Of a stretch of 64,000 nucleotides of DNA, positions 1 through 64,000 are shown piece after piece. The stretch is from Nymphaea colorata (taxonomy: Eukaryota > Streptophyta > Magnoliopsida > Nymphaeales > Nymphaeaceae). The stretch lies in contig NC_045141.1 of assembly GCF_008831285.2 (NCBI RefSeq), positions 19,836,848 to 19,900,847 on the forward strand, given 5' to 3'. The notes under the pieces were generated by a model, which saw only the letters and a list, made by a program, of their open reading frames with translations, had not been told where the DNA came from and searched no databases. Position 1 is the stretch's first letter. The number at the start of each line of letters is the position of its first letter. A program made the position numbers and the translations under genes.

Positions 1-916
1 CTAATTTTTCTTCTAGGCCTTTCAATATACATGACACCGCTAAATAGGTACAGGCTAAAACTAATTTGATCTTTGCATTATGAAATGTGGATGAATTGGT
101 TGAGTTGAGGTTCCGCTAGAATGGAACTCAAAATAGCCAATTGGATCAACTAACAAAATAACTAATAGTGTCTGTCTTCTCCATTTATATACATTTGGGC
201 AGTATGTGCTCCAATGTCAGATATCAACTGTCGTTTTGTATTAAGCATAAAATAGGAGATCTTGAGAATGTGAAAAAGAAAAGCTTGTTGGCCATTGATT
301 TTCAGTTCTGTAATTCGTCCTTGATTTAATTGGACGATGCATAGATGGCTCTGGGATGAAGGACCATAAAGATTGCATCTATAACCTTCTAAATCCTGAA
401 AAGGGGCTTTAAAAGATGCAAAAAAATGGAAAACATAAAATTGGCCATCTCCATACATATTGGATGTATTGTATCTTGCCATCTAGATATATGATGTCTG
501 GATAGCTGCCCCGCACAAAAGGGTTGTATGTGCAATTTTTTTACTCCAAATCTAACCATAAGACTGTGATTTACATGCCTGAAGACCATTGAAGAAAAAG
601 ACTATGCTTTCTTGATGTATAGATTGGATAAACCATACCTTAAAAATCCAGAGTCTGGACTTTAATATATATAAAATCTGGTTAAAACAAGACTTTTTTA
701 ATTCCCTTGTTGTTGGACATATGTCTATTTATATTGTCACATTTGTCTTAAACACTCCTTCACGTTCACATAGAAGACATCCTCAGTATGTTTCTCTATT
801 TTCTTTTTGCAGCACTGGTTTTCATTTTTACGTTGGCCTGATAACAATTATTTTTTTCTTACTCTTTTCATTTTTTTACTCTCTCTCTCTTCCCCCACTT
901 AAAAATTCCTGTCTAG
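1..916. other. Upstream region of the transposase-domain gene, no gene resolved
   Basis: This stretch is AT-rich and carries only short open frames that I do not recognise. A GTATGT donor-like site near 786 could end an upstream exon of the gene that follows. A pyrimidine-rich tract at about 870-916 ends in a TAG acceptor just before the first exon I can support. The 5' end of that gene, including its start codon, was not found. Confidence 0.4.
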
Positions 917-2721
917 ATTTATGATTCACTAGTCCTTTGGCAGACTTTGCAGGAGGTGGCGAATGTCATGTCTGCTATCACTAACTTATTGGAGGAAGTT
1001 CAACCTATATCCCATGCATCTCCGACGGAGGCACCCTCTTCACCCAGCAGCTTGCAGGAATATTCTAAAGGTTTGGTTAGAATTTAAAACTCACATCTAT
1101 GATGTGTATTTCCCTTGTTTTTAACATTTTTCTTTTAAAAGATTCCGCAAATTGTTCACGAAGAAAGCGAGGCCCTACTCGAGCCTTGGATGTACTTTTG
1201 CTGCCAAAGGGTCAAAAAATTAAAGTGATGAACAATGAGCTTGGGCAAGCAATTGGGGACAATGCAAACAAACTCTCAAGTTTCATGGGCACAATAGCCC
1301 GTAATGGATGCATTGCACCTCTTACTTACAAAGATTGGAGAATGATGCCACAGATATACAAGGACAAAATGTGGAATTGTCTTCTGGTATGTGAATTTAT
1401 ATTTTTGTTTTGAACTCTGTTTTTTCTTGTGAACATATGCAAGTATGCATTGTCAGGAGCCTAAATATGCAGGAAAAATTTGACATCGACAAATGCATGA
1501 GGCGTTGGGTCATGATGTCTTTGTCAACAAAATGGAAAAATTGGAAGTCTAGTCTTAAGAAGGAGCACTATGACACCCATGAAACTGATGAGGAGCGACT
1601 AGCAGACTGTGACGAACGGGTTTTGCCAGATCAATGGACAGCACTGGTGCGCTTTTGGAGCTCGGAGGAGGGAGCAGTATGTTCTGAGAATACTGATGCT
1701 GACCTATCAGATTGTGTAATTTCTCACATGCTTAGGTTTATACTTTGTGTTTGTTTCATGTAGAAATTGTGCGAAAGAAACAAAGCTAATCGGGCAAAAC
1801 AAACTTGCATCCATACAACAGGCACAAAGAGCTTTGCACGTATACGTGAAGAGGAGGTAAATTATTGTTGTCATTTTAATTTAGCCTGCATGTTTATGTT
1901 ATTTCTTGAAGTTAAATTGTCTAAACCAAGCGACGCTATCGTTTGTTTGATGAGGGCAGAAAGCTCGGACATCAGATGGGGCAGAGCCTAGCAGAGTTGA
2001 GTTTTTCATAAAAACCCATCAGAAAAAGGGTGGCCAACTCGTGGATGATAAAGCAAGCAAAATAATTGTAAGCTCTTACACGAGATTGTTGGTTCCCATT
2101 TGCTAGTCATGATTTTAAATGCTGCAATTATTAGCTGAAACTTGCGTTCATGTGCAGGCAGAGTTCAACAGACTGTTGTCTGAACTTCCAGTGGAATCAC
2201 AAGACAGAACAACTAAAGATAATATTTTTGCCCAAGTCATGGGAAGAGATCAATATGGGCGTGTGAGAACGTATGGGCTGGGTCCTGTTCCATCTGACTT
2301 TTATGGTCCAAACCCAAGCCGTGCTGAATCGGCTGCAAGATCTGCAATGAGAGCAGCAATGGCAGAACAAATGATTAATGATCTACAAAAACAGATAGAA
2401 CAAATGCAGCAAGAGAACCAGAATTTGCAGCAAAAGAACCAGAACTTGCAGCAAGAGAACCAGCAGTTGCGCCAAGAGAAAGAAAAAGCAAAACAAGTGG
2501 AAGAAAAAAGTACTTTAGAAAAGCAGTTGGAAGAAATGTGGCAGGAAAACCTACAGCTGCTGCTGGGAAATGATAAATTGAAAGAGGCAGAAAAAAAGAT
2601 AAGTAATCTACGAAGGCAGATGGACGAAACATCACAAGAAAACCAACGGTTGCAGCAGGAGAATGAAAAAATGAAAAAACAGATAAACAAAATGATGGAT
2701 ATCTTGACGAATGTCCAGTAA
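917..2721 (+). CDS. Plant Ptta/En/Spm-type transposase-domain protein (5' end unresolved)
   Basis: Six exons join in phase: 917-1070, 1142-1386, 1473-1676, 1764-1856, 1960-2067 and 2158-2721, the last ending in TAA. Landmarks of the plant Transposase_24 (Ptta/En/Spm) family appear in order: GPTRALDVLLLPKG, MRRWVMMSLSTKWKNWK, the CERNKANRAKQ block, EPSRVEFFIKTHQKKGG, and the DQYGRVRTYGLGPVPSDFYG block. A coiled coil of about 110 residues, rich in Q, E and N, follows to the C-terminus. Proteins of this family are encoded by CACTA elements and by related host genes. No stop or frameshift interrupts any exon and all introns have GT-AG borders. I found no CACTA terminal repeats nearby. The start codon and first exon or exons are not resolved. 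It may be a mobile-element gene or a domesticated copy. Confidence 0.85.
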
Positions 2722-3495
2722 GACAGTCCTCGTGTTGTAAAGTGAAATTGCTATTTGTGTGCAAAATTTGGATGCAAAATTACCAAGCATAGTTGTGTAG
2801 ACGGGCACTGTTTCAGTTAACTGACGGCATTGCCAGCCAAACATTGTGGTATGCTTGTATATTTCTTCTTTCATCACACTTATGATTTCTTACGAGAAAA
2901 AACGAGTGAGGGGCCCTGTGGGTACTGTTTTGGTGGGCTGTATTCTCTCTCTCCATTATGTTATTTGTGTGTGACCGTGTTAGCCAAAAACCTGAAACAT
3001 CCTTCAAATGTTTGAATGAACTCGTAGTCCACATGTTACCATATTTTGAATATACGTAGATAATGCAAGATCACATGCAGTATTTAAAATGAGAAAATGA
3101 GAAGCTTGCATAGAAAATAGAAAAAAAAAAACTACTACTCGGGTTAGCAGAAAAGTGAAAATTTTATTGAAAACCTTAACAATTGATATATATTGTTGAT
3201 ATGCATAGTTTTGTAACGGGTCGTATTAGCTATAAAAAATTGAATTAAATAATAAACGTTTTATGTAAATATTAGTCGGTGCAATGCTGAATCCGCTGAT
3301 ATTGCTCAAAGCAGGGCCCCGTTTTGACCGATATTTGGAGGACCACTGTAGTGTTTCAAACCTAGCCTCGAGTTGTTGTCGCCTCCTCCATGAGGTATTT
3401 TTCAAGTTTTTTTCTCTGATGCCAGAGGACAACTCATGGCCTGATCTCAATCAGCCGAAAATGAGCAAGCAAGTGATCCTTTCAGGCGAGAGCAC
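2722..3495. other. Spacer between transposase-domain gene and PPR gene
   Basis: This holds the 3' flank of the transposase-domain gene and the probable promoter and 5' UTR of the PPR gene. It is AT-rich from 3050 to 3290 and I see no further gene in it. ATGs upstream of the PPR start, for example at 3461, are out of frame with it. Confidence 0.5.
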
Positions 3496-5166
3496 ATGTT
3501 GTCGGTTGCTCCAACTCGAACCACGATCCGTGCCTTGGGTGATCTCTTGGAAGCCTGCAAGACCATCAAAGCTCTCAAGCAATTGCATGCGCAACTGGTC
3601 CTTAACAGCCTCCACAGCCACCGCTTTCTTGGCTCTAAACTCGTCGACTCTTATGTTCAGGTTTGTCTCCTCCTGGACGCGCGCAAAGCATTCGATGAAA
3701 TTCCTCAGAGGAACAACCGTTCCTGGAATACCATTCTTTCCGGCTACTCCAAACGTGAGTTGCCTTCAGAAACTCTGGACCTCTACAAGCTTATGAGAAG
3801 GGAGGGGCTGCTTGGGGACACCTTCTCTCTGGTATTTGCTCTCAAGGCTTGCATGGAATTGTGTTGCGTGGACGTGGGAAAGCTTATTCACGCAGATGCC
3901 ATCAAAATTTGCTTAGACAGAGATGCCTATGTCGCCCCTAACTTGGTTGACGTGTACGCAGGATTCGGCTGCCTGGATGATGCTCGCCAATTGTTTGACG
4001 GGATGGTTGAAAGGAACTCTGTCTTGTACGGCGTTCTGGTAAAAGGATATGTGAAATCTTGTAGGGGAAGAGAGGCTATGCATCTCTTTTATAAGATTCA
4101 GGAAGATGGTGTGAAACTAGAGCCTGTTCTTGTAATTGGTTTTCTCCAGGCTTGTGCCTTGCTCGGTGCTAGTAGAGAAGGCAGGTGTTTGCATGCATAT
4201 GCAGTAAGAATGGGGTTCACGTGCTCCAACCTGTTTTTGAGTACTTGCCTTGTCGATATGTATGCGAAATGCAGGTTGGTCAAATGGGCATTTCATATTT
4301 TTTATCAAATTCAGCACAGGGATGTTGTTGCTTGGACTGCCATGATATCTGGATTTGTCTTGGACGGCAAATCCTTAGAAGCGTTGGATCTTTTTCGTTC
4401 AATGCTCGTTGAGCTGGAGATGCCAAATGCAGTCACCGTTTCTAGTGCTCTTGCGGCCTGTGTGCATTTGAGTGCCTGGAGAACTGGTAAGAGCATCCAT
4501 GCTTTCTCGATTCGCAGCGGTCTTGCAGTCAATGTGATCGTAGGCACTTCCTTGATAGATATGTATTGGAAATGTGGTTGTGAGCAATATGCGTGCCAAG
4601 TTTTCAACGCGATAACGGATAAGAATGTTTGTTCGTGGAGTGCGATGGTTGCTGGATATGGAATGCATGGAAAGTGCCATGAAGCACTGGCTGCATTCGA
4701 ACAAATGATAGCAGAAGGCCACAAACCAAATGCAGTCATATTCGTATCACTACTGTCCCTTTGTAGCCACTCTGGATTGGTGGATGAAGGATGGTACTAC
4801 TTTCAGTGCATGATCAGCGACTACGGGATTGCACCTTCCGAAGAGCATTATGCTTGCATGATCGATATGTTGGCTCGAGCTGGCCATCTTCTTGAAGCAG
4901 AATCGTTCATAGCGAATATGCCAATTGAACCTGGTGCTAGCATGTGGGGAGCAATGCTGAGTGGCTGTAAGATGCATAAGAACATAGAATTGGCAGAACG
5001 AGCAGCTGAAAAGCTGTTCATCTTGGAGCCTGACCGAGCTGATGCATATGTATTGCTCTCCAACATCTATGCGGATGCAGGGTTATGGGACCAAGTGAGA
5101 AGAATCAGGACGATTATGATAGAGAAAATCTTCCAGAAAACTCCTGGTTGTAGCTCATCTGTGTAA
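3496..5166 (+). CDS. PLS-class pentatricopeptide repeat protein, E subgroup
   Basis: This is an intronless 556-residue protein. Degenerate 31-36-residue helical repeats run almost end to end, with typical PPR phrases such as LVDVYAGFGCLDDARQLFD, DVVAWTAMISGFVLDGKSLE and LIDMYWKCGCEQYACQVF. The last 75 or so residues (WGAMLSGCKMHKNIELAERA, then YVLLSNIYADAGLWDQVRRI, ending PGCSSSV) match the E domain. No E+ or DYW deaminase domain follows. Family members act in mitochondria or chloroplasts and bind single-stranded RNA, often as C-to-U editing factors that recruit a DYW partner. The N-terminus is short and only weakly like a targeting peptide. The start is the first ATG in frame. The target RNA cannot be told from the sequence. 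Confidence 0.94.
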   Translation: MLSVAPTRTTIRALGDLLEACKTIKALKQLHAQLVLNSLHSHRFLGSKLVDSYVQVCLLLDARKAFDEIPQRNNRSWNTILSGYSKRELPSETLDLYKLMRREGLLGDTFSLVFALKACMELCCVDVGKLIHADAIKICLDRDAYVAPNLVDVYAGFGCLDDARQLFDGMVERNSVLYGVLVKGYVKSCRGREAMHLFYKIQEDGVKLEPVLVIGFLQACALLGASREGRCLHAYAVRMGFTCSNLFLSTCLVDMYAKCRLVKWAFHIFYQIQHRDVVAWTAMISGFVLDGKSLEALDLFRSMLVELEMPNAVTVSSALAACVHLSAWRTGKSIHAFSIRSGLAVNVIVGTSLIDMYWKCGCEQYACQVFNAITDKNVCSWSAMVAGYGMHGKCHEALAAFEQMIAEGHKPNAVIFVSLLSLCSHSGLVDEGWYYFQCMISDYGIAPSEEHYACMIDMLARAGHLLEAESFIANMPIEPGASMWGAMLSGCKMHKNIELAERAAEKLFILEPDRADAYVLLSNIYADAGLWDQVRRIRTIMIEKIFQKTPGCSSSV

Positions 5167-7162
5167 GCAGATAGACTCCATTCTTGAACTGCAGTAGTAC
5201 ATAGCAAATTCGGCAGCCCACAACACTGTGATGATTGTGGCATCTCCTTTGCTGCTTAGTCATCAGTCAGAAAACAGTGTGGCCGTTTTAGATATAGTGA
5301 TTGTCCCCAGCTAATCATGAATTGGCTACCTTCTTTATTTCATGAAAGAAATTATTTTGTGCTTCTAGCCGTGAAAGTTTCATAGGAATCATGTGCTATA
5401 GACATGGAAACAGCATTTTAAGGTATAAAAGTTATTTTAATTTTGAAGGGAATTTTGGAGTTCCAGAACGAAGAGAAAAAGAAAAATTGAAAAGAAGAAG
5501 GCCATAAGAGTTCTGTCCAACTAACTATTGAGTTGTTTTGAAGCTTTCTGAATCAAAGGACGTCTGCAGTTCAATACTTATGGCGCATCTCCTTGCTCAT
5601 TAGGGGAAAAGGAGGGAAAATCTCAAGCTCCCACAGTATCAGCATATCTGGCTGACACTTAAATGGGGGATGCTTGAAACTCCATAGTGGCGTGAAAGAG
5701 TGCATTAGTTTCCTTGAAGACTCCTACATGAAGCCCCCGATTGTTTAAGTGCAACCTAACTATCCACCTATCTCGTTCAACGTAGACGACTTTGGTCTAA
5801 GGTGTGTCCTGAGCTGTTCAGGCTTTAAGCAGATACTTGTTTTCTTAGCCGAGGCTGTTTGGAATAATGTGTTCGTAATTAACCTTTCGATCATGTTGCC
5901 CTTAATTCAAGATGTCTTGCACGACCAACTATTCTTATTTCATTTGACCTAATGTTATTGTTTTTCTGTATTTATGCCATGGTGTGAAAAGGTCCAGCAG
6001 GCATCAACTGATTTAAAGGACCTATACTTTTCCTTCCAACCAGATTCTGTAAGTTCAGGGAACTCCTAGTGTTCTCTGAAAAGCTAGTTAAGTTGGATCA
6101 TATCTTTCTTTGTTAGATGTTTTCCGGATTCAAATCGTATGCATGGATTTAGTAAATCCATAATGCCAGAATAATCAACTCTCAGAGCTGCCAGCAATTA
6201 AAAATGAAAATCTTGGAACAATGCCAACATTTTCACTTCAATTTTTGTTGCTATGATAATTGGTCCTGATTTATTTCCTTAATAATTAATGATTCAATTG
6301 CATAACCTATAGAACGGATCCTACTCGAGTAAGATAGTGAAATGGAAGGGGGTGGAACGTCCTTGTATTCATGCTCTTCTGACTGCGCTCCAGCTACTGT
6401 GTTGGTCCTGAAGGCAATACGGGTTGACTGTATTAAATCTTGCTATGCTGTCACTTGGGAATCCATAGCCTCTCTTCTGGGAACAGCTTCAGCTACTATT
6501 CTAAATTTTTAATCAAGAAAAGAGATCGTTCTGAATTTCGTTATGCTGTCATGATTGAGCATAATACATGTGCTAGATGATGCAATAAACCACTAGAACG
6601 TCATATCTTTCAGACATTAATATGCAATGACCCCAACATGCAAATACAAGCTGCTTGGTTGCAGTAAAAGAGTTCTTTTTTTTTCTGATAGTAAAAAAAG
6701 CTTTAAAGCTTAATTTTAAGATATTCAACGATTAGAATGTCCTAAGTTTCATACTTAAATATGCAGTGAGCCCAATGTGCAATTATAAACTGCTTGGACG
6801 CATTAAAAAAGTACAAGGAGGCCATTCTAAAATATTTTCTCCATGATCACTTGCAATTGGATACAAGATTCACCGTATTAAGCACTTCATTTTCAAAATC
6901 TTTCAACCTCTTTGATCCTTCTCAGCAAATTCTGGAATTGCGGCCTGAGAAAGAATATGTGCAATCCACATAAACGGGGAGGCACATCCCATAAAAGGGC
7001 ACAAAACTGATGGACCGCCGATGATAATCACTTCTGTAGTACTAAGCAGGAATACTTCCCAAAAGTAAAGGTGCATCTTCTCCAGCTTCTTCCACAGTCA
7101 GGTTTGTGACCGTAAAGCATACAAGACTGCAACACTGAACACCACATGAGTTCCAATTAGGA
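5167..7162. other. Spacer between convergent PPR and hydrolase genes
   Basis: The two flanking genes point toward each other. I see no coding region here. The stretch includes a decayed direct duplication: about 6597-6675 and 6735-6815 share TAGAA(C/T)GTC and CTGCTTGG. Confidence 0.5.
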
Positions 7163-10100
7163 TCACACAAAGGCTTCACGCTGCATAGTTGGAAGTTGGA
7201 GCTCTGGTTCGCATTCCCCAAGTGGTGCAAAGTACTGATCCACCATATCCTTGGACACTCTATCCAAGGAAGGAGGATCCCACTGCAAGGTGATTATTCA
7301 GCAAAAGTGTCAATGAGCAAAAGAATGAGATATATCATCTCAAAAGCACAAAGAAAGAACATAATGTCCTCAATAAGCATCATTTACCTTGGGTGCATAG
7401 TCCTTATCAACTAGTCGAGCTCGAACACCCTATTCGAAAATCATGTCAATCTTCAGATTTCATAGAGACAAATAAAATATTTGTCCAAGAATGCAAGACA
7501 AACCTCAAAAAAGTCACTGGAGATCCTTTTAGACATCCCATTAAGAGACATCCTGTATTCACGTTTTAGGCATTCATCAAGAGATTGGTATCTGCCTTCA
7601 CGTATCTACAATGATGTAAGCTAAATAAGAGTGATGCTTAGCTAAATAAGAGCAGAAACGCTAATTTCCAAGTGGTTCACCACATCTTCATTTATGAAAG
7701 AGATACTTTGATACACAAAAATATAAACAGACAGACTTACAGATCTTAAGGAAACCTTCAAACTCAAGGGAGAAGCCTCCTTTAACTTCTTAAGAGTTGA
7801 AAAGCACCAACTATCCGAGGACACAGCAATCTCATTTTCCTGATTGATTTCATATTAATAGAGCATCTGCTGATAACTAAGTAATACAAGTAAAACCATT
7901 CATGCAAAATTGGAATATTCTATAAAATATGAAGACCTTAATTCGAACTACTAGCATAGCATTGGAAGCTTACCAAAGCATCTATAATCTCTTCAACAGT
8001 ATCATTGCTAAAGATTTTGTCAACCATCTCGATCCTGCATTTCCAAAAGGAAGAATTGCAATACTTATGGAATATAACCATAGAAAGAAAAAAAATTCAA
8101 GATATTATCATGAGATGTTCCTGATATTTTCTTGAAATTTTCGAAACAAGCTCCCACTCATACTCTCAAGTTTGATTCTTTTGCTTCTTTTTCATGTTTT
8201 ATTAAAACTTTTAATTCCTTACTTATATTTCTGAAAAAATACAGAAAACTGTTATTCTTCCAGAACTTGTTTTAGTTTTCTTCACATATTTTTCAAGTTC
8301 TAAAATTCCAAAATCTGCCTAAGAAAACCTTAACAAAAATTGATATGTATAACACAGAAATCATAACTTCTTTTCCTGTAACAGATATGTCAGATGTTTT
8401 TCCCTCATCTACTGCTTGCATTTACATTCTACTTGATCCGTTTTCTAAATGATAGTACTTGTTTATTTGAATTTGATAACGATTACATCTTTACGTTTTT
8501 TCATTACGGCATAGGAGACTAGGTTCAGGAGAGGTCCATGATTTAGGTGTCACCTAGCGCTTTCAACTACATAAGCCCTTTCAAATTTGTTCTTTCAAAT
8601 GGTAACACTAATATGCAATTAATCATGCAGGGGGCTCAGTACCTGTGGATAATGCTTCTCTTTTCTGGATAAACAATGTCACCATAGTGTTGCAAAGTTG
8701 TCTCAATAACTGAAGGGTCATCAGTTATTAGTTTACCTAGACGATCTTCAATCCAATTAAGCCTCTGCACATATGACAAGAATGTTATTGTTATGTGCAA
8801 CTAGAACTTGCATTTTCAAAAGCTTTTTATAGTTCATAGCATCACAGAGAGAGCCCAAATCAGGACAGATGAAATTCAGAAGCCAGAGCAGGTACAAACT
8901 GCACTAAGGGAGTAATGGGTAACAAGGCCACAGGCGAGCATCTCTGCTCCATTGAGTTTATCTCCAGTTAACGCCAAGTATTCCCCTAAAAACAAGATAA
9001 CAATTATTCCTTGTTTGTTAATCCATTCGACTATTGTAGATTAAAAGAAAAATACAATATGACTGCCCCTTTGGCTACAGTGCAATATGACTGCCCCTTT
9101 GGCTACAGTGCCAACAGAATGCATACGAAAAAGGCATATGTGGTACCATATTTAACCAGCACACTCTGAAGAACATGCAAATACATGCAAAGCAACTAAC
9201 AGTTAAATTTATGACAAGCCCTGGAGAGATTTGAGTAAGATAATAAACGATAATAATCATCCCTCATGCTGGGTATCTAACCATGAGTATCTCGTGACAT
9301 ACTCCAATGTCAGCTCCTATAATAAGAATGAGTCCCAGGTAAATGCCCAACCAGAATGTTAATTATTGTCAAGTAATTTACTGCCAGACCAAACCCCATT
9401 GAGTTTGAAGAGCTAAAAATAGCTAGGTTTTATGGGTCTCAGCATCTTGCCAAGTGCAGAGTCTAAGTTCAGCTTGGCTGCGGCTTCAACCTTTATCGAA
9501 ATCTGAGGACTCTGAGCCACTGAGGAACTAATATCCCTATGCATCCTCACCCATTCCATATCAAATTAGTCCTCTTGTAAAGAACACCTCAAAATTTCAC
9601 TTGAATGACTTTCTACATAAATATGACCATGAACATGCAACATGTAATGATGTAATAGGACAGGGAACTCTAACATGGCCAAAGGTCAGAAATGGTTCTC
9701 TCTGCATTGACATTATGAGAAATATTGAACTAGAGTAATTAAAAGCAGCAAACAGGAGACTATATTTTCTGTCATGTGTTCACTTCAGTCAAAATGATGT
9801 GCCTGGACAAATTTGATGGTGAGGTTTTTCTTGAATATAATATGGCAGAGTTGTTTTTCTCCAAAAAATCTTGGCAAGTTCTAAAAAAAAATGAAGAAAG
9901 AAAAGATCCAAAAAATAACACATGAAAAATGTGAAAAAAAATCTGGTAACTAAAAAATGTAAAAAACATGAAAAAATGCAAAAAAAATTGGAAAAACGAA
10001 AAAAAAAACAAAAACAAACGTGAAAAGACATGTTCTTTTTCATTTTGGTGTTTTTAAAAAAGCATTGTTCTACCTTTTTTCAGCTTACCTCATTTTTTTT

Positions 10101-11861
10101 GCATTTTTTTGGAATAAAACGTGTTTTCTGTTGCACTGGTTTTGAGTACATGCCTAAACCATAGAGCCACAGCTATAACCTTGATAACTCGAAGATCGCT
10201 AAGGAACCTGGGTCATGTCTATCCCCAGTAAGGGATAGGTTTACAAATCAACTCCAATCTCATGCTAAAAGAAAAATCAATTTTTCATTCCAGACAATAT
10301 TTAAGAGCAGAATCAGATCCTCACAACAGCTCAGATAAATTAAACCATGAAACAAGGGATACAATGATGAATGACCCACCCAAATATCCAGGCAGGTGTG
10401 AAAGGTAGAATGAAGCACCAGCATCAGGGTGAAATCCAATTTGGGTTTCTGGGGTGGCAAACACCTGTACCAGACAATACACAACATAAACAGTGTTAAG
10501 CCATGTATACATTGGAGCAAAGTAATTGAACAACTTAACTTCTTGAGACCATCACGAAGGCTATACAGCCAAATAGAAAACACAGATTCATGTTAAATAC
10601 CCTGTGCTGCAAATGACCACTCAATTATATTATCTAGCGATCTTAGAGAGCCCCAGAAATAGAATCATAGTCTCTCCAGAGTTCCAAGTCAGCATAAACA
10701 CAACTCAACAAACTATGTGATGACGCATGGCAGTCTAAAGAACTAGATAACAGGCATAATTATAAATAACAAAAGAGAAATAACTGTATGCTAGACAAAC
10801 ATGTTTCCAATAAGAGCTCACAATGTACATTATTTATTGTGAATCACCTCATGTGAAATTGCCTTTGCCTTCTCTCTTTATCATTACAATTGATAATATT
10901 AAGGGATTACAAACATGTTAAACATCACAGATTCACAAGAGATAAGCTGCATTAACAATTGATGACTAACTTGTTTTCTCTCTCCACCTGACTTCCAGGA
11001 TGGGATGTGTCCTGCACACTTAATTAAATGCCACAAAGCAAATAACCCTGTGCATAAATAATAAGAGTGCACAACACTCAGATCACTACACAGTTTTCAC
11101 CACCTACCATTTAATGAAAGGACCATGCTTGCACAGGTCGATAGATATCCTCAGGAATCATAATCCCTAATCCAAGAGCTGCAGCTTTGATGTGGCTGGT
11201 TTCTCTCGGCAAGCAAACACCTAAGTTGACTACAAAAGATGGGATATCGATTGGCAGTTTCATCAAGTATGATAATTTATTAGGGCTCAGAATTGTCATA
11301 TAATCATATTTATAGCTGCTTTAATAAACCCACTCTTTTGCAATGGCAGATTGGACCGACTTTCCACCTGTTGTGAGGATGGAAACATGTTAGTTCAGCT
11401 TCACCTGGTCCCTCTATGATTTAATCATGGACAGTCCACTTTTTATCTGTAGTTTTTTTATTGTGACATCACATGTTGGGGACCCTTTTGTGTAATAGAA
11501 GTTATTTTCATTCAGGAAAAGGGAAAAAAAAAAACTATTTCATGAGCAACTAAATTTTAAAAAAGGATCTGTCACATAGAATCTAAGTCACACTGGTGCG
11601 CCAAATATGGTGGCGCACCCGCGTCGGTGCGGATGCGGGTGCGGTCGACTCGGTTAAACCAAATCGGGTGTTGCTAACATCACCCGTTGTTCTTTTCTCT
11701 TGTTTTTTTTCATTTTTTTCCTTCTCCAGTCTTTCCCTCTTCTCTCTCCCCTACCCTAATTTATTTAATAAAACTTTGAATTTTGTATGAGATTAAGGTA
11801 ACCTTAATAAAAAACAAGTTTAAAAATATAGACAAATAAAATTACTTATATAACAGATAAC

Positions 11862-11925
<64 letters not shown>

Positions 11926-14900
11926 TCTCTCGCCGCATTAATACCAAATTTTTTTGGAACTTGCCGCATCCCGCACCCCGCGCGCATGCGGCATAGCATA
12001 GAATCACCACATAGACCACCATATGCGAGAACCTATGTCACCTGAATGCGGGGTGCCGGTGCGGCACATCTCAAAAAAATTAGGTGCGGCAGTGCGGTGA
12101 AGATATTTTATTAATATTAATATTAATATTATTATTATTATTAATTTTTCGTAGAAAATGAATAACACAATTAAAATTATACATTTTTATGATAGTGGGA
12201 AAAAATCAAAAAAGAAATGTTTGAAAAAAAGGCAAACAGATCGTTTTATGAAAGCCACCATTCTTTAGTCCTGTATCGTTTTTTTTTTAAAGAGTAAAGA
12301 GAACATATAATATATCTATAGATGTATTCAATTAGATGCAACGGCCGACGGGGATTTGATTTTGTGGATTTTTAATCTGGTTTTATCCCGAAATCAGATC
12401 CAGATCCAAACCATACACGCAGTTGGTTTGGATTTGGTTTCGACTCGGAACTTGATCCAACTCCCCTGGGTGCGGTTTGGGTGCGAGCCTTATCATCGGG
12501 TGCGGATTGGGTGCGCACCTGGAGCGCACCAACCCGCACCCGCAACGCGTCGGTGCGGGTGCGAGCTCCTGGGAAACGCACCCAGGTGACATTGGCGAGA
12601 ACAATGCAAATTTACTGTGGGACAGATGTTCAAAAAGTCTAAGTCAACAGTGTTAAGATGACAACAAAAATGGCCAGGACTCGAGAATATGGGCTTCAAT
12701 ACAACATGCCACTAAAAGAGTTGTAACCCACCATCGCCAAAACAACAATCAACAAGAACCACACCAATCTGTTTTGAGGAAGAGACAATATATTCAAAAC
12801 ATTTAAAGGATAGCAGACCGTTTTGTCTGTCGCCACTCGAAACATTCCAGGGAGAGAAATTCCTGCACCACCTCCCATGGTAATTCCATCTAATAGAGCC
12901 ACCTGCCCAAGAGGAAAAAAAGATCCATTAATAAATAGTACACTATCATGTGAGAAACAATACACGAGCAGTTGTCAGCCATAAGAAGATGAAAGCATCG
13001 CATGAAATGATGAAACACACCAATAAAGCAGCAAAAATAACACTTCTGTCTATTTTTAAGATCATTCTTCTTTTGTTTAGTTTTTGTCAATTGTGAATAC
13101 AAACTAATACGGACAATATTATTTCACAGAAGTTGGGCTAGTATCCAAGAAATTAAAAAATGAGGCCAATTTTGGGATTATGGCTAAAAAATGTGCCCCT
13201 AAATGAGAATTTCCCCCTCTCTATTCCATATTTTTATCTGTATTCTTTTCTAATTTTACCTTTCTAATTGAATGATCATTCAGAAGACCTTTTCCATATT
13301 CAATAAGATAAACCCATACTCCAAACATTCTTCACATGTTTCGACAAATTTACATTTGACAACAGAGAAGCACCAGTAAGCCAAAGAATGGAATCAAAGG
13401 GTAAATTTGGACTCCCTTGGCATCTCAGACCATATCCAAAGAGACAACAATAAAAACAAGCATCAAATCTCATCTGGTTCTGATCTGTACCATGGGCACT
13501 TGGCTAACCCATCCTTATTATGCATAGTTGAAATAAAGGAATTAGCTTCTAGTCAATTTTTTCCAATAAGAAACCCAGCCTCTCTTATCTACACAGCCTT
13601 GTAGATAAATGAAACAACAAAAATAAAGAAACAAACGTCACCAAGAGAAGTAACCTATCACATTTTTATCAACAGTTCTCTTACCATGTGTCTCTACTCT
13701 CTTGGTAGACACATTTCATATGGAGAACACCAAATGGTTATCTGTACCAATATATAACCAGCATAATCATATAGATCAGATTTGAAACCCTTCACTACAA
13801 ATTTGCAAAATCTAGCATCACTGAGAAAAGAAATTGATGAAAGAGGGTAAGAAAATATGGAACAAATTTAACGCAATACACCGCACTGCCATGTTCATTC
13901 AAAGAAAAAGACAAAAAACAGCCATAGTAAAAGTATCATCAAACATATAAAGGTAGTTTTTTTTATCAATATCAATAATTTATTTTCTGTTAATAACTCA
14001 AAATTTCCTTGGTTTGATCACAGTTTTGAATGTGCTATTTGTCATACTATTGCTACTGAGTAGAACTCCTATGCTTTCATGTGTGTGTGTGTGTGTGTGT
14101 GTGTCAGTTTGCATGTAAGTGGGTCTTTTTCCAATATATGGAATGAAAAGTAAGTCGTGTGGCTTAAGGCAACAACAAGCATGCTCAATGCTAAATAATG
14201 GATATAAATTAGCCAACTCATAATCACTTCCCTGTGGTCTCATTGAACATCAAATGAATTTATGAGCAATATAGAAAAAATATTACTCACATGTGGCTTC
14301 ATGTACGTTCCCAGCAGGTAGATGAAACTATATAACTTATCAAAGAACTCCTTACAGGCATCAAATTTTCCTACACAATATAAGCACGAGTTTGAAACAT
14401 TGTGATGGCAAGAAAGGGCAAGAGAACATCCAAATCAGGCCAAGCACAATTAGATAATAAGGTAGGTTAATACCTTAAAATTTCCAAATGGACATAAAAT
14501 GAAAGTACGAAAACATCATTCAAAAGGAAAAGAAAAGGAGAAAAAGGAAACAGGATTAAATAGAGTATTGCTTTCAAAAAAGTGGTGCAAAAACAAATAG
14601 ATTTCTTGAATACAAATTCCATTTTCTTGCTTCCTTGGTGGTTCGGATAAATAGCTTGGAGACCAAAACATAGAGGTCCAGCAAGCTTCCTCTATCATCT
14701 ATTTTGATGAATAGGTATAGTTTCTCAATTTAGAGAAGTAAGTTCTCTTGCTAAAGTTGGAATTTTTTATGGTAAAATATAGACATTAAAGTTTAATTTA
14801 TTTTATATCAGGAGCAGTTAAGGTTTTTAAATTTTGGTAGTTTTTGGTAAAAAAATATGCATGTTATCCATAGAATATGCCCTCACACTATGGTAAAATA

Positions 14901-17398
14901 TAGACATTAAAGTTTAATTTATTTTATAGCAGGAGCAGTTAAGGTTTTTAAATTTTGGTAGTTTTTGGTAAAAAAATATGCATGTTATCCATAGAATATG
15001 CCCTCACACTATCGTATTACCAATCTTTTATGCAATTCATGGTCATTTGAATGTGAAGTTGTAATTTCATATTCCAACTAATTTCATTTTCTTATGCAAT
15101 GTATTGGTCCATCTAAACAAATTGATACTTTGTCTTACATATCTTATTACAAAAGCAGGTCATACAAGTCAAGATATGCATTTTAAAGCAGGCTCATCAG
15201 TTTAACTTTAGATTTCTAAGTGTATGCACTTGTTGAGCAGTTGTATTCTTAACTGGTATTGATCTGATGCACTTTGATCCTATAACACTTGCCAAGCCAC
15301 ATAATAAGTCTACGTGATATTTTGTAAAGCCCTTACGAGAAAATTGTATGCCCGAACAATGTCAGAGAAAAAAAGTTATTATCAATTTCTTTACAAGGGA
15401 AAATATGGAATAAAACAATGTCATTGAAGAAATAGTTCAAAGGTACTGACTTAAACAAATCATGCTGACATATATGAATACTAAGATACCAAAGTTTTAA
15501 AAAAGTAAACATTGTGGCAAGATCATAGTAATATTGAAAATAAGTGATCAGGTGTCATTCAAAATTGGTTCTATTTTCAGAGTCTTGAATCTTGATATTT
15601 AGTTTCAAAAACAATGTCATTGAAGAAATAGTTCAAAAGTACTGACTTAAACAAATCATGGTGAACTTAAGCACATATATGAATACTCAGATATGAAAGT
15701 TTTAAAAAAGTAAACATTGTGGCAAGATCATAGTAATACTGAAAATAAATGATCAGATGTCATTTAAAATTGGCTCTATTTTCAGAGTCTTGGATTTTGA
15801 TATTTAGTTTCAAAAACACTATTAGCACTTACTAATATACTTGTAGCCATGGATGGCTTTTAAAATTCATAGTTTGAATAAAATTATTTCAATTACTGTT
15901 TCCTCCAGTATATGAGATACAGTTACTAGAATCTCCCATAAGTACTCCCAGTAGCATGATTTGCAAGAATGAACTCCATAGTTACCCAAACAGGGGAGGA
16001 GTGGGGAAACACATTTAACAATTGACATTAGTCAGTGATGTGAAACTTGATCCTCAACGGCTCCCTTCTTAATGGTTTTAGTTAATTTCTAAGACATTTC
16101 TTCCATGTTTCTACATTTTATATTAGTATATGTCATGTTTTCTTGTTACCATCATAAGGGTTTAAACTTGCTTCTTTGTTGTGATTGGAATTCACTTTCT
16201 AAATTATAACGCTGTTCTATAGTTGTTCCTAACGTGCTTTCTACTTATTGCCACGTCCTTTACTTCACTACTACAACCATTTGACACAGGCCTCAGAGCA
16301 TCTTTCACTTACACCCCCATTTGACTTCTCGTATCACATCCCATGCCCATTTCTACATTCTTGATGCTTGAAACCCACGGCCTCAAAACAAATCTGTGGA
16401 GTAGCCCATTTAAAAATCTCTTGCTACAAAGCAAGAAACAGAAATAGATACTATCGTGACATTTAAAATTAAGCATGACCCAGAGGAAGGAAATGTGCGG
16501 TATAAAATCAATATTTGCCCCAGAATCTTATGTGGGCAATAGTTTAAGAAAGATGAAGAATACCTTCACCCACTAATCGATAAAGGCTGACAATATCTCC
16601 ACCAGCAGAAAATGCCCTCCCATTGCCCTTCATATACGCAAGAAACAAGCGGATCAATACACGAAACCACGCTTCCAATGTAATTACCATCTGTTTAGAT
16701 GAGAACTAACTACGAAAACAAGGCCCCAAGCGTTGAAGATTCCAACAGTCGAAAGCAAGTACCAACCACGATAATAACATCTGTTAAACGCAAGTAAAGG
16801 GGCCAAATCGAGACATGACTGATAAGCATTGAGGCCCCAGAAAGAGAGCCAAGCATACCTTCATCACAACGAAACCAATATCAGGGTTGTCTTCCCAGGC
16901 CTCGTACAGCTTTTTGAGCCTAACACCCTGAATAAGACGAACCAAAACTGTAATGAACATCATAGACATGTCCAAAAATATTTTCATAAGCACAATTTCT
17001 TTCGTCCATAGAACCAAAGAAATAAGAATGTAACAGCGAACTGCATGATTGTAAGCACGATCCATCACCATTCACAAAGGCCAGAGAAACATAAAAAAAT
17101 TCTCTCGGTAGTATATACCATGTTAGTAGTTAGGGCGTTGAGAGACGAAGGCCTATTGAGAACTGCTGTCCGAGAATAAGATCTTCCCTCAACCAAGACC
17201 TACCATTGAGAATAGAAATAGATGCCTATAAATGTTCAGAGTAGAATGTTAGAGAGAGCAAGAGAGAGAGAGTGTGTGTGTGTGTACTTGGTCATCGAGA
17301 TTTCCATCCTTGGCTTGATTGGGAGGAGAAGAGAGGCGCCTGCATTGAGAGAAGAGAGGAGGTATCCTCCTCCTTGTTGAGGCAATGCACCTTTGCAT
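7163..17398 (-). CDS. 3-hydroxyisobutyryl-CoA hydrolase-like protein, mitochondrial (HIBCH/CHY family)
   Basis: Fourteen exons on the minus strand join in phase to 401 aa: 17288-17398, 17119-17199, 16859-16927, 16564-16627, 14291-14370, 12819-12902, 10380-10464, 8900-8985, 8643-8764, 7974-8034, 7741-7839, 7504-7605, 7388-7429 and 7163-7282. The crotonase fold is clear: an oxyanion-hole segment GRAFSAGGDIV, GITMGGGAG, then PETQIGFHPDAGASFYLSHL. Glu169 and Asp177 are eight residues apart, like the catalytic Glu/Asp pair of human HIBCH. The enzyme family releases 3-hydroxyisobutyrate from its CoA ester in valine breakdown. The N-terminus (MQRCIASTRRRIPPLFSQCR) is rich in Arg and Ser and lacks acidic residues, as in mitochondrial presequences. 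The C-terminus (REAFV) has no peroxisomal signal. The start is the first in-frame ATG. Exon 6 has a weak donor (GTCTGC). Introns 6 and 7 carry repeats. Confidence 0.96.
9055..9110. repeat. Exact 28-bp tandem duplication
   Basis: A 28-base unit containing GACTGCCCCTTTGGCTACAG occurs twice head to tail inside intron 7 of the hydrolase gene. The two copies look identical, so the event is recent. Confidence 0.9.
9810..10140 (+). repeat. Dispersed A-rich repeat, copy 1 (in hydrolase intron 7)
   Basis: About 330 bases are strongly A-rich on one strand for the first two thirds. They share a long diverged match, in the opposite orientation, with 48840-49110. Shared landmarks in order are GTTTTTCTC, a run of A, TCTGGTAA, AAAATGTAAAAAAC, CCTTTTTTC and AAAACGTG. 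I see no coding capacity and no clear terminal repeats or target duplication. It may be a non-autonomous transposable element. Confidence 0.7.
11583..11996 (+). mobile_element. hAT-like non-autonomous element A (414 bp, TSD CATAGAAT)
   Basis: Perfect 8-base direct repeats CATAGAAT flank this element at 11575-11582 and 11997-12004. It starts CTAAGTCACACTGGTGCG and its other end reads CTATGCCGCATGCG on the opposite strand, giving short imperfect CTAAG/CTATG termini. The subterminal region iterates GTGCGG and GCGGATGCGGGTGCGG. Toward the right end is a (TATG)n(TA)n microsatellite followed by the tail module CTCTCGCCGC, a run of T, then GCACCCC. It lies in intron 6 of the hydrolase gene. The 8-base duplication and CTAAG-type ends fit hAT elements. 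No transposase is encoded. Confidence 0.8.
11868..11925. repeat. (TATG)n(TA)n microsatellite
   Basis: A tetranucleotide TATG tract passes directly into a TA tract inside hAT-like element A. It lies immediately before the conserved tail module. Confidence 0.9.
12033..12594 (-). mobile_element. hAT-like non-autonomous element B (562 bp, TSD GCGAGAAC)
   Basis: Perfect 8-base duplications GCGAGAAC lie at 12025-12032 and 12595-12602. The terminal inverted repeats are CTATGTCACCTG on the left and CAATGTCACCTG read inward from the right, with 11 of 12 bases matching. The right-hand subterminal region is dense in GGTGCGGGTGCG-type repeats. The tail module (GGTGCCGGTGCGGCACATCT and its neighbours) lies near the left end, followed by a run of ATT/TAT triplets. 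It sits 36 bases from element A, in opposite orientation, in the same hydrolase intron. No protein is encoded. Confidence 0.88.
14083..14104. repeat. (GT)n microsatellite
   Basis: A pure GT run of about 11 units lies in intron 5 of the hydrolase gene. Confidence 0.85.
14768..15009. repeat. 121-bp tandem duplication, nearly perfect
   Basis: Two adjacent 121-base copies (14768-14888 and 14889-15009) differ by one substitution that I can see (ATATCAGG versus ATAGCAGG). They lie in intron 4 of the hydrolase gene. The near identity marks a recent duplication. Confidence 0.95.
15413..15815. repeat. About 196-bp tandem duplication, diverged
   Basis: Two adjacent copies begin AAACAATGTCATTGAAGAAA at 15413 and 15609. 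They differ by scattered substitutions and a small insertion near 15660. This is the second tandem duplication in hydrolase intron 4, older than the 121-base one. Confidence 0.9.
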
Positions 17399-19059
17399 CC
17401 CGCCGTCACCGTTCCCTCTTTGCGCCTTCGTCAAGTGTACCGTTTGTTCTGGAGCTGAGCGTCTCTTTTCTGCTCTGATCGCTCGCTCTTCTGCGTACTG
17501 CAAATATCAAGGTTTTCGGGTCCGGGTATGAGTTCGGATCAACCGGTTCAGAAAAGAGTTTTGGGTCTTTGAAAAACAGGGGGAAATATAGAAAAGAAAG
17601 AGGAAAAATAATGGAAACGAATTAACGCTGGAAAATGAATATAATCATCGAAAACTAGTGAAAACAAATTTTTATATTTTTCTAAGACACATTTTTTTTC
17701 CTTTGTCCCTTTACATTTTGAAAGGATTGAGCATACACATCCCATTTTTTTTCCTTTGCTCTCCTTTTTTTTCCCGTTTCATATTCAAACACAATAAACT
17801 CTTTTTTTTTATTGGTCTTTAGGCATACATCTAAAAAGGAAATAATACAAGAAAATAAAAAGTAACTAAAATAATTAATGTTGGAAAATGAAGGGAAAAA
17901 ATGCATGAAACTACCAAAAACTAATGAAAGCAAATGTGTAAATTGAGTGTATATAATATTTATTATAGTGTCCGAGAAAATGAGAGCTCCATTTTTATGG
18001 TATATCAGTGTATTTTGCTAAGATTGTTAGATGTGTTTTGATATGTGTTGGATTTGTTGCATTGTATTGATGTTCTTGCAATTAAATGAATAATCAGAAA
18101 TTAAATGATAACAAAGAGGATAATTTAAAATTAATGAAAACAGAGTTTAGATTAAAGCCCCTTATAATCTCCAGTCAGTCTTACCAGGACAGGAGCAGAC
18201 AACAGGTTCATTGAGGCCTTTATGGGTCAGTTGACGGCCTTGCCAGTCCAATCCTAATAAATTAAAAAACAGTCATTCATTAGCAACAGTTTATAACAAT
18301 AACGGTATATAACATTTTTGAAGATAATTCATGGTAAATTTAATGCTAAATTTTTAATTTTTAGTAATCCAACAACAGCTAGCACATGGCAGCATAGATT
18401 CAACATGATGAAAGATTGTGAAAAGAACACGGATAAAAAGACGATGGACATTTTCGACATTTATATTAGTTTACACATTTTTTTCATTGTTTTTCTTTCA
18501 ATCATTCAACACTGTAAATTATCATAAGGAAACTATGTGACTTTTGGTAGCCAGAGTCATCGTTTACTCATTCATTATATTCAAACTGTTTTTGTTACTG
18601 AGCCAAAGCTTACCTATATAAATAGATAAACTCGTATTATCATTGGAAATAGCCAACTTTTAAGTGATATATATATATAAGTATGGTAAGTACCAGATCA
18701 CCCACTTAGGTAAGAGATAAAAACCTGACCTCTTAAATTCATGTTAAAACAGTGTTTTAAACAAAATCCAAACCTTCTAATGAATTTATAAACACTAATT
18801 TAATATAAATCAAGCTTTAGTTCAAGTCAATCTTGTAAAGAAAAGGAGCTTTATACTACTAAAATTTTGATGTTATAAGACACGCTCGTTTTTTTTACTA
18901 TTAAAAAAACATTATCTAAGTAAGGAAACAACTAACTTGATAGATGCTTCTCGTCAAATCACTCATAAGATAATATCTATAGTGTGAGATTTCAAATAAT
19001 AATTGATTTCAATAAGTCTAGTTTTTGTCTCTTAACCAAGTGGTCTGGTTTTTGTGAAC

Positions 19060-19063
<4 letters not shown>

Positions 19064-19152
<89 letters not shown>

Positions 19153-19196
19153 TAAAGAGAAAGAAAGAGAGAGAGGGGGGGCACGAGGTCAAATAT

Positions 19197-19242
<46 letters not shown>
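19064..19242. repeat. Compound (TA)n-(GA)n microsatellite
   Basis: A TA run of about 32 units (19064-19127) passes into GA repeats, a short interruption with a G run, and a second GA run at about 19205-19241. Apparent reading frames across it are low-complexity artefacts. Confidence 0.95.
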
Positions 19243-19244
<2 letters not shown>

Positions 19245-19245
<1 letters not shown>

Positions 19246-19480
19246 AACACCACAAGAAAGAGCAACACCCATAGATAAGTGACGCACCCCATATTGTGTC
19301 ATATGTTTGAGGTCGTCAGCTATGGTAAGCGCTGTGAGAAGAGAGTGTGAGAGTGAATGGAACCGAGACCCATCACTTTGCTTCGCTTTGAAAGTTGTAG
19401 CGCCCACGGGAATCAAACTCTTACTCATGTGCTGCTAGCGCAACTAGCTACATTGTACACCATTCGCTATGTGCATGAGT
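19245..19480 (-). mobile_element. Possible tRNA-derived SINE
   Basis: On the minus strand, TAGCTAGTTGC (19440-19450) resembles an RNA polymerase III A box with one base missing. GTTTGATTCCC (19408-19418) resembles a B box at about tRNA spacing. The non-tRNA body then runs into the GA microsatellite, which could be its tail. No target duplication was found. Confidence 0.3.
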
Positions 19481-21059
19481 ACGAGAGAGTGGTGATTAAA
19501 TACTGAACGTGTGTTTGGGAAAACGATCGAACAAGACTAATTCGTCACTCACATGAGAGTTATACGGTAAGCGATAAATGCGGAAACCACTTGATCAATG
19601 TGGCTCCTATGTTTCGTTCAACCAAACTTAAAAGTAAAACGGCTACTTTTTCTCATTAATTGGCCGTTTCCATTCTTAAACATGTGAAGAATTGGATTTC
19701 TCTGCCCTGCCATAGTCAAAGTCTATTGATCCCCAGACAAAACGTCATCACTTAATTTAATCTGCATGGTCTTTCCACATGTGAATCTGACATGCTTGTT
19801 CTTCGTTGTTGAAGTCACTTCATCTTAGTCTAGTCAAAGCACACAACCTTCCTACTTGTCACACTGAAAAATCTTTTGCTGATGAAAAGATGTCGAAGAG
19901 ACTTGTTCTCTTATAGGGTTGTTTGGCAACAACGACAATATGTGACTATTTTATGCATCTATCTTTAAAAGTTGAGATAGGTTCATAAAGTCCTTCATGA
20001 ATTTGCTATAATTTTCAAAATGTTTCACAAAATCTTTGACATAGAACACTAACATACTGTCAAACAATCCCTACATTTATATGTTCATGCTTGCTGCTTA
20101 AAAAAAAAATACATAAGAAATGTGCTTCAAATTGTTGATTTGTTATGAGAGAAAACTTAGAAATTATATTAACAGTTCATTATCTAATGAATCTTTCTAA
20201 ACATTTTATTCAATAGTTGTCAATCTGTTCCTATATTCTTTACTTGGTGGAGACCACAAGCACATGACCGTGTTTCTAGTTTCTACTGGATTGGAGAATC
20301 GGCCCAAGTAGCTAGCATCTCCTCTCCTCAAATGCGGGGTGGATTGCACGAAGATAGACAGAGACTCCACCTTGAATTGCGGTTTTTGAGAGCTCAACCT
20401 TACTTGCACTGTCTAATTTAGCGAATGTACAGAGCACTTAGTCAATGTCACGGTAGTATTGTTCTACGTAGTGCCAAAAAGATGTCTCTCCTTATTGCAG
20501 CACACATACAAAACCAAGTATATTGTTTAATGCAAATTGGCTTGTTGCTTGGTCCTTAATAAATTAAAGCCATGAGAAAGTATCTATGCTTCCGGTCAAT
20601 CGATCACACTTGTGAAGTGGGCTTCACGTTACTTTGACCAGTCAATTTTTCGCCGGGCTTGGACCAATTGCTCATCGCCTCGTCACGTAATGATAAAACC
20701 CATTCGATTCATCGTGCTATGTGTCGCTCACTTCCTATTTTGTTATCTTCTCAATAGCTTTAAAGTTGTAACTAGCATTTTTTTTATACATCTTCGTCTT
20801 CTAAATCACGGTAAAAAAATGAGGACTGGGCCAAGAAAAGCTGGGGCCGCAAACTGATCAAAATAAGATAAACAAATAGGATTGCGATTCAAATTTGGAA
20901 TTAGTTAGTGCTTTAATTTGGATGAAAGGTCTTGTTGGGTTGAATTATTTTTGGATCATATGATTCATATCAAAATCTAATAATCTCTTAACGTAGCATT
21001 ATAGAAGTCAGTCCTGTCTTGAAAATTATAAGAGATTTTCAAGACTTGTAAAAATGGTT

Positions 21060-21450
21060 GTTAAATAGTTAATTGTTTTGGTTTATAGTTTTTTTTAGTT
21101 AAAACCAAAGCTGTTATGGGGTGGGTTGGGATCCGCTGAACTAGGAGCCTTAGCTAAGAAGTGGATCGAATTGTTACAATGGGTTCAGAACACGGTTCAA
21201 CACTCGGACTTGGAGTTCACGCATGGATGTGTGTGTCTTAAGGGGGGTGGAATGTGACACTTCAAAAAAGTTTAGTTTCTTATTTAAGATGATGAGAGAT
21301 CTTCATTGGCATATAAAAAGAATTATTAAGTGATTAGTTGTCCTTATTCCTTATTTTTTTAAGGGTTAAAACCAAAACTGCTAAGAGGTAAGGTTGAGAT
21401 CTACTGAACCAGAGCTCAAGCTCAGGAACAGGCCGAATCATTACACTTAA
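21060..21450. repeat. Degenerate direct repeat, about 270-bp spacing
   Basis: Two segments (about 21098-21190 and 21365-21450) share AAAACCAAA, GAT(C/T)(C/T)(G/A)CTGAAC and a GAATTGTTAC or GAATCATTAC end. Between them lies TTAAGGGGGGTGGAATG, which resembles a purine tract next to a retroelement end. It is probably a decayed transposable element. Confidence 0.45.
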
Positions 21451-23331
21451 CCCCCATCTTGTATTGAGAAATAATTTGTTTAACTATATCATTTGACCAA
21501 TTCAAATTAAATTGATCCTTGGTTCAAACTTTAATTAATCAACGCAGAGCGCGAGATTAATAAAAAAAGAATTATTCTTTTCTCTATCCTTATTTTGGTT
21601 TGTTTTCAAAACAAATAAATAAATAATAATCGTTGGCACATACGAAGTGGGAATAATAACTAGTATAGTTACGGTCTTTTCCACCAAACCAGCGATCCAG
21701 CAAATGAATGGTAGTTCAATTCTGACTTCTGAGTGTCTATGGTCTTGGAGCACCACTATTGATTTTTTTCTGGGCTCGCCATTGATTCTCGTAGTTCTAT
21801 TATGTTGATATTAATCACTAATGTTCAAATCATAAGTTTTTATGTATAGGGATAATTACATGTCTCATCACTCACGACCAAGAATATTTTAAATTTTTTG
21901 CTTACATAAGTTTCCTAGTTGCTACTCTGCAGTTTGAATACATTACGACCAAGCTGGAAAGACTCCAAGCTGCTACCAGCAGTAGAGAAGCTCTGGAATG
22001 ATCACTCATGGAAGTGATAAAGAAAATTAAGATGAGAACGGATTACTGTATTGAATATGACCGTGCAGCTATACAGCCAATAGAAGATAATCATATTTAA
22101 TTTGTGGGCTCTCATGGCTCCCCAGAAGAGCCAAGTTGTGGGTCCAATCTAGATGAATTTGGTTGCAGTTGGATTCAAGCCAGACCAAACGGTTGGTCAA
22201 CATGATGCCCTTATCTCAACCTAAATAAAAGGTACGGGTCACCCTGCCCAGACACGATCCAGATTTTCCTGGAGGAGCATGCTGGATCCAGGTTGGATGC
22301 ATTTGGGTCGTATCCATAGACTGGAAACTGAATGCTTCTCGCGCTTGTTCTCCCAATATTATATATAGAATAGAAATCAAACAAAACAAGAAAACGTGCC
22401 CTTGTAGAATGTTCAACACCAACAAAAATATAGATGAGAATGGAACTATTCCTAGAGCGAATATACTCTTATTATATTTGTGACATTTCTTTGACGGCAT
22501 AGGTCACAATTTATATGTACTATATGTCTACATCTATAAGCAAGAAAACTAATTTCTTTTTTTCTTAAAAGTGACTGTTCATTTTCACCATCCAAAAGAA
22601 ACCTCTTATGTCACTTGCTTACAGGGTTTACAGAACATGCTTCAGAACCTTTTTACGATCAAAGGTATAGTGCATTGGGACAATAAATCAGCATCTCCCG
22701 CAACAAAGGAGATAAACAATAGCATAACCACATGGCGACTTGCGTGTGCAGTTGCCCACACCAATTTCTTAAAAGTTATTTATTTTTAAATGGAAATCTT
22801 AAATATTTATCTTTATATATATAAGTGCCACCCAACAGGCTTGAGTATTTTTAAATAAGTGCCTCTTCAGCCAATTTTTCTAGCTCTACCACTGGAGACA
22901 AAAAGAATATCACCGGATCTCTTTTCAATGGGCTGACTTACATAAAGAGAAACTCTCAAATGCAAAACCCAAAAGCTCTTAAGGAGTGCCTTCAACAGGC
23001 AGGTTGTTAAAAATTCCTTACAGTCAAATTGAAACAACTTTTCTTCATTAATAAGAAAAAGAAAAATGCATTGCACTTATTCTGTCAGAAGGGTCCAACA
23101 TTTTCAGAATTGACATTATATTATACATGAGTACAACCTGAAAGAGTAGGGAGCAGATTGTCTTTGAAGACTTGTTCAATGTCATGATACAGTGGTAGTC
23201 CAGCCTCTCTCATTGAACACCATGGTAAAGAAAAGAGGAAAGTAAAAGCAAGCAATCACTATGCTCAAGTCCATGTTCTACACTTTGTTGGGGAACCATA
23301 AAGCTTACAACATAACTTAAAAAAAAAGCAA

Positions 23332-23335
<4 letters not shown>

Positions 23336-23368
<33 letters not shown>
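23336..23368. repeat. (GA)n microsatellite
   Basis: A GA run of about 16 units lies in the spacer upstream of the LBD gene. Confidence 0.9.
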
Positions 23369-23369
<1 letters not shown>

Positions 23370-24348
23370 AAGTTCATAATTGTAGAAAGCAGTTTCCCAC
23401 ATAAATTTCTTCTATGCAGACAGAGAAAGAAGCTTTTTCCAAGTTGGCAGCAAGTACACAATTTTCCGGAGCCAATGGATTAAGAGTGGCTCCATTCAAG
23501 TCTTTTCAGGTGGGTTCAAATTTTCCAAATCTCAAATCAGTGTGCCTATGGATGTCCAGCTCATGGTCATTTTTATTTATATGAGTTGGTATAAGCCGCG
23601 GATTGAGAGCTCATTAAAAGGGAAAAATATGTTCCCAACTGTTGAGAGAAGCTCTTGAAGAGCCGCCATTGATCGAAAACACTAATTTTTTAATATAATC
23701 TTCCAACCCTGGGTGAGTGAGTGCACCACTGTGTCGAAGGTGCCAAAGCAGTTCTGAACCCTGATACCACAACTTGTGTAGTGAACTTCTAACATGGTTC
23801 GTACCCGGAGTTTCTTCTTCCGCATCGGAATACAAGCAAAGCTCCTCTTACTAGTCAAACGGTAGCGAGACGGCTCTTTCTCATCAGTGTTTTAATTTGT
23901 TGATTTTTTAATCAGCGATTTATAATTTGTAAACTATTCTTATTGTATGAGAAGGAAAAGGAAAATATTATTCATTTCAAGCATAAGCTTCACTTATTTG
24001 ATGCAGAACGTCCACATTTGACGCCTCAAACAGACCAGTCTTTAGTACTGAATGGTATTTGGGTCCGTTTCAACAAGTTGGGCCACCACATATTGACAAG
24101 GGAACAAATCTATATATGTATATATGCAGAAAGAGAGAGAAAGAAGCAAAAGTTTTGGTAATTCATCCGTCGCTTTTGAGGCTCTTTAACAGTGTGAAAT
24201 TTCATGACAAAATTTTTTCAAATGTGTAAGGTCTAAAGAAGAGTTGCCTAATATAAAAAGAATGGTGTATGCCAATAAGGAGACCAACAAAATTTTAAAT
24301 TCATTATACTGGGAACCACACTTCTCAACATCTTTATAAGGCACGGCC

Positions 24349-25369
24349 ATGATCGCCAACCCTCCTCATCTAAACTACCCAGAGTCCAACATGACAGGCT
24401 TCGGATCCCCCTGTGGAGCTTGCAAGTTCTTGAGGAGGAAGTGCGCCAAAGGCTGCGTTTTCGCTCCATACTTCTGCCATGAGCAAGGCGCTGCGCATTT
24501 TGCAGCCATCCACAAGGTGTTTGGCGCCAGCAATGCCTCCAAGATCCTCTCACAGATTCCGGTGTCCAGCCGCGCCGAGGCGGCGCTGACTATATCTTAT
24601 GAAGCTCAAGCCCGTCTCCGGGACCCTGTCTATGGCTGTGTAGCTCACATCTTTGCCCTACAACAACAGGTTATCTTTCTAATGGAGTTTGTTTTTTATA
24701 ATTGTGACTCGAAGAAACCGCACCTAAGTCGAGAGACTTTGTCGCTCAATTAAGAGCTTAGAACCCTAAAGCTAGTGGCCCGCACCAGCTTATGCTAGCG
24801 ATGAGACCATGGCTAACCAGTTATGCTAAACCTCTTGAGATCGAATATTTTGAAGCATTAATGTCATGCACAAAGTATTTGTTGTACATTAATTCATATT
24901 GGTAAGTGACTCAGAAGTTGGTATCTACCTCATATTTCAGGTGGCAAATTTGCAAGCACAGATAAACAATCTCAAGTCACAGGCAGCCCAATTAGGCCTT
25001 GCTAATAACAGCATTTCTAACCCCGCTCAAGGAACTTTGGCTGATCATCATGCACAATTCCCCTACTCACAAGACTCAAGTACGTATAGCATGGACGCCA
25101 TTAGAGCTGCTCAGTGGAGCACAGGAATGGCGAATTATGAAGATTGTGGTCTCTTCTGTAATGAAGGCGCAGTGGAGCACAGCAGCAATGGCGCCACTGG
25201 AAGCTCCTCCACGAGCGTGAGTGAAGAACCATGGCGTTTCGGCGATTTTTCGCAGACGATGGACGCTCTTGCGATGCAGATGGAAGCAAGCAAGTTCTCA
25301 TACCAAGAGATGGACGGCTGGGATCAGGAGCTGCAGTCCTTTTCGGCTGGCTTTAATCACCATGGCTGA
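24349..25369 (+). CDS. LOB-domain (LBD/ASL) transcription factor, class I
   Basis: Exons 24349-24669 and 24941-25369 join in phase to 249 aa. The LOB domain begins near residue 20. It has the zinc-binding C block C-x2-C-x6-C-x3-C ([15 protein letters not shown]), then the GAS block ([17 protein letters not shown], followed by the DPVYGCVAH stretch), then a leucine-zipper-like coil with leucines seven residues apart ([15 protein letters not shown]). The single intron falls right after FALQQQ, the usual place in this family. The conserved domain most resembles the LBD18/19/30 group by my recollection, but a tree would be needed. Class I LBDs are nuclear DNA-binding factors in organ boundary, vascular and lateral root development. 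The C-terminal 140 residues are acidic and rich in Ser and Gln, as in an activation region. A second Met at residue 15 is an alternative start. Confidence 0.95.
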
Positions 25370-26724
25370 TTATCACGACACTGTGCTGACAAGTTCAGTA
25401 ATATTTTCTCCCACGTTGAAGATTTGAAGCTGCTGAGGAGATCAGATGATAATGGGAGGAAAGAAGTCGTGGGAAATTTTTTTCCTCTCCATTGGAATTT
25501 GTTCATTTATGTGAAATCTGTTAGCCGTAGAGAATACAAATAAGATCGACAAACATAATTTTTGCACAAAAGGACAACGCCCATATGAATTATTAGCAGT
25601 CCCACCGTTGGATTTGGCGTTTGTCTATTTCACAGTATCAAACATAAAGAATGAAGGGAGATGGGAATTTATTTCCACGGTTCCATCCAAAATCATTTTC
25701 TCATGATAAGAGAACGCGTTCTTCAGCTTATAAAGTTTACCTGGTTAATCGATATCTATGTCTTTATATCATATCATATTAATTTTTTTATGCAGCAAGT
25801 AGAAAATTAAACTATATCAGTACCATTGCCCTTCCAATTCTTACGTTGTCGCCTTTCATTATGTGCGCGGAAGACAGCTCACTCGGTCCACGAGCAGCAT
25901 GAGATAAGGGAAATTTTAAAAGAAAATGCAAGTTGGAATTGTTCGGACCCTGTCAATCCGGAAGTCTCAGTCATTTGACTTGACTTATGGATCTTCTTGG
26001 AAGTTGGAACCCATATGATCATTGGCTCAATCATTCGTAATGGTAGTAATATTGCGATTTCATGGATAACCATATTTAATGACATGCATAACCATGTTTC
26101 CTCACCAAACAAGATGAATCTCACCCTTTCCTAACTATTTGACAAATTAATATTGTTCAATAACTCCAATATTGATCAAGTGATTTGAAGTTTAGATCTG
26201 AGTTTTGGAATGATATGAAGATTATCATTTATTTATTACTGCGCTACTTTGCTGTTTCAAATGTGGAGCATAAGCAGCAGGGTTTCTAACTATCTTGTTC
26301 TTCTAATGGATCCAGTAATGGAATATATGTTGCAAATTTAGACAAAACCGAAGTGGATGGAATTTAATTTCGATTCGGTTCCAATGTTAAGGTTCGGGAT
26401 CCAGATTTGAGTCCAACTGAATCCAGCCATTATTCGATCCATTTGGTTCGCTTCCCCCATTGTAACTCCTGATACCTGAATCCAGAACCTGCAAATGGAT
26501 CCGGATATAGTACTCGTCCTAGAACCCAAAATGTTAAATCAACCCGACTCAAACCGGATCAGTTCGGGGCAGATCCACCACCAATCTTAGCGGCACTCGT
26601 CCACGGAACGACGTGGCCTGATGCTAGACTTCCACGTGTCTATTGGACCTCACAGGGTCTCTTATTAACGAAGTCCGCCAAAGTGGCTTAGTTCTGACAA
26701 CGAGAGGAGGGACGGACGCAAACC

Positions 26725-26732
26725 TATTTATA
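26725..26732 (+). promoter_or_regulatory. Candidate TATA box of the TFIIA gene
   Basis: TATTTATA lies about 190 bases upstream of the start codon, within a plausible distance for a plant core promoter and 5' UTR. No transcript evidence is available here. Confidence 0.35.
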
Positions 26733-26854
26733 TTCTCCAGTTTATAGTCTCTCTACCTTTGTCTCCCACCCTGTGGAACCCTAGCTCGGTCTGTCTCGAG
26801 CTTTCTGGTGGTTGGCATTCCTTCCGGTTGTACTCTCGAAGATCAGAACTTTGG

Positions 26855-26869
26855 ATGCCGACAGTCTGA
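26855..26869 (+). promoter_or_regulatory. Possible four-codon upstream ORF
   Basis: ATGCCGACAGTCTGA would encode a four-residue peptide in the likely 5' leader of the TFIIA gene, ending 51 bases before its start codon. It could lower translation if it is in the transcript. Confidence 0.35.
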
Positions 26870-26920
26870 TTTTGCCGTCGGACATCCTGTTTGGTCCCTG
26901 TTCTTACCTTGGTTCGCGGA

Positions 26921-29900
26921 ATGGCGACGAGCGTCTCCGCTGTCTACCTCCATGTCGTGGATTCAGTGGTGAGCAAGCTTCGCGAGGAATTCCTCAACGA
27001 GGGCGTTGACGACGGCGTCCTTTCGGAGCTACAGGCGGTAATTTTCGTTCCTGTCGCGAAAGGAAATGTTTGTTTCTTTCTGTCGTCCTTGTCGTTCGTC
27101 CTTTTTTTGCCGCTTCCATTTTGGTGCTAGAACTGTGGTAGTGGAAATAGGGTTTCGGTTTTCTCCGGTCCGTTGTATGCTAGAGAGTGGTGTGTGTTTT
27201 GTCATGCTGATGGGCATTGGAGCAAGTAGGGTGGTCTCCCGATGAATCTTGGGCATGGAAACGGTTAGTTTCATTTGTTTTCTCACTTGGGATTATTTAG
27301 ATACAGCTTACACATGGGTTAATTTAGTAGTTTCCTATTTTGCTAAATAGAGTATGCTAGAAGATGTATAAAACTATAGTTCTTCTTGTGTGTCGCTTTT
27401 TTAAGGTTGAAGCAGATAGACTGATAGGATTATCCATGTGTTTATTTGTATGGAAACGTGACAATCGTTCATATGAAGGTCAACAAAACAACTGAAGTGG
27501 AAAAGAACAGATTCACGGAGCGTGATTGGGGGAACATCTTTTCCACATGGGATACTCTGGTAGCCCTAGAGGTCCCACTTTCATTTTCATAGAACACAAG
27601 TGTGGAGCGAATGTGTTTGGATTTCCATCTAAAGTTGGCTGTTTCTCATCTTCCAAGCTTCCCATATTGTTGTGGAAACCCACCACTTATTAGTCAAGGA
27701 CTATTTTCTCCTATGACCTATCTTTTAGTATCTTCAAATTTGGACACGATATCTTTGTGCTCTAGTAGACCTAGTGTGGAGAATGTGCAAGGAAGGGCAA
27801 AAACACAGGGTTAAAGTATAGTAATTTTTTATTTGCACTGAGTTTACGAGTTAATCTTTTTTATGGTGCTATGTGGCAGTTTTTATTAATATCTTTTCAT
27901 ATGACGTTTTTGTGCTTCATGTAAGATGCCCTCTCCATATTCAATGTTAGAAAGTATGTCCCTACCAATAGTCCTTGCAATACAGGTTTTGACTTTTTTT
28001 TTTGTTTTTTCTTCTACATTGTCGAGAATGAAAAATCCATTGATAATTGCACAGCTGGTCCTCCTTAGAAGGGCCTTTGTTATAGGTGAAACTTGTCTTG
28101 GAGAAGTTTCACCTGGATGACATGCCTACATTTTACGGAGAAAACAATCCGTCTGTTTGTCGGGTGTATTTTTCCACTCATTTTGAGGTGAATGGTGACA
28201 TTCACAGTACTTGATTGAAGGAGCGATGACCCATGCAAGCAGGGTGGGATTTTATTTGTGAGGGGTGTTTTACCTGTCTCAAGTGCTGCCTTAGGGATTT
28301 AAGTCACCTCTCTGTAGACAGGTCTAGGTATATGCAAGACTAGGGATCTTTATTAAGCAGTTATTGTATGCTTGGTTACATCATATAGCAGAAATCAGTT
28401 TGCATGCACATTGATTGTCAATGCAAAATGATGCTCAGACGTAGTAACTTCATGGACATGGTCAAGCAAATATTAAGCCACAATGAACAAGTGGTGCTTA
28501 GGTTTGGATGGTTGCTTTTGTCATCTCTGGTTGACAATGTTTTCCACTTGCATTTGTTTTGTTTTAAGTTATATTATATTTCAATTTATACTTAATTTTT
28601 TTTTTTGATATTTTCAGTTATTCCGATTTATAATCAGCAGAGCTTGCACTAAGGCTTCTGTTTCCATCCGACAGAGAAAACATACATAAAAATCCCATTT
28701 GATGAGTGTTTCAATCTCATAGCAAGTGAGATATCCTAAGGTTCATTGATATTGGTGAAGGCAATATGTTTTAATTTGTTACGAAAAATACTCAGACAGA
28801 AAATGCTCATGGTATTGATGTTGGAAACTGAAATTTTTTTGCCAATAGTGCCACCATTCTATCTGAAATACAGCACATTGTTTCATCTGTGGCTTGTGGC
28901 ATGGTATCGTCAATGCGTAGGTAGCCACTCATTGCTGGCCTAAAAAAAGCAATAAAATTTAAAGTGTTCTGCTTATGCAAAAAAAGACACGGTTTATCTG
29001 TTATACTAGTGTTCATGTATGCTTATGGTAGCTTACTGGATTACATGAATTCTGATGGTTGCTCTTTTTTCGATGTCACATTCAGTGAGCAGATGTGTTT
29101 TCCAACTGTTAATTCTTTTGTGATCATTTTGTCTATGAACATGAGAACCTCATGTACAAAGTATGCATGTGGATGTCCAGGCAGACACATGCACTTATTG
29201 GTGCTAATGAGTACCGTGCAACAGCTACTTCAATTAACACTCCATGTGTTTTATTTTTCAGTTATGGGAGCTAAAAATGATGCAATGTGGAGCAATACAG
29301 GGTTCTCTAGAACGTAACAATACTCCCAGATCTGCTGGTCCAATTACTCCAGTCCATGATTTAAATGTGCCATATGAAGGGACAGAAGAATATGAAACTC
29401 CAACAGCTGAGATGCTGTTTCCTCCTGTAAGGATCTGCTTGCATGTTTTAGTTTTATGCTGTAGACTTTTATCACTTCTTCTGATCCACATAGTCTAAGT
29501 TTCACAAGTATTTTCATATCTTTTCGGGTGGATTTGCATTTTGTTTCCATGAAATGCATGTTATATCCTGGGTAATTATCTGTTTCCAGCATCATATTTG
29601 TTACTATGTCGGATGTCATGAGAGTGGGAAAGGGAAAGTTGAAATTAAATTGATTTATGCGAATGAATGCATTGGCATTGTATTTGCATTTGTAGACATT
29701 ATGTGCTTATTGGTTTTTTTGGTGGCTACAGCTTGGCACTGGTCTACCTAGCTTGTTATGCTTTAAAATTAGGAGAGATCAAAGATATAATCACATATAA
29801 AAAGACAATCTTTTAAATTTAAATACTTATATTGCAAGAGAGCTAGCAGTTGAAAGTTATAGTTTTTCTTTGGGGGTGCTTGCATAACTTTACATTGGCT

Positions 29901-32900
29901 GAAGATCTCTTGCATATGTCTTCAGCAATCAGCATAGGAGCACTTTATTGGGTAAAAATTAGATTTACAGGGAACATAGTTGCAGATCTCATTTTTGGGT
30001 TTTTTTTGGGGCATAAGGATCCCTGACAATTTTCATTTTTCTTAGAGAAATCATGTGAAGAATTTGGTGATTAAAAAATAAAAAATACATATACTGTAGC
30101 TGGTAAAAGAAAAATCAAAATGCTAGACAGAAAACCAAACCATCCCATCTTCCGTGATTCTCTGTTTTTTCCTAATTTGGCATTAAATATAGTTCTACAC
30201 TTGAAGGGCTTCCAAAGAAGAGCCTTATCCTCTTATATAAATGATGTACATGTGTTTCGTGTACCCACTTGTTATACACGTGGTCGTAACCTTCTCATAT
30301 GACATGGCGGTTATCCTTGTAGATTGCAGTAGATACACACTTCAAAGGAATTTGAATGCTTAATGTACCCTTGTTTGTGAGGGCTGGGTGTTCAGACCAG
30401 TTTGTGTGGTTTTTTTAAAAATTGTGCAATATATTGTCTCACATATTTTTTTGTCAAAATAATATAGGAAAAAAACCATATTTCTGATTTTCCTTGGAGT
30501 GATTTGTTTTTCCTTGAATCAGATTTTAAATAGGAGTGGAACCCATGGATCTAAGAGTTGGCCTTGTGTTAGAATTCCTAAAATCTGTTCACAGCAGAAG
30601 GAAATTGAAGAGGAAAAGAGTGTGGCCAGGAACCACATGTCTCAATAGGAGGAGATGGTAGAGTATCCCATTAACAACAAGGGCATCATCCTTATTGGAC
30701 GATTATAATATATACCCATACATACAACCAGTATTAAACACCTGGATACAGATAACAAGGAACTGTTCTAGAGCCACATAATAAAACAAAACAATGCATA
30801 AATATAAACACATCTCTTAACTGGAAGCAGGTGTAGGTGTGATATGAACTGTTTTGAGGTTTGTGGCATTTCTTTATCTTTCAGAAAAGATTGGTTTTGG
30901 TGTTCGCAAGATGATCAAAGTTTACAAATGGAATTCATAAATACTTCTTAGATGTAATGTCATCTCTGCCAGTATATGCAAAAATAGCAGTATGCATCAT
31001 ATTTGGGAAGACATATTAGTTGTTCTTTTGCTTTTATAAGTAAATTTTAACTATTTAACATTATTTCATATCGTCACTCTCTCTTTCTCTCTGATGCCCT
31101 ATTTTTTGTTTTCATAATATCTTGCAGACACCTTTGCAAACTCCAATACAGACCCCTTTGCCTGTGGATCCTGTTGCATATCAGTACTTTCCTGCAGGTC
31201 CTAGTGATTTTGTTCCCATACCTGATACAGGTGCAGGGTCTAATACAGAAGTCAAGGGAGGCAGGCCTGCTTCTTACATGGTTAGAAATTACGATTGGTT
31301 CTTCACTCTTGTGTTAAGGTTGAAAATGACATTTCATTGGCTTAGGTTTTAGGAAGCTTTACAGTTACTCTTTTGCTTATAATTAGCCTTGACAAGTGTT
31401 TAGAACAAGCATTGACTTTGTCAAGGTGGCACATTTGTAGTTTCTTTGTGAATTTTACTTCAATGTAATTTTTTTACTCCTTTCTACAGCAACCACCTTC
31501 TCCCTGGATGAATCAAAGACCACTAGGGGTTGATGTTAATATTGGTGAGTGAGGGCATGTGATTTTTCAATAGCATTTAGTGCTTGTTGTTGGGTGATTC
31601 TGTCTAAATGAAATTGAGGATGCTTGATTAATTGTTTCTTGATTGAGCTTTTAGCATATGAGGAGGGGAGGGAAGAAGAAGGCGGAACAACCTCGCAGGG
31701 ACCTGCGACAAAGGTGATTATTGTTGTTGGCTTCATATATTCCATGTTGTCTTGCAACTCTCGACAGCCATGCGTCCATGGATATCCTTAAGATCAGATT
31801 TAAGCTATTTCTTGTATAACATGTCCCACACACTCTTCACCCAACATGTTTGGCACAGATGATATGTAAATTGTATTATTATATAAATAGTTGTAACCAA
31901 TAAAAGGTTATTAATGCAAAACAAATATGAAAAAATAAGTATTAGGAACTAGGAAATAAGAGAAAATCAAATGTCTATTATGTATAGAGTCTATAGACCT
32001 GTATAGGGGATGGTTTATTCGATGATTGTCAAGTTACTAGCCTTTTTGTATCAAAGATCTGCAAGTGTTCTTAGTAAACCCTTGGTATTTTTCAAAAAAG
32101 GCTGGAATTTTCTTTGTTATTATTCATGGATTAATGCAAAGGAAAACACAGATATAACCATGGTGGAAATGTTGAGTCCTCCCAATCCCTGGGCGTTCAC
32201 ATAATGGTTGGATGCAAAACTTCTTTTCAGGGGAATGGGTTTTGTGTGTGAGAGAGAGAGAGTTTGAATCTGATTCATTAGATTGTAGAAAGTTAGAAAC
32301 TAAAGTTTGAGTGTTATTTAGTGCTTTATTATGGTTAAAAATAATCATTTGTGAAACTCTCATTTGTTTGTCTTGGCTTTCTATCAGTTTCGCATGTTAG
32401 ATATGGTAATTTGTGTGTATGACAACTTTCCAGGACTTCTTTACAATGACTTCTGGCAAACGGAAGCGTGATGATTATGCAGCAGCACATTTTATACCAG
32501 GTGGATACATACCTCAGCAAGATGGTTCTGCAGATTTTCGACCTTCTGGTCCTGAAAATGTAGGCACCTTCATGTAACTGGCTTGCACTGGATCTTTATT
32601 TCTATTGCACTTGATATTTTCTTTTGTTGTTTTCCTTGATTATAATCGTCTTTGAAAGTAATGAACATTACGACCACTCAATTTTAGCTTTTGAATAGCT
32701 ATAGGATGAGGTAATTCAAGTGTGACGAACTGTGTGCCACATTTGTTATCCTTTCCATTGCTTTGTTCTTTCTATGTGCAGAAGCAATTTTAAGTGCATG
32801 TGAAAAATTGTTAATGCACGTTAAGACAACAGATCAAGGGTTTAAGGTTCTTGCTCTTCTTTTTTTCATTTTACAGGTTTTGACAAGAGATGTCCCTCCA

Positions 32901-35232
32901 AAAGGGGGGAGTCACAATCATGTCTCTGACATGTTAAGGCTAGAACACAGGATGCATGCTGACGCCACAATTGCTTCTTTACTCAAAGCCAAACAAGCTT
33001 TTGCTTCTATCCCACAAAATGATGGTTTGCATGATATTTATGAAGATGTAAGCAAAACGTGAATTTTATTGCTATCTGTATTATGTCCATGAACAATTTG
33101 CTGATGTGCTTGCCTTTTTAAAATTTCAAGGATGTTGCTAATGAAGATTATAATGCTCCATACTATGGTAAGCACGTGCAGTTTACTTTCATCTCCTTTT
33201 GAGTTTTCCATGCACATGTGACCCTTGAATGAGATGGTTATTATGCTACAGATCCTTTAAGCCCTCAAAATGTTGCTACCCCTAAACCAGCCAAAACTGA
33301 AGCAGCCGATGATGAGGAACCACCTCTTAATGAAGATGATGATGATGATGATGATTTGGATGATCTTGATCAAGGAGATGAAGAACCTAGCATAAATCAT
33401 TTGGTCTTAGCACAATTTGAAAAGGTTCTGGTGACTTCTTTTTATTTAGTTGTTTGCAATTTTGCATTAATGGGTAAATCTTTTATCAGCTATGAAGTAG
33501 GAAATATTCTTTCGTTAGTTATTTATTGTGTTCATGGCCATAAACGTGTACCCCATTTTCAAATTTCTCTGTCCATATCATTACTCTCAAACTGCAAGTT
33601 TTCTTCTCAGGTAAAGGAAACTGTGCTCTTCTCATTGCTTCTGAAAACCAAAATTTTGGAGTGTGTATTCTATTTTGAATAGTCTACCTGTGGCTTTGAG
33701 GGGACTTTTGATTTTATTCTTTTGGACTTGCAACAGGTGAACAGAACTAAGAGCAGATGGAAATGTATACTTAAAGATGGCATAATGCGCTTGAATAATA
33801 AGGACATCCTCTTCACTAAGGTAAGTTCTTGTAAACGTCCCCTTCTGAAGCTGGAACTCTGCAACCAACTCAAATTTTATTTTGTAGAGGCTGTCACAAC
33901 CAATAAGAAATTTCAATGATTCTTAATGAGACTTTCTTAGTTTACATGTGTGAGTTGTCCAGGTGTTCGGTGCCTGTCCATGCACCTCCAAGCACCTTAT
34001 TTCCATTTTTTTTCTTTACAGCTGTCAGGAACATGTAGCCTCTGGTGGTGGGGTCTTTGGAAACTCTCTGCACATGTGACAAGCATGTCCAAAATGCTGA
34101 AGCCTTAGGTTTTTGGAATATAAGGCAGATATACAGACCACTTGTGAAGGATACTCCCCATAGAGTGGGGGACCTGCCTCCTGGTAGCCTAGAAACCTAT
34201 TCAAATTTACTTAGGAACGCATTGTCTTACCCGTCTGTGAGAATACTTGATGCCATTGATAGAGAAATAGGCTGTTATCCACACCTGGTTGCGTAGGTAT
34301 TTCCTGCATCAACCATGGCAGGTATTAGCTGAAAGGTTGAGTATATTGTGTTCCTCCTTGGTTGATCTATTTATAGGACCTGGCTTAGCTTTAGATCTGG
34401 CTCATATGAGTCCTGCAAAAGCCAGCTTAAATCAAGCTGAAGTGAAATAATTGAGATTTCTGCATGGAACATATGCAAAATCCATGTTCTTGAAAAACTG
34501 TATCATGTTCCTTTTTGTAACATGCTTCACTTTAATTTTATGTACTTTTATCTGGCGGAGCTGAGCTCTGCATATCATCTTTAGTCCTATGATTCGCGGG
34601 CTGGTTATGGCTCTGCTTTTTATCTGTTACGTATGGGTTCAGTTACAGCTGATTCGAGCTTTCTGGATTAATCATAGTCCTGTGATGAATTACTCGTGTC
34701 CAAAGTAAGTTCACAAGAGGTTTTGGTTGCAGAGGTTTTAAATGCAAGAATAGCGTAAATTAGCAGAAGGCCCAGACGTAGTTGTATTATCTTTCATGCT
34801 ATGGGTTAAAAATGTTTTTGCAAAGTTGGCCTTTAATCAATTAGCGTTGAAATTTGTTACTGTAATGGAGTAGCATATTCCCCTTGTGTGAGTTATGGAC
34901 GGTTTGTAGGGAGCCTAACCCCCAGCGATATTTTTATTGGAATTATAGACAATTTGTACAATGACTTGTATCTATGATTAGCATATTCATGCATTTTTTG
35001 AAGGAAAATAATTTTTTTAGTTTTTTACCATCTCGTGTACACAGACTTTCGTTTATTATATACCGCTTGCTATGATGGCCCACTTTTGTAGGAGAAAAAA
35101 TGGCTTTCCATGAGACTGGGACGTGGATGTAATTGTTGTATTCTCCACTTAATCTCCATTGCAAATGGCTCTTCTCGAACTTTGTTTCAATGCAGTTCCT
35201 TCTTGCAGGCGAATGGAGAGTTTGATTTCTGA
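26921..35232 (+). CDS. TFIIA-L: Transcription initiation factor IIA large (alpha/beta) subunit
   Basis: Eleven exons join in phase to 387 aa: 26921-27037, 29262-29426, 31128-31280, 31490-31544, 31655-31713, 32434-32559, 32877-33047, 33131-33167, 33252-33424, 33737-33820 and 35209-35232. The N-terminal four-helix region (residues 1-60) includes VYLHVVDSVVSKLREEF and LSELQALWELK. The middle is a proline/threonine-rich linker with TPLQTPIQTPLP. An acidic tract (NEDDDDDDDLDDLDQGDEE) follows. The C-terminal beta-barrel segment has RTKSRWKCILKDGIMRLNNK and ends NGEFDF. In the nucleus TFIIA stabilises TBP on the TATA element. The family precursor is often cleaved into alpha and beta chains. The last coding exon is only 24 bases, after a 1.39-kb intron. 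Without it the reading frame would run on past the intron-10 donor and replace the conserved C-terminus. Confidence 0.96.
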
Positions 35233-36715
35233 GGTTCCAGCCTCCGGCACTACGACAACTCCAAGCTGGGTCGTTACTGGGTGCTCTTAACCCAAGTCCA
35301 TCATTGGATTTGTGAGTTCGAGTTTTTTTATTCTTTTTTGTTCCCATTTGTTAGTTTCCAGCTTTTGTATACAGTTGTAGGAGCGAGAAAGTGCTTGAAT
35401 TTTGTAAGAACTATCCCGTATATATAAAATATATATTCAACCATTGTATAAGAGGTTGAGGTGCCTATGTTACATCTCTTGCGTTTTTCCTTGGTAGACT
35501 TTTTAACTACAGTGTAAATACTGAGGTCTCGCATAACCACGGTAGAATGAAGCTTGTGTAGCATGAACTGACGTTCATTAAATGTGTGAATTCTAGTGAC
35601 AAGGTTTCCGGAAAAGGTAAAACGAGATTTTTTTTTAAAAAAAAATTAATAGGTTCCTCATACTTTGTATTAGTTAGAGGTGTGCTTGCATGTGCTTTTC
35701 GGAAGACGTGGATTTGTTTGGATGAAACTAGCTTTGAATTTTGTCGAACTCCCTAAGGTTCAAGTTTGGGAGTTCGGTTGAATTATGTTTTATTAAATCT
35801 AAAATAACAACTCGCGTTCAAATCAAAGCAAGTTGAACTGGTTCTCTGTAGGAATATTTGGCAACAAGATTTTGGGTTAGGCAGATTGTGTGTGGTACAA
35901 CCCAAACAAAATTTGGTGAAAGTCGGTTTAATTTACGTGTGGTCATTACTCCAAAAATTTGGGGGATGTAGGGAATTCTTTGCTAGAGATTAGGCTTCTT
36001 GTTGGTAATTAATACGTGTTATCGGTGGTCCTTTTTCCCTTCCCCTTTGTTTGCCCCACTAGGTTGGCTGGAAAAAATAATCCTGCAAAGCAGTTCTCTC
36101 TGCGCAGCCACTGGTCGACCTATTCTCTTCGAAAATTAACGGTGTAGCAGCATCGGCCTTTACATTCTAAGGGCAAGCAGCAAAACTCCTTTGTCTCCTC
36201 CGCCTGAATCTGCGAACCCGTATCCTTTCTCTGACTTGTTGCGAAGAGCAACACCCATGAAACTGGATTGCATCTGCAACCGTCTAAAAAATTTCTTAGA
36301 AGCAGCAACGTTCATGCAGAGCATCTATATGTTTTGGAGGTTGTTGAGGCTTGTATTTCATTTTCGACCTATGAGTCTCTCTAATCTGTAGCTAAAACAT
36401 TGACTGATTGGATTTACGGCGAGATTATATTCGCTCTGGTGATTTTCGCAGCAAATAACATCACGAACGGCGGATATTGCACAAAAATGATCGCGGTTAC
36501 CAAGCAATATTACTGGATGGTCGAACGCGCACCATCGAGAATCCGATGCCCCCAACTTCTAAGCTTTTAAAAAATTCCGATCAATCGGGTCATATTGGAA
36601 GAGAAGTATGATTTAGTCGATTCTACACAGAAACCTAAACCTGTAACGTCAGCATACACAAGCCAGCCAAAACTGGGGAAAAAGCAGGCTTTCTGCTTTG
36701 GTGGTAGCTTCGAGC

Positions 36716-36875
36716 TTACTGTGCCGCTTCTGTGCACCACTGGTTCACCTTCGGCGATAGAACGATAATGGGCGACAAGAGAGGGATAGGAGCCTTGTAT
36801 TCCGCTGCAAATTTAGGGTGATTTAGCTGCAAGGGAGGCGGAGCCCGCTTCTGCAATCTGCTTGGCGGCCGTTGC
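36716..36875 (-). pseudogene. Coding-like fragment related to 39.25-39.54 kb
   Basis: The minus strand encodes RLQKRAPPPLQL followed by APIPLLSP. These match RLQKQAPETLQL and IPIPLLSP in the fragment at 39.26-39.40 kb, and the DNA aligns along about 110 bases. The frame is broken into by the 109-base duplication just upstream. The parent gene is unknown to me. Confidence 0.4.
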
Positions 36876-37061
36876 TGGGCATCGGAAACCCTGACTCCGT
36901 TGTCGACAGCACTCTTCGCTGCCTCCGGCATCTCATCGATTGAAGAGCTAAACCCGCTTCTGCAATCTGCTTGGCGGCCGTTGCTGGACATCGGAAACCC
37001 TGCCTCCGTTGGCGACGGCACTCTTGGCTGCCTCCGGCATCTGATCGATTGAAGAGTTAAA
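36844..37061. repeat. 109-bp tandem duplication
   Basis: Two adjacent copies begin CCCGCTTCTGCAATCTGCTT at 36844 and 36953. They differ at several positions, for example GACTCCG versus GCCTCCG. The period is not a multiple of three, so any reading frame through it shifts between copies. Confidence 0.93.
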
Positions 37062-39254
37062 GGCAGGATTTGCTCAATCCCGAACTATTTGGCATGAGAA
37101 AGAAACTCTTCACCAGGTTGGCTTTCAGAGGGAGAGGGAGAGACGTGCAAAAATGCGTGGTTGGAACGGGCAACATCTAAAGATTTTATGTGATTGAACG
37201 AGATTTTGTTGGTTGGAAGTCCTGCGGACCAACCAAACAAGAAGACACAAGCAAGAAAATGACGGAGTACTCGAAGAAAAATTGGCACATGGCAACGCCA
37301 ATGGGCAATGGATGGCTGATAAGGGTCTCCGGGTTGGCTGGGCGTGAAGGGAACCTACCATGGTTGTTGTTGTTATCTGTTAACTTCCACCACAGGATAT
37401 AAATGTGTTAATATTCAGGTTACCAAGGTCTTACAATCTTGATTCGTCGTTTTAAATTCTTCAGATTTGCTGCAATATGTTGCAAAAAGAAGGAAAGAAA
37501 AAGCCAAATCAAGGGTCGCACTTATAATCGATGGTGTTTATTCTTCTCCATACTAATCGGCTATACTTTGGCAGAACATTGTAGTAATTAACTAGGACGT
37601 AGATGGGCAGGCCTTGATTGGCATCTAGGCATTTAGCAAGTCCAATCTATATTCTAGCCGTATTAGATTCAAAATGTTGAGTCGACAAGTACCACTTAAG
37701 ACCGAATCCTTGATTTAACGTGAACGCCAACATGCAACTGTCCAAGAATATGATTTGTTTACCGTTCAAACTGAAATCTCGATATTAAGCTCGAATTGTT
37801 TACTAATTGAATCTGCTTTAGTATCAGAATGCAATTAAACATATTCAGATTCCATCGGACTTGCACAACTTAAACCATGCTACACAGAGTGGGTTTGACT
37901 GCCCTTGGTTTTCTAGCCCATCTATGGCTGTTCAACTTGTTGATAATGATGTGCCTTGAACTTTTTCCAAGTTCTAACATAATCAAGTTTCTTTATTTTA
38001 GTCTTATTAGATCCGCTAGCCTTCTGTTTCTCCTGAGATTTTCTAATATAGCCCTAGTAAAATTTTTCTGAAGAGATCGAAACTAAAGCTTCGCGTGGGT
38101 GGCGTGCCCCTTTCCTCACAAGCGCGCTGCCGGTCTTTTTAGCCTTGGCAAGTGGATTGGCATGAATTTGCCGATTTAAGAATCAATTAGATCTTGGCTC
38201 ACTCTCCGGCTTGCTAATCAGTCGAGAACCAACGTGCCTTAGCTGGACAAATTCCTTCATTTCACACAATTCTTTTGGTCATGCCTTCTCTTTACTTTTT
38301 ATGTTTGTAAAATCGTGGAGATGGAATACTTGGGATCAGCAGATTTCTAAGACTACAGAACCAACTGATTTTAGACCAAGAAGTGGAGACAACGTCTGAA
38401 GCAAAGATCCCAACAGTTTGGAAGGCGTTCGAGAAAAGGATTTGACACCGGTGTGTCCTGTATGAGCTCCTGTTTATTTGAACCATCCTAACGGTGCAAG
38501 CCCATTGACTTGAAGGAAAAAGAGAGCACTTACGAATCAGCGACCAATTAAGAACAGAGTTCTGCAGTCTCAATGCGCCGTTAAATTCCTACCCTATCTC
38601 AAGTTCTCAACAAAGACAAGGTGGAAGCCACCATTCCAGCCTTCCTGCCCTTTTTTGGGTTGAGCAAGTTCCTTTTCTCGAGCTAATGAGGGAAATGTGA
38701 AAAGGCCAAACAGTTTCAGATTTCTCACGAAAACTTGGCTACTGTTATATCGGTCTTCATAATGTGATCATCGATACTGCAGAAAGAATATTGGCGTGTT
38801 TAATAAGGCTTTTTCCAAGAGCAAAATAGATCAACAGAATTTGGTGTCCCTTCATAAGCAGAAAACAGAGGCATGCTACTTGGTCTGCAGGTGCGCACAG
38901 TTTCACAGTCCTTCAGAACCAGGAGGACTGGTGATCCAGCATAGCTAACCAGGAAGAACTAAGCGCAATCGCAACAGTCACACGTTGTGCATTTGAAAGT
39001 AAGAACCAACACCACTAAGGGAATGGAAACACGTTATACGTTATACCATGCTGAAATCTGAAATTGACATTGACATGTAATTTTTGTTAAAGGCTGAAAG
39101 GTAACGTAATTGCAGTTGGAAGATCAGTTATTCCCTAGTTGAACAATTGCCTAGGCTGTGTACGACTCTAACCAGTACATTTTGTGCAACAGCCATTGCA
39201 CTTTCTGTCTGATAGAAAAGAATCTCATGATTCATTTCGTCCCAGCGACTTGTA

Positions 39255-39541
39255 CTATCGATCATTTTTTGTAGGTGGCACAATGGCAACAGGCGACAAC
39301 AGAGGAATTGGAATTTTGTTCTCCGAGCTACAGTCTCTTGGATGCAATTGTAAGGTTTCTGGTGCTTGCTTCTGTAACCTGCTCCGCTGCCGCCGTTTGA
39401 CACCACAAATTTTTGGCTTGTCACTGGTATCCTTATTCATGACCTTACACAAGAGGACAAAAATGATAACAAAAACAATAGCAGAAAAAAGATTCACTGT
39501 GGTGGCAACAAGAAAGATAACAAGAGGGAACCTAGCCTTGT
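39255..39541 (-). pseudogene. Fragment encoding one membrane segment and a short basic/Pro tail
   Basis: On the minus strand an open frame encodes a very hydrophobic stretch (VIFLVATTVNLFSAIVFVII) of membrane-span length, then a basic region (VKRRQRSRLQKQ), then IPIPLLSP and a stop. An upstream frame at 39.5-39.7 kb reads into the same place in another register. This could be the end of a multi-exon membrane protein gene or a broken one. I do not recognise the family. Its relative lies at 36.7 kb. Confidence 0.35.
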
Positions 39542-40824
39542 GAACTCTGCGTCTGTGGTGGGCTCAGCAGTGAGACTGTCAGAAACGAAGTGTGGAGAAA
39601 CGTTGGTATGTGTTCCACTCGACTGAATACGAAAGGAAAACCTAAACTCAACCCACTTGAAGGAAGGATAAACCACAACTGGTATGCCTTCTCAACTTGG
39701 GAGGTTCACATTTATAGAGTGAGCCTTGGTTGATAGAAATATGCCCGGAAAAAGCAGTGAAAAGAAAGAGACTGGATTCACGGACACCACACAGCCAGCC
39801 ACTTTGGCGTGTCACATTTGTCTACCTGCTGATAACAAAAGTGCAGGAGGACCAATGGCAGCTGAGGTTATCCAATTTGCAGGTCGAGACAATTCATCTC
39901 TCCTCAAAAATGACTAAAACATCCTCTGATTTGGGCAGGAGCAGCACTGTCGATGGGAGACCTTGAAGCAAAAGTTACTGAGTTTTTCTGTACTTCACTA
40001 AATTGTTGAAGCTATAGATCCTTGATCTGCATGTGGTCGGACGACTGGTCAAGATGCTCTCCTTGACGACATGGCTGGCACTCGTATTCCGGTACGTGTG
40101 ACCACTAGAAGCATCCATTTGGATGCCGTGAGTAAAAGCTCCCTGATAAAAAGGTTGGACCAGCATAAGAACCAAGGCATATTTGAGAAATGAAAAAGAC
40201 TAAGGTGCAGTTTTGGGTCACACACGTCCGCCTTCAGCCCCACTTGATCAACGGGAATAAGATCAAACAATCTTGATGATTCAGATCTTGTCTCTTATAA
40301 AGATTTTCCCAAGTCTGTACGTCATCGGCTTCTCAGCCTTGGAACAGAAAGTTAAGGTGCTGCAACTTTTAGCTAGCTTTGATGGTAGCCTTCCTTCAGG
40401 AGTTCCCATTTGCAACATCGACCAAACTTTTTGATAAACAACCTGCCAATTTGTGAATTTCACCTTCTCATCGTAGAGGAATTGAGACAAGTCCTTGTGA
40501 TCATTTTCTCCCATGCAAATCTAAATCTGAATCCATGTTCAATTAACAAGTATAAACCGATGAATTGTGGTAAACAAACCTGTTGATCCCTAACTTTGGC
40601 CATTCCAATCCTTAGCAACATGGATTTAGTGCTCTCTCTCTCTCAATAATTTTAATCAGTTCAGTTTACCAGTATGCTCAGACACTATATTTTGCGACAT
40701 TCCCTGTCATACTACAAATACCACCACCATGTTTATTAGCCAAATTATCCACAAGATCCGTATACCTTTTAATGATCAGCACTTCTCTGATCCTTGAATG
40801 ATGTCACACATAAGGGATTCCTCT

Positions 40825-41064
40825 CTACCACCCTATGCGAGTCCCATACAAAAGATATAGATGAAACATGATAGGTCGATGCCAAAACAAGTATGCGATG
40901 GTCTCCTCTTGAGCAAAGCAAAGGTTGCAAGGACTAAGGAGGTGAAAACCGCATCTCCGTATGGTATCATGAGTTTGTGTTTTCCATTGAACAATCAGCC
41001 CTGCCAAGAATTTTGTTCTTGGGGAAAGGGGCCCTTTCCCCACAGGCATCCTTTGAGAGTCCAA
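40825..41064 (-). pseudogene. LINE retrotransposon remnant (RT zinc-binding domain)
   Basis: The minus strand reads KFLAGLIVQWKTQTHDTIRR, then CNLCFAQEETIAYLFWH. This is the plant LINE-type zf-RVT pattern C-x2-C-x(n)-H, with the second histidine region altered. No full reverse transcriptase is present nearby. The frame at 41112-41363 may be more of the same element but is not recognisable. Confidence 0.6.
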
Positions 41065-43200
41065 TCTTGGGCAAGTAGAATGAGTGGTACAATTTTAGGA
41101 TGAGGGGGGTTTTACTCACGACTGAGTAATGCCAAAGCCCCTATCCAACCCTCACCATACAAGGCCTGTTTTGATGCCTTGAGGTGCCATCCCTGCCACA
41201 CTTCAACTTGTGCGTCGGTGGCCACCCATTTGTAGCACAGAAGTTGGCATCTTGGGTCAGCTCTCGGCCGATCCCATTGCACCAACACACTTAGAGATAT
41301 GAGTAGTACCAGAGAAACTACCTGTAGAGGTCGAAGCCCAATTGAACTCGTTATCCTTTCCACATGGACAGCTTTGATCGAGGATAACCATCAGCATCCT
41401 GTCATCTGAATCGGTACTGGAGAAGCAACGGTGTATAACTTGTGTTTACTTCTCACCATGCGATTGGAAGTTGAAAATTGAGTGCCACCATCTAATAAGA
41501 CATAGGCTTAGTGACCTCAAACCAACTGACCAACTAGCACTTGTAACAACCTGCGCCGCCGAACCAGAGGGATTTCCTCAGCTTGGTCTCAATCTGGTTG
41601 GTCATGCATGTAGGCATGGAATGAACCGACTTAAGGAAGTTTGGTATAGAGCTACGTGATTGAGAAGAGTACTCCGACCAGCAAAAGCCAAGTTATGTTC
41701 CCTTCGACATTTCCAACTTTTTTTGCATCTTTGGAACGACGTCACTCCAAGGATAAAGAAGTTATCTTGGATGTTTGAAGTGGAAGAACCAAGTAGGAGA
41801 ATGGAGGATCACCTGCTCGACAAATGAATATGGTGAAGCAACGGCTTTCAACTGCACGAAGTAGTGCGTTACGGTTTTTTATTTTACTATGATGACTCAG
41901 TTTTTGTACCCCTTTTGCTTAACTAACATCTGGTTACTTTCTCTCCCCGCCTTATGTTTTCTTTAAAGTTGCCCGATTATTGATGTTAGAATAAGTTAGA
42001 TGATCTTCAGAAGAATGAATGAGAGCTTCGGCAGGGTGATTTTTGCTTTCTATTATACTCGTGTATATGATGCGTACAAATAATGAACATGTAAGAGATG
42101 CCCTTTGTTTGAGACTCCATGAGCATAGAACCCTATCAAGCAGTTTGAACATCGAATCAGCTTGTTGATTCATATGGCCAATAAACGGCTGCTGGGAGAT
42201 AGGTTCCCTCCCTTTTATTGAGGGAAAAATAAAGATATGTACAGGACAAAAGAAGCCACAACAGTAGAAAAAAACGAAAGAACCCATTCAAGCATAACCC
42301 AACTGCCCCAAAACTGCCACCAATAGGCAAAAAAAAAACCACCAGCGTGGTTGCGCCTGAAGCATGTAAAACTTATCATTAACTACCATCATCCCTCCCA
42401 TCTCGGTCTCCGGTTTCCATACGAACACATTTGCTCCCCAGCCTCTAAAGTAGGTAGTTGGCAAAGTACCCTTATAAGTTAGCTGAGTTTCTTATTGTGT
42501 TGCCATTTGTTATTGATCGGCTTCTTGCCTTCCAGCATCACTTTTAAGTCGACGTTTCCAGTCTTTATTGTTCGATATGATCCCAAGACTGCCATTGACT
42601 CTCTTGCCATAAACTGCAGCCAGCCATTCACCATATGTAATTCTGCATTATCGTCCCAAGAGTGAGCTTTAGTAAGTAAGGCCTCACTGGACTCCATTCC
42701 TCTCAAGCTCCACATGCCCAACTCCAGGGTTTTAATGCCCTTTTTACATGTGACAACTTGAAGCACATTAGCTTTCATGTTTAAGATAGAGAGTCGGCCC
42801 TTACACAGGATACTAGTCAACAAACAGCATCCCATCGGGTTATTTCCAACTTTTTTTTAAAAAAAAAATTAATAAATATTTCAAAGTATTTAATAGAACA
42901 AAAATAATGTTGATACTTCCAGTTCCCATCCGCGGACATTTTTTTATGTTCTTGGCCGATATAATGCAGCAAGTATCGGCCGATATCAGACCGATATTTA
43001 GTAGATACAGAAATGAGGCGAACTGGCTGCTAAGAGCGTAGTACAAAAAGCTGCTGGCTTCCACTTCCCGGTTCTACCCCGCCAACACTGCCAACTTCCA
43101 ACTGCCAAGACGAAATCTCGGGTGTGCATTTTGGTAAAAGCTCCTCCCCATTGGACGCTGCTGCCTCGACCACCAAACCCTAACTCCCGCCCCACTCGCT

Positions 43201-44446
43201 ATAAGATGCGTAAGGTCTCCGAACAGCACATGCGGGTTCTCTTCCTCGTCTGGGCTCCTGTATGAATTTGACGATTTCTTCTCCGTTCAGCTAGTCTTCT
43301 GTGGCGGTTGAGGCTTCTGGAACCTTTGCTTGTGGGTCGTTTTCCATCTTTGAGTCTAGAAACAGAGCAGAGAAAAAGAGATTCGTTTTCTTGGTTTCTG
43401 CCGGTTTCCGTTGAAAAACGCTGGTGTGGTGAGTTCTATTTTTTGTCTTCTAATTACTTTACCAGTTCATCCCGACCCTTGCTGGCGTCGTGGGCGATGG
43501 ATTTGTCAAGGGTCGGGGATCCCAACACTCTCCAGTAAAGGGCGACAGTGTCGCCCATTGCAGGCGGATGGGCGACGCTGTCGCCCATTACCTTCTCCGT
43601 CCGGCCTGAGAGCGTCAGCGCCGGACAGCCAAGGTCGATTTCGTCGTCTCTCGCAGTTTGAGAATTAAGCTTGAACGTCGCCTGTTTGATGTAGTTTAGA
43701 AGTTGGGCGGCTCTTTGTTGTTTGCCCAATCGTTGGGCTGCATTTTGTCTTTTTTCAAATGAAAACGCCTCTCTCTCTTTCTCTCTCGGTTTTATTGAAG
43801 AGGGGAAAGCACATATCGAAGGCTTCGATGGGCTGCCTAGATGCCCTCTGAGCTCAAAAGCTGTGCGAAATAGAACCAACTTCCTTTCCCTTTAAGACCT
43901 CTCTAATGATCTTTTTGTTCGTTTCTAGAGGTTTGTGTTCATGGGAAAAACATTCTTGCATCCTCCCTATTGTAGGCTTTTTTTTCTCTTAGATAAAGGT
44001 TAGATTATGTGAAATCTAAGAAGTATCATCTTCTGGGGTCCATTGTGTGGGAAAATGATCTAGATCCTTTTCCATGTATGGGGCTTCAAGGTTACACACT
44101 TCTCTTTCTACTTCCACCATTCTGGGAGTAAGGTTCGTTCGGGTCTCTTTTCCATTTCATAAACGGGTTGCTTGGCCTCCGAACTTCAATGCCACTTACT
44201 GCTTAAACCAAATCCTCGTAAGGTTACGGGAATGAGATCAAGGAAGAATCGAAGTCTTCTGTTTTTGCATTCACACTGTGAAATTGATGCTTAAATTCTT
44301 TGATCTGGGCGGGTAACGAAGATCGGGATGAATGATTATTCTGCTGTCTATCTAATGTAAGCACTCCTGATATTCCCCTAATTTGTATGTTTTGATGTGT
44401 GCAGCGGCAAACGTGTCATAGGACACCAGGATCCTCAGGAGAACTG
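43201..44446 (+). promoter_or_regulatory. Probable promoter, 5' UTR exon and 5' UTR intron of the cyclophilin gene
   Basis: A good donor (GTGAGT at 43429) and a good acceptor (TGTGTGCAG ending 44404) are separated by 976 bases, and the coding exon follows 42 bases later. This fits a leader intron. The exon before it is CT-rich, as plant 5' UTRs often are. Two near-perfect GGGCGAC/GTCGCCC palindromes lie inside the intron. There is no transcript evidence. Confidence 0.5.
43540..43587. repeat. Paired GC-rich palindromes
   Basis: GGGCGACAGTGTCGCCC (43540-43556) and TGGGCGACGCTGTCGCCCA (43569-43587) are near-perfect inverted repeats about 30 bases apart. Each could form a short hairpin or serve as a site for a dimeric protein. 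Confidence 0.8.
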
Positions 44447-44965
44447 ATGGCAAATCCGAAGGTATTTTTCGACATCCTCATCGGGAAGGCAAAGGCAGGG
44501 AGGGTGGTGATGGAGCTTTTCTCCGACATCACGCCCAGGACGGCGGAGAACTTCCGGTGCCTATGCACTGGGGAGAAGGGGATCGGCGGTTCGGGTAAGC
44601 CGCTCCACTACAAGGGGTCAATGTTCCACCGGATCATACCGGGGTTCATGTGCCAGGCCGGGGACTTCACTAGGGGGAACGGCACGGGCGGAGAATCCAT
44701 CTACGGCGCCAGGTTCGACGACGAAAACTTCAGGAAGAAGCACGTCGGGCCGGGCGTCCTCTCCATGGCCAACGCGGGGCCAGACACCAACGGCTCTCAG
44801 TTCTTCATTTGCACCGCCAAGACACCGTGGCTGGACGGCAAGCACGTCGTGTTCGGCCACGTCCTGGAGGGCTACGAGGTGGTTCAGGCGATGGAGAAGG
44901 TGGGGTCTCAAAGTGGGTCTACGTCGTCGCCGGTCCTCATTGAAGATTGTGGGCAGATCTCTTAG
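44447..44965 (+). CDS. Cytosolic peptidyl-prolyl cis-trans isomerase, single-domain cyclophilin
   Basis: This intronless gene encodes 172 aa, the usual length for plant cytosolic cyclophilins. Active-site residues align with human cyclophilin A: Arg62, Phe67 and Gln70 in [15 protein letters not shown], Phe120 in SQFFIC, Trp128 in TPWLDGKH, and His133. The plant-type loop [16 protein letters not shown] is present. There is no signal or transit peptide, so cytosolic (and nuclear) location is expected. The enzyme isomerises peptide bonds before proline and binds cyclosporin A. The chosen start is [10 protein letters not shown]. An in-frame ATG 48 bases upstream lies before the likely leader splice acceptor and is less plausible. 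The codons are strikingly GC-rich against the AT-rich surroundings. Confidence 0.97.
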
Positions 44966-46297
44966 TCCCCCGCCCGAAATAAGTCTTTTTATGGTACCAC
45001 TTGTAGGAAAACTAAATGAAGTTTCATAAGAAAAAAAAGGAAAATCAATTGAAGTTCTTGTTTTTCGAATTTTGGTGAGGTTCCACCATGGGAACGAAAT
45101 GGAGTGTGTGGTGCAATTACATCACGTTACCAGCAAAGCCCTCACTTTTCTTGCAGAATTCTTTTTCGCCGTATTGTGGCAGCGGCTGTTTTCTGTTCTC
45201 GTTTCTCTTTTTCGCTCCCTTAGTTTTCAGATGACCAATTTCTTTTATAGTTAGTTTTGTTGGGTACAGAATCTTGAATTATGACTGGGAAAGGAAAAAA
45301 GGATTATCAAACCTTGTAACATCAGTTTTCCATAATTTAAGTATGTCCATTTAGCTGAATTAATAGGGACATAGGGTGTCATTTTTCTGGCATGTTTCCG
45401 AGTCACGTCATGATGTCTATCCCCCTTTGAACGAGAGGGGCTGCTCATGCTCCATACCAACTGATATATGACAAAAGGAGAAATAGTTCCAATTTTATCG
45501 GATGTCTCTGAAAAGATTAGCAAAAGGAGCAACAGTTAAAACAGCCAGAATCAGCAATGCAAAGTTGAACTGTTTTTTCATTAATTTCACTATAAATATC
45601 TCATTACATGCATAAGGTAAAAATACATGCTGATCGTGAAGCAGAGTTCATATGTTAAATGAGTTCACGATTTAACTTGTTTGAAGTTGGAACCAAACTG
45701 GTTTGGAGGATGAAGAAAACAGCTCCTTGGGTATATAAGTCAAGGTTCAGGCCCAGAAATTTCTCTATACGTGTATAATTTTCTTCTCGAAAGATTGCCT
45801 GTCAAAAAAGCACAAAAAATTAAATAAGAGAAAAAACAAGTCAGGCAGAACCAATTCCAAATGCATTACATACTAAAAAATAAGGGGAGAGGTATGTCAT
45901 GCACTCCCCAGGCAATAAGTTTCATAAGAAATGGCATAATTTTGGGAATAATGCACCAAGGGCCCCCTCCCCCTTTTCCCCTTGTCTCTATCGCGTTGGG
46001 ATGTAGTGTACTTTCAACTTGATATCGCAGTTCTCACCATGTGGCCCGTAAGTAGGTGTCCACAGGATAAAACAGATAACCTGCTAGTCTTACGCCCCTC
46101 GAGGCAGTGAAGGTGCAGCAATTCACCGAGAGAAACTTGGAAATTGTTCGAATATGTTATATGTCAGAAGCATACAACACAGGCTGAAACGGACGAAAAA
46201 ATAAATTGCATCGAGAAAGTGCATCAGATCAGCTTTAGGAGGTCAAGGGTTCGAGAACTGGTGTGTACGAAGAGAGGAGAATCACTACTAACCTATA
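44966..46297. other. Spacer between convergent cyclophilin and ARP9 genes
   Basis: This holds the two 3' ends. I see no further gene. Frames near 45.1 and 45.3-45.5 kb have no recognisable product. Confidence 0.5.
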
Positions 46298-49200
46298 TCA
46301 ACAATTCATGTACCACATAGTTTGTGCTTGCAACAAAAACGAGTCCTTGTACTTCCTGCCACTTCCTAAATAGATACCATTTTGAATCCAATCTTGACGT
46401 TGTATCCATGCATCACGTCCAAAATCAAGGACTCCGAGAATCTGCAAAGTATACTTAATATATATCATATGAGTTAAACAATTGCTAAGAAAATCATGTG
46501 GTAAATCACACACAAAACACGTCCCTCAAGGTCCAAGGCATCTTAAATCGACATTTATAAGTGTCCATCTTTTATTCCCAATGGTACTTCAAGTCTAATT
46601 CCTGCTAGTGCAGGGTTCCTCCAGAGTCATAAAAGGATGCAAATCAACCCAATTGAATTTTTTTATAATGATCGCGAATGACGGCTTAAGCACATTGTCC
46701 ACATGCTTCAAATTACAGTTATAAGCAGCAAAAGTAGCTGGTACTCAAAAAGGAACACAGGGGAGGGGAGAAAGGGACAGGTGTAGGGGTGGAAAAGGAA
46801 AGAAAGGGGAAAAAGGTCAAAAATGGGAAAAAAAATTGATTTGGATCTATAATTTTCATTGTGGGCAGTGTGGGTATAAGTCTCCGTGGGCAGCTTTAAG
46901 TTTATTAATTAAATTTACTACAGTTGGTATAACATGGATACAAAGTATTTGCTGGATAATTGCTTCAAGGACTTGTTATTATCATGATTCTAACAACTCG
47001 AACTTGCACTAAAGTTTATTCAAGTCAATGTACTTTCTCCTGACAAAGGAGTGGGAACACATTCAAGAAATTCATGCGTTGAGTACGTTAGATGAAAGTA
47101 TAATAACCTCCACGCCCAATATATTTTTCTCGAGATGGAACTATCCAACTCATGTATCTCAGACATGGAACTTCATTTTTGTGCTCTTACATAATGAAGA
47201 ATAGCTTTTTGTTTCAAACTACCCAAAGGACTCTTTGGCTTGAGGAATGTCAGAAAATGACAATGAAGACTGTTCAAAGATAAATTCTTCATGTAACGTG
47301 CTACAGGTTTGCAAAACGAGGTTACTATTGAAGTTAGGTGTAAATAAAGTTTTCTATTATGCTTACGTGTGAGTATTGCTTCCTTCCAAGTAGAGCTGGG
47401 AGGGAACTGTAAGGTTTTGTGCCTATCCACACAGAGCAACCATTCCAAGCAAGCCATGAGCTTGGTTCTCAGAACGTTTATTTTGTGAAAGGTTGGAAGT
47501 CACCTCCCCAGAGCTCATATGCCGTCCATTTTGACGTTGGGATTTCAACTTGATTTGCATCAATTGATAAAGGACCTCATCCAAATTGATCAGTAAGGTA
47601 AAGCATTCCATCCCATCACAATTCTGGATTGTGCATTTGGTTGACAGTCTTTATATTCCATAGTTTTTAAAGACTTAAAATTGGCACATTCTTTTGATAT
47701 ATACTCCATACTCTCACTGAAGTATGTGTCACTATTGAACTTTGACTCTAAAGTAGGCTCCATGTAAACTTTGCTGGAAAAAAGTTCAGTTATCCCATTA
47801 TGGGAATGAGAAGTTATTTAAACAAAACAAGCTAAAAATGATGAAAACATGGATTCATTGTCACAGGCATATTAATAGATGCAAGAATATATAAAGGTAG
47901 CATGCAGATAAAATGCAACTTACAGCTCCTCCTTTCCACGGAACGAATGGTGGATGTGTCTTTGATGGTAAAACCTGGCCACATTGGTCATTGTTAGTAA
48001 CAGGTGGCAGAATCCCCTCCCAAATAAACAACAAAGTTTGTAAAATTTAGAACACAATATTGTACATAGTACACTTGGAAAACTACACCAAAATCTGAAA
48101 CAGAAGCAAATGGAAGAACTTTAAAGATTGCCTAAAGATTTTGATGGTACTGAAATTGGGAAGAAAATATGGTTCAGACTTCTCAACAGCTCATGGAGAA
48201 AGCCAGATTGAGCAAAAAGGGCAGGCTCTAGCTAACCTGACCAAGGACCAAGATAACGATTAAAAAAAGAAATGGTTTTGTTGCACCAAATGATGTAGTA
48301 TTTACTATTTACTAGTATCCACAGCTGTGTCTGCTGTGTTTACACAGGCACTTCATCTTGATCACTCACTAGTCTCCTTACTCCCAGATTATTGATATCT
48401 TCACTGCTCAAACACAAGGAACTGACCTAAGCATGGTAAAACTATTTCCTTGGTTCCCTCTAGAGGAGATCTCTACCCTTTCACTAAGAGCTGTTCAGTC
48501 ACCATCCTTTCATTATGATAGAAATCAGAAAATCTTTCTTTCATTGTGAGAAGCAGCGAACACCTTGTCTTTCAATTACGATAAGAGAATTCAGACCCAA
48601 CTCTTGATGCACTCACTCTATTATCCTTTCTTCATTATTGATACCCATAATACATGGATTGTGCCAGTAGTAGATGCACCCTTCATTGTTCTGACTTTCG
48701 GCAAAAAAATTAGTATTTTGAATTGGAGTCAGTGGCCCTCCTAGGGTTATCTCATCTATGATCCCTAGGAAATAGGACCAAGTTGGCCTTGCAAGCAGAT
48801 GTGATCGGTTCTCTTTCGCGTTCCAAAATGTTTGTAACTGTTAGGAAGCATTTTCACAGGAAGCACGTTTTGTTTGAAAAAGAACGTGAGAAAAACATTA
48901 AAATCAAGTCAGCCGAAAAAAGGGAAAAAACAAGTTTTATTCGAGTTTTATTCACGTTTTTTTGTTTTCTCCACGTTTTTTACATTTTTATTACCAGATT
49001 TTTATTTTCACATTTCATTTCTAGTTTTTTTACTTTTTAAAAATTTGCCGAGATTTTTTTTGAGAAAAACAGCTTTGCTGTATTATACCTGAGGAAAACA
49101 ATCCGAAAATGATATTTGTGACAATGAAACAGATGTAACTGCCTATGGAATCAAGTACCGTCAGTCGTTACTCCTCTAATCAGCCTGCCTAGTCTAATCT

Positions 49201-52200
49201 ACTTTCTGCTCCATCCAGTAAACGTTTCCATCTATTTCTTGCTTTGAACCAAAGATATGTGGAAAACTGATCAACTTTAGATCTGATACTCAGCAAACTC
49301 GATTTGAATTCCAGCCTGTATTATAGTTCAAAACCTACATTTGAAATCCTTTAACAATCATAGTTATTATAAATTTGTTGAGCAGTATGTCGTCTTTATG
49401 CCTAACATATGGACCCTATTCATTTAAACTAAACCAATTTGTGCCCCAACATATTGGATATCTTCCTTCACAAGCTGTAGTTTCATCCTTTACATGTTCA
49501 TCCTCACTCCTCAGTATCTTTATGCAATTCAACAAAATTTCGTCAATAACTGAAATTTAATAGCTATCATATTCATACAAATTTGGCCTCCAACATGCAG
49601 CTACCCTTTGTCAAGACTTGTTATTATGTCCTAGAACCTTTCAGCAATGTCCACCTCCTAAGTTATCACCTTCTCCAGTGTCAGTTCATCTCCATGCAAC
49701 ATATTCAGGTGTTGAGGACTGAAGACTTGAAACGGGAAAAGATTGTACAACAGCAAATATGATGGCATTAGCATGTACACTTTTACTTTACCGGAGTTGG
49801 ATTGCATGTCCAAAAAGGTTGCTTAACAAAACCTGTAACTTATATTTATTTTGTCATATTTTCTTCTCCTCCTTAGTGGCATCAACCTTTTGCTGTAATA
49901 ATAGCTTTCGACACCTAAAATTTCCATTCTATTTCCACCATCTTCATGACAACCAAATTTTTTGAAGGTTCTACACTTCATACAGCATCTACCATATAAG
50001 TTTAAAATAAACCAACTACATGAACAACAGTTCAAAAAAAAAAAAAAACTGGATTAAAGGACTGATTTGTTATGAAGATCATTTGACTTAAGTGGACCTT
50101 AACGCATACAAAGAAAGTCAATATGCGCATTAAGATGCAAGCTTGGTCAAGTTTATGACAACCAGGAAATATGAGGCCCGTGAGAGCCACTGTAATACAG
50201 CTATCTACAACACAAACATGCAGAGCGTAGGTGTGAGTGCAGATGCAGACGCAGGATTTTGAAAAAAACTGGGTGCCAGAGCAATGAGTATATATATATA
50301 TACACACACACAAACATTATTAACAATTAACAAGCTGTGGTTCTATCGATGATTCACTGAGAGAAAAAATTGTTCACCCAAGTTATCTCGAATCTGGTGT
50401 GGCAATTTTTTGAAAAGCCCATTTTACTTAAAGTCCGCCATCCAACTAATACAAACAGATGGCTGACAGGCTGGTACACCAAAAGTAACTTTGTAAAATC
50501 AAATGCTACCGGTCACTCACCTTTTCTGAAAAAATTACATATGAGGTGGCAACATATTTGAGCTGTTTGATCAATTGGATATAAATATGCACACGTACAT
50601 CCATGCATGCATACATATGTACATGTATACAAACACGTATACAAGCACACATGTACATCAAGAGAATGGGACAGTATAAATACATAAGCAAAAGGTCACA
50701 ATTGCAGAATAGGAAAGTTTACTCACTTCAACAGTGTCAATAGCTTCATGTGAAGGGATGGCATGCAGGACCCTGAGTAAATCAAGAAAAATGAGAAAAA
50801 TAATTTGTAAATACAAATCCTGTCCTCATCAATAAAATAGAACATCTGATTCTCGAAAATTTCAACCAGCTCAGTGTTTTTGAAAAGTAACTATAAACAC
50901 CATGTGATTGCTGGTTTATACCTGACAACAAAATTGGAGTACTAAATCACACATTTATAAGCCATAAAATAAGCGGAAAAAGATGAAAGAAAAGGAATGG
51001 GAGACCAAAACTTGCATTGACTCCTCTGGATGACAATAGGGCTGCATGCACCATTCTGAAACATATGACAAGTTGCACATATATCCTTGCTTAGTTACAT
51101 AACTTCTTAGGACTAAAATACTGTCAAATGTTATGTTGCATATGAAAAGCATGTAACTTATAGCATGTCCAGAGCTGCTAACAAGCCATGATGGGCCATA
51201 GCCATGAATAGCTTGTCTGCCAAAATTCCAATTTAAGGGTAATTTGATGGTAACAGTTGCACCTAAGATTGTGTTTCCAGGTCAATGACCCTTGTTCCAA
51301 AGATATTCTTAATGAGGTTATTTCACAATTAGAAGACAAGTGGGTAGGTAGAATAGAGGAAAGAACAAGAGATATGAACAAGGAAAGCAATGGGAGAATG
51401 GTGCACGTGACAGCTGCCCCAAATACCTTTTATGATGGTTATTAAGCATCAGTGAGCATAATAATCTTCAGTGATGGACCACAGTAAAATGTACATAATC
51501 AACCAGTGGTGGAGCCAGAAAACTCTGTAGGGGCACTGTTACTTAAATTTCAAACTTTAAGCACTCATATGCAAAAAATTGAAAACTAATGAAGTATTTA
51601 TGTGTAATTAAAGCAAATTCTCTGGGCTGGTGTGGGTAATTTTGCCCATAGCAGCCACAACGTGGCTCAGCCACTGTAATCAACCCTACAAAGGTGATTA
51701 AAAAAAAAACAAAAAAGGACTCGTCTAAACAGATTTCACAAAACCATCTTTAAGGACATTGAAGTATATGTCATATTTGAGGTTTAGGTGTGCCCTTATG
51801 GGCCATAAAGTTATACCTTTCCTCCACTGCCCCAATAATACCTTCAGTTAATGCAACTCCACCAATCTGAAGCCCAAAAAACAGGTTATTCTAGATAAAC
51901 CACACATACACAAAGTAAGAGCACCTAGATTCAATGGGTACTGACCAGCTGTAAACTACAAAACAGCTTTCTTTGGAGGTCTATGCGCCCTGCAATTAAA
52001 GCAGCAAGTATGATTAAGTGCCCATGATATAGTTGGTAATAAATAAAGACATGACGCACCTTACCTGTTGACATAATGCTACTCGTTATAGCTTCAGCAA
52101 GTCCTAGGTTGTCTTCCCTCTTAAGCCGGGAAGTGGCAACAGGGTAGCTATCCCACATGTTAAGTCCATTACCACCAAGGAGAAAAGCATCGGGCAAATC

Positions 52201-55200
52201 AGACCTCCTGGGAAATTCTGAATGAAGTGTATCTTCTAGCATATCCTCATAATCATGAAACCTAAACAAGTAGATTGCAATCATGTTCTTTCTTTAAAAG
52301 AGACCTAGGAAAGAAGGACTTGCATTTAACTTACCAAGGACGTGGAGGAGGTGGATGTTCATCTGGAACTAAAAGTGAAGGACAAAAAAGGCCCATAGGA
52401 GGCACCTATGTTCAAAAATTATTGTGTAAAAATCCTGATTAAGAATTATCGCCCACACTACATTACAAATATTCCATCACAAAAGTATGAAAAGATAATA
52501 CACAGCGATTGTGCTAATTTCTCATTTTTTAGGTTTATGGTCCACATGTAGCATCACATATGGCACAGTGAACATGACAATTAAAGCGCTCACATGAATT
52601 GCTGGATTACCTCTGGACTTTGTTAAACACCAGAAGCTGATTCTTGGATACTTGTTAAAAATTTTATCACACTTGGAAGGTGTTTAATAGCATGAAACTT
52701 TTCAGGGCGAAACATTTTATGACATTTCATGTTGTATAACATTAATAATTTCTCAAGAAAAGTACTTGGAGCACAAAGCTCCAACTGAAAATAAAGGACA
52801 TACAAATATCCTTATAAAAAGGAGAAATTTACCCTGAAGTTTTTTTCTGCATGTGATGGCAACTTGTGCAGAGTCTAAAAATTTCACTCAAGAAAGTACA
52901 GACAAAATTTCACCCAGCAACAAACATCCCCTTAGGTTCTATTGTCTTTCATGATTGAGAACATATATTAGAACTATAAACCTTAAAAACATCAAATCTT
53001 TGTGTCACTTCCTGTCCCTGTACAGGTTCTGTCAAATTTCATGTCCATGTCACATAGGCAGAGGCACTGTGCCCATGTCGACATGGCCAGACATTGGTTC
53101 AGGTTTGGACTCCCTCCAGGCAGTCAATTTCTTGTTAGATGTAGTTAATGCTCATGGCTAGAGTTATCCAAAGTTGGACTTTGGCCAACCTTGACTGCTA
53201 ACATTTTAGGAATAAATTAAAATAATTTACTAAAACAATGAAAGGTAAAAGTTAAAGTCTAAAGAGGAAACAAAAATCTAAGGAGGAATCAAGTTTGACC
53301 TTCTTCATCTGTTTGTGCATGGACAACAGCCACAGGTAGACAATGTTGTTCTCCATCTCAGGTGACTGGTTATGTCACATAGGTATAGGTATGGGTGCCA
53401 TTATGGGTTTGGGCGCAGAGAACTTTCAAAAAATTTGAGTACGGAAACACAACCGTGTATACACACACACACACACATGTGTGTGTGTGTGTGTGTGTGT
53501 ATGTGTGTGTGTGTGTGTGTGTGTGAACCAACCACAGGTATCACTTAAGGGACCTCAGAGTCAAAATGTTCCTTCCCCAGACTTCTTGTTGCACAACTCA
53601 AGCAAATTCGGAAAAAGAATATTGAGAACTTCCTTATGAAGGACTGCATAGGGGTGGGACAAATGACAAGAGAAAAGAAATAACAAAACATCGACAATAA
53701 TGTTGCATGAAAGTGTATAGTGTAAGGAGTAAATTACCGCCTTAACACAGAAAAGGTGACACTTTACAACAACATCCCTCCTGACATGCAATTCAATAAG
53801 CACAAAAATTAAATGACATATTGCATAGAAGACAACTCCCAAGTCACTTTTCAAGAAAGAGAAACGTACATTGACAGCAAACAACCTCAGCTTGTGAGCT
53901 TCAGCTGGCTTTCCAGTCTCAAAAGAATGAACCAGGGCCACACTGTCAAGCTCCCCTTCCTATTCAAAAGTATTCCAGAAATCATCCATAAAGAAAGTTG
54001 AAAAGAGAAAGAATTTAAAACATGTCCATTTCAAATATCCACAAGATAAAAAATAACTGCTTCAAAAGGTGCTCACAACAATTCTACAATAAGATTCTTT
54101 TAGCCTCTCTAGCATAAGCATGTCAGCTGGTTTTGACAAAGGGTCAGTATTTATTGCAGGCCAGGTTTGATGATGACGTTGAATCCAAAAAAGGCATCGT
54201 GATATGTCCTACAAGGAAAAATCACATCAATCATCAAAGTATGAACAAAAGAAGGAAAGAGATATTTAAGGAAAACAAGAAGAGAATGTATCAAGCCAAA
54301 CAAATACACTAGAGAAGAAAGAAGGGACTATCTATAGCTTGAAATGGAGTATATACTACAGAAGATATTTATCTAGTCTAATATCAACAATTCATCTAAA
54401 CTGAGATCAATAGCAAAAACCAGTTCACAATCTTGACTATACCATTTGGTTTATGATTAAAGGAGGTTGACAAGAAGAAAGAAAGGGAAAAGTAGAAGAG
54501 AAAAGGAGTTTTCAAAACCTTTTTTTCCATCTAAGGCCTAAGAATACCAGCCTAGGTGACCTTACATAGGTACCAATGTTCTCAGTATCAGTAAGCATCA
54601 GTTCATATAGACCTGTAGGCTTGTGGCACTAGGCTTATGGCACTCCACAAAGATAGACAAGTCAGCCTATGACACTCCATGAAGATAGACCTATCAGCTG
54701 ATGGCACTGCTTCCACCATGCTGAGGCATGGTGGTGCCAGTTGTTGCAGTAAGGCCACAACTGCAATGGCCAGCAAAGATGATTATATTTTCTATAAGAT
54801 CCAAACCTTACAATTGGGGTCGATGAGGTTGAAGACAAGATCGGAAAATGCAGAGAGCTTGTAGGACAGAGAGGGGAGGTTGGAAACAAGCAAAATAGAG
54901 GATTTAGAAAGCTCACTAGGGCAATTGTAAGGTTTTCTGAGATCCATCAGAGCTGTGAAATGGGGGCAGATGAAGGATCTTGAGCGGCAGTATGGAGTTC
55001 AACAGAAGGTTGGAGTTTAAGGCTTTCAGCAGATGCAAATTTCCATCTAAGTCACCAGGGTGCGCGGTGCGCCTGTTTTGAAGCTGCACCCGCGTTGACG
55101 CGACACAAGTGCGACCCAGATTTGCACCCAGCAATGTCAAACGTGAGTCGGGTGCGGTCAGCCGCACCCGACTAAAATTGTCATTTTTAGACGCGCACCC

Positions 55201-55839
55201 GACTCGCATCCGACTAAAATTGTCATTTTTCGACACGCACCCGACTCGCATCAAACGCGAGTCGGGTGCGGTCAAAAGTGAGTCGGTTTATTTCGGACCA
55301 ATTTTGGGGTTTTTTTTTGTTTTTATTTTTAACAAAATCGATAGGGCACAACTCGAGACCTCACCCCTTTGCCGCCGCTCTCTCTCTCTCTCTCCTGCGA
55401 TCATCTCTTCCACCGGCAGCATTCTCTCCGTGCGACCGGCATCTGCTGCTTTCTCCGATCTCTACCTCCACCGACAACATCAAATTAGTTCAGGTCTTTG
55501 TCACATGGGTACTGCTGTAAAGGCAGCGTACCCGTACTGGCCAGGTACGACACTGGTGCTGGTATTGGTACTGTCCTGGGTACCTCTTGGGTACCGGTCA
55601 AACAGTACCGGGTACGGTCAACGTACCCAGGACTGTATCCGTCCAATTTAAGACTCGATCAAAGTTGACTGAGTCCTTTCTTATCCAAAATTTATGATTT
55701 CAGTTTTGTTCTTTACACCATTTACACTCAGGAAACACATACAAAGCTGTGTTTTCATATTTTTTTCAATAGTTTCTTCTTTAGAAACTATAAATTTTGA
55801 ATCATGAATGCGCTATTTTCTTTGAATTCTTATTTTATG

Positions 55840-55912
<73 letters not shown>

Positions 55913-58900
55913 CCCCTGTACCCAAGTTTTTTGAAAATAGGCCGAACCACCGTACCGGCACCCGTACCCGTACCTATGTGCCATAGGTTCAGGTTTGAGC
56001 TACGTTTCAAGGGTTTATACCAAATTTTTCTCCCGCCACCATTTTCATTTATGCTTTTTGCCGGAATGATCTAACCAATGTTGTAAAAAGCGTATCGTAA
56101 GCCGTATCGGTATGGCTCTAAGATACACCGTATCGTAAAATATCGTAACGTATTGTAACTGTATTGTTTTTTTTTTAAATAAATAAAAAAGAAAAAGAAA
56201 AAAATTCGAAAAATTAATTAAAAAATCAGTAAAAATCAAGAATAATATGTTCTTCACAAAAACATGTTTTACAGAATAATAGACTTATTATTGCTATAAA
56301 GTTACGGTTCATCATTCGTAAACATCAAAATTCATAACAATATCAATCTAGAAAGCACAAGTCAACAATTACATAATTTATATCATAATTTCATAACCAT
56401 AGATTTATAATCTTCATCATATTCACTTTCATCTTCATCTCCATCTTCTTCTTTTTCATCTTCATGATAAAAAAAAACCTTTCCTCCTAATGGGAATCAA
56501 CCACCCACGCACAAATCCATGGTTTAATAGATGATTTCATGGTGAAAATTGATGATTTCCCTCCAAGGCGGTACGATCTCTAGGTTAAAAATGAAGAAGG
56601 GGTGGGTTTTCATAATTGAGCCCCTTTTTTTGAAATCAGCCTGTATCGTACGATACGGGCACGATACACCCTCATTTACGATACAGAGGGTGTATCGTAT
56701 CGTATTTTGTAAACGATACGTATAACACTGGATCTAACCATTTGTTTTTCTTTTTTTCCCCTTATTTTCTCTTCTCATGTTTCGTCTTCTTCGTCAACCC
56801 TCTTTCCTCCTTCTTCGTCCCTCTTTTTCTGTTTCATTTTGTAATCGTCCAATATCAGTGGCAATTCATTCGATCATCTGAAGTCTGGTTTTATTTTTTC
56901 AGACTTGGTTATTCTATTAATTATTGTATGCATCCCTTTTCACAAATCATAAGCTTCTACTACATGAAGCCCACACACTTTGCAGCAATAATGTTCGTTA
57001 GCTCTTAAAATGTGTTAATGAAAATCGGCACTTGCTTGATGGCTACTTTGGCTTCTGTGAAGTGAGAAACATATATGTGTTAGATAACTTAAATTGTTAA
57101 TGCAGGGTCATCATTGGTCTTCTTCTCCTGGTTTCAGTTATGCATGGTTTCTTTGAAAGTGGAACTGGAACACAACTTTGATTGATGATGTAATATGTAT
57201 TGATGTATGAATTATGAAGTATGACTGTATGAACTGTGATTCTGTGAACTCAAAACTAGAGTATATTTCTTGTTATATGTTGAATTGATGCTTGATAATG
57301 ATTTCATGATTAGCAAATTGCAATTTTGATCTTGTTATTTAATAATTTTGTGATTTATAGATAATTTTTTATCATATATATTATATATATGTTATTATTA
57401 TTATAAATTAATAATAATAATAAATACTCTCGCCGCACCACCGCACCTAAATTTTTTGAGATGTGCCGCACCGGCACCCGCACCCGCACCCAGTTTGGTA
57501 TTCTTGTTAAAAGCATTCGCACTGATAACGCTCTTGAGTTCAAGGCATCTACCTTAATGAAGTTTTACTCCGATAATGACATTTCTCATCAGTTTACCTG
57601 TCCCCATACCTCCCAACAAAATGGCGTAGCTGAGCTAAAACATCGCCAACTTTTAAATATGGCTTGTTCCCTAATGCTTCATAATAATTTACCTGCATAC
57701 TTTTGGGGAGATGTCATCCTCACTGCCTGTTACTTGACCAATCGTTTACCATCCTCCTCCATTGACAACAAGGTTCTCATTAAACTTGTGAACCCACAAC
57801 AACCATTGTTTTTTGTGGCTCCCAAAATATTTGGTTGCACATGCTTTGTTCACATATTTGGACTCACACGTGATAAATTGGGTGCCCAAGCCATTAAGTG
57901 TATCTTTATAGGCTACTCCAAAAACCATAAAGGCTACAAATGCTTTGATCATTTGACTCAAAAGGAGTATATCAGTGCGGATGTCACATTTTTTGAGTCT
58001 AAACCTTATTATAGCTCCTCTCCTATCTCTACTGAGATGTTACCGTCGCCAGACCCACTACCTATTCCTCTCATTCCTTTGGAGTCATTTCCTTTTGAAT
58101 CTCCTTCTAAAGAATCTTCGACTGTAGTGTCCAAGTTTCGTGATCCTCCGCTGATCTACACACATCGACAGGACCCCTCTCATGATCCTTCACCAAGCGC
58201 AAGCGCTTCTCAGGAGGCAAGCGACAATGTACTCTGCATTCGCAAAGGCAAGCGACAATGTACTCTGCATTCTATATCACATTTTGTGTCTACTGACGGT
58301 GTTGGTAAAAGTATGCAACAGTTTATTCAAGCTCTTATTACTCATACGGTTCCTACGTGTCACCAGCATGCTTTATTAGATACCCAATGGAGACAGACTA
58401 TGCAAGATGAGATGGATGCATTAGTTCAGCCGACAGCGAGGCACTTGGGAACTTGTTGATCCTCCTCCTGATTGTAACATTGTTGGCTCTAAGTGGGTAT
58501 TCACTATTCATAGTGAAATATGATTATGATGGGTCTATGGAACGATACAAAGCTCGGTTGGTTGCTAAGGGCTACACGTAGACCTACGGAGTGGATTTCT
58601 TTGAGACCTTCTCTTTGGTTGCTCGGTTGAGAACTATTCGTCTTATTATTATTTATGTGGCTGTACACCATGACTGATACATGTATCAGCTTGATATCAA
58701 AAACGCCTTTTTGTACGGTGATCTCGATGAGACTGTCTATATGCAACAACCACCAGAGTTTGAACGACAGGGAGAGTGGAAAAATGTGCAAATTGAAGAA
58801 AGCTATTTATAGACTCAAGCAGATTCTTCATGCGTGGTTTCACAAGTTCTCCGAGGTAGTCTCAAAGTGTGGCTTTGCGAGATCTCCTCTTGATCATTCT

Positions 58901-61900
58901 CTGTTTATCAAAAAGACTTCCTGGGGTATCATCGTTCTAGTGGTTTATGTTGATGATATTATCCTCCCAGGTGACTCCGATCAAGAAATTGCTAATGCAA
59001 AGTTGTTTCTTCAAAAACATTTTGTGATGAAAGATCTTGGTCCACTATGGTATTTCTTGGGAATAGAGGTTGCTCGAAATAGAGATGGTGTCATTCTCTC
59101 TCAATGGAAGTATGTTCTTGATTTATTGCAGGACACCGGGATGCTAGGAGCTAAATCGACTAATCTACCTATGAATTCATGCATACATCTTCATGATCAC
59201 CAAACAGAATTAGTGGATTCTCGATCATATAGATACCTTATTGAATCTCTATGTTGCTGTGATAAGACCAGACATTAGCTTTGCAGTGGGGAAGGTAAGT
59301 CAATTTATGGAAAACCCCAGGAAAGTTCATTGGGATGTTGCTTTGATGGTGGTCAAATATCTGAAATCGTCTCCTGGCAAACGCCTTTTGTTCACAAAAA
59401 ACAAGACCCTAAAAGTGGAAGCCTATAGTGATGCTGACTATGCTGGTTCAGTCAAAGACAGGAAATCTACCACATGATTCTGTGTATTTGTGGGAGGCAA
59501 CCTTATATCGTGGAAAAACAAAAAACAAAGTGTGGTATCAAGATCTAGTGCAGAATCCGAATACAAAGCTATGACTCAAACTGCAGCAAAACTAACTTGG
59601 GCTAGATCCATGCTATCTAGCCTAAGTGTGTCGATTTTGCTTCCCATGAAGATGTATTGTGACAATCAAGCAGCCACATACATTGCAAACAATCCAGTTT
59701 TCCATGAGAGAACTAAACATATTGAAGTGGACTGCCATTACATTCGGGATCTCGTTCAAGGAGGAACCATTGCCACTATTCATGTTCCTTCAGAAGATCA
59801 AGCTGCAGATATCTCCACCAAAGCTCTCCCTATTGGTGATTTTTCTAGATGTTGTGACAAACTGAGCATGTTTAATATGTATGCTCCAGCTTGAGGGGGA
59901 GTGTTGAATCAGAAGAGTTTATGTTTCTAGGTGGCTCTTTGTAATATTAAAGAGTTACAAGATCTCTTTAATATTTTTTTTATTTCTTTATAATGGAGAT
60001 TAGGGTTAGTGAATAATGAAGTTTTTCTTTCTCAAGTCTTACGGCTGCTACTCTCACTCTCTCTCCCTCTCCACATCTCACAACCTACCATCTCCAAACC
60101 TCATGGCTGCAACAGAACCAATTAAATAGGATCAGAATCAACCCAAGTCCAATACAGTCACATCCTTGGATACAACTCATCAATGATGAACTGGATGGTG
60201 GAACAAGTACTCCCCTAAATAGATTAAGGGGATGCCTAGAAGTAGCAGTATTTGGTGTTCTACTCAGAGAAGAATCCTCCATTCTTTCCACTCACTTTCT
60301 CCTCATGCATAAGATAACATAATGGGACGCTTGGATTTATCGATAAAGATAAACTGACAGGAAAGGCAAAGAGGGATAATGATAACCATATGTTAACCAG
60401 AAGCAATGCAATAGGTTCATAACTTCATACCTCTCCACCAAAAGGAAGTGTCACACACGAAGTAGGCAAAGCCACTCCATCCTGATCACCACAACCAAAA
60501 AAGTTGTGAGTCATTTTTTACCATTGCACTTTTTTGTTGATTGAAAAAGAAAACAATTTAACATGTAAACACGTGCAAAAAAAGCTGTTATCAGCAGCTA
60601 GAAGAAAACAAAAGCTCAAAGGAGCAATAGAACTATTTCGGAGAGACCGCTATTTTTTTTATACCTCAATGCAGATAATTGATGTAACTTGAGCACCCAA
60701 ACTTACAATACAAGCAGTAGAAAGTCCATTTCCAAAGGCAGCAGCAAGACCTTCCTGTTGTAGGGATTGAAAACTGTTTATAAGCTCAATTTTGACTTCA
60801 AATAATGTAGCCATGTGCATTAATCAACTCAAACAATGACAAGAAAACAAAGAAGATATGTCCTAGGAGACATGATTGGATCAAGATACAATTGATTACT
60901 CACATGAAGAGATACTAGCCTGATCACTAACTTCGTTTACATGATACAAGTCAACAATCCCATCAGGAAGGAGCATTTAACAGATCTTTCTTACTTTTTC
61001 TTCCGTAAACTTAAATTATGAAAATTAAAACAGACAAGGATAAACGGCAAAAAAAAAGCATTTTTTGGTTTTTTCTCTTTTTCTGACTGGTAAGATGAGG
61101 TTAGGTAGATCCCTAGCAGATATACAAAAGACATTCCCAGAGGCATCAAACGATAGACCTCCTTTAACTTCAAGGTCTCAAGAAGTCAACTGCCTAACAA
61201 GAAGGACAGAGCTTTCATTGGTCTTTCCTTTGCCACTGGAGTTTCTGAACCCAGCAGAGGTTTTAATATCTAACAAGTAATCATTTAGGAAAAGCTTATC
61301 CATTCCACAGAAAAAGAGACTTCTCTCATAAAATTTGGAGCACAAGGTTTTGAGTATATAGGCCTAATTACTTAATTAGATAAATGATGAATTTTTTGCA
61401 GTAAAGTTGAACTGTGGTATGAAGTATGAACACACTGAATAACCTCTTACTTGGTTGGAGACATTTCTTCCTTGATTAGGAGAAAGAGAGAGAGAGAGAG
61501 AGAGATAGAGAGAAGCTTATCCATTGGCAGAAAATGAGTTCTCTCATAAAATTTGGAGCATAAAGTTTTGCGTACATAGGCCTACATGACTTAATTAGAT
61601 AAAATTCATTTTTGCAGTAAATTGAACTGTGGTAGGAAGATGCTCAATAACCTCTAATTGGTGGACAGAGAGAGAATACAATTGAACTACTTATTGGTGT
61701 TTCCAGTCCATATTCAATATCTACTAGAGAAAAATATCTCAGGGACAGAAAAGCATCTGTATTTCAAAGATAAAGAACCATATATGAGAAACAGCAAAAA
61801 GGCAAGACAACTCTTCTCTTATAGGCTCGTTCTGATTCTTCTTCTACAGTTTGGGTAGAAGACTTGTAATTTGCAGCATAGTCATCTCAACCAAGTGCAC

Positions 61901-63506
61901 TTGGTGAGAAGAGGTTTTCAAATGTCAAGGAATCTCAACACTCAAGTACTTGGACAAGCAAGAGAAAATTCCTTTAACAATTTCAACCTCAGGAAAGATG
62001 AGCCTAGTGAACTTCCACTTTCAAAGAGATCTTCAACCCTAAACTAACTAATGCATTGGTGTTATTTTAGTCTACTAAGATTCCATAAAATTATATTTTT
62101 ATTTAATTAGTATTTTCTACAAAGTCATAGTGTTTCAAGAAAGCATATCCTCTTTCGAGCATGATCATAATACTGTCGCAACTAAGCAAGGAAATAAGAT
62201 TTTAACAATCACATAAGCATGAGGCTGATTATCAGGTAAATTACACTACAGAGACAATTTCGCTTGATTGTACCACAACCTTGGGTTAAATTGGAATAAG
62301 GATTCTAGAATCATTAAGAAGGAAACAAGAACTTAGAAATGTAAACATAGTGCAATTCCCAAAGCAAAAAGATGTGAAAATTGCTCTCTTTATTAACAAT
62401 TTTACCTGCGCAAATATCGGGATAACACCACAAATATGACCATCTTAGTCTTCCTACATGCTTTCAAAAGAAAAAGAATTTCAAAAACAATATCCTAGTT
62501 TTATGCTAAAGATTAATCAAATCACCTGGTGTATCACAGCCGACCCAAACTTTAGGTCTCGCAAGACGATGGTCAGCATCTCCTTAATTTCTACCTCAGC
62601 AAAAGTTGCATCAGAAAGTTTTGTAAGAAATAAATTAAATAAAAAAATAAATCAACTGAAATTTGAGAAACAATATAAAACCAGTGAAAAAATTACAAGA
62701 ACATATTTTCTCTAGGTGTTATTTCTTCAATAAGAACAAAAGATCCTGACATACGATGACCAGAATTTGCTCTTTGCTTACTTCCTACAGAATGTTCAGT
62801 AAAAGGAAATAGCATAGTACATTTAATAAGGTTCATCATGACTTGTCAAAAACGAGCAACAAAAGGACCTCAATTTTACCTGAAAAGATACGACAAAAAT
62901 ATAAAGGATGGAAAAAAAAAGAGAAGCATAACAAATACCACGGCTATCAAATGTTTCTGGCACAACAAGGATGGCAGAATACAAGCTTCTACTGGCAGAA
63001 CAAATTTGCAACTTTTCATTTAGTACCCAATCCCAAATGGTAAAAAGATCTTCAGCAACCTATAATGTCAATCCAATAAAAGCCAAATAAGACCTCAGAA
63101 AGACAATAAAAATATAGAAAAGTATTTCAGTCTTGATGTTGGATGCAGATGCTTGGCAGAGTGAACATTATTAATATGTGTTTCATAGGTAACCAAGCAT
63201 ACAATGATGGCTACATAAACGGAGTACATTTTGTTGATTATTTAAGTTAAACAGGCTGAAAGGTCCAAATGAGCAAAAGACATCTTGACTCTTGGTATAC
63301 CTGTTGGGAGGAGTAATACTGAGAGACATTAAAATGACCTCGGCGGATAGGGCGGCACAAGCAATATGGATCGGTTGGAGCAATTTTCAGTGCCTCCTCA
63401 CCACAAATGAACTCTCTATAACTGTACTCACTCATTCTTTTCCCACTTTCCACTAAATCCCGTTCATCCGACACATTTTCTTTGGCATCTTTATTTTCAG
63501 AATCTT
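46298..63506 (-). CDS. ARP9: Actin-related protein 9 (C-terminal ~450 residues, 5' end outside window)
   Basis: Fourteen minus-strand exons join in phase: 63301-63506, 62939-63059, 62526-62590, 60665-60754, 60431-60481, 54077-54208, 53870-53959, 52335-52405, 52065-52261, 51946-51989, 51817-51866, 50727-50772, 47924-47974 and 46298-46441. They encode about 451 residues. Actin-fold signatures include YSAILVVPETFDSRGEIKEM, ALPTSCVTLPFGGED, the RIDLQRKLFCSLQLIGGVAL stretch, and the C-terminal PWKGGAILGVLDFGRDAW motif. The plant ARP9 insert LGLAEAITSSIMSTG is present. Plant ARP9 belongs to the divergent ARPs linked to nuclear chromatin remodelling and is related to ARP8 of INO80 complexes; this is family knowledge. 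The first exon here starts mid-codon, so roughly the first quarter of the protein lies to the right of the window. The intron between 60430 and 54209 is 6.2 kb and full of transposons. Confidence 0.96.
48840..49110 (-). repeat. Dispersed A-rich repeat, copy 2 (in ARP9 intron)
   Basis: The reverse complement aligns with 9810-10140 through the ordered blocks GTTTTTCTC, TCTGGTAA, AAAATGTAAAAAAC, CCTTTTTTC and AAAACGTG. It lies in the intron between ARP9 exons at 47974 and 50727, and in the opposite orientation relative to the window. Confidence 0.7.
50222..50315 (-). repeat. Isolated hAT tail module with (TA)n(CA)n microsatellite
   Basis: GTGCAGATGCAGACGCAGG, then TTTTGAAAAAAACTGGGTGCC, then (TA)n(CA)n repeats the order seen at the tail ends of hAT-like elements A, B and C. 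The rest of the element is not recognisable, so this looks like a truncated or diverged copy. It lies in an ARP9 intron. Confidence 0.55.
51504..51676. mobile_element. hAT-like MITE E (173 bp, TSD TAATCAAC)
   Basis: Perfect 8-base duplications TAATCAAC lie at 51496-51503 and 51677-51684. The terminal inverted repeats are CAGTGGTGGAGCCAGA on the left and CAGTGGCTGAGCCACG read inward from the right, with 12 of 16 bases matching. The length, termini and duplication size fit a hAT-type miniature element. It lies in an ARP9 intron and encodes nothing. Confidence 0.9.
53366..53525 (-). repeat. Degenerate hAT tail module with (CA)n(TG)n microsatellite
   Basis: ATGTCACATAGGTATAGG at the left resembles the terminal sequence of element C. 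It is followed by GGGCGCAGAG, TTTCAAAAAATTTGAGTACGG and then a (CA)n-(TG)n tract at 53459-53525. The order matches the tail end of the other elements read on the minus strand. No opposite end or target duplication was found. Confidence 0.5.
53459..53525. repeat. Palindromic (AC)n-(TG)n microsatellite
   Basis: An AC run of nine units is followed directly by a TG run interrupted once by AT. The two halves are complementary and could fold into a hairpin. Confidence 0.9.
55496..55986 (+). mobile_element. hAT-like non-autonomous element C (491 bp, TSD GTTCAGGT)
   Basis: Perfect 8-base duplications GTTCAGGT lie at 55488-55495 and 55987-55994. The termini are CTTTGTCACATGGGTAC and, read inward from the right, CTATGGCACATAGGTAC, with 14 of 17 bases matching. 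Subterminal motifs iterate GGTAC and CCGTACC. A (TA)n tract at 55849-55908 is followed by a tail module with CCCAAGTTTTTTGAAAATAG and CCGGCACCCGTACCC. It is inserted within element D and looks like a GTAC-rich relative of the GTGC-rich elements. Confidence 0.9.
55849..55908. repeat. (TA)n microsatellite inside element C
   Basis: A TA run of about 30 units lies directly before the tail module of element C. Confidence 0.92.
56076..56730. mobile_element. hAT-like non-autonomous element F (655 bp, TSD GATCTAAC)
   Basis: Direct repeats GATCTAAC lie at 56068-56075 and 56731-56738; the match can be extended to ten bases. The ends are CAATGTTGTAAAAAGCGTAT and, read inward from the right, CAGTGTTATACGTATCG. 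Both subterminal regions are crowded with GTATCGTA motifs in inverted orientation. On the minus strand, 56387-56460 encodes a short acidic stretch (GDEDESEYDEDYKSMVMKL then stop) of the kind seen at the C-terminal end of some hAT transposases, so the element may be a deletion derivative. It lies inside element D. Confidence 0.8.
57493..59901 (+). pseudogene. Ty1/Copia retrotransposon polyprotein remnant (integrase, RT, RNase H)
   Basis: The order integrase - reverse transcriptase - RNase H is Copia-type. Integrase core residues appear in SIRTDNALEF and HTSQQNGVAE, with the zinc-binding half missing to the left. Reverse transcriptase shows LKKAIYRLKQ, then VVYVDDII with its catalytic DD, then KDLGPLWYFLGIEV. 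RNase H shows SRSSAESEYKAM and the ADISTKALP end. Gag and protease are absent. The frame is broken after 58459, by in-frame stops around 58580-58680, and by a shift near 59275. A 31-base duplication (about 58215-58271) adds another shift. It lies in the 6.2-kb ARP9 intron, in the opposite direction to ARP9, and cannot be active. Confidence 0.93.
58215..58271 (+). repeat. 31-bp-period duplication within Copia remnant
   Basis: AGGCAAGCGACAATGTACTC occurs twice, 31 bases apart. The period is not a multiple of three, so the duplicated peptide is read in two frames. Confidence 0.9.
59891..60082 (+). mobile_element. Polypurine tract and 3' LTR of the Copia remnant
   Basis: TTGAGGGGGAG at 59891-59901 is a polypurine tract at the expected distance after RNase H. 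The LTR begins TGTTGAATC at 59902 and probably ends at the ...CTCACA near 60082. I found no matching 5' LTR in the window. The exact right end is uncertain. Confidence 0.7.
61285..61670. repeat. Diverged tandem duplication flanking a GA microsatellite
   Basis: Two copies (about 61290-61470 and 61513-61665) share AAGCTTATCCATT, CTCTCATAAAATTTGGAGCA, GGCCTA, ACTTAATTAGATAAA and TTGAACTGTGGTA. A GA run at about 61485-61515 lies between them. They are in an ARP9 intron. Confidence 0.9.
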
Positions 63507-64000
63507 CTGCAGAAAGGTAAATAAACTTTAGCATGTGTTCATGACAGAAGGTAGATAGGAAGTGGAACAGATTGCAAAAGTAAGAAAATGCACGTAAAGT
63601 AAAAGGAAGCACAGTTAACTTAGTACTGATGCTTAAGGTCATCAATAAGCCTATCCTTGAGCAAATTGCTTTCACTAGCACAATAACATGAAAGTAGGGA
63701 TATGATTTAGATATTAACTGATATTCAATGTGTGTTCGAATTCCAGTAGTTGGATTAAAAAGGAAAGATCACACCCAATTAGTAATCAGCTGCAGATTTT
63801 GTATCGGGTTTTCCTTATCAAGTCCAATAGATATCCAATTTTCACGGACACCCGTGTCCAACTACAGGTAAAAATTCAGGTACAGTATTTATTTTTTTTC
63901 TTTAATTTTTGAATCTCAATCCCAAGCAGAGTCAAATCAAGCAATACCCAAATAGTTGGATAGGGTACTAGCTATATCCAATCCATTGACACCTCCACAT
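63507..64000. other. ARP9 intron or upstream sequence at the right edge
   Basis: No further ARP9 exon is visible here on the minus strand, so the next upstream exon lies beyond the window. GGACACCCGTGTCC near 63847 is a near-perfect palindrome of the type often seen in terminal regions of plant DNA transposons. Confidence 0.5.

Follow-up and report, generated by a model that had tools for sequence, protein, structure and literature searches.

Judging by the title under which it is cited, a 2001 study by Wilder and Hollocher reportedly linked the Drosophila element mini-me to the genesis of microsatellites. DINE-1 (mini-me) is described, in the available part of the source, as an abundant mobile element with no significant ORFs, whose conserved core includes (TA)4 and which carries, at a constant position, a microsatellite rich in GTCY whose length varies (PMC2374699). 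According to the same part, it inserts at TT with a 2-bp TSD and has subterminal inverted repeats and a 3′ stem–loop (PMC2374699). Two further animal cases are known here from the titles cited in PMC9659126, namely lepidopteran MITEs with hitchhiking (GTCY)n microsatellites (Coates 2011) and a Xenopus MITE carrying tandem repeats (Hikosaka and Kawahara 2004). Plant MITEs tightly associated with (TA)n include Micron, rSaTar2 and gSaTar (PMC5907723), as well as pineapple Ac-mMITE (PMC8449440), as far as the accessible sections of these sources describe them. BniHAT-1/2 of Brassica nigra are presented, in the portion available, as hAT MITEs of about 0.67 kb assigned by their TSD (PMC7385995).

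The locus considered here is a 64,000-nucleotide stretch of the Nymphaea colorata genome (contig NC_045141.1, positions 19,836,848–19,900,847), referred to below as the window. At six places of the window, which had been picked for having repeats, a simple repeat adjoins a related tail module (6/6), and in each case this module forms the 3′ terminus of a small transposon with terminal inverted repeats (TIRs). The repeat is internal to the element and immediately precedes a tail of about 75 bp. The best explanation, with a probability of roughly 0.85, is a family of short, apparently non-coding TIR MITEs with 8-bp TSDs and a built-in proto-microsatellite some 75 bp inside the 3′ terminus. It draws on observations of the element ends, the TSDs, the position of the internal repeat, the subfamily-linked repeat units, the repeat-poor flanks and the differences in tract length. 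The copies found in the window are as follows.

Copy A, 11575..12004, forward strand: element 11583–11996 (414 bp); TSD CATAGAAT at 11575–11582 and 11997–12004; internal (TATG)n(TA)n repeat 11862–11924; tail 11925–11996.
Copy B, 12025..12602, reverse strand (inverted): element 12033–12594 (562 bp); TSD GCGAGAAC at 12025–12032 and 12595–12602; tail 12033–12103; internal AAT-type repeat 12104–12145.
Copy C, 53371..53525, reverse strand: tail with a TIR-like end 53371–53442; CA/TG repeat 53461–53525; tail only, with no head found to the right.
Copy D, 55488..55994, forward strand, nested in copy F: element 55496–55986 (491 bp); TSD GTTCAGGT at 55488–55495 and 55987–55994; internal (TA)n 55841–55912; tail 55913–55986.
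Copy E, 50222..50311, reverse strand: degenerate tail about 50222–50283; TA/CA repeat 50284–50311; tail only, with neither head nor TSD found.
Copy F, 55047..57491, forward strand: head from 55047 (CTAAGTCACCAGGGTGCG); AAT-type repeat about 57370–57423; tail to 57491.

Copies A, B and D are complete, and exact 8-bp TSDs bound all three; relatives of copy B occur elsewhere in the genome. Copy D and a second, unrelated MITE (56076–56730) interrupt copy F, which is truncated at its 3′ side, where the 3′ TIR is missing and the copy adjoins a Copia-like fragment. The tail of copy E resembles that of D weakly (71% identity over 62 bp, E = 2e-4). The motif CCGGCACCCGCACCC has 11 matches at ≤3 mismatches, against 0.07 expected.

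The D-type elements have terminal inverted repeats CTTTGTCACATGGGTAC... / ...GTACCTATGTGACATAG, and alignments across the genome mostly begin and end at the predicted element ends. TSDs matching at seven or more of eight bases flank 28 of 40 D-type genome copies (exact in 19, 7/8 in nine); this count uses the best of five end offsets, two of the 28 needing offset 2, and includes one segmental duplicate (L022 and L024). Among 30 loci from a tail-only search, about eight of them shared with the D-type set, a TIR-like head (≤3 mismatches in the TIR) and a TSD of at least 7/8 were found within 1.48 kb in 22, or in 15 under a stricter pattern, with element lengths of 342–1328 bp. Regular-expression scans, which miss ends that alignment detects and were left out of the main TSD count, gave a TSD in only 9/63 and 27/63 copies. 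With TIRs, TSDs of fixed length, short size (414–562 bp for the complete window copies) and dispersal, with scored places of the pooled whole-element and tail-only searches on each of contigs C1–C15, the group has the features of MITEs. It also appears non-coding, as judged by eye on three longer relatives only (1.0–1.33 kb), whose ORFs contain no recognisable transposase. The suggestion of the initial annotation that this is a mobile element family is supported. Its picture of the tail as a module by itself is replaced: heads and TSDs enclose the tail, and a stand-alone module was rejected.

Since the six window places had been chosen for their repeats, the adjacency of tail and repeat was assessed in the whole genome, with the tail searched without its repeat. 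All 40 scored places of the tail-only query, taken from 499 first-look candidates, were examined for a perfect repeat within 60 bp before the tail: 35 had one of ≥10 nt and 22 one of ≥16 nt. The 60 bp following the element gave 1/40 and 0/40, respectively. The plant's own genome (408 Mb) contains 77 exact matches to a 22-bp core of the D-type tail. In 39 of these 77 the core is preceded by a perfect repeat of ≥16 nt, compared with 2/77 in the downstream control (Fisher p = 2e-12); at a threshold of at least 10 nt the figures are 71/77 and 4/77. The B/F-type core has 65 exact occurrences; at the 29 of them on contigs C1–C5, (AAT)3A lies 12–42 nt upstream of the core in 22/29, window copies B and F included, and was not found in that interval at the other 7/29.

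These counts bear on the simplest alternative, that GC-rich modules and simple repeats adjoin by chance in AT-rich DNA. Of the twelve repeat loci listed in the window, six adjoin the tails, a seventh is a CT run within the head of F, and the remaining five (14080, 19064, 23335, 33330 and 61480) have no tail within 30–40 bp on each side, as chance adjacency would allow. Only 1.4% of window 70-mers reach a 16-nt repeat, though, and both the tail-only set and the exact-core counts lie far above their controls; chance adjacency was rejected and its probability is negligible. The check proposed in the initial annotation, comparing the surroundings of genomic tails with controls, covered the tail-only set, all exact D-type cores and part of the B/F type; it turned out in favour of the pairing, and the outcome it had named as fatal, adjacency mostly absent or no better than chance, did not occur. 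Its word 'always' was too strong, as the repeat before 6/77 exact cores is shorter than 10 nt.

A conserved terminal module adjoining a repeat could also mean that a MITE inserts into existing (TA)n, so that the tract next to the tail would be its insertion target; families of this kind (Micron, SaTar, Ac-mMITE) are reported from several plants. Among D-type copies, 27/40 have a repeat of at least 16 nt within the 60 bp preceding the tail, as against 1/40 in the left and 2/40 in the right outer flank; these repeat-poor flanks indicate that the repeat is carried rather than targeted. The D-type sample was not selected by repeat, since a head-only search recovered 38 of the 40 places of the whole-element search. 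Moreover, head and tail are both enclosed by the 8-bp TSDs, the repeat unit goes with the subfamily, and the TSDs of the known families, where the available text reports them, are 9 or 10 bp. Microsatellite targeting was rejected on the repeat-poor outer flanks and the 8-bp TSDs, and we consider it very improbable.

The Nymphaea elements are like Micron, SaTar and Ac-mMITE in size, plant host and (TA)n association, but, as far as the accessible sections go, differ from them in that the microsatellite is internal instead of flanking the element as its insertion target, and in having 8-bp TSDs where those families, outside microsatellites, have TSDs of 9–10 bp where reported. With mini-me/DINE-1 they share a microsatellite of variable length at a fixed internal place; unlike DINE-1, as portrayed in the available part of its source (TT target, 2-bp TSD, subterminal repeats), their TSDs are 8 bp long and their inverted repeats are fully terminal. 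A tandem repeat inside a MITE also links them, going by the titles, with the lepidopteran and Xenopus elements, which differ in having animal hosts and other repeat units. BniHAT-1/2 are alike by description in having TIRs and an 8-bp TSD, and differ in that an internal microsatellite is not mentioned in the portion of the source available (PMC7385995). No description of the present MITE family was found in the literature search among the matches listed. The structure, for which the initial annotation knew no named family of exactly this form, looks like a plant case of transposon-borne microsatellites, of a kind already described in Drosophila, Lepidoptera and Xenopus.

The observation that the repeat unit differs while its position is kept holds at the level of subfamilies: the D type has (TA)n, longer relatives have (TA)n(TG)n and the B/F type mostly (AAT)n, all at one site. 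The internal tandem repeat also varies in length among copies. In one subfamily, with a mean pairwise tail divergence of 0.105, the TA tract is 8 nt in 18/26 copies and the TG tract 11 nt in 20/26, whereas D-type TA tracts (n = 12) range from 4 to 62 nt and close copies differ greatly. Among D-type copies, tract length decreases with increasing divergence (rho −0.37, p = 0.014, n = 43), so the D type does not show a short seed growing with age; its long tracts may already have been present in source copies. Identity to copy D and tract length gave no informative correlation (rho 0.20, p = 0.21). The proto-microsatellite is best read as short in one subfamily and hypervariable in others. That one position is kept across subfamilies with units as different as TA, TA+TG and AAT would also suit a tract that is a functional part of the element, for instance as an AT-rich spacer, or a site of unwinding, between repeats to which the transposase binds, selected in source copies while its unit drifts. 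A tract that is inherited with the element and slips neutrally would account for this pattern as well, and the 6/77 tails without even 10 nt of repeat, possibly dead copies and hence not decisive, also speak against a function; this reading appears improbable.

The group may be classed, short of proof, as a hAT-like non-autonomous MITE, in agreement with the 8-bp TSDs. The terminal consensus of hAT elements is YARNG, and their target preference is nTnnnnAn. The tail ends are CTATG in 27/27 copies and depart from YARNG at base 2; the head ends are CTTTG in 14/27, CTATG in 8/27 and others in 5/27, in a scan that itself required C...GT. As nTnnnnAn is matched at both bases in only 9/27 TSDs, the target preference was not used as support. 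The deviating base 2 is one of the points in favour of a Mutator-like (MULE) derivative, together with the 8–11 bp reported for MULE TSDs and the MULE relationship of Micron, SaTar and Ac-mMITE as given in the available parts of the sources. The TSDs here are nevertheless 8 bp rather than the usual 9–10 bp, and agreement at a ninth base is about that of chance (left 6/27, right 3/27), which makes a MULE origin rather unlikely. No coding element bearing such ends turned up; two 5-kb stretches (L101 and L102) contain no transposase ORF recognisable by eye. Of 1113 candidate hAT-domain places, 150 were scored, and all of these are more than 26 kb away from the 142 tail cores (77 D-type and 65 B/F-type), the smallest distance computed by script being 26,055 bp.

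A transposase supplied in trans, most likely of the hAT type given the 8-bp TSD, would move the MITE by cut and paste, and every insertion would deposit a proto-microsatellite at a new site. Beyond a short length, the tract would expand, contract and change its unit through replication slippage and point mutation, which could produce the TA, TATG, CA/TG and AAT variants at one position. As a tentative extension, the family may be a natural replicated experiment on microsatellite birth, in which near-identical proto-tracts (TA of 8 nt, TG of 11 nt, longer TA and AAT) of known starting length were placed at many sites and only those above about 12–16 nt turned unstable. In a bolder form of this proposal, the tract would be a needed spacer of the transposition complex, selected in source copies while its unit is replaced.

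With each jump, such a MITE can introduce a microsatellite at a fresh site, and half of the listed repeat loci in the window (6/12) belong to this element group. Markers built on these repeats would tend to amplify several loci at once. With an equal starting tract at many sites, the length at which repeats become unstable may be readable from one genome. For a plant family with 8-bp TSDs, these elements indicate that microsatellites can spread as a passenger tract within the element and not as its insertion target.

The pairing of a simple repeat with a related tail, reported in the initial annotation, was confirmed at all six places. Read outwards, these tails proved to be 3′ termini of larger elements, six copies of one MITE group, which are listed with their neighbours below.

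Copies of the MITE group in the window, and other features (TSD, target-site duplication; TIR, terminal inverted repeat)
11583-11996: copy A, complete; TSD CATAGAAT on both sides, an exact 8-bp direct repeat
12033-12594, inverted: copy B, complete; TSD GCGAGAAC on both sides, an exact 8-bp direct repeat
55496-55986: copy D, complete; TSD GTTCAGGT on both sides, an exact 8-bp direct repeat
from 55047: copy F, broken; two later insertions inside, copy D and a different MITE (56076-56730)
copies C and E: tail and repeat, with no other element part found beyond them
56076-56730: second, unrelated MITE, nested in copy F; GTATCG-rich ends with TIRs CAATGTTGTAAAA / CAGTGTTATACG; exact 8-bp TSD GATCTAAC at 56068-56075 and 56731-56738
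57492-59894: broken Copia-like polyprotein pieces immediately 3′ of where copy F is cut short; by eye, their ORFs are integrase-, reverse transcriptase- and RNase H-like
14768-15016: two-unit tandem duplication, unit 121 bp, 98% matches
15412-15818: two-unit tandem duplication, unit about 205 bp, 90% matches
36844-37061: two-unit tandem duplication, unit 109 bp, 93% matches

Imperfect inverted repeats bound each complete copy (A, CTAAGTCACACTGG / CTATGCCGCATGCG; B, CAATGTCACCTGGGTGCG / CTATGTCACCTGAATGCG; D, CTTTGTCACATGGGT / CTATGGCACATAGGT), and the simple repeat is internal and immediately followed by a tail of about 75 bp. Copy F has lost its 3′ TIR at the start of the Copia-like fragment.

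The group is dispersed through the genome (407.8-Mb assembly, 783 contigs). A search with copy D gave 936 first-look candidates, of which 40 places were scored, most of these matches beginning near the predicted first base; taking the best of five end offsets, the TSD was exact over 8 bp in 19/40 and matched at 7/8 positions in 9/40 (28/40 in total, all scored places included). Two of these places, L022 (C3:7814737) and L024 (C3:7836479), lie 22 kb apart and have identical heads and a common imperfect TSD, and therefore represent a segmental duplication, not two insertions. A head-only query, lacking repeat and tail, returned 38 places of the same list among 40 scored of 469. The tail-only query (40 scored of 499 candidates) also brought in relatives that share the tail of D and have similar TIRs and 8-bp TSDs, some longer (1.0-1.33 kb) and some shorter (342-374 bp). 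Among 30 of the 40 scored tail-only loci, a TIR-like head with a TSD was present within 1.48 kb in 22 by a loose scan and in 15 by a strict one. Five longer relatives (L080, L084, L085, L087 and L091) carry, by eye, a second, upstream copy of a ~45-bp unit (TATGTTATTCTG..TTTTTGATATATATGTGTG-like), which has a small proto-tract of its own, and in some of them a GTACGGCCGTAC palindrome adjoins the main tract. Locus L103 (G000:C5:12434744-12436631; 1,888 bp) has inverted tail modules at both ends, each with a repeat; the 8-mers outside its two ends differ from each other.

The repeat belongs to the element and not to its surroundings. In the tail-only set, perfect di- to tetranucleotide tracts of at least 10, 16 and 20 nt were found in 35/40, 22/40 and 15/40 copies in the 60 bp preceding the tail, versus 1/40, 0/40 and 0/40 in the 60 bp that follow the element. 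Tracts of at least 16 nt occurred inside 27 of 40 unique D-type copies (the subfamily named after copy D), in one left outer flank and in two right outer flanks. The genome contains 77 exact occurrences of the 22-bp tail core TACCCAAGTTTTTTGAAAATRG (reversed control, 0), with a TIR-like end within 80 nt 3′ of it in 68/77. The 70 bp before it contain a repeat of at least 10 nt in 71 cases, at least 16 nt in 39 and at least 20 nt in 29, the remaining 6/77 having less than 10 nt; the corresponding counts for a control stretch 40-110 nt after the core, the first 10-15 nt of which are still tail, are 4/77, 2/77 and 1/77. Among 70-mers of the window the proportions are 5.9%, 1.4% and 1.0%.

The repeat unit follows the subfamily. 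The D type has mainly (TA)n, and a longer relative has a short ACATATATATGTGTGTGTGTACGG, two adjacent tracts. TG tracts of at least 25 nt occur in 4/77 copies, three of which also have 24-40 nt of TA (TA/TG, nt: L164, 32/37; L143, 40/35; L189, 24/25; the D-type copy L170 has 15/25). The B/F type, named after copies B and F, has a separate core with 65 exact occurrences in the genome; on contigs C1-C5, which both lists cover in full, (AAT)3A lies 12-42 nt upstream of it in 22/29, and window copies B and F are among these 22. Since the unit is tied to the subfamily, the repeat travels with the element by inheritance.

Tract length varies differently among subfamilies. In one long subfamily TA is 8 nt in 18/26 copies and TG 11 nt in 20/26, and the subfamily has a mean pairwise divergence of 0.105 over a short stretch after the core; TA ranges from 4 to 62 nt in 12 D-type copies (divergence 0.165), and the tract from 8 to 42 nt in 15 copies of a second long subfamily (0.129). 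Close D-type relatives differ strongly, e.g., 62 versus 20 nt at 2% divergence. In 43 D-type copies, including the L022/L024 duplicate and one copy with no detected tail, the longest pure tract is shorter the further a copy has diverged from the majority sequence (rho -0.37, p 0.014, without correction for relatedness). Within the D type this speaks for young copies with long tracts and old copies with decayed ones; simple tract growth with age is opposed by the negative rho.

TIRs, TSDs, an internal tract, dispersal and subfamily-linked units are all observed. A hAT-type transposase would mobilise the element in trans, and the tract may slip once it exceeds a threshold length. A TSD of 8 bp points to hAT; the terminal bases of the group do not fit the hAT consensus, which the ends of the second MITE match. 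The genome has many hAT dimerisation domains (150 places scored of 1113 candidates). All 150 are more than 26 kb away from every one of 142 tail cores, which leaves these ends without a linked partner among them.

Plant MITEs linked with (TA)n have been reported as microsatellite-targeting Mutator-like elements that the repeats flank, with TSDs, where copies have them, of 9-10 bp (PMC8449440, PMC5907723). Elements with internal microsatellites have been reported from Drosophila (PMC2374699), and the reference list of PMC9659126 includes cases from Lepidoptera and Xenopus. The present family is like these in function but has another TSD signature and another host, and none of the papers listed by literature searches is on it. 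We therefore rate the family itself as new, and mobile elements with internal microsatellites as a kind already known.
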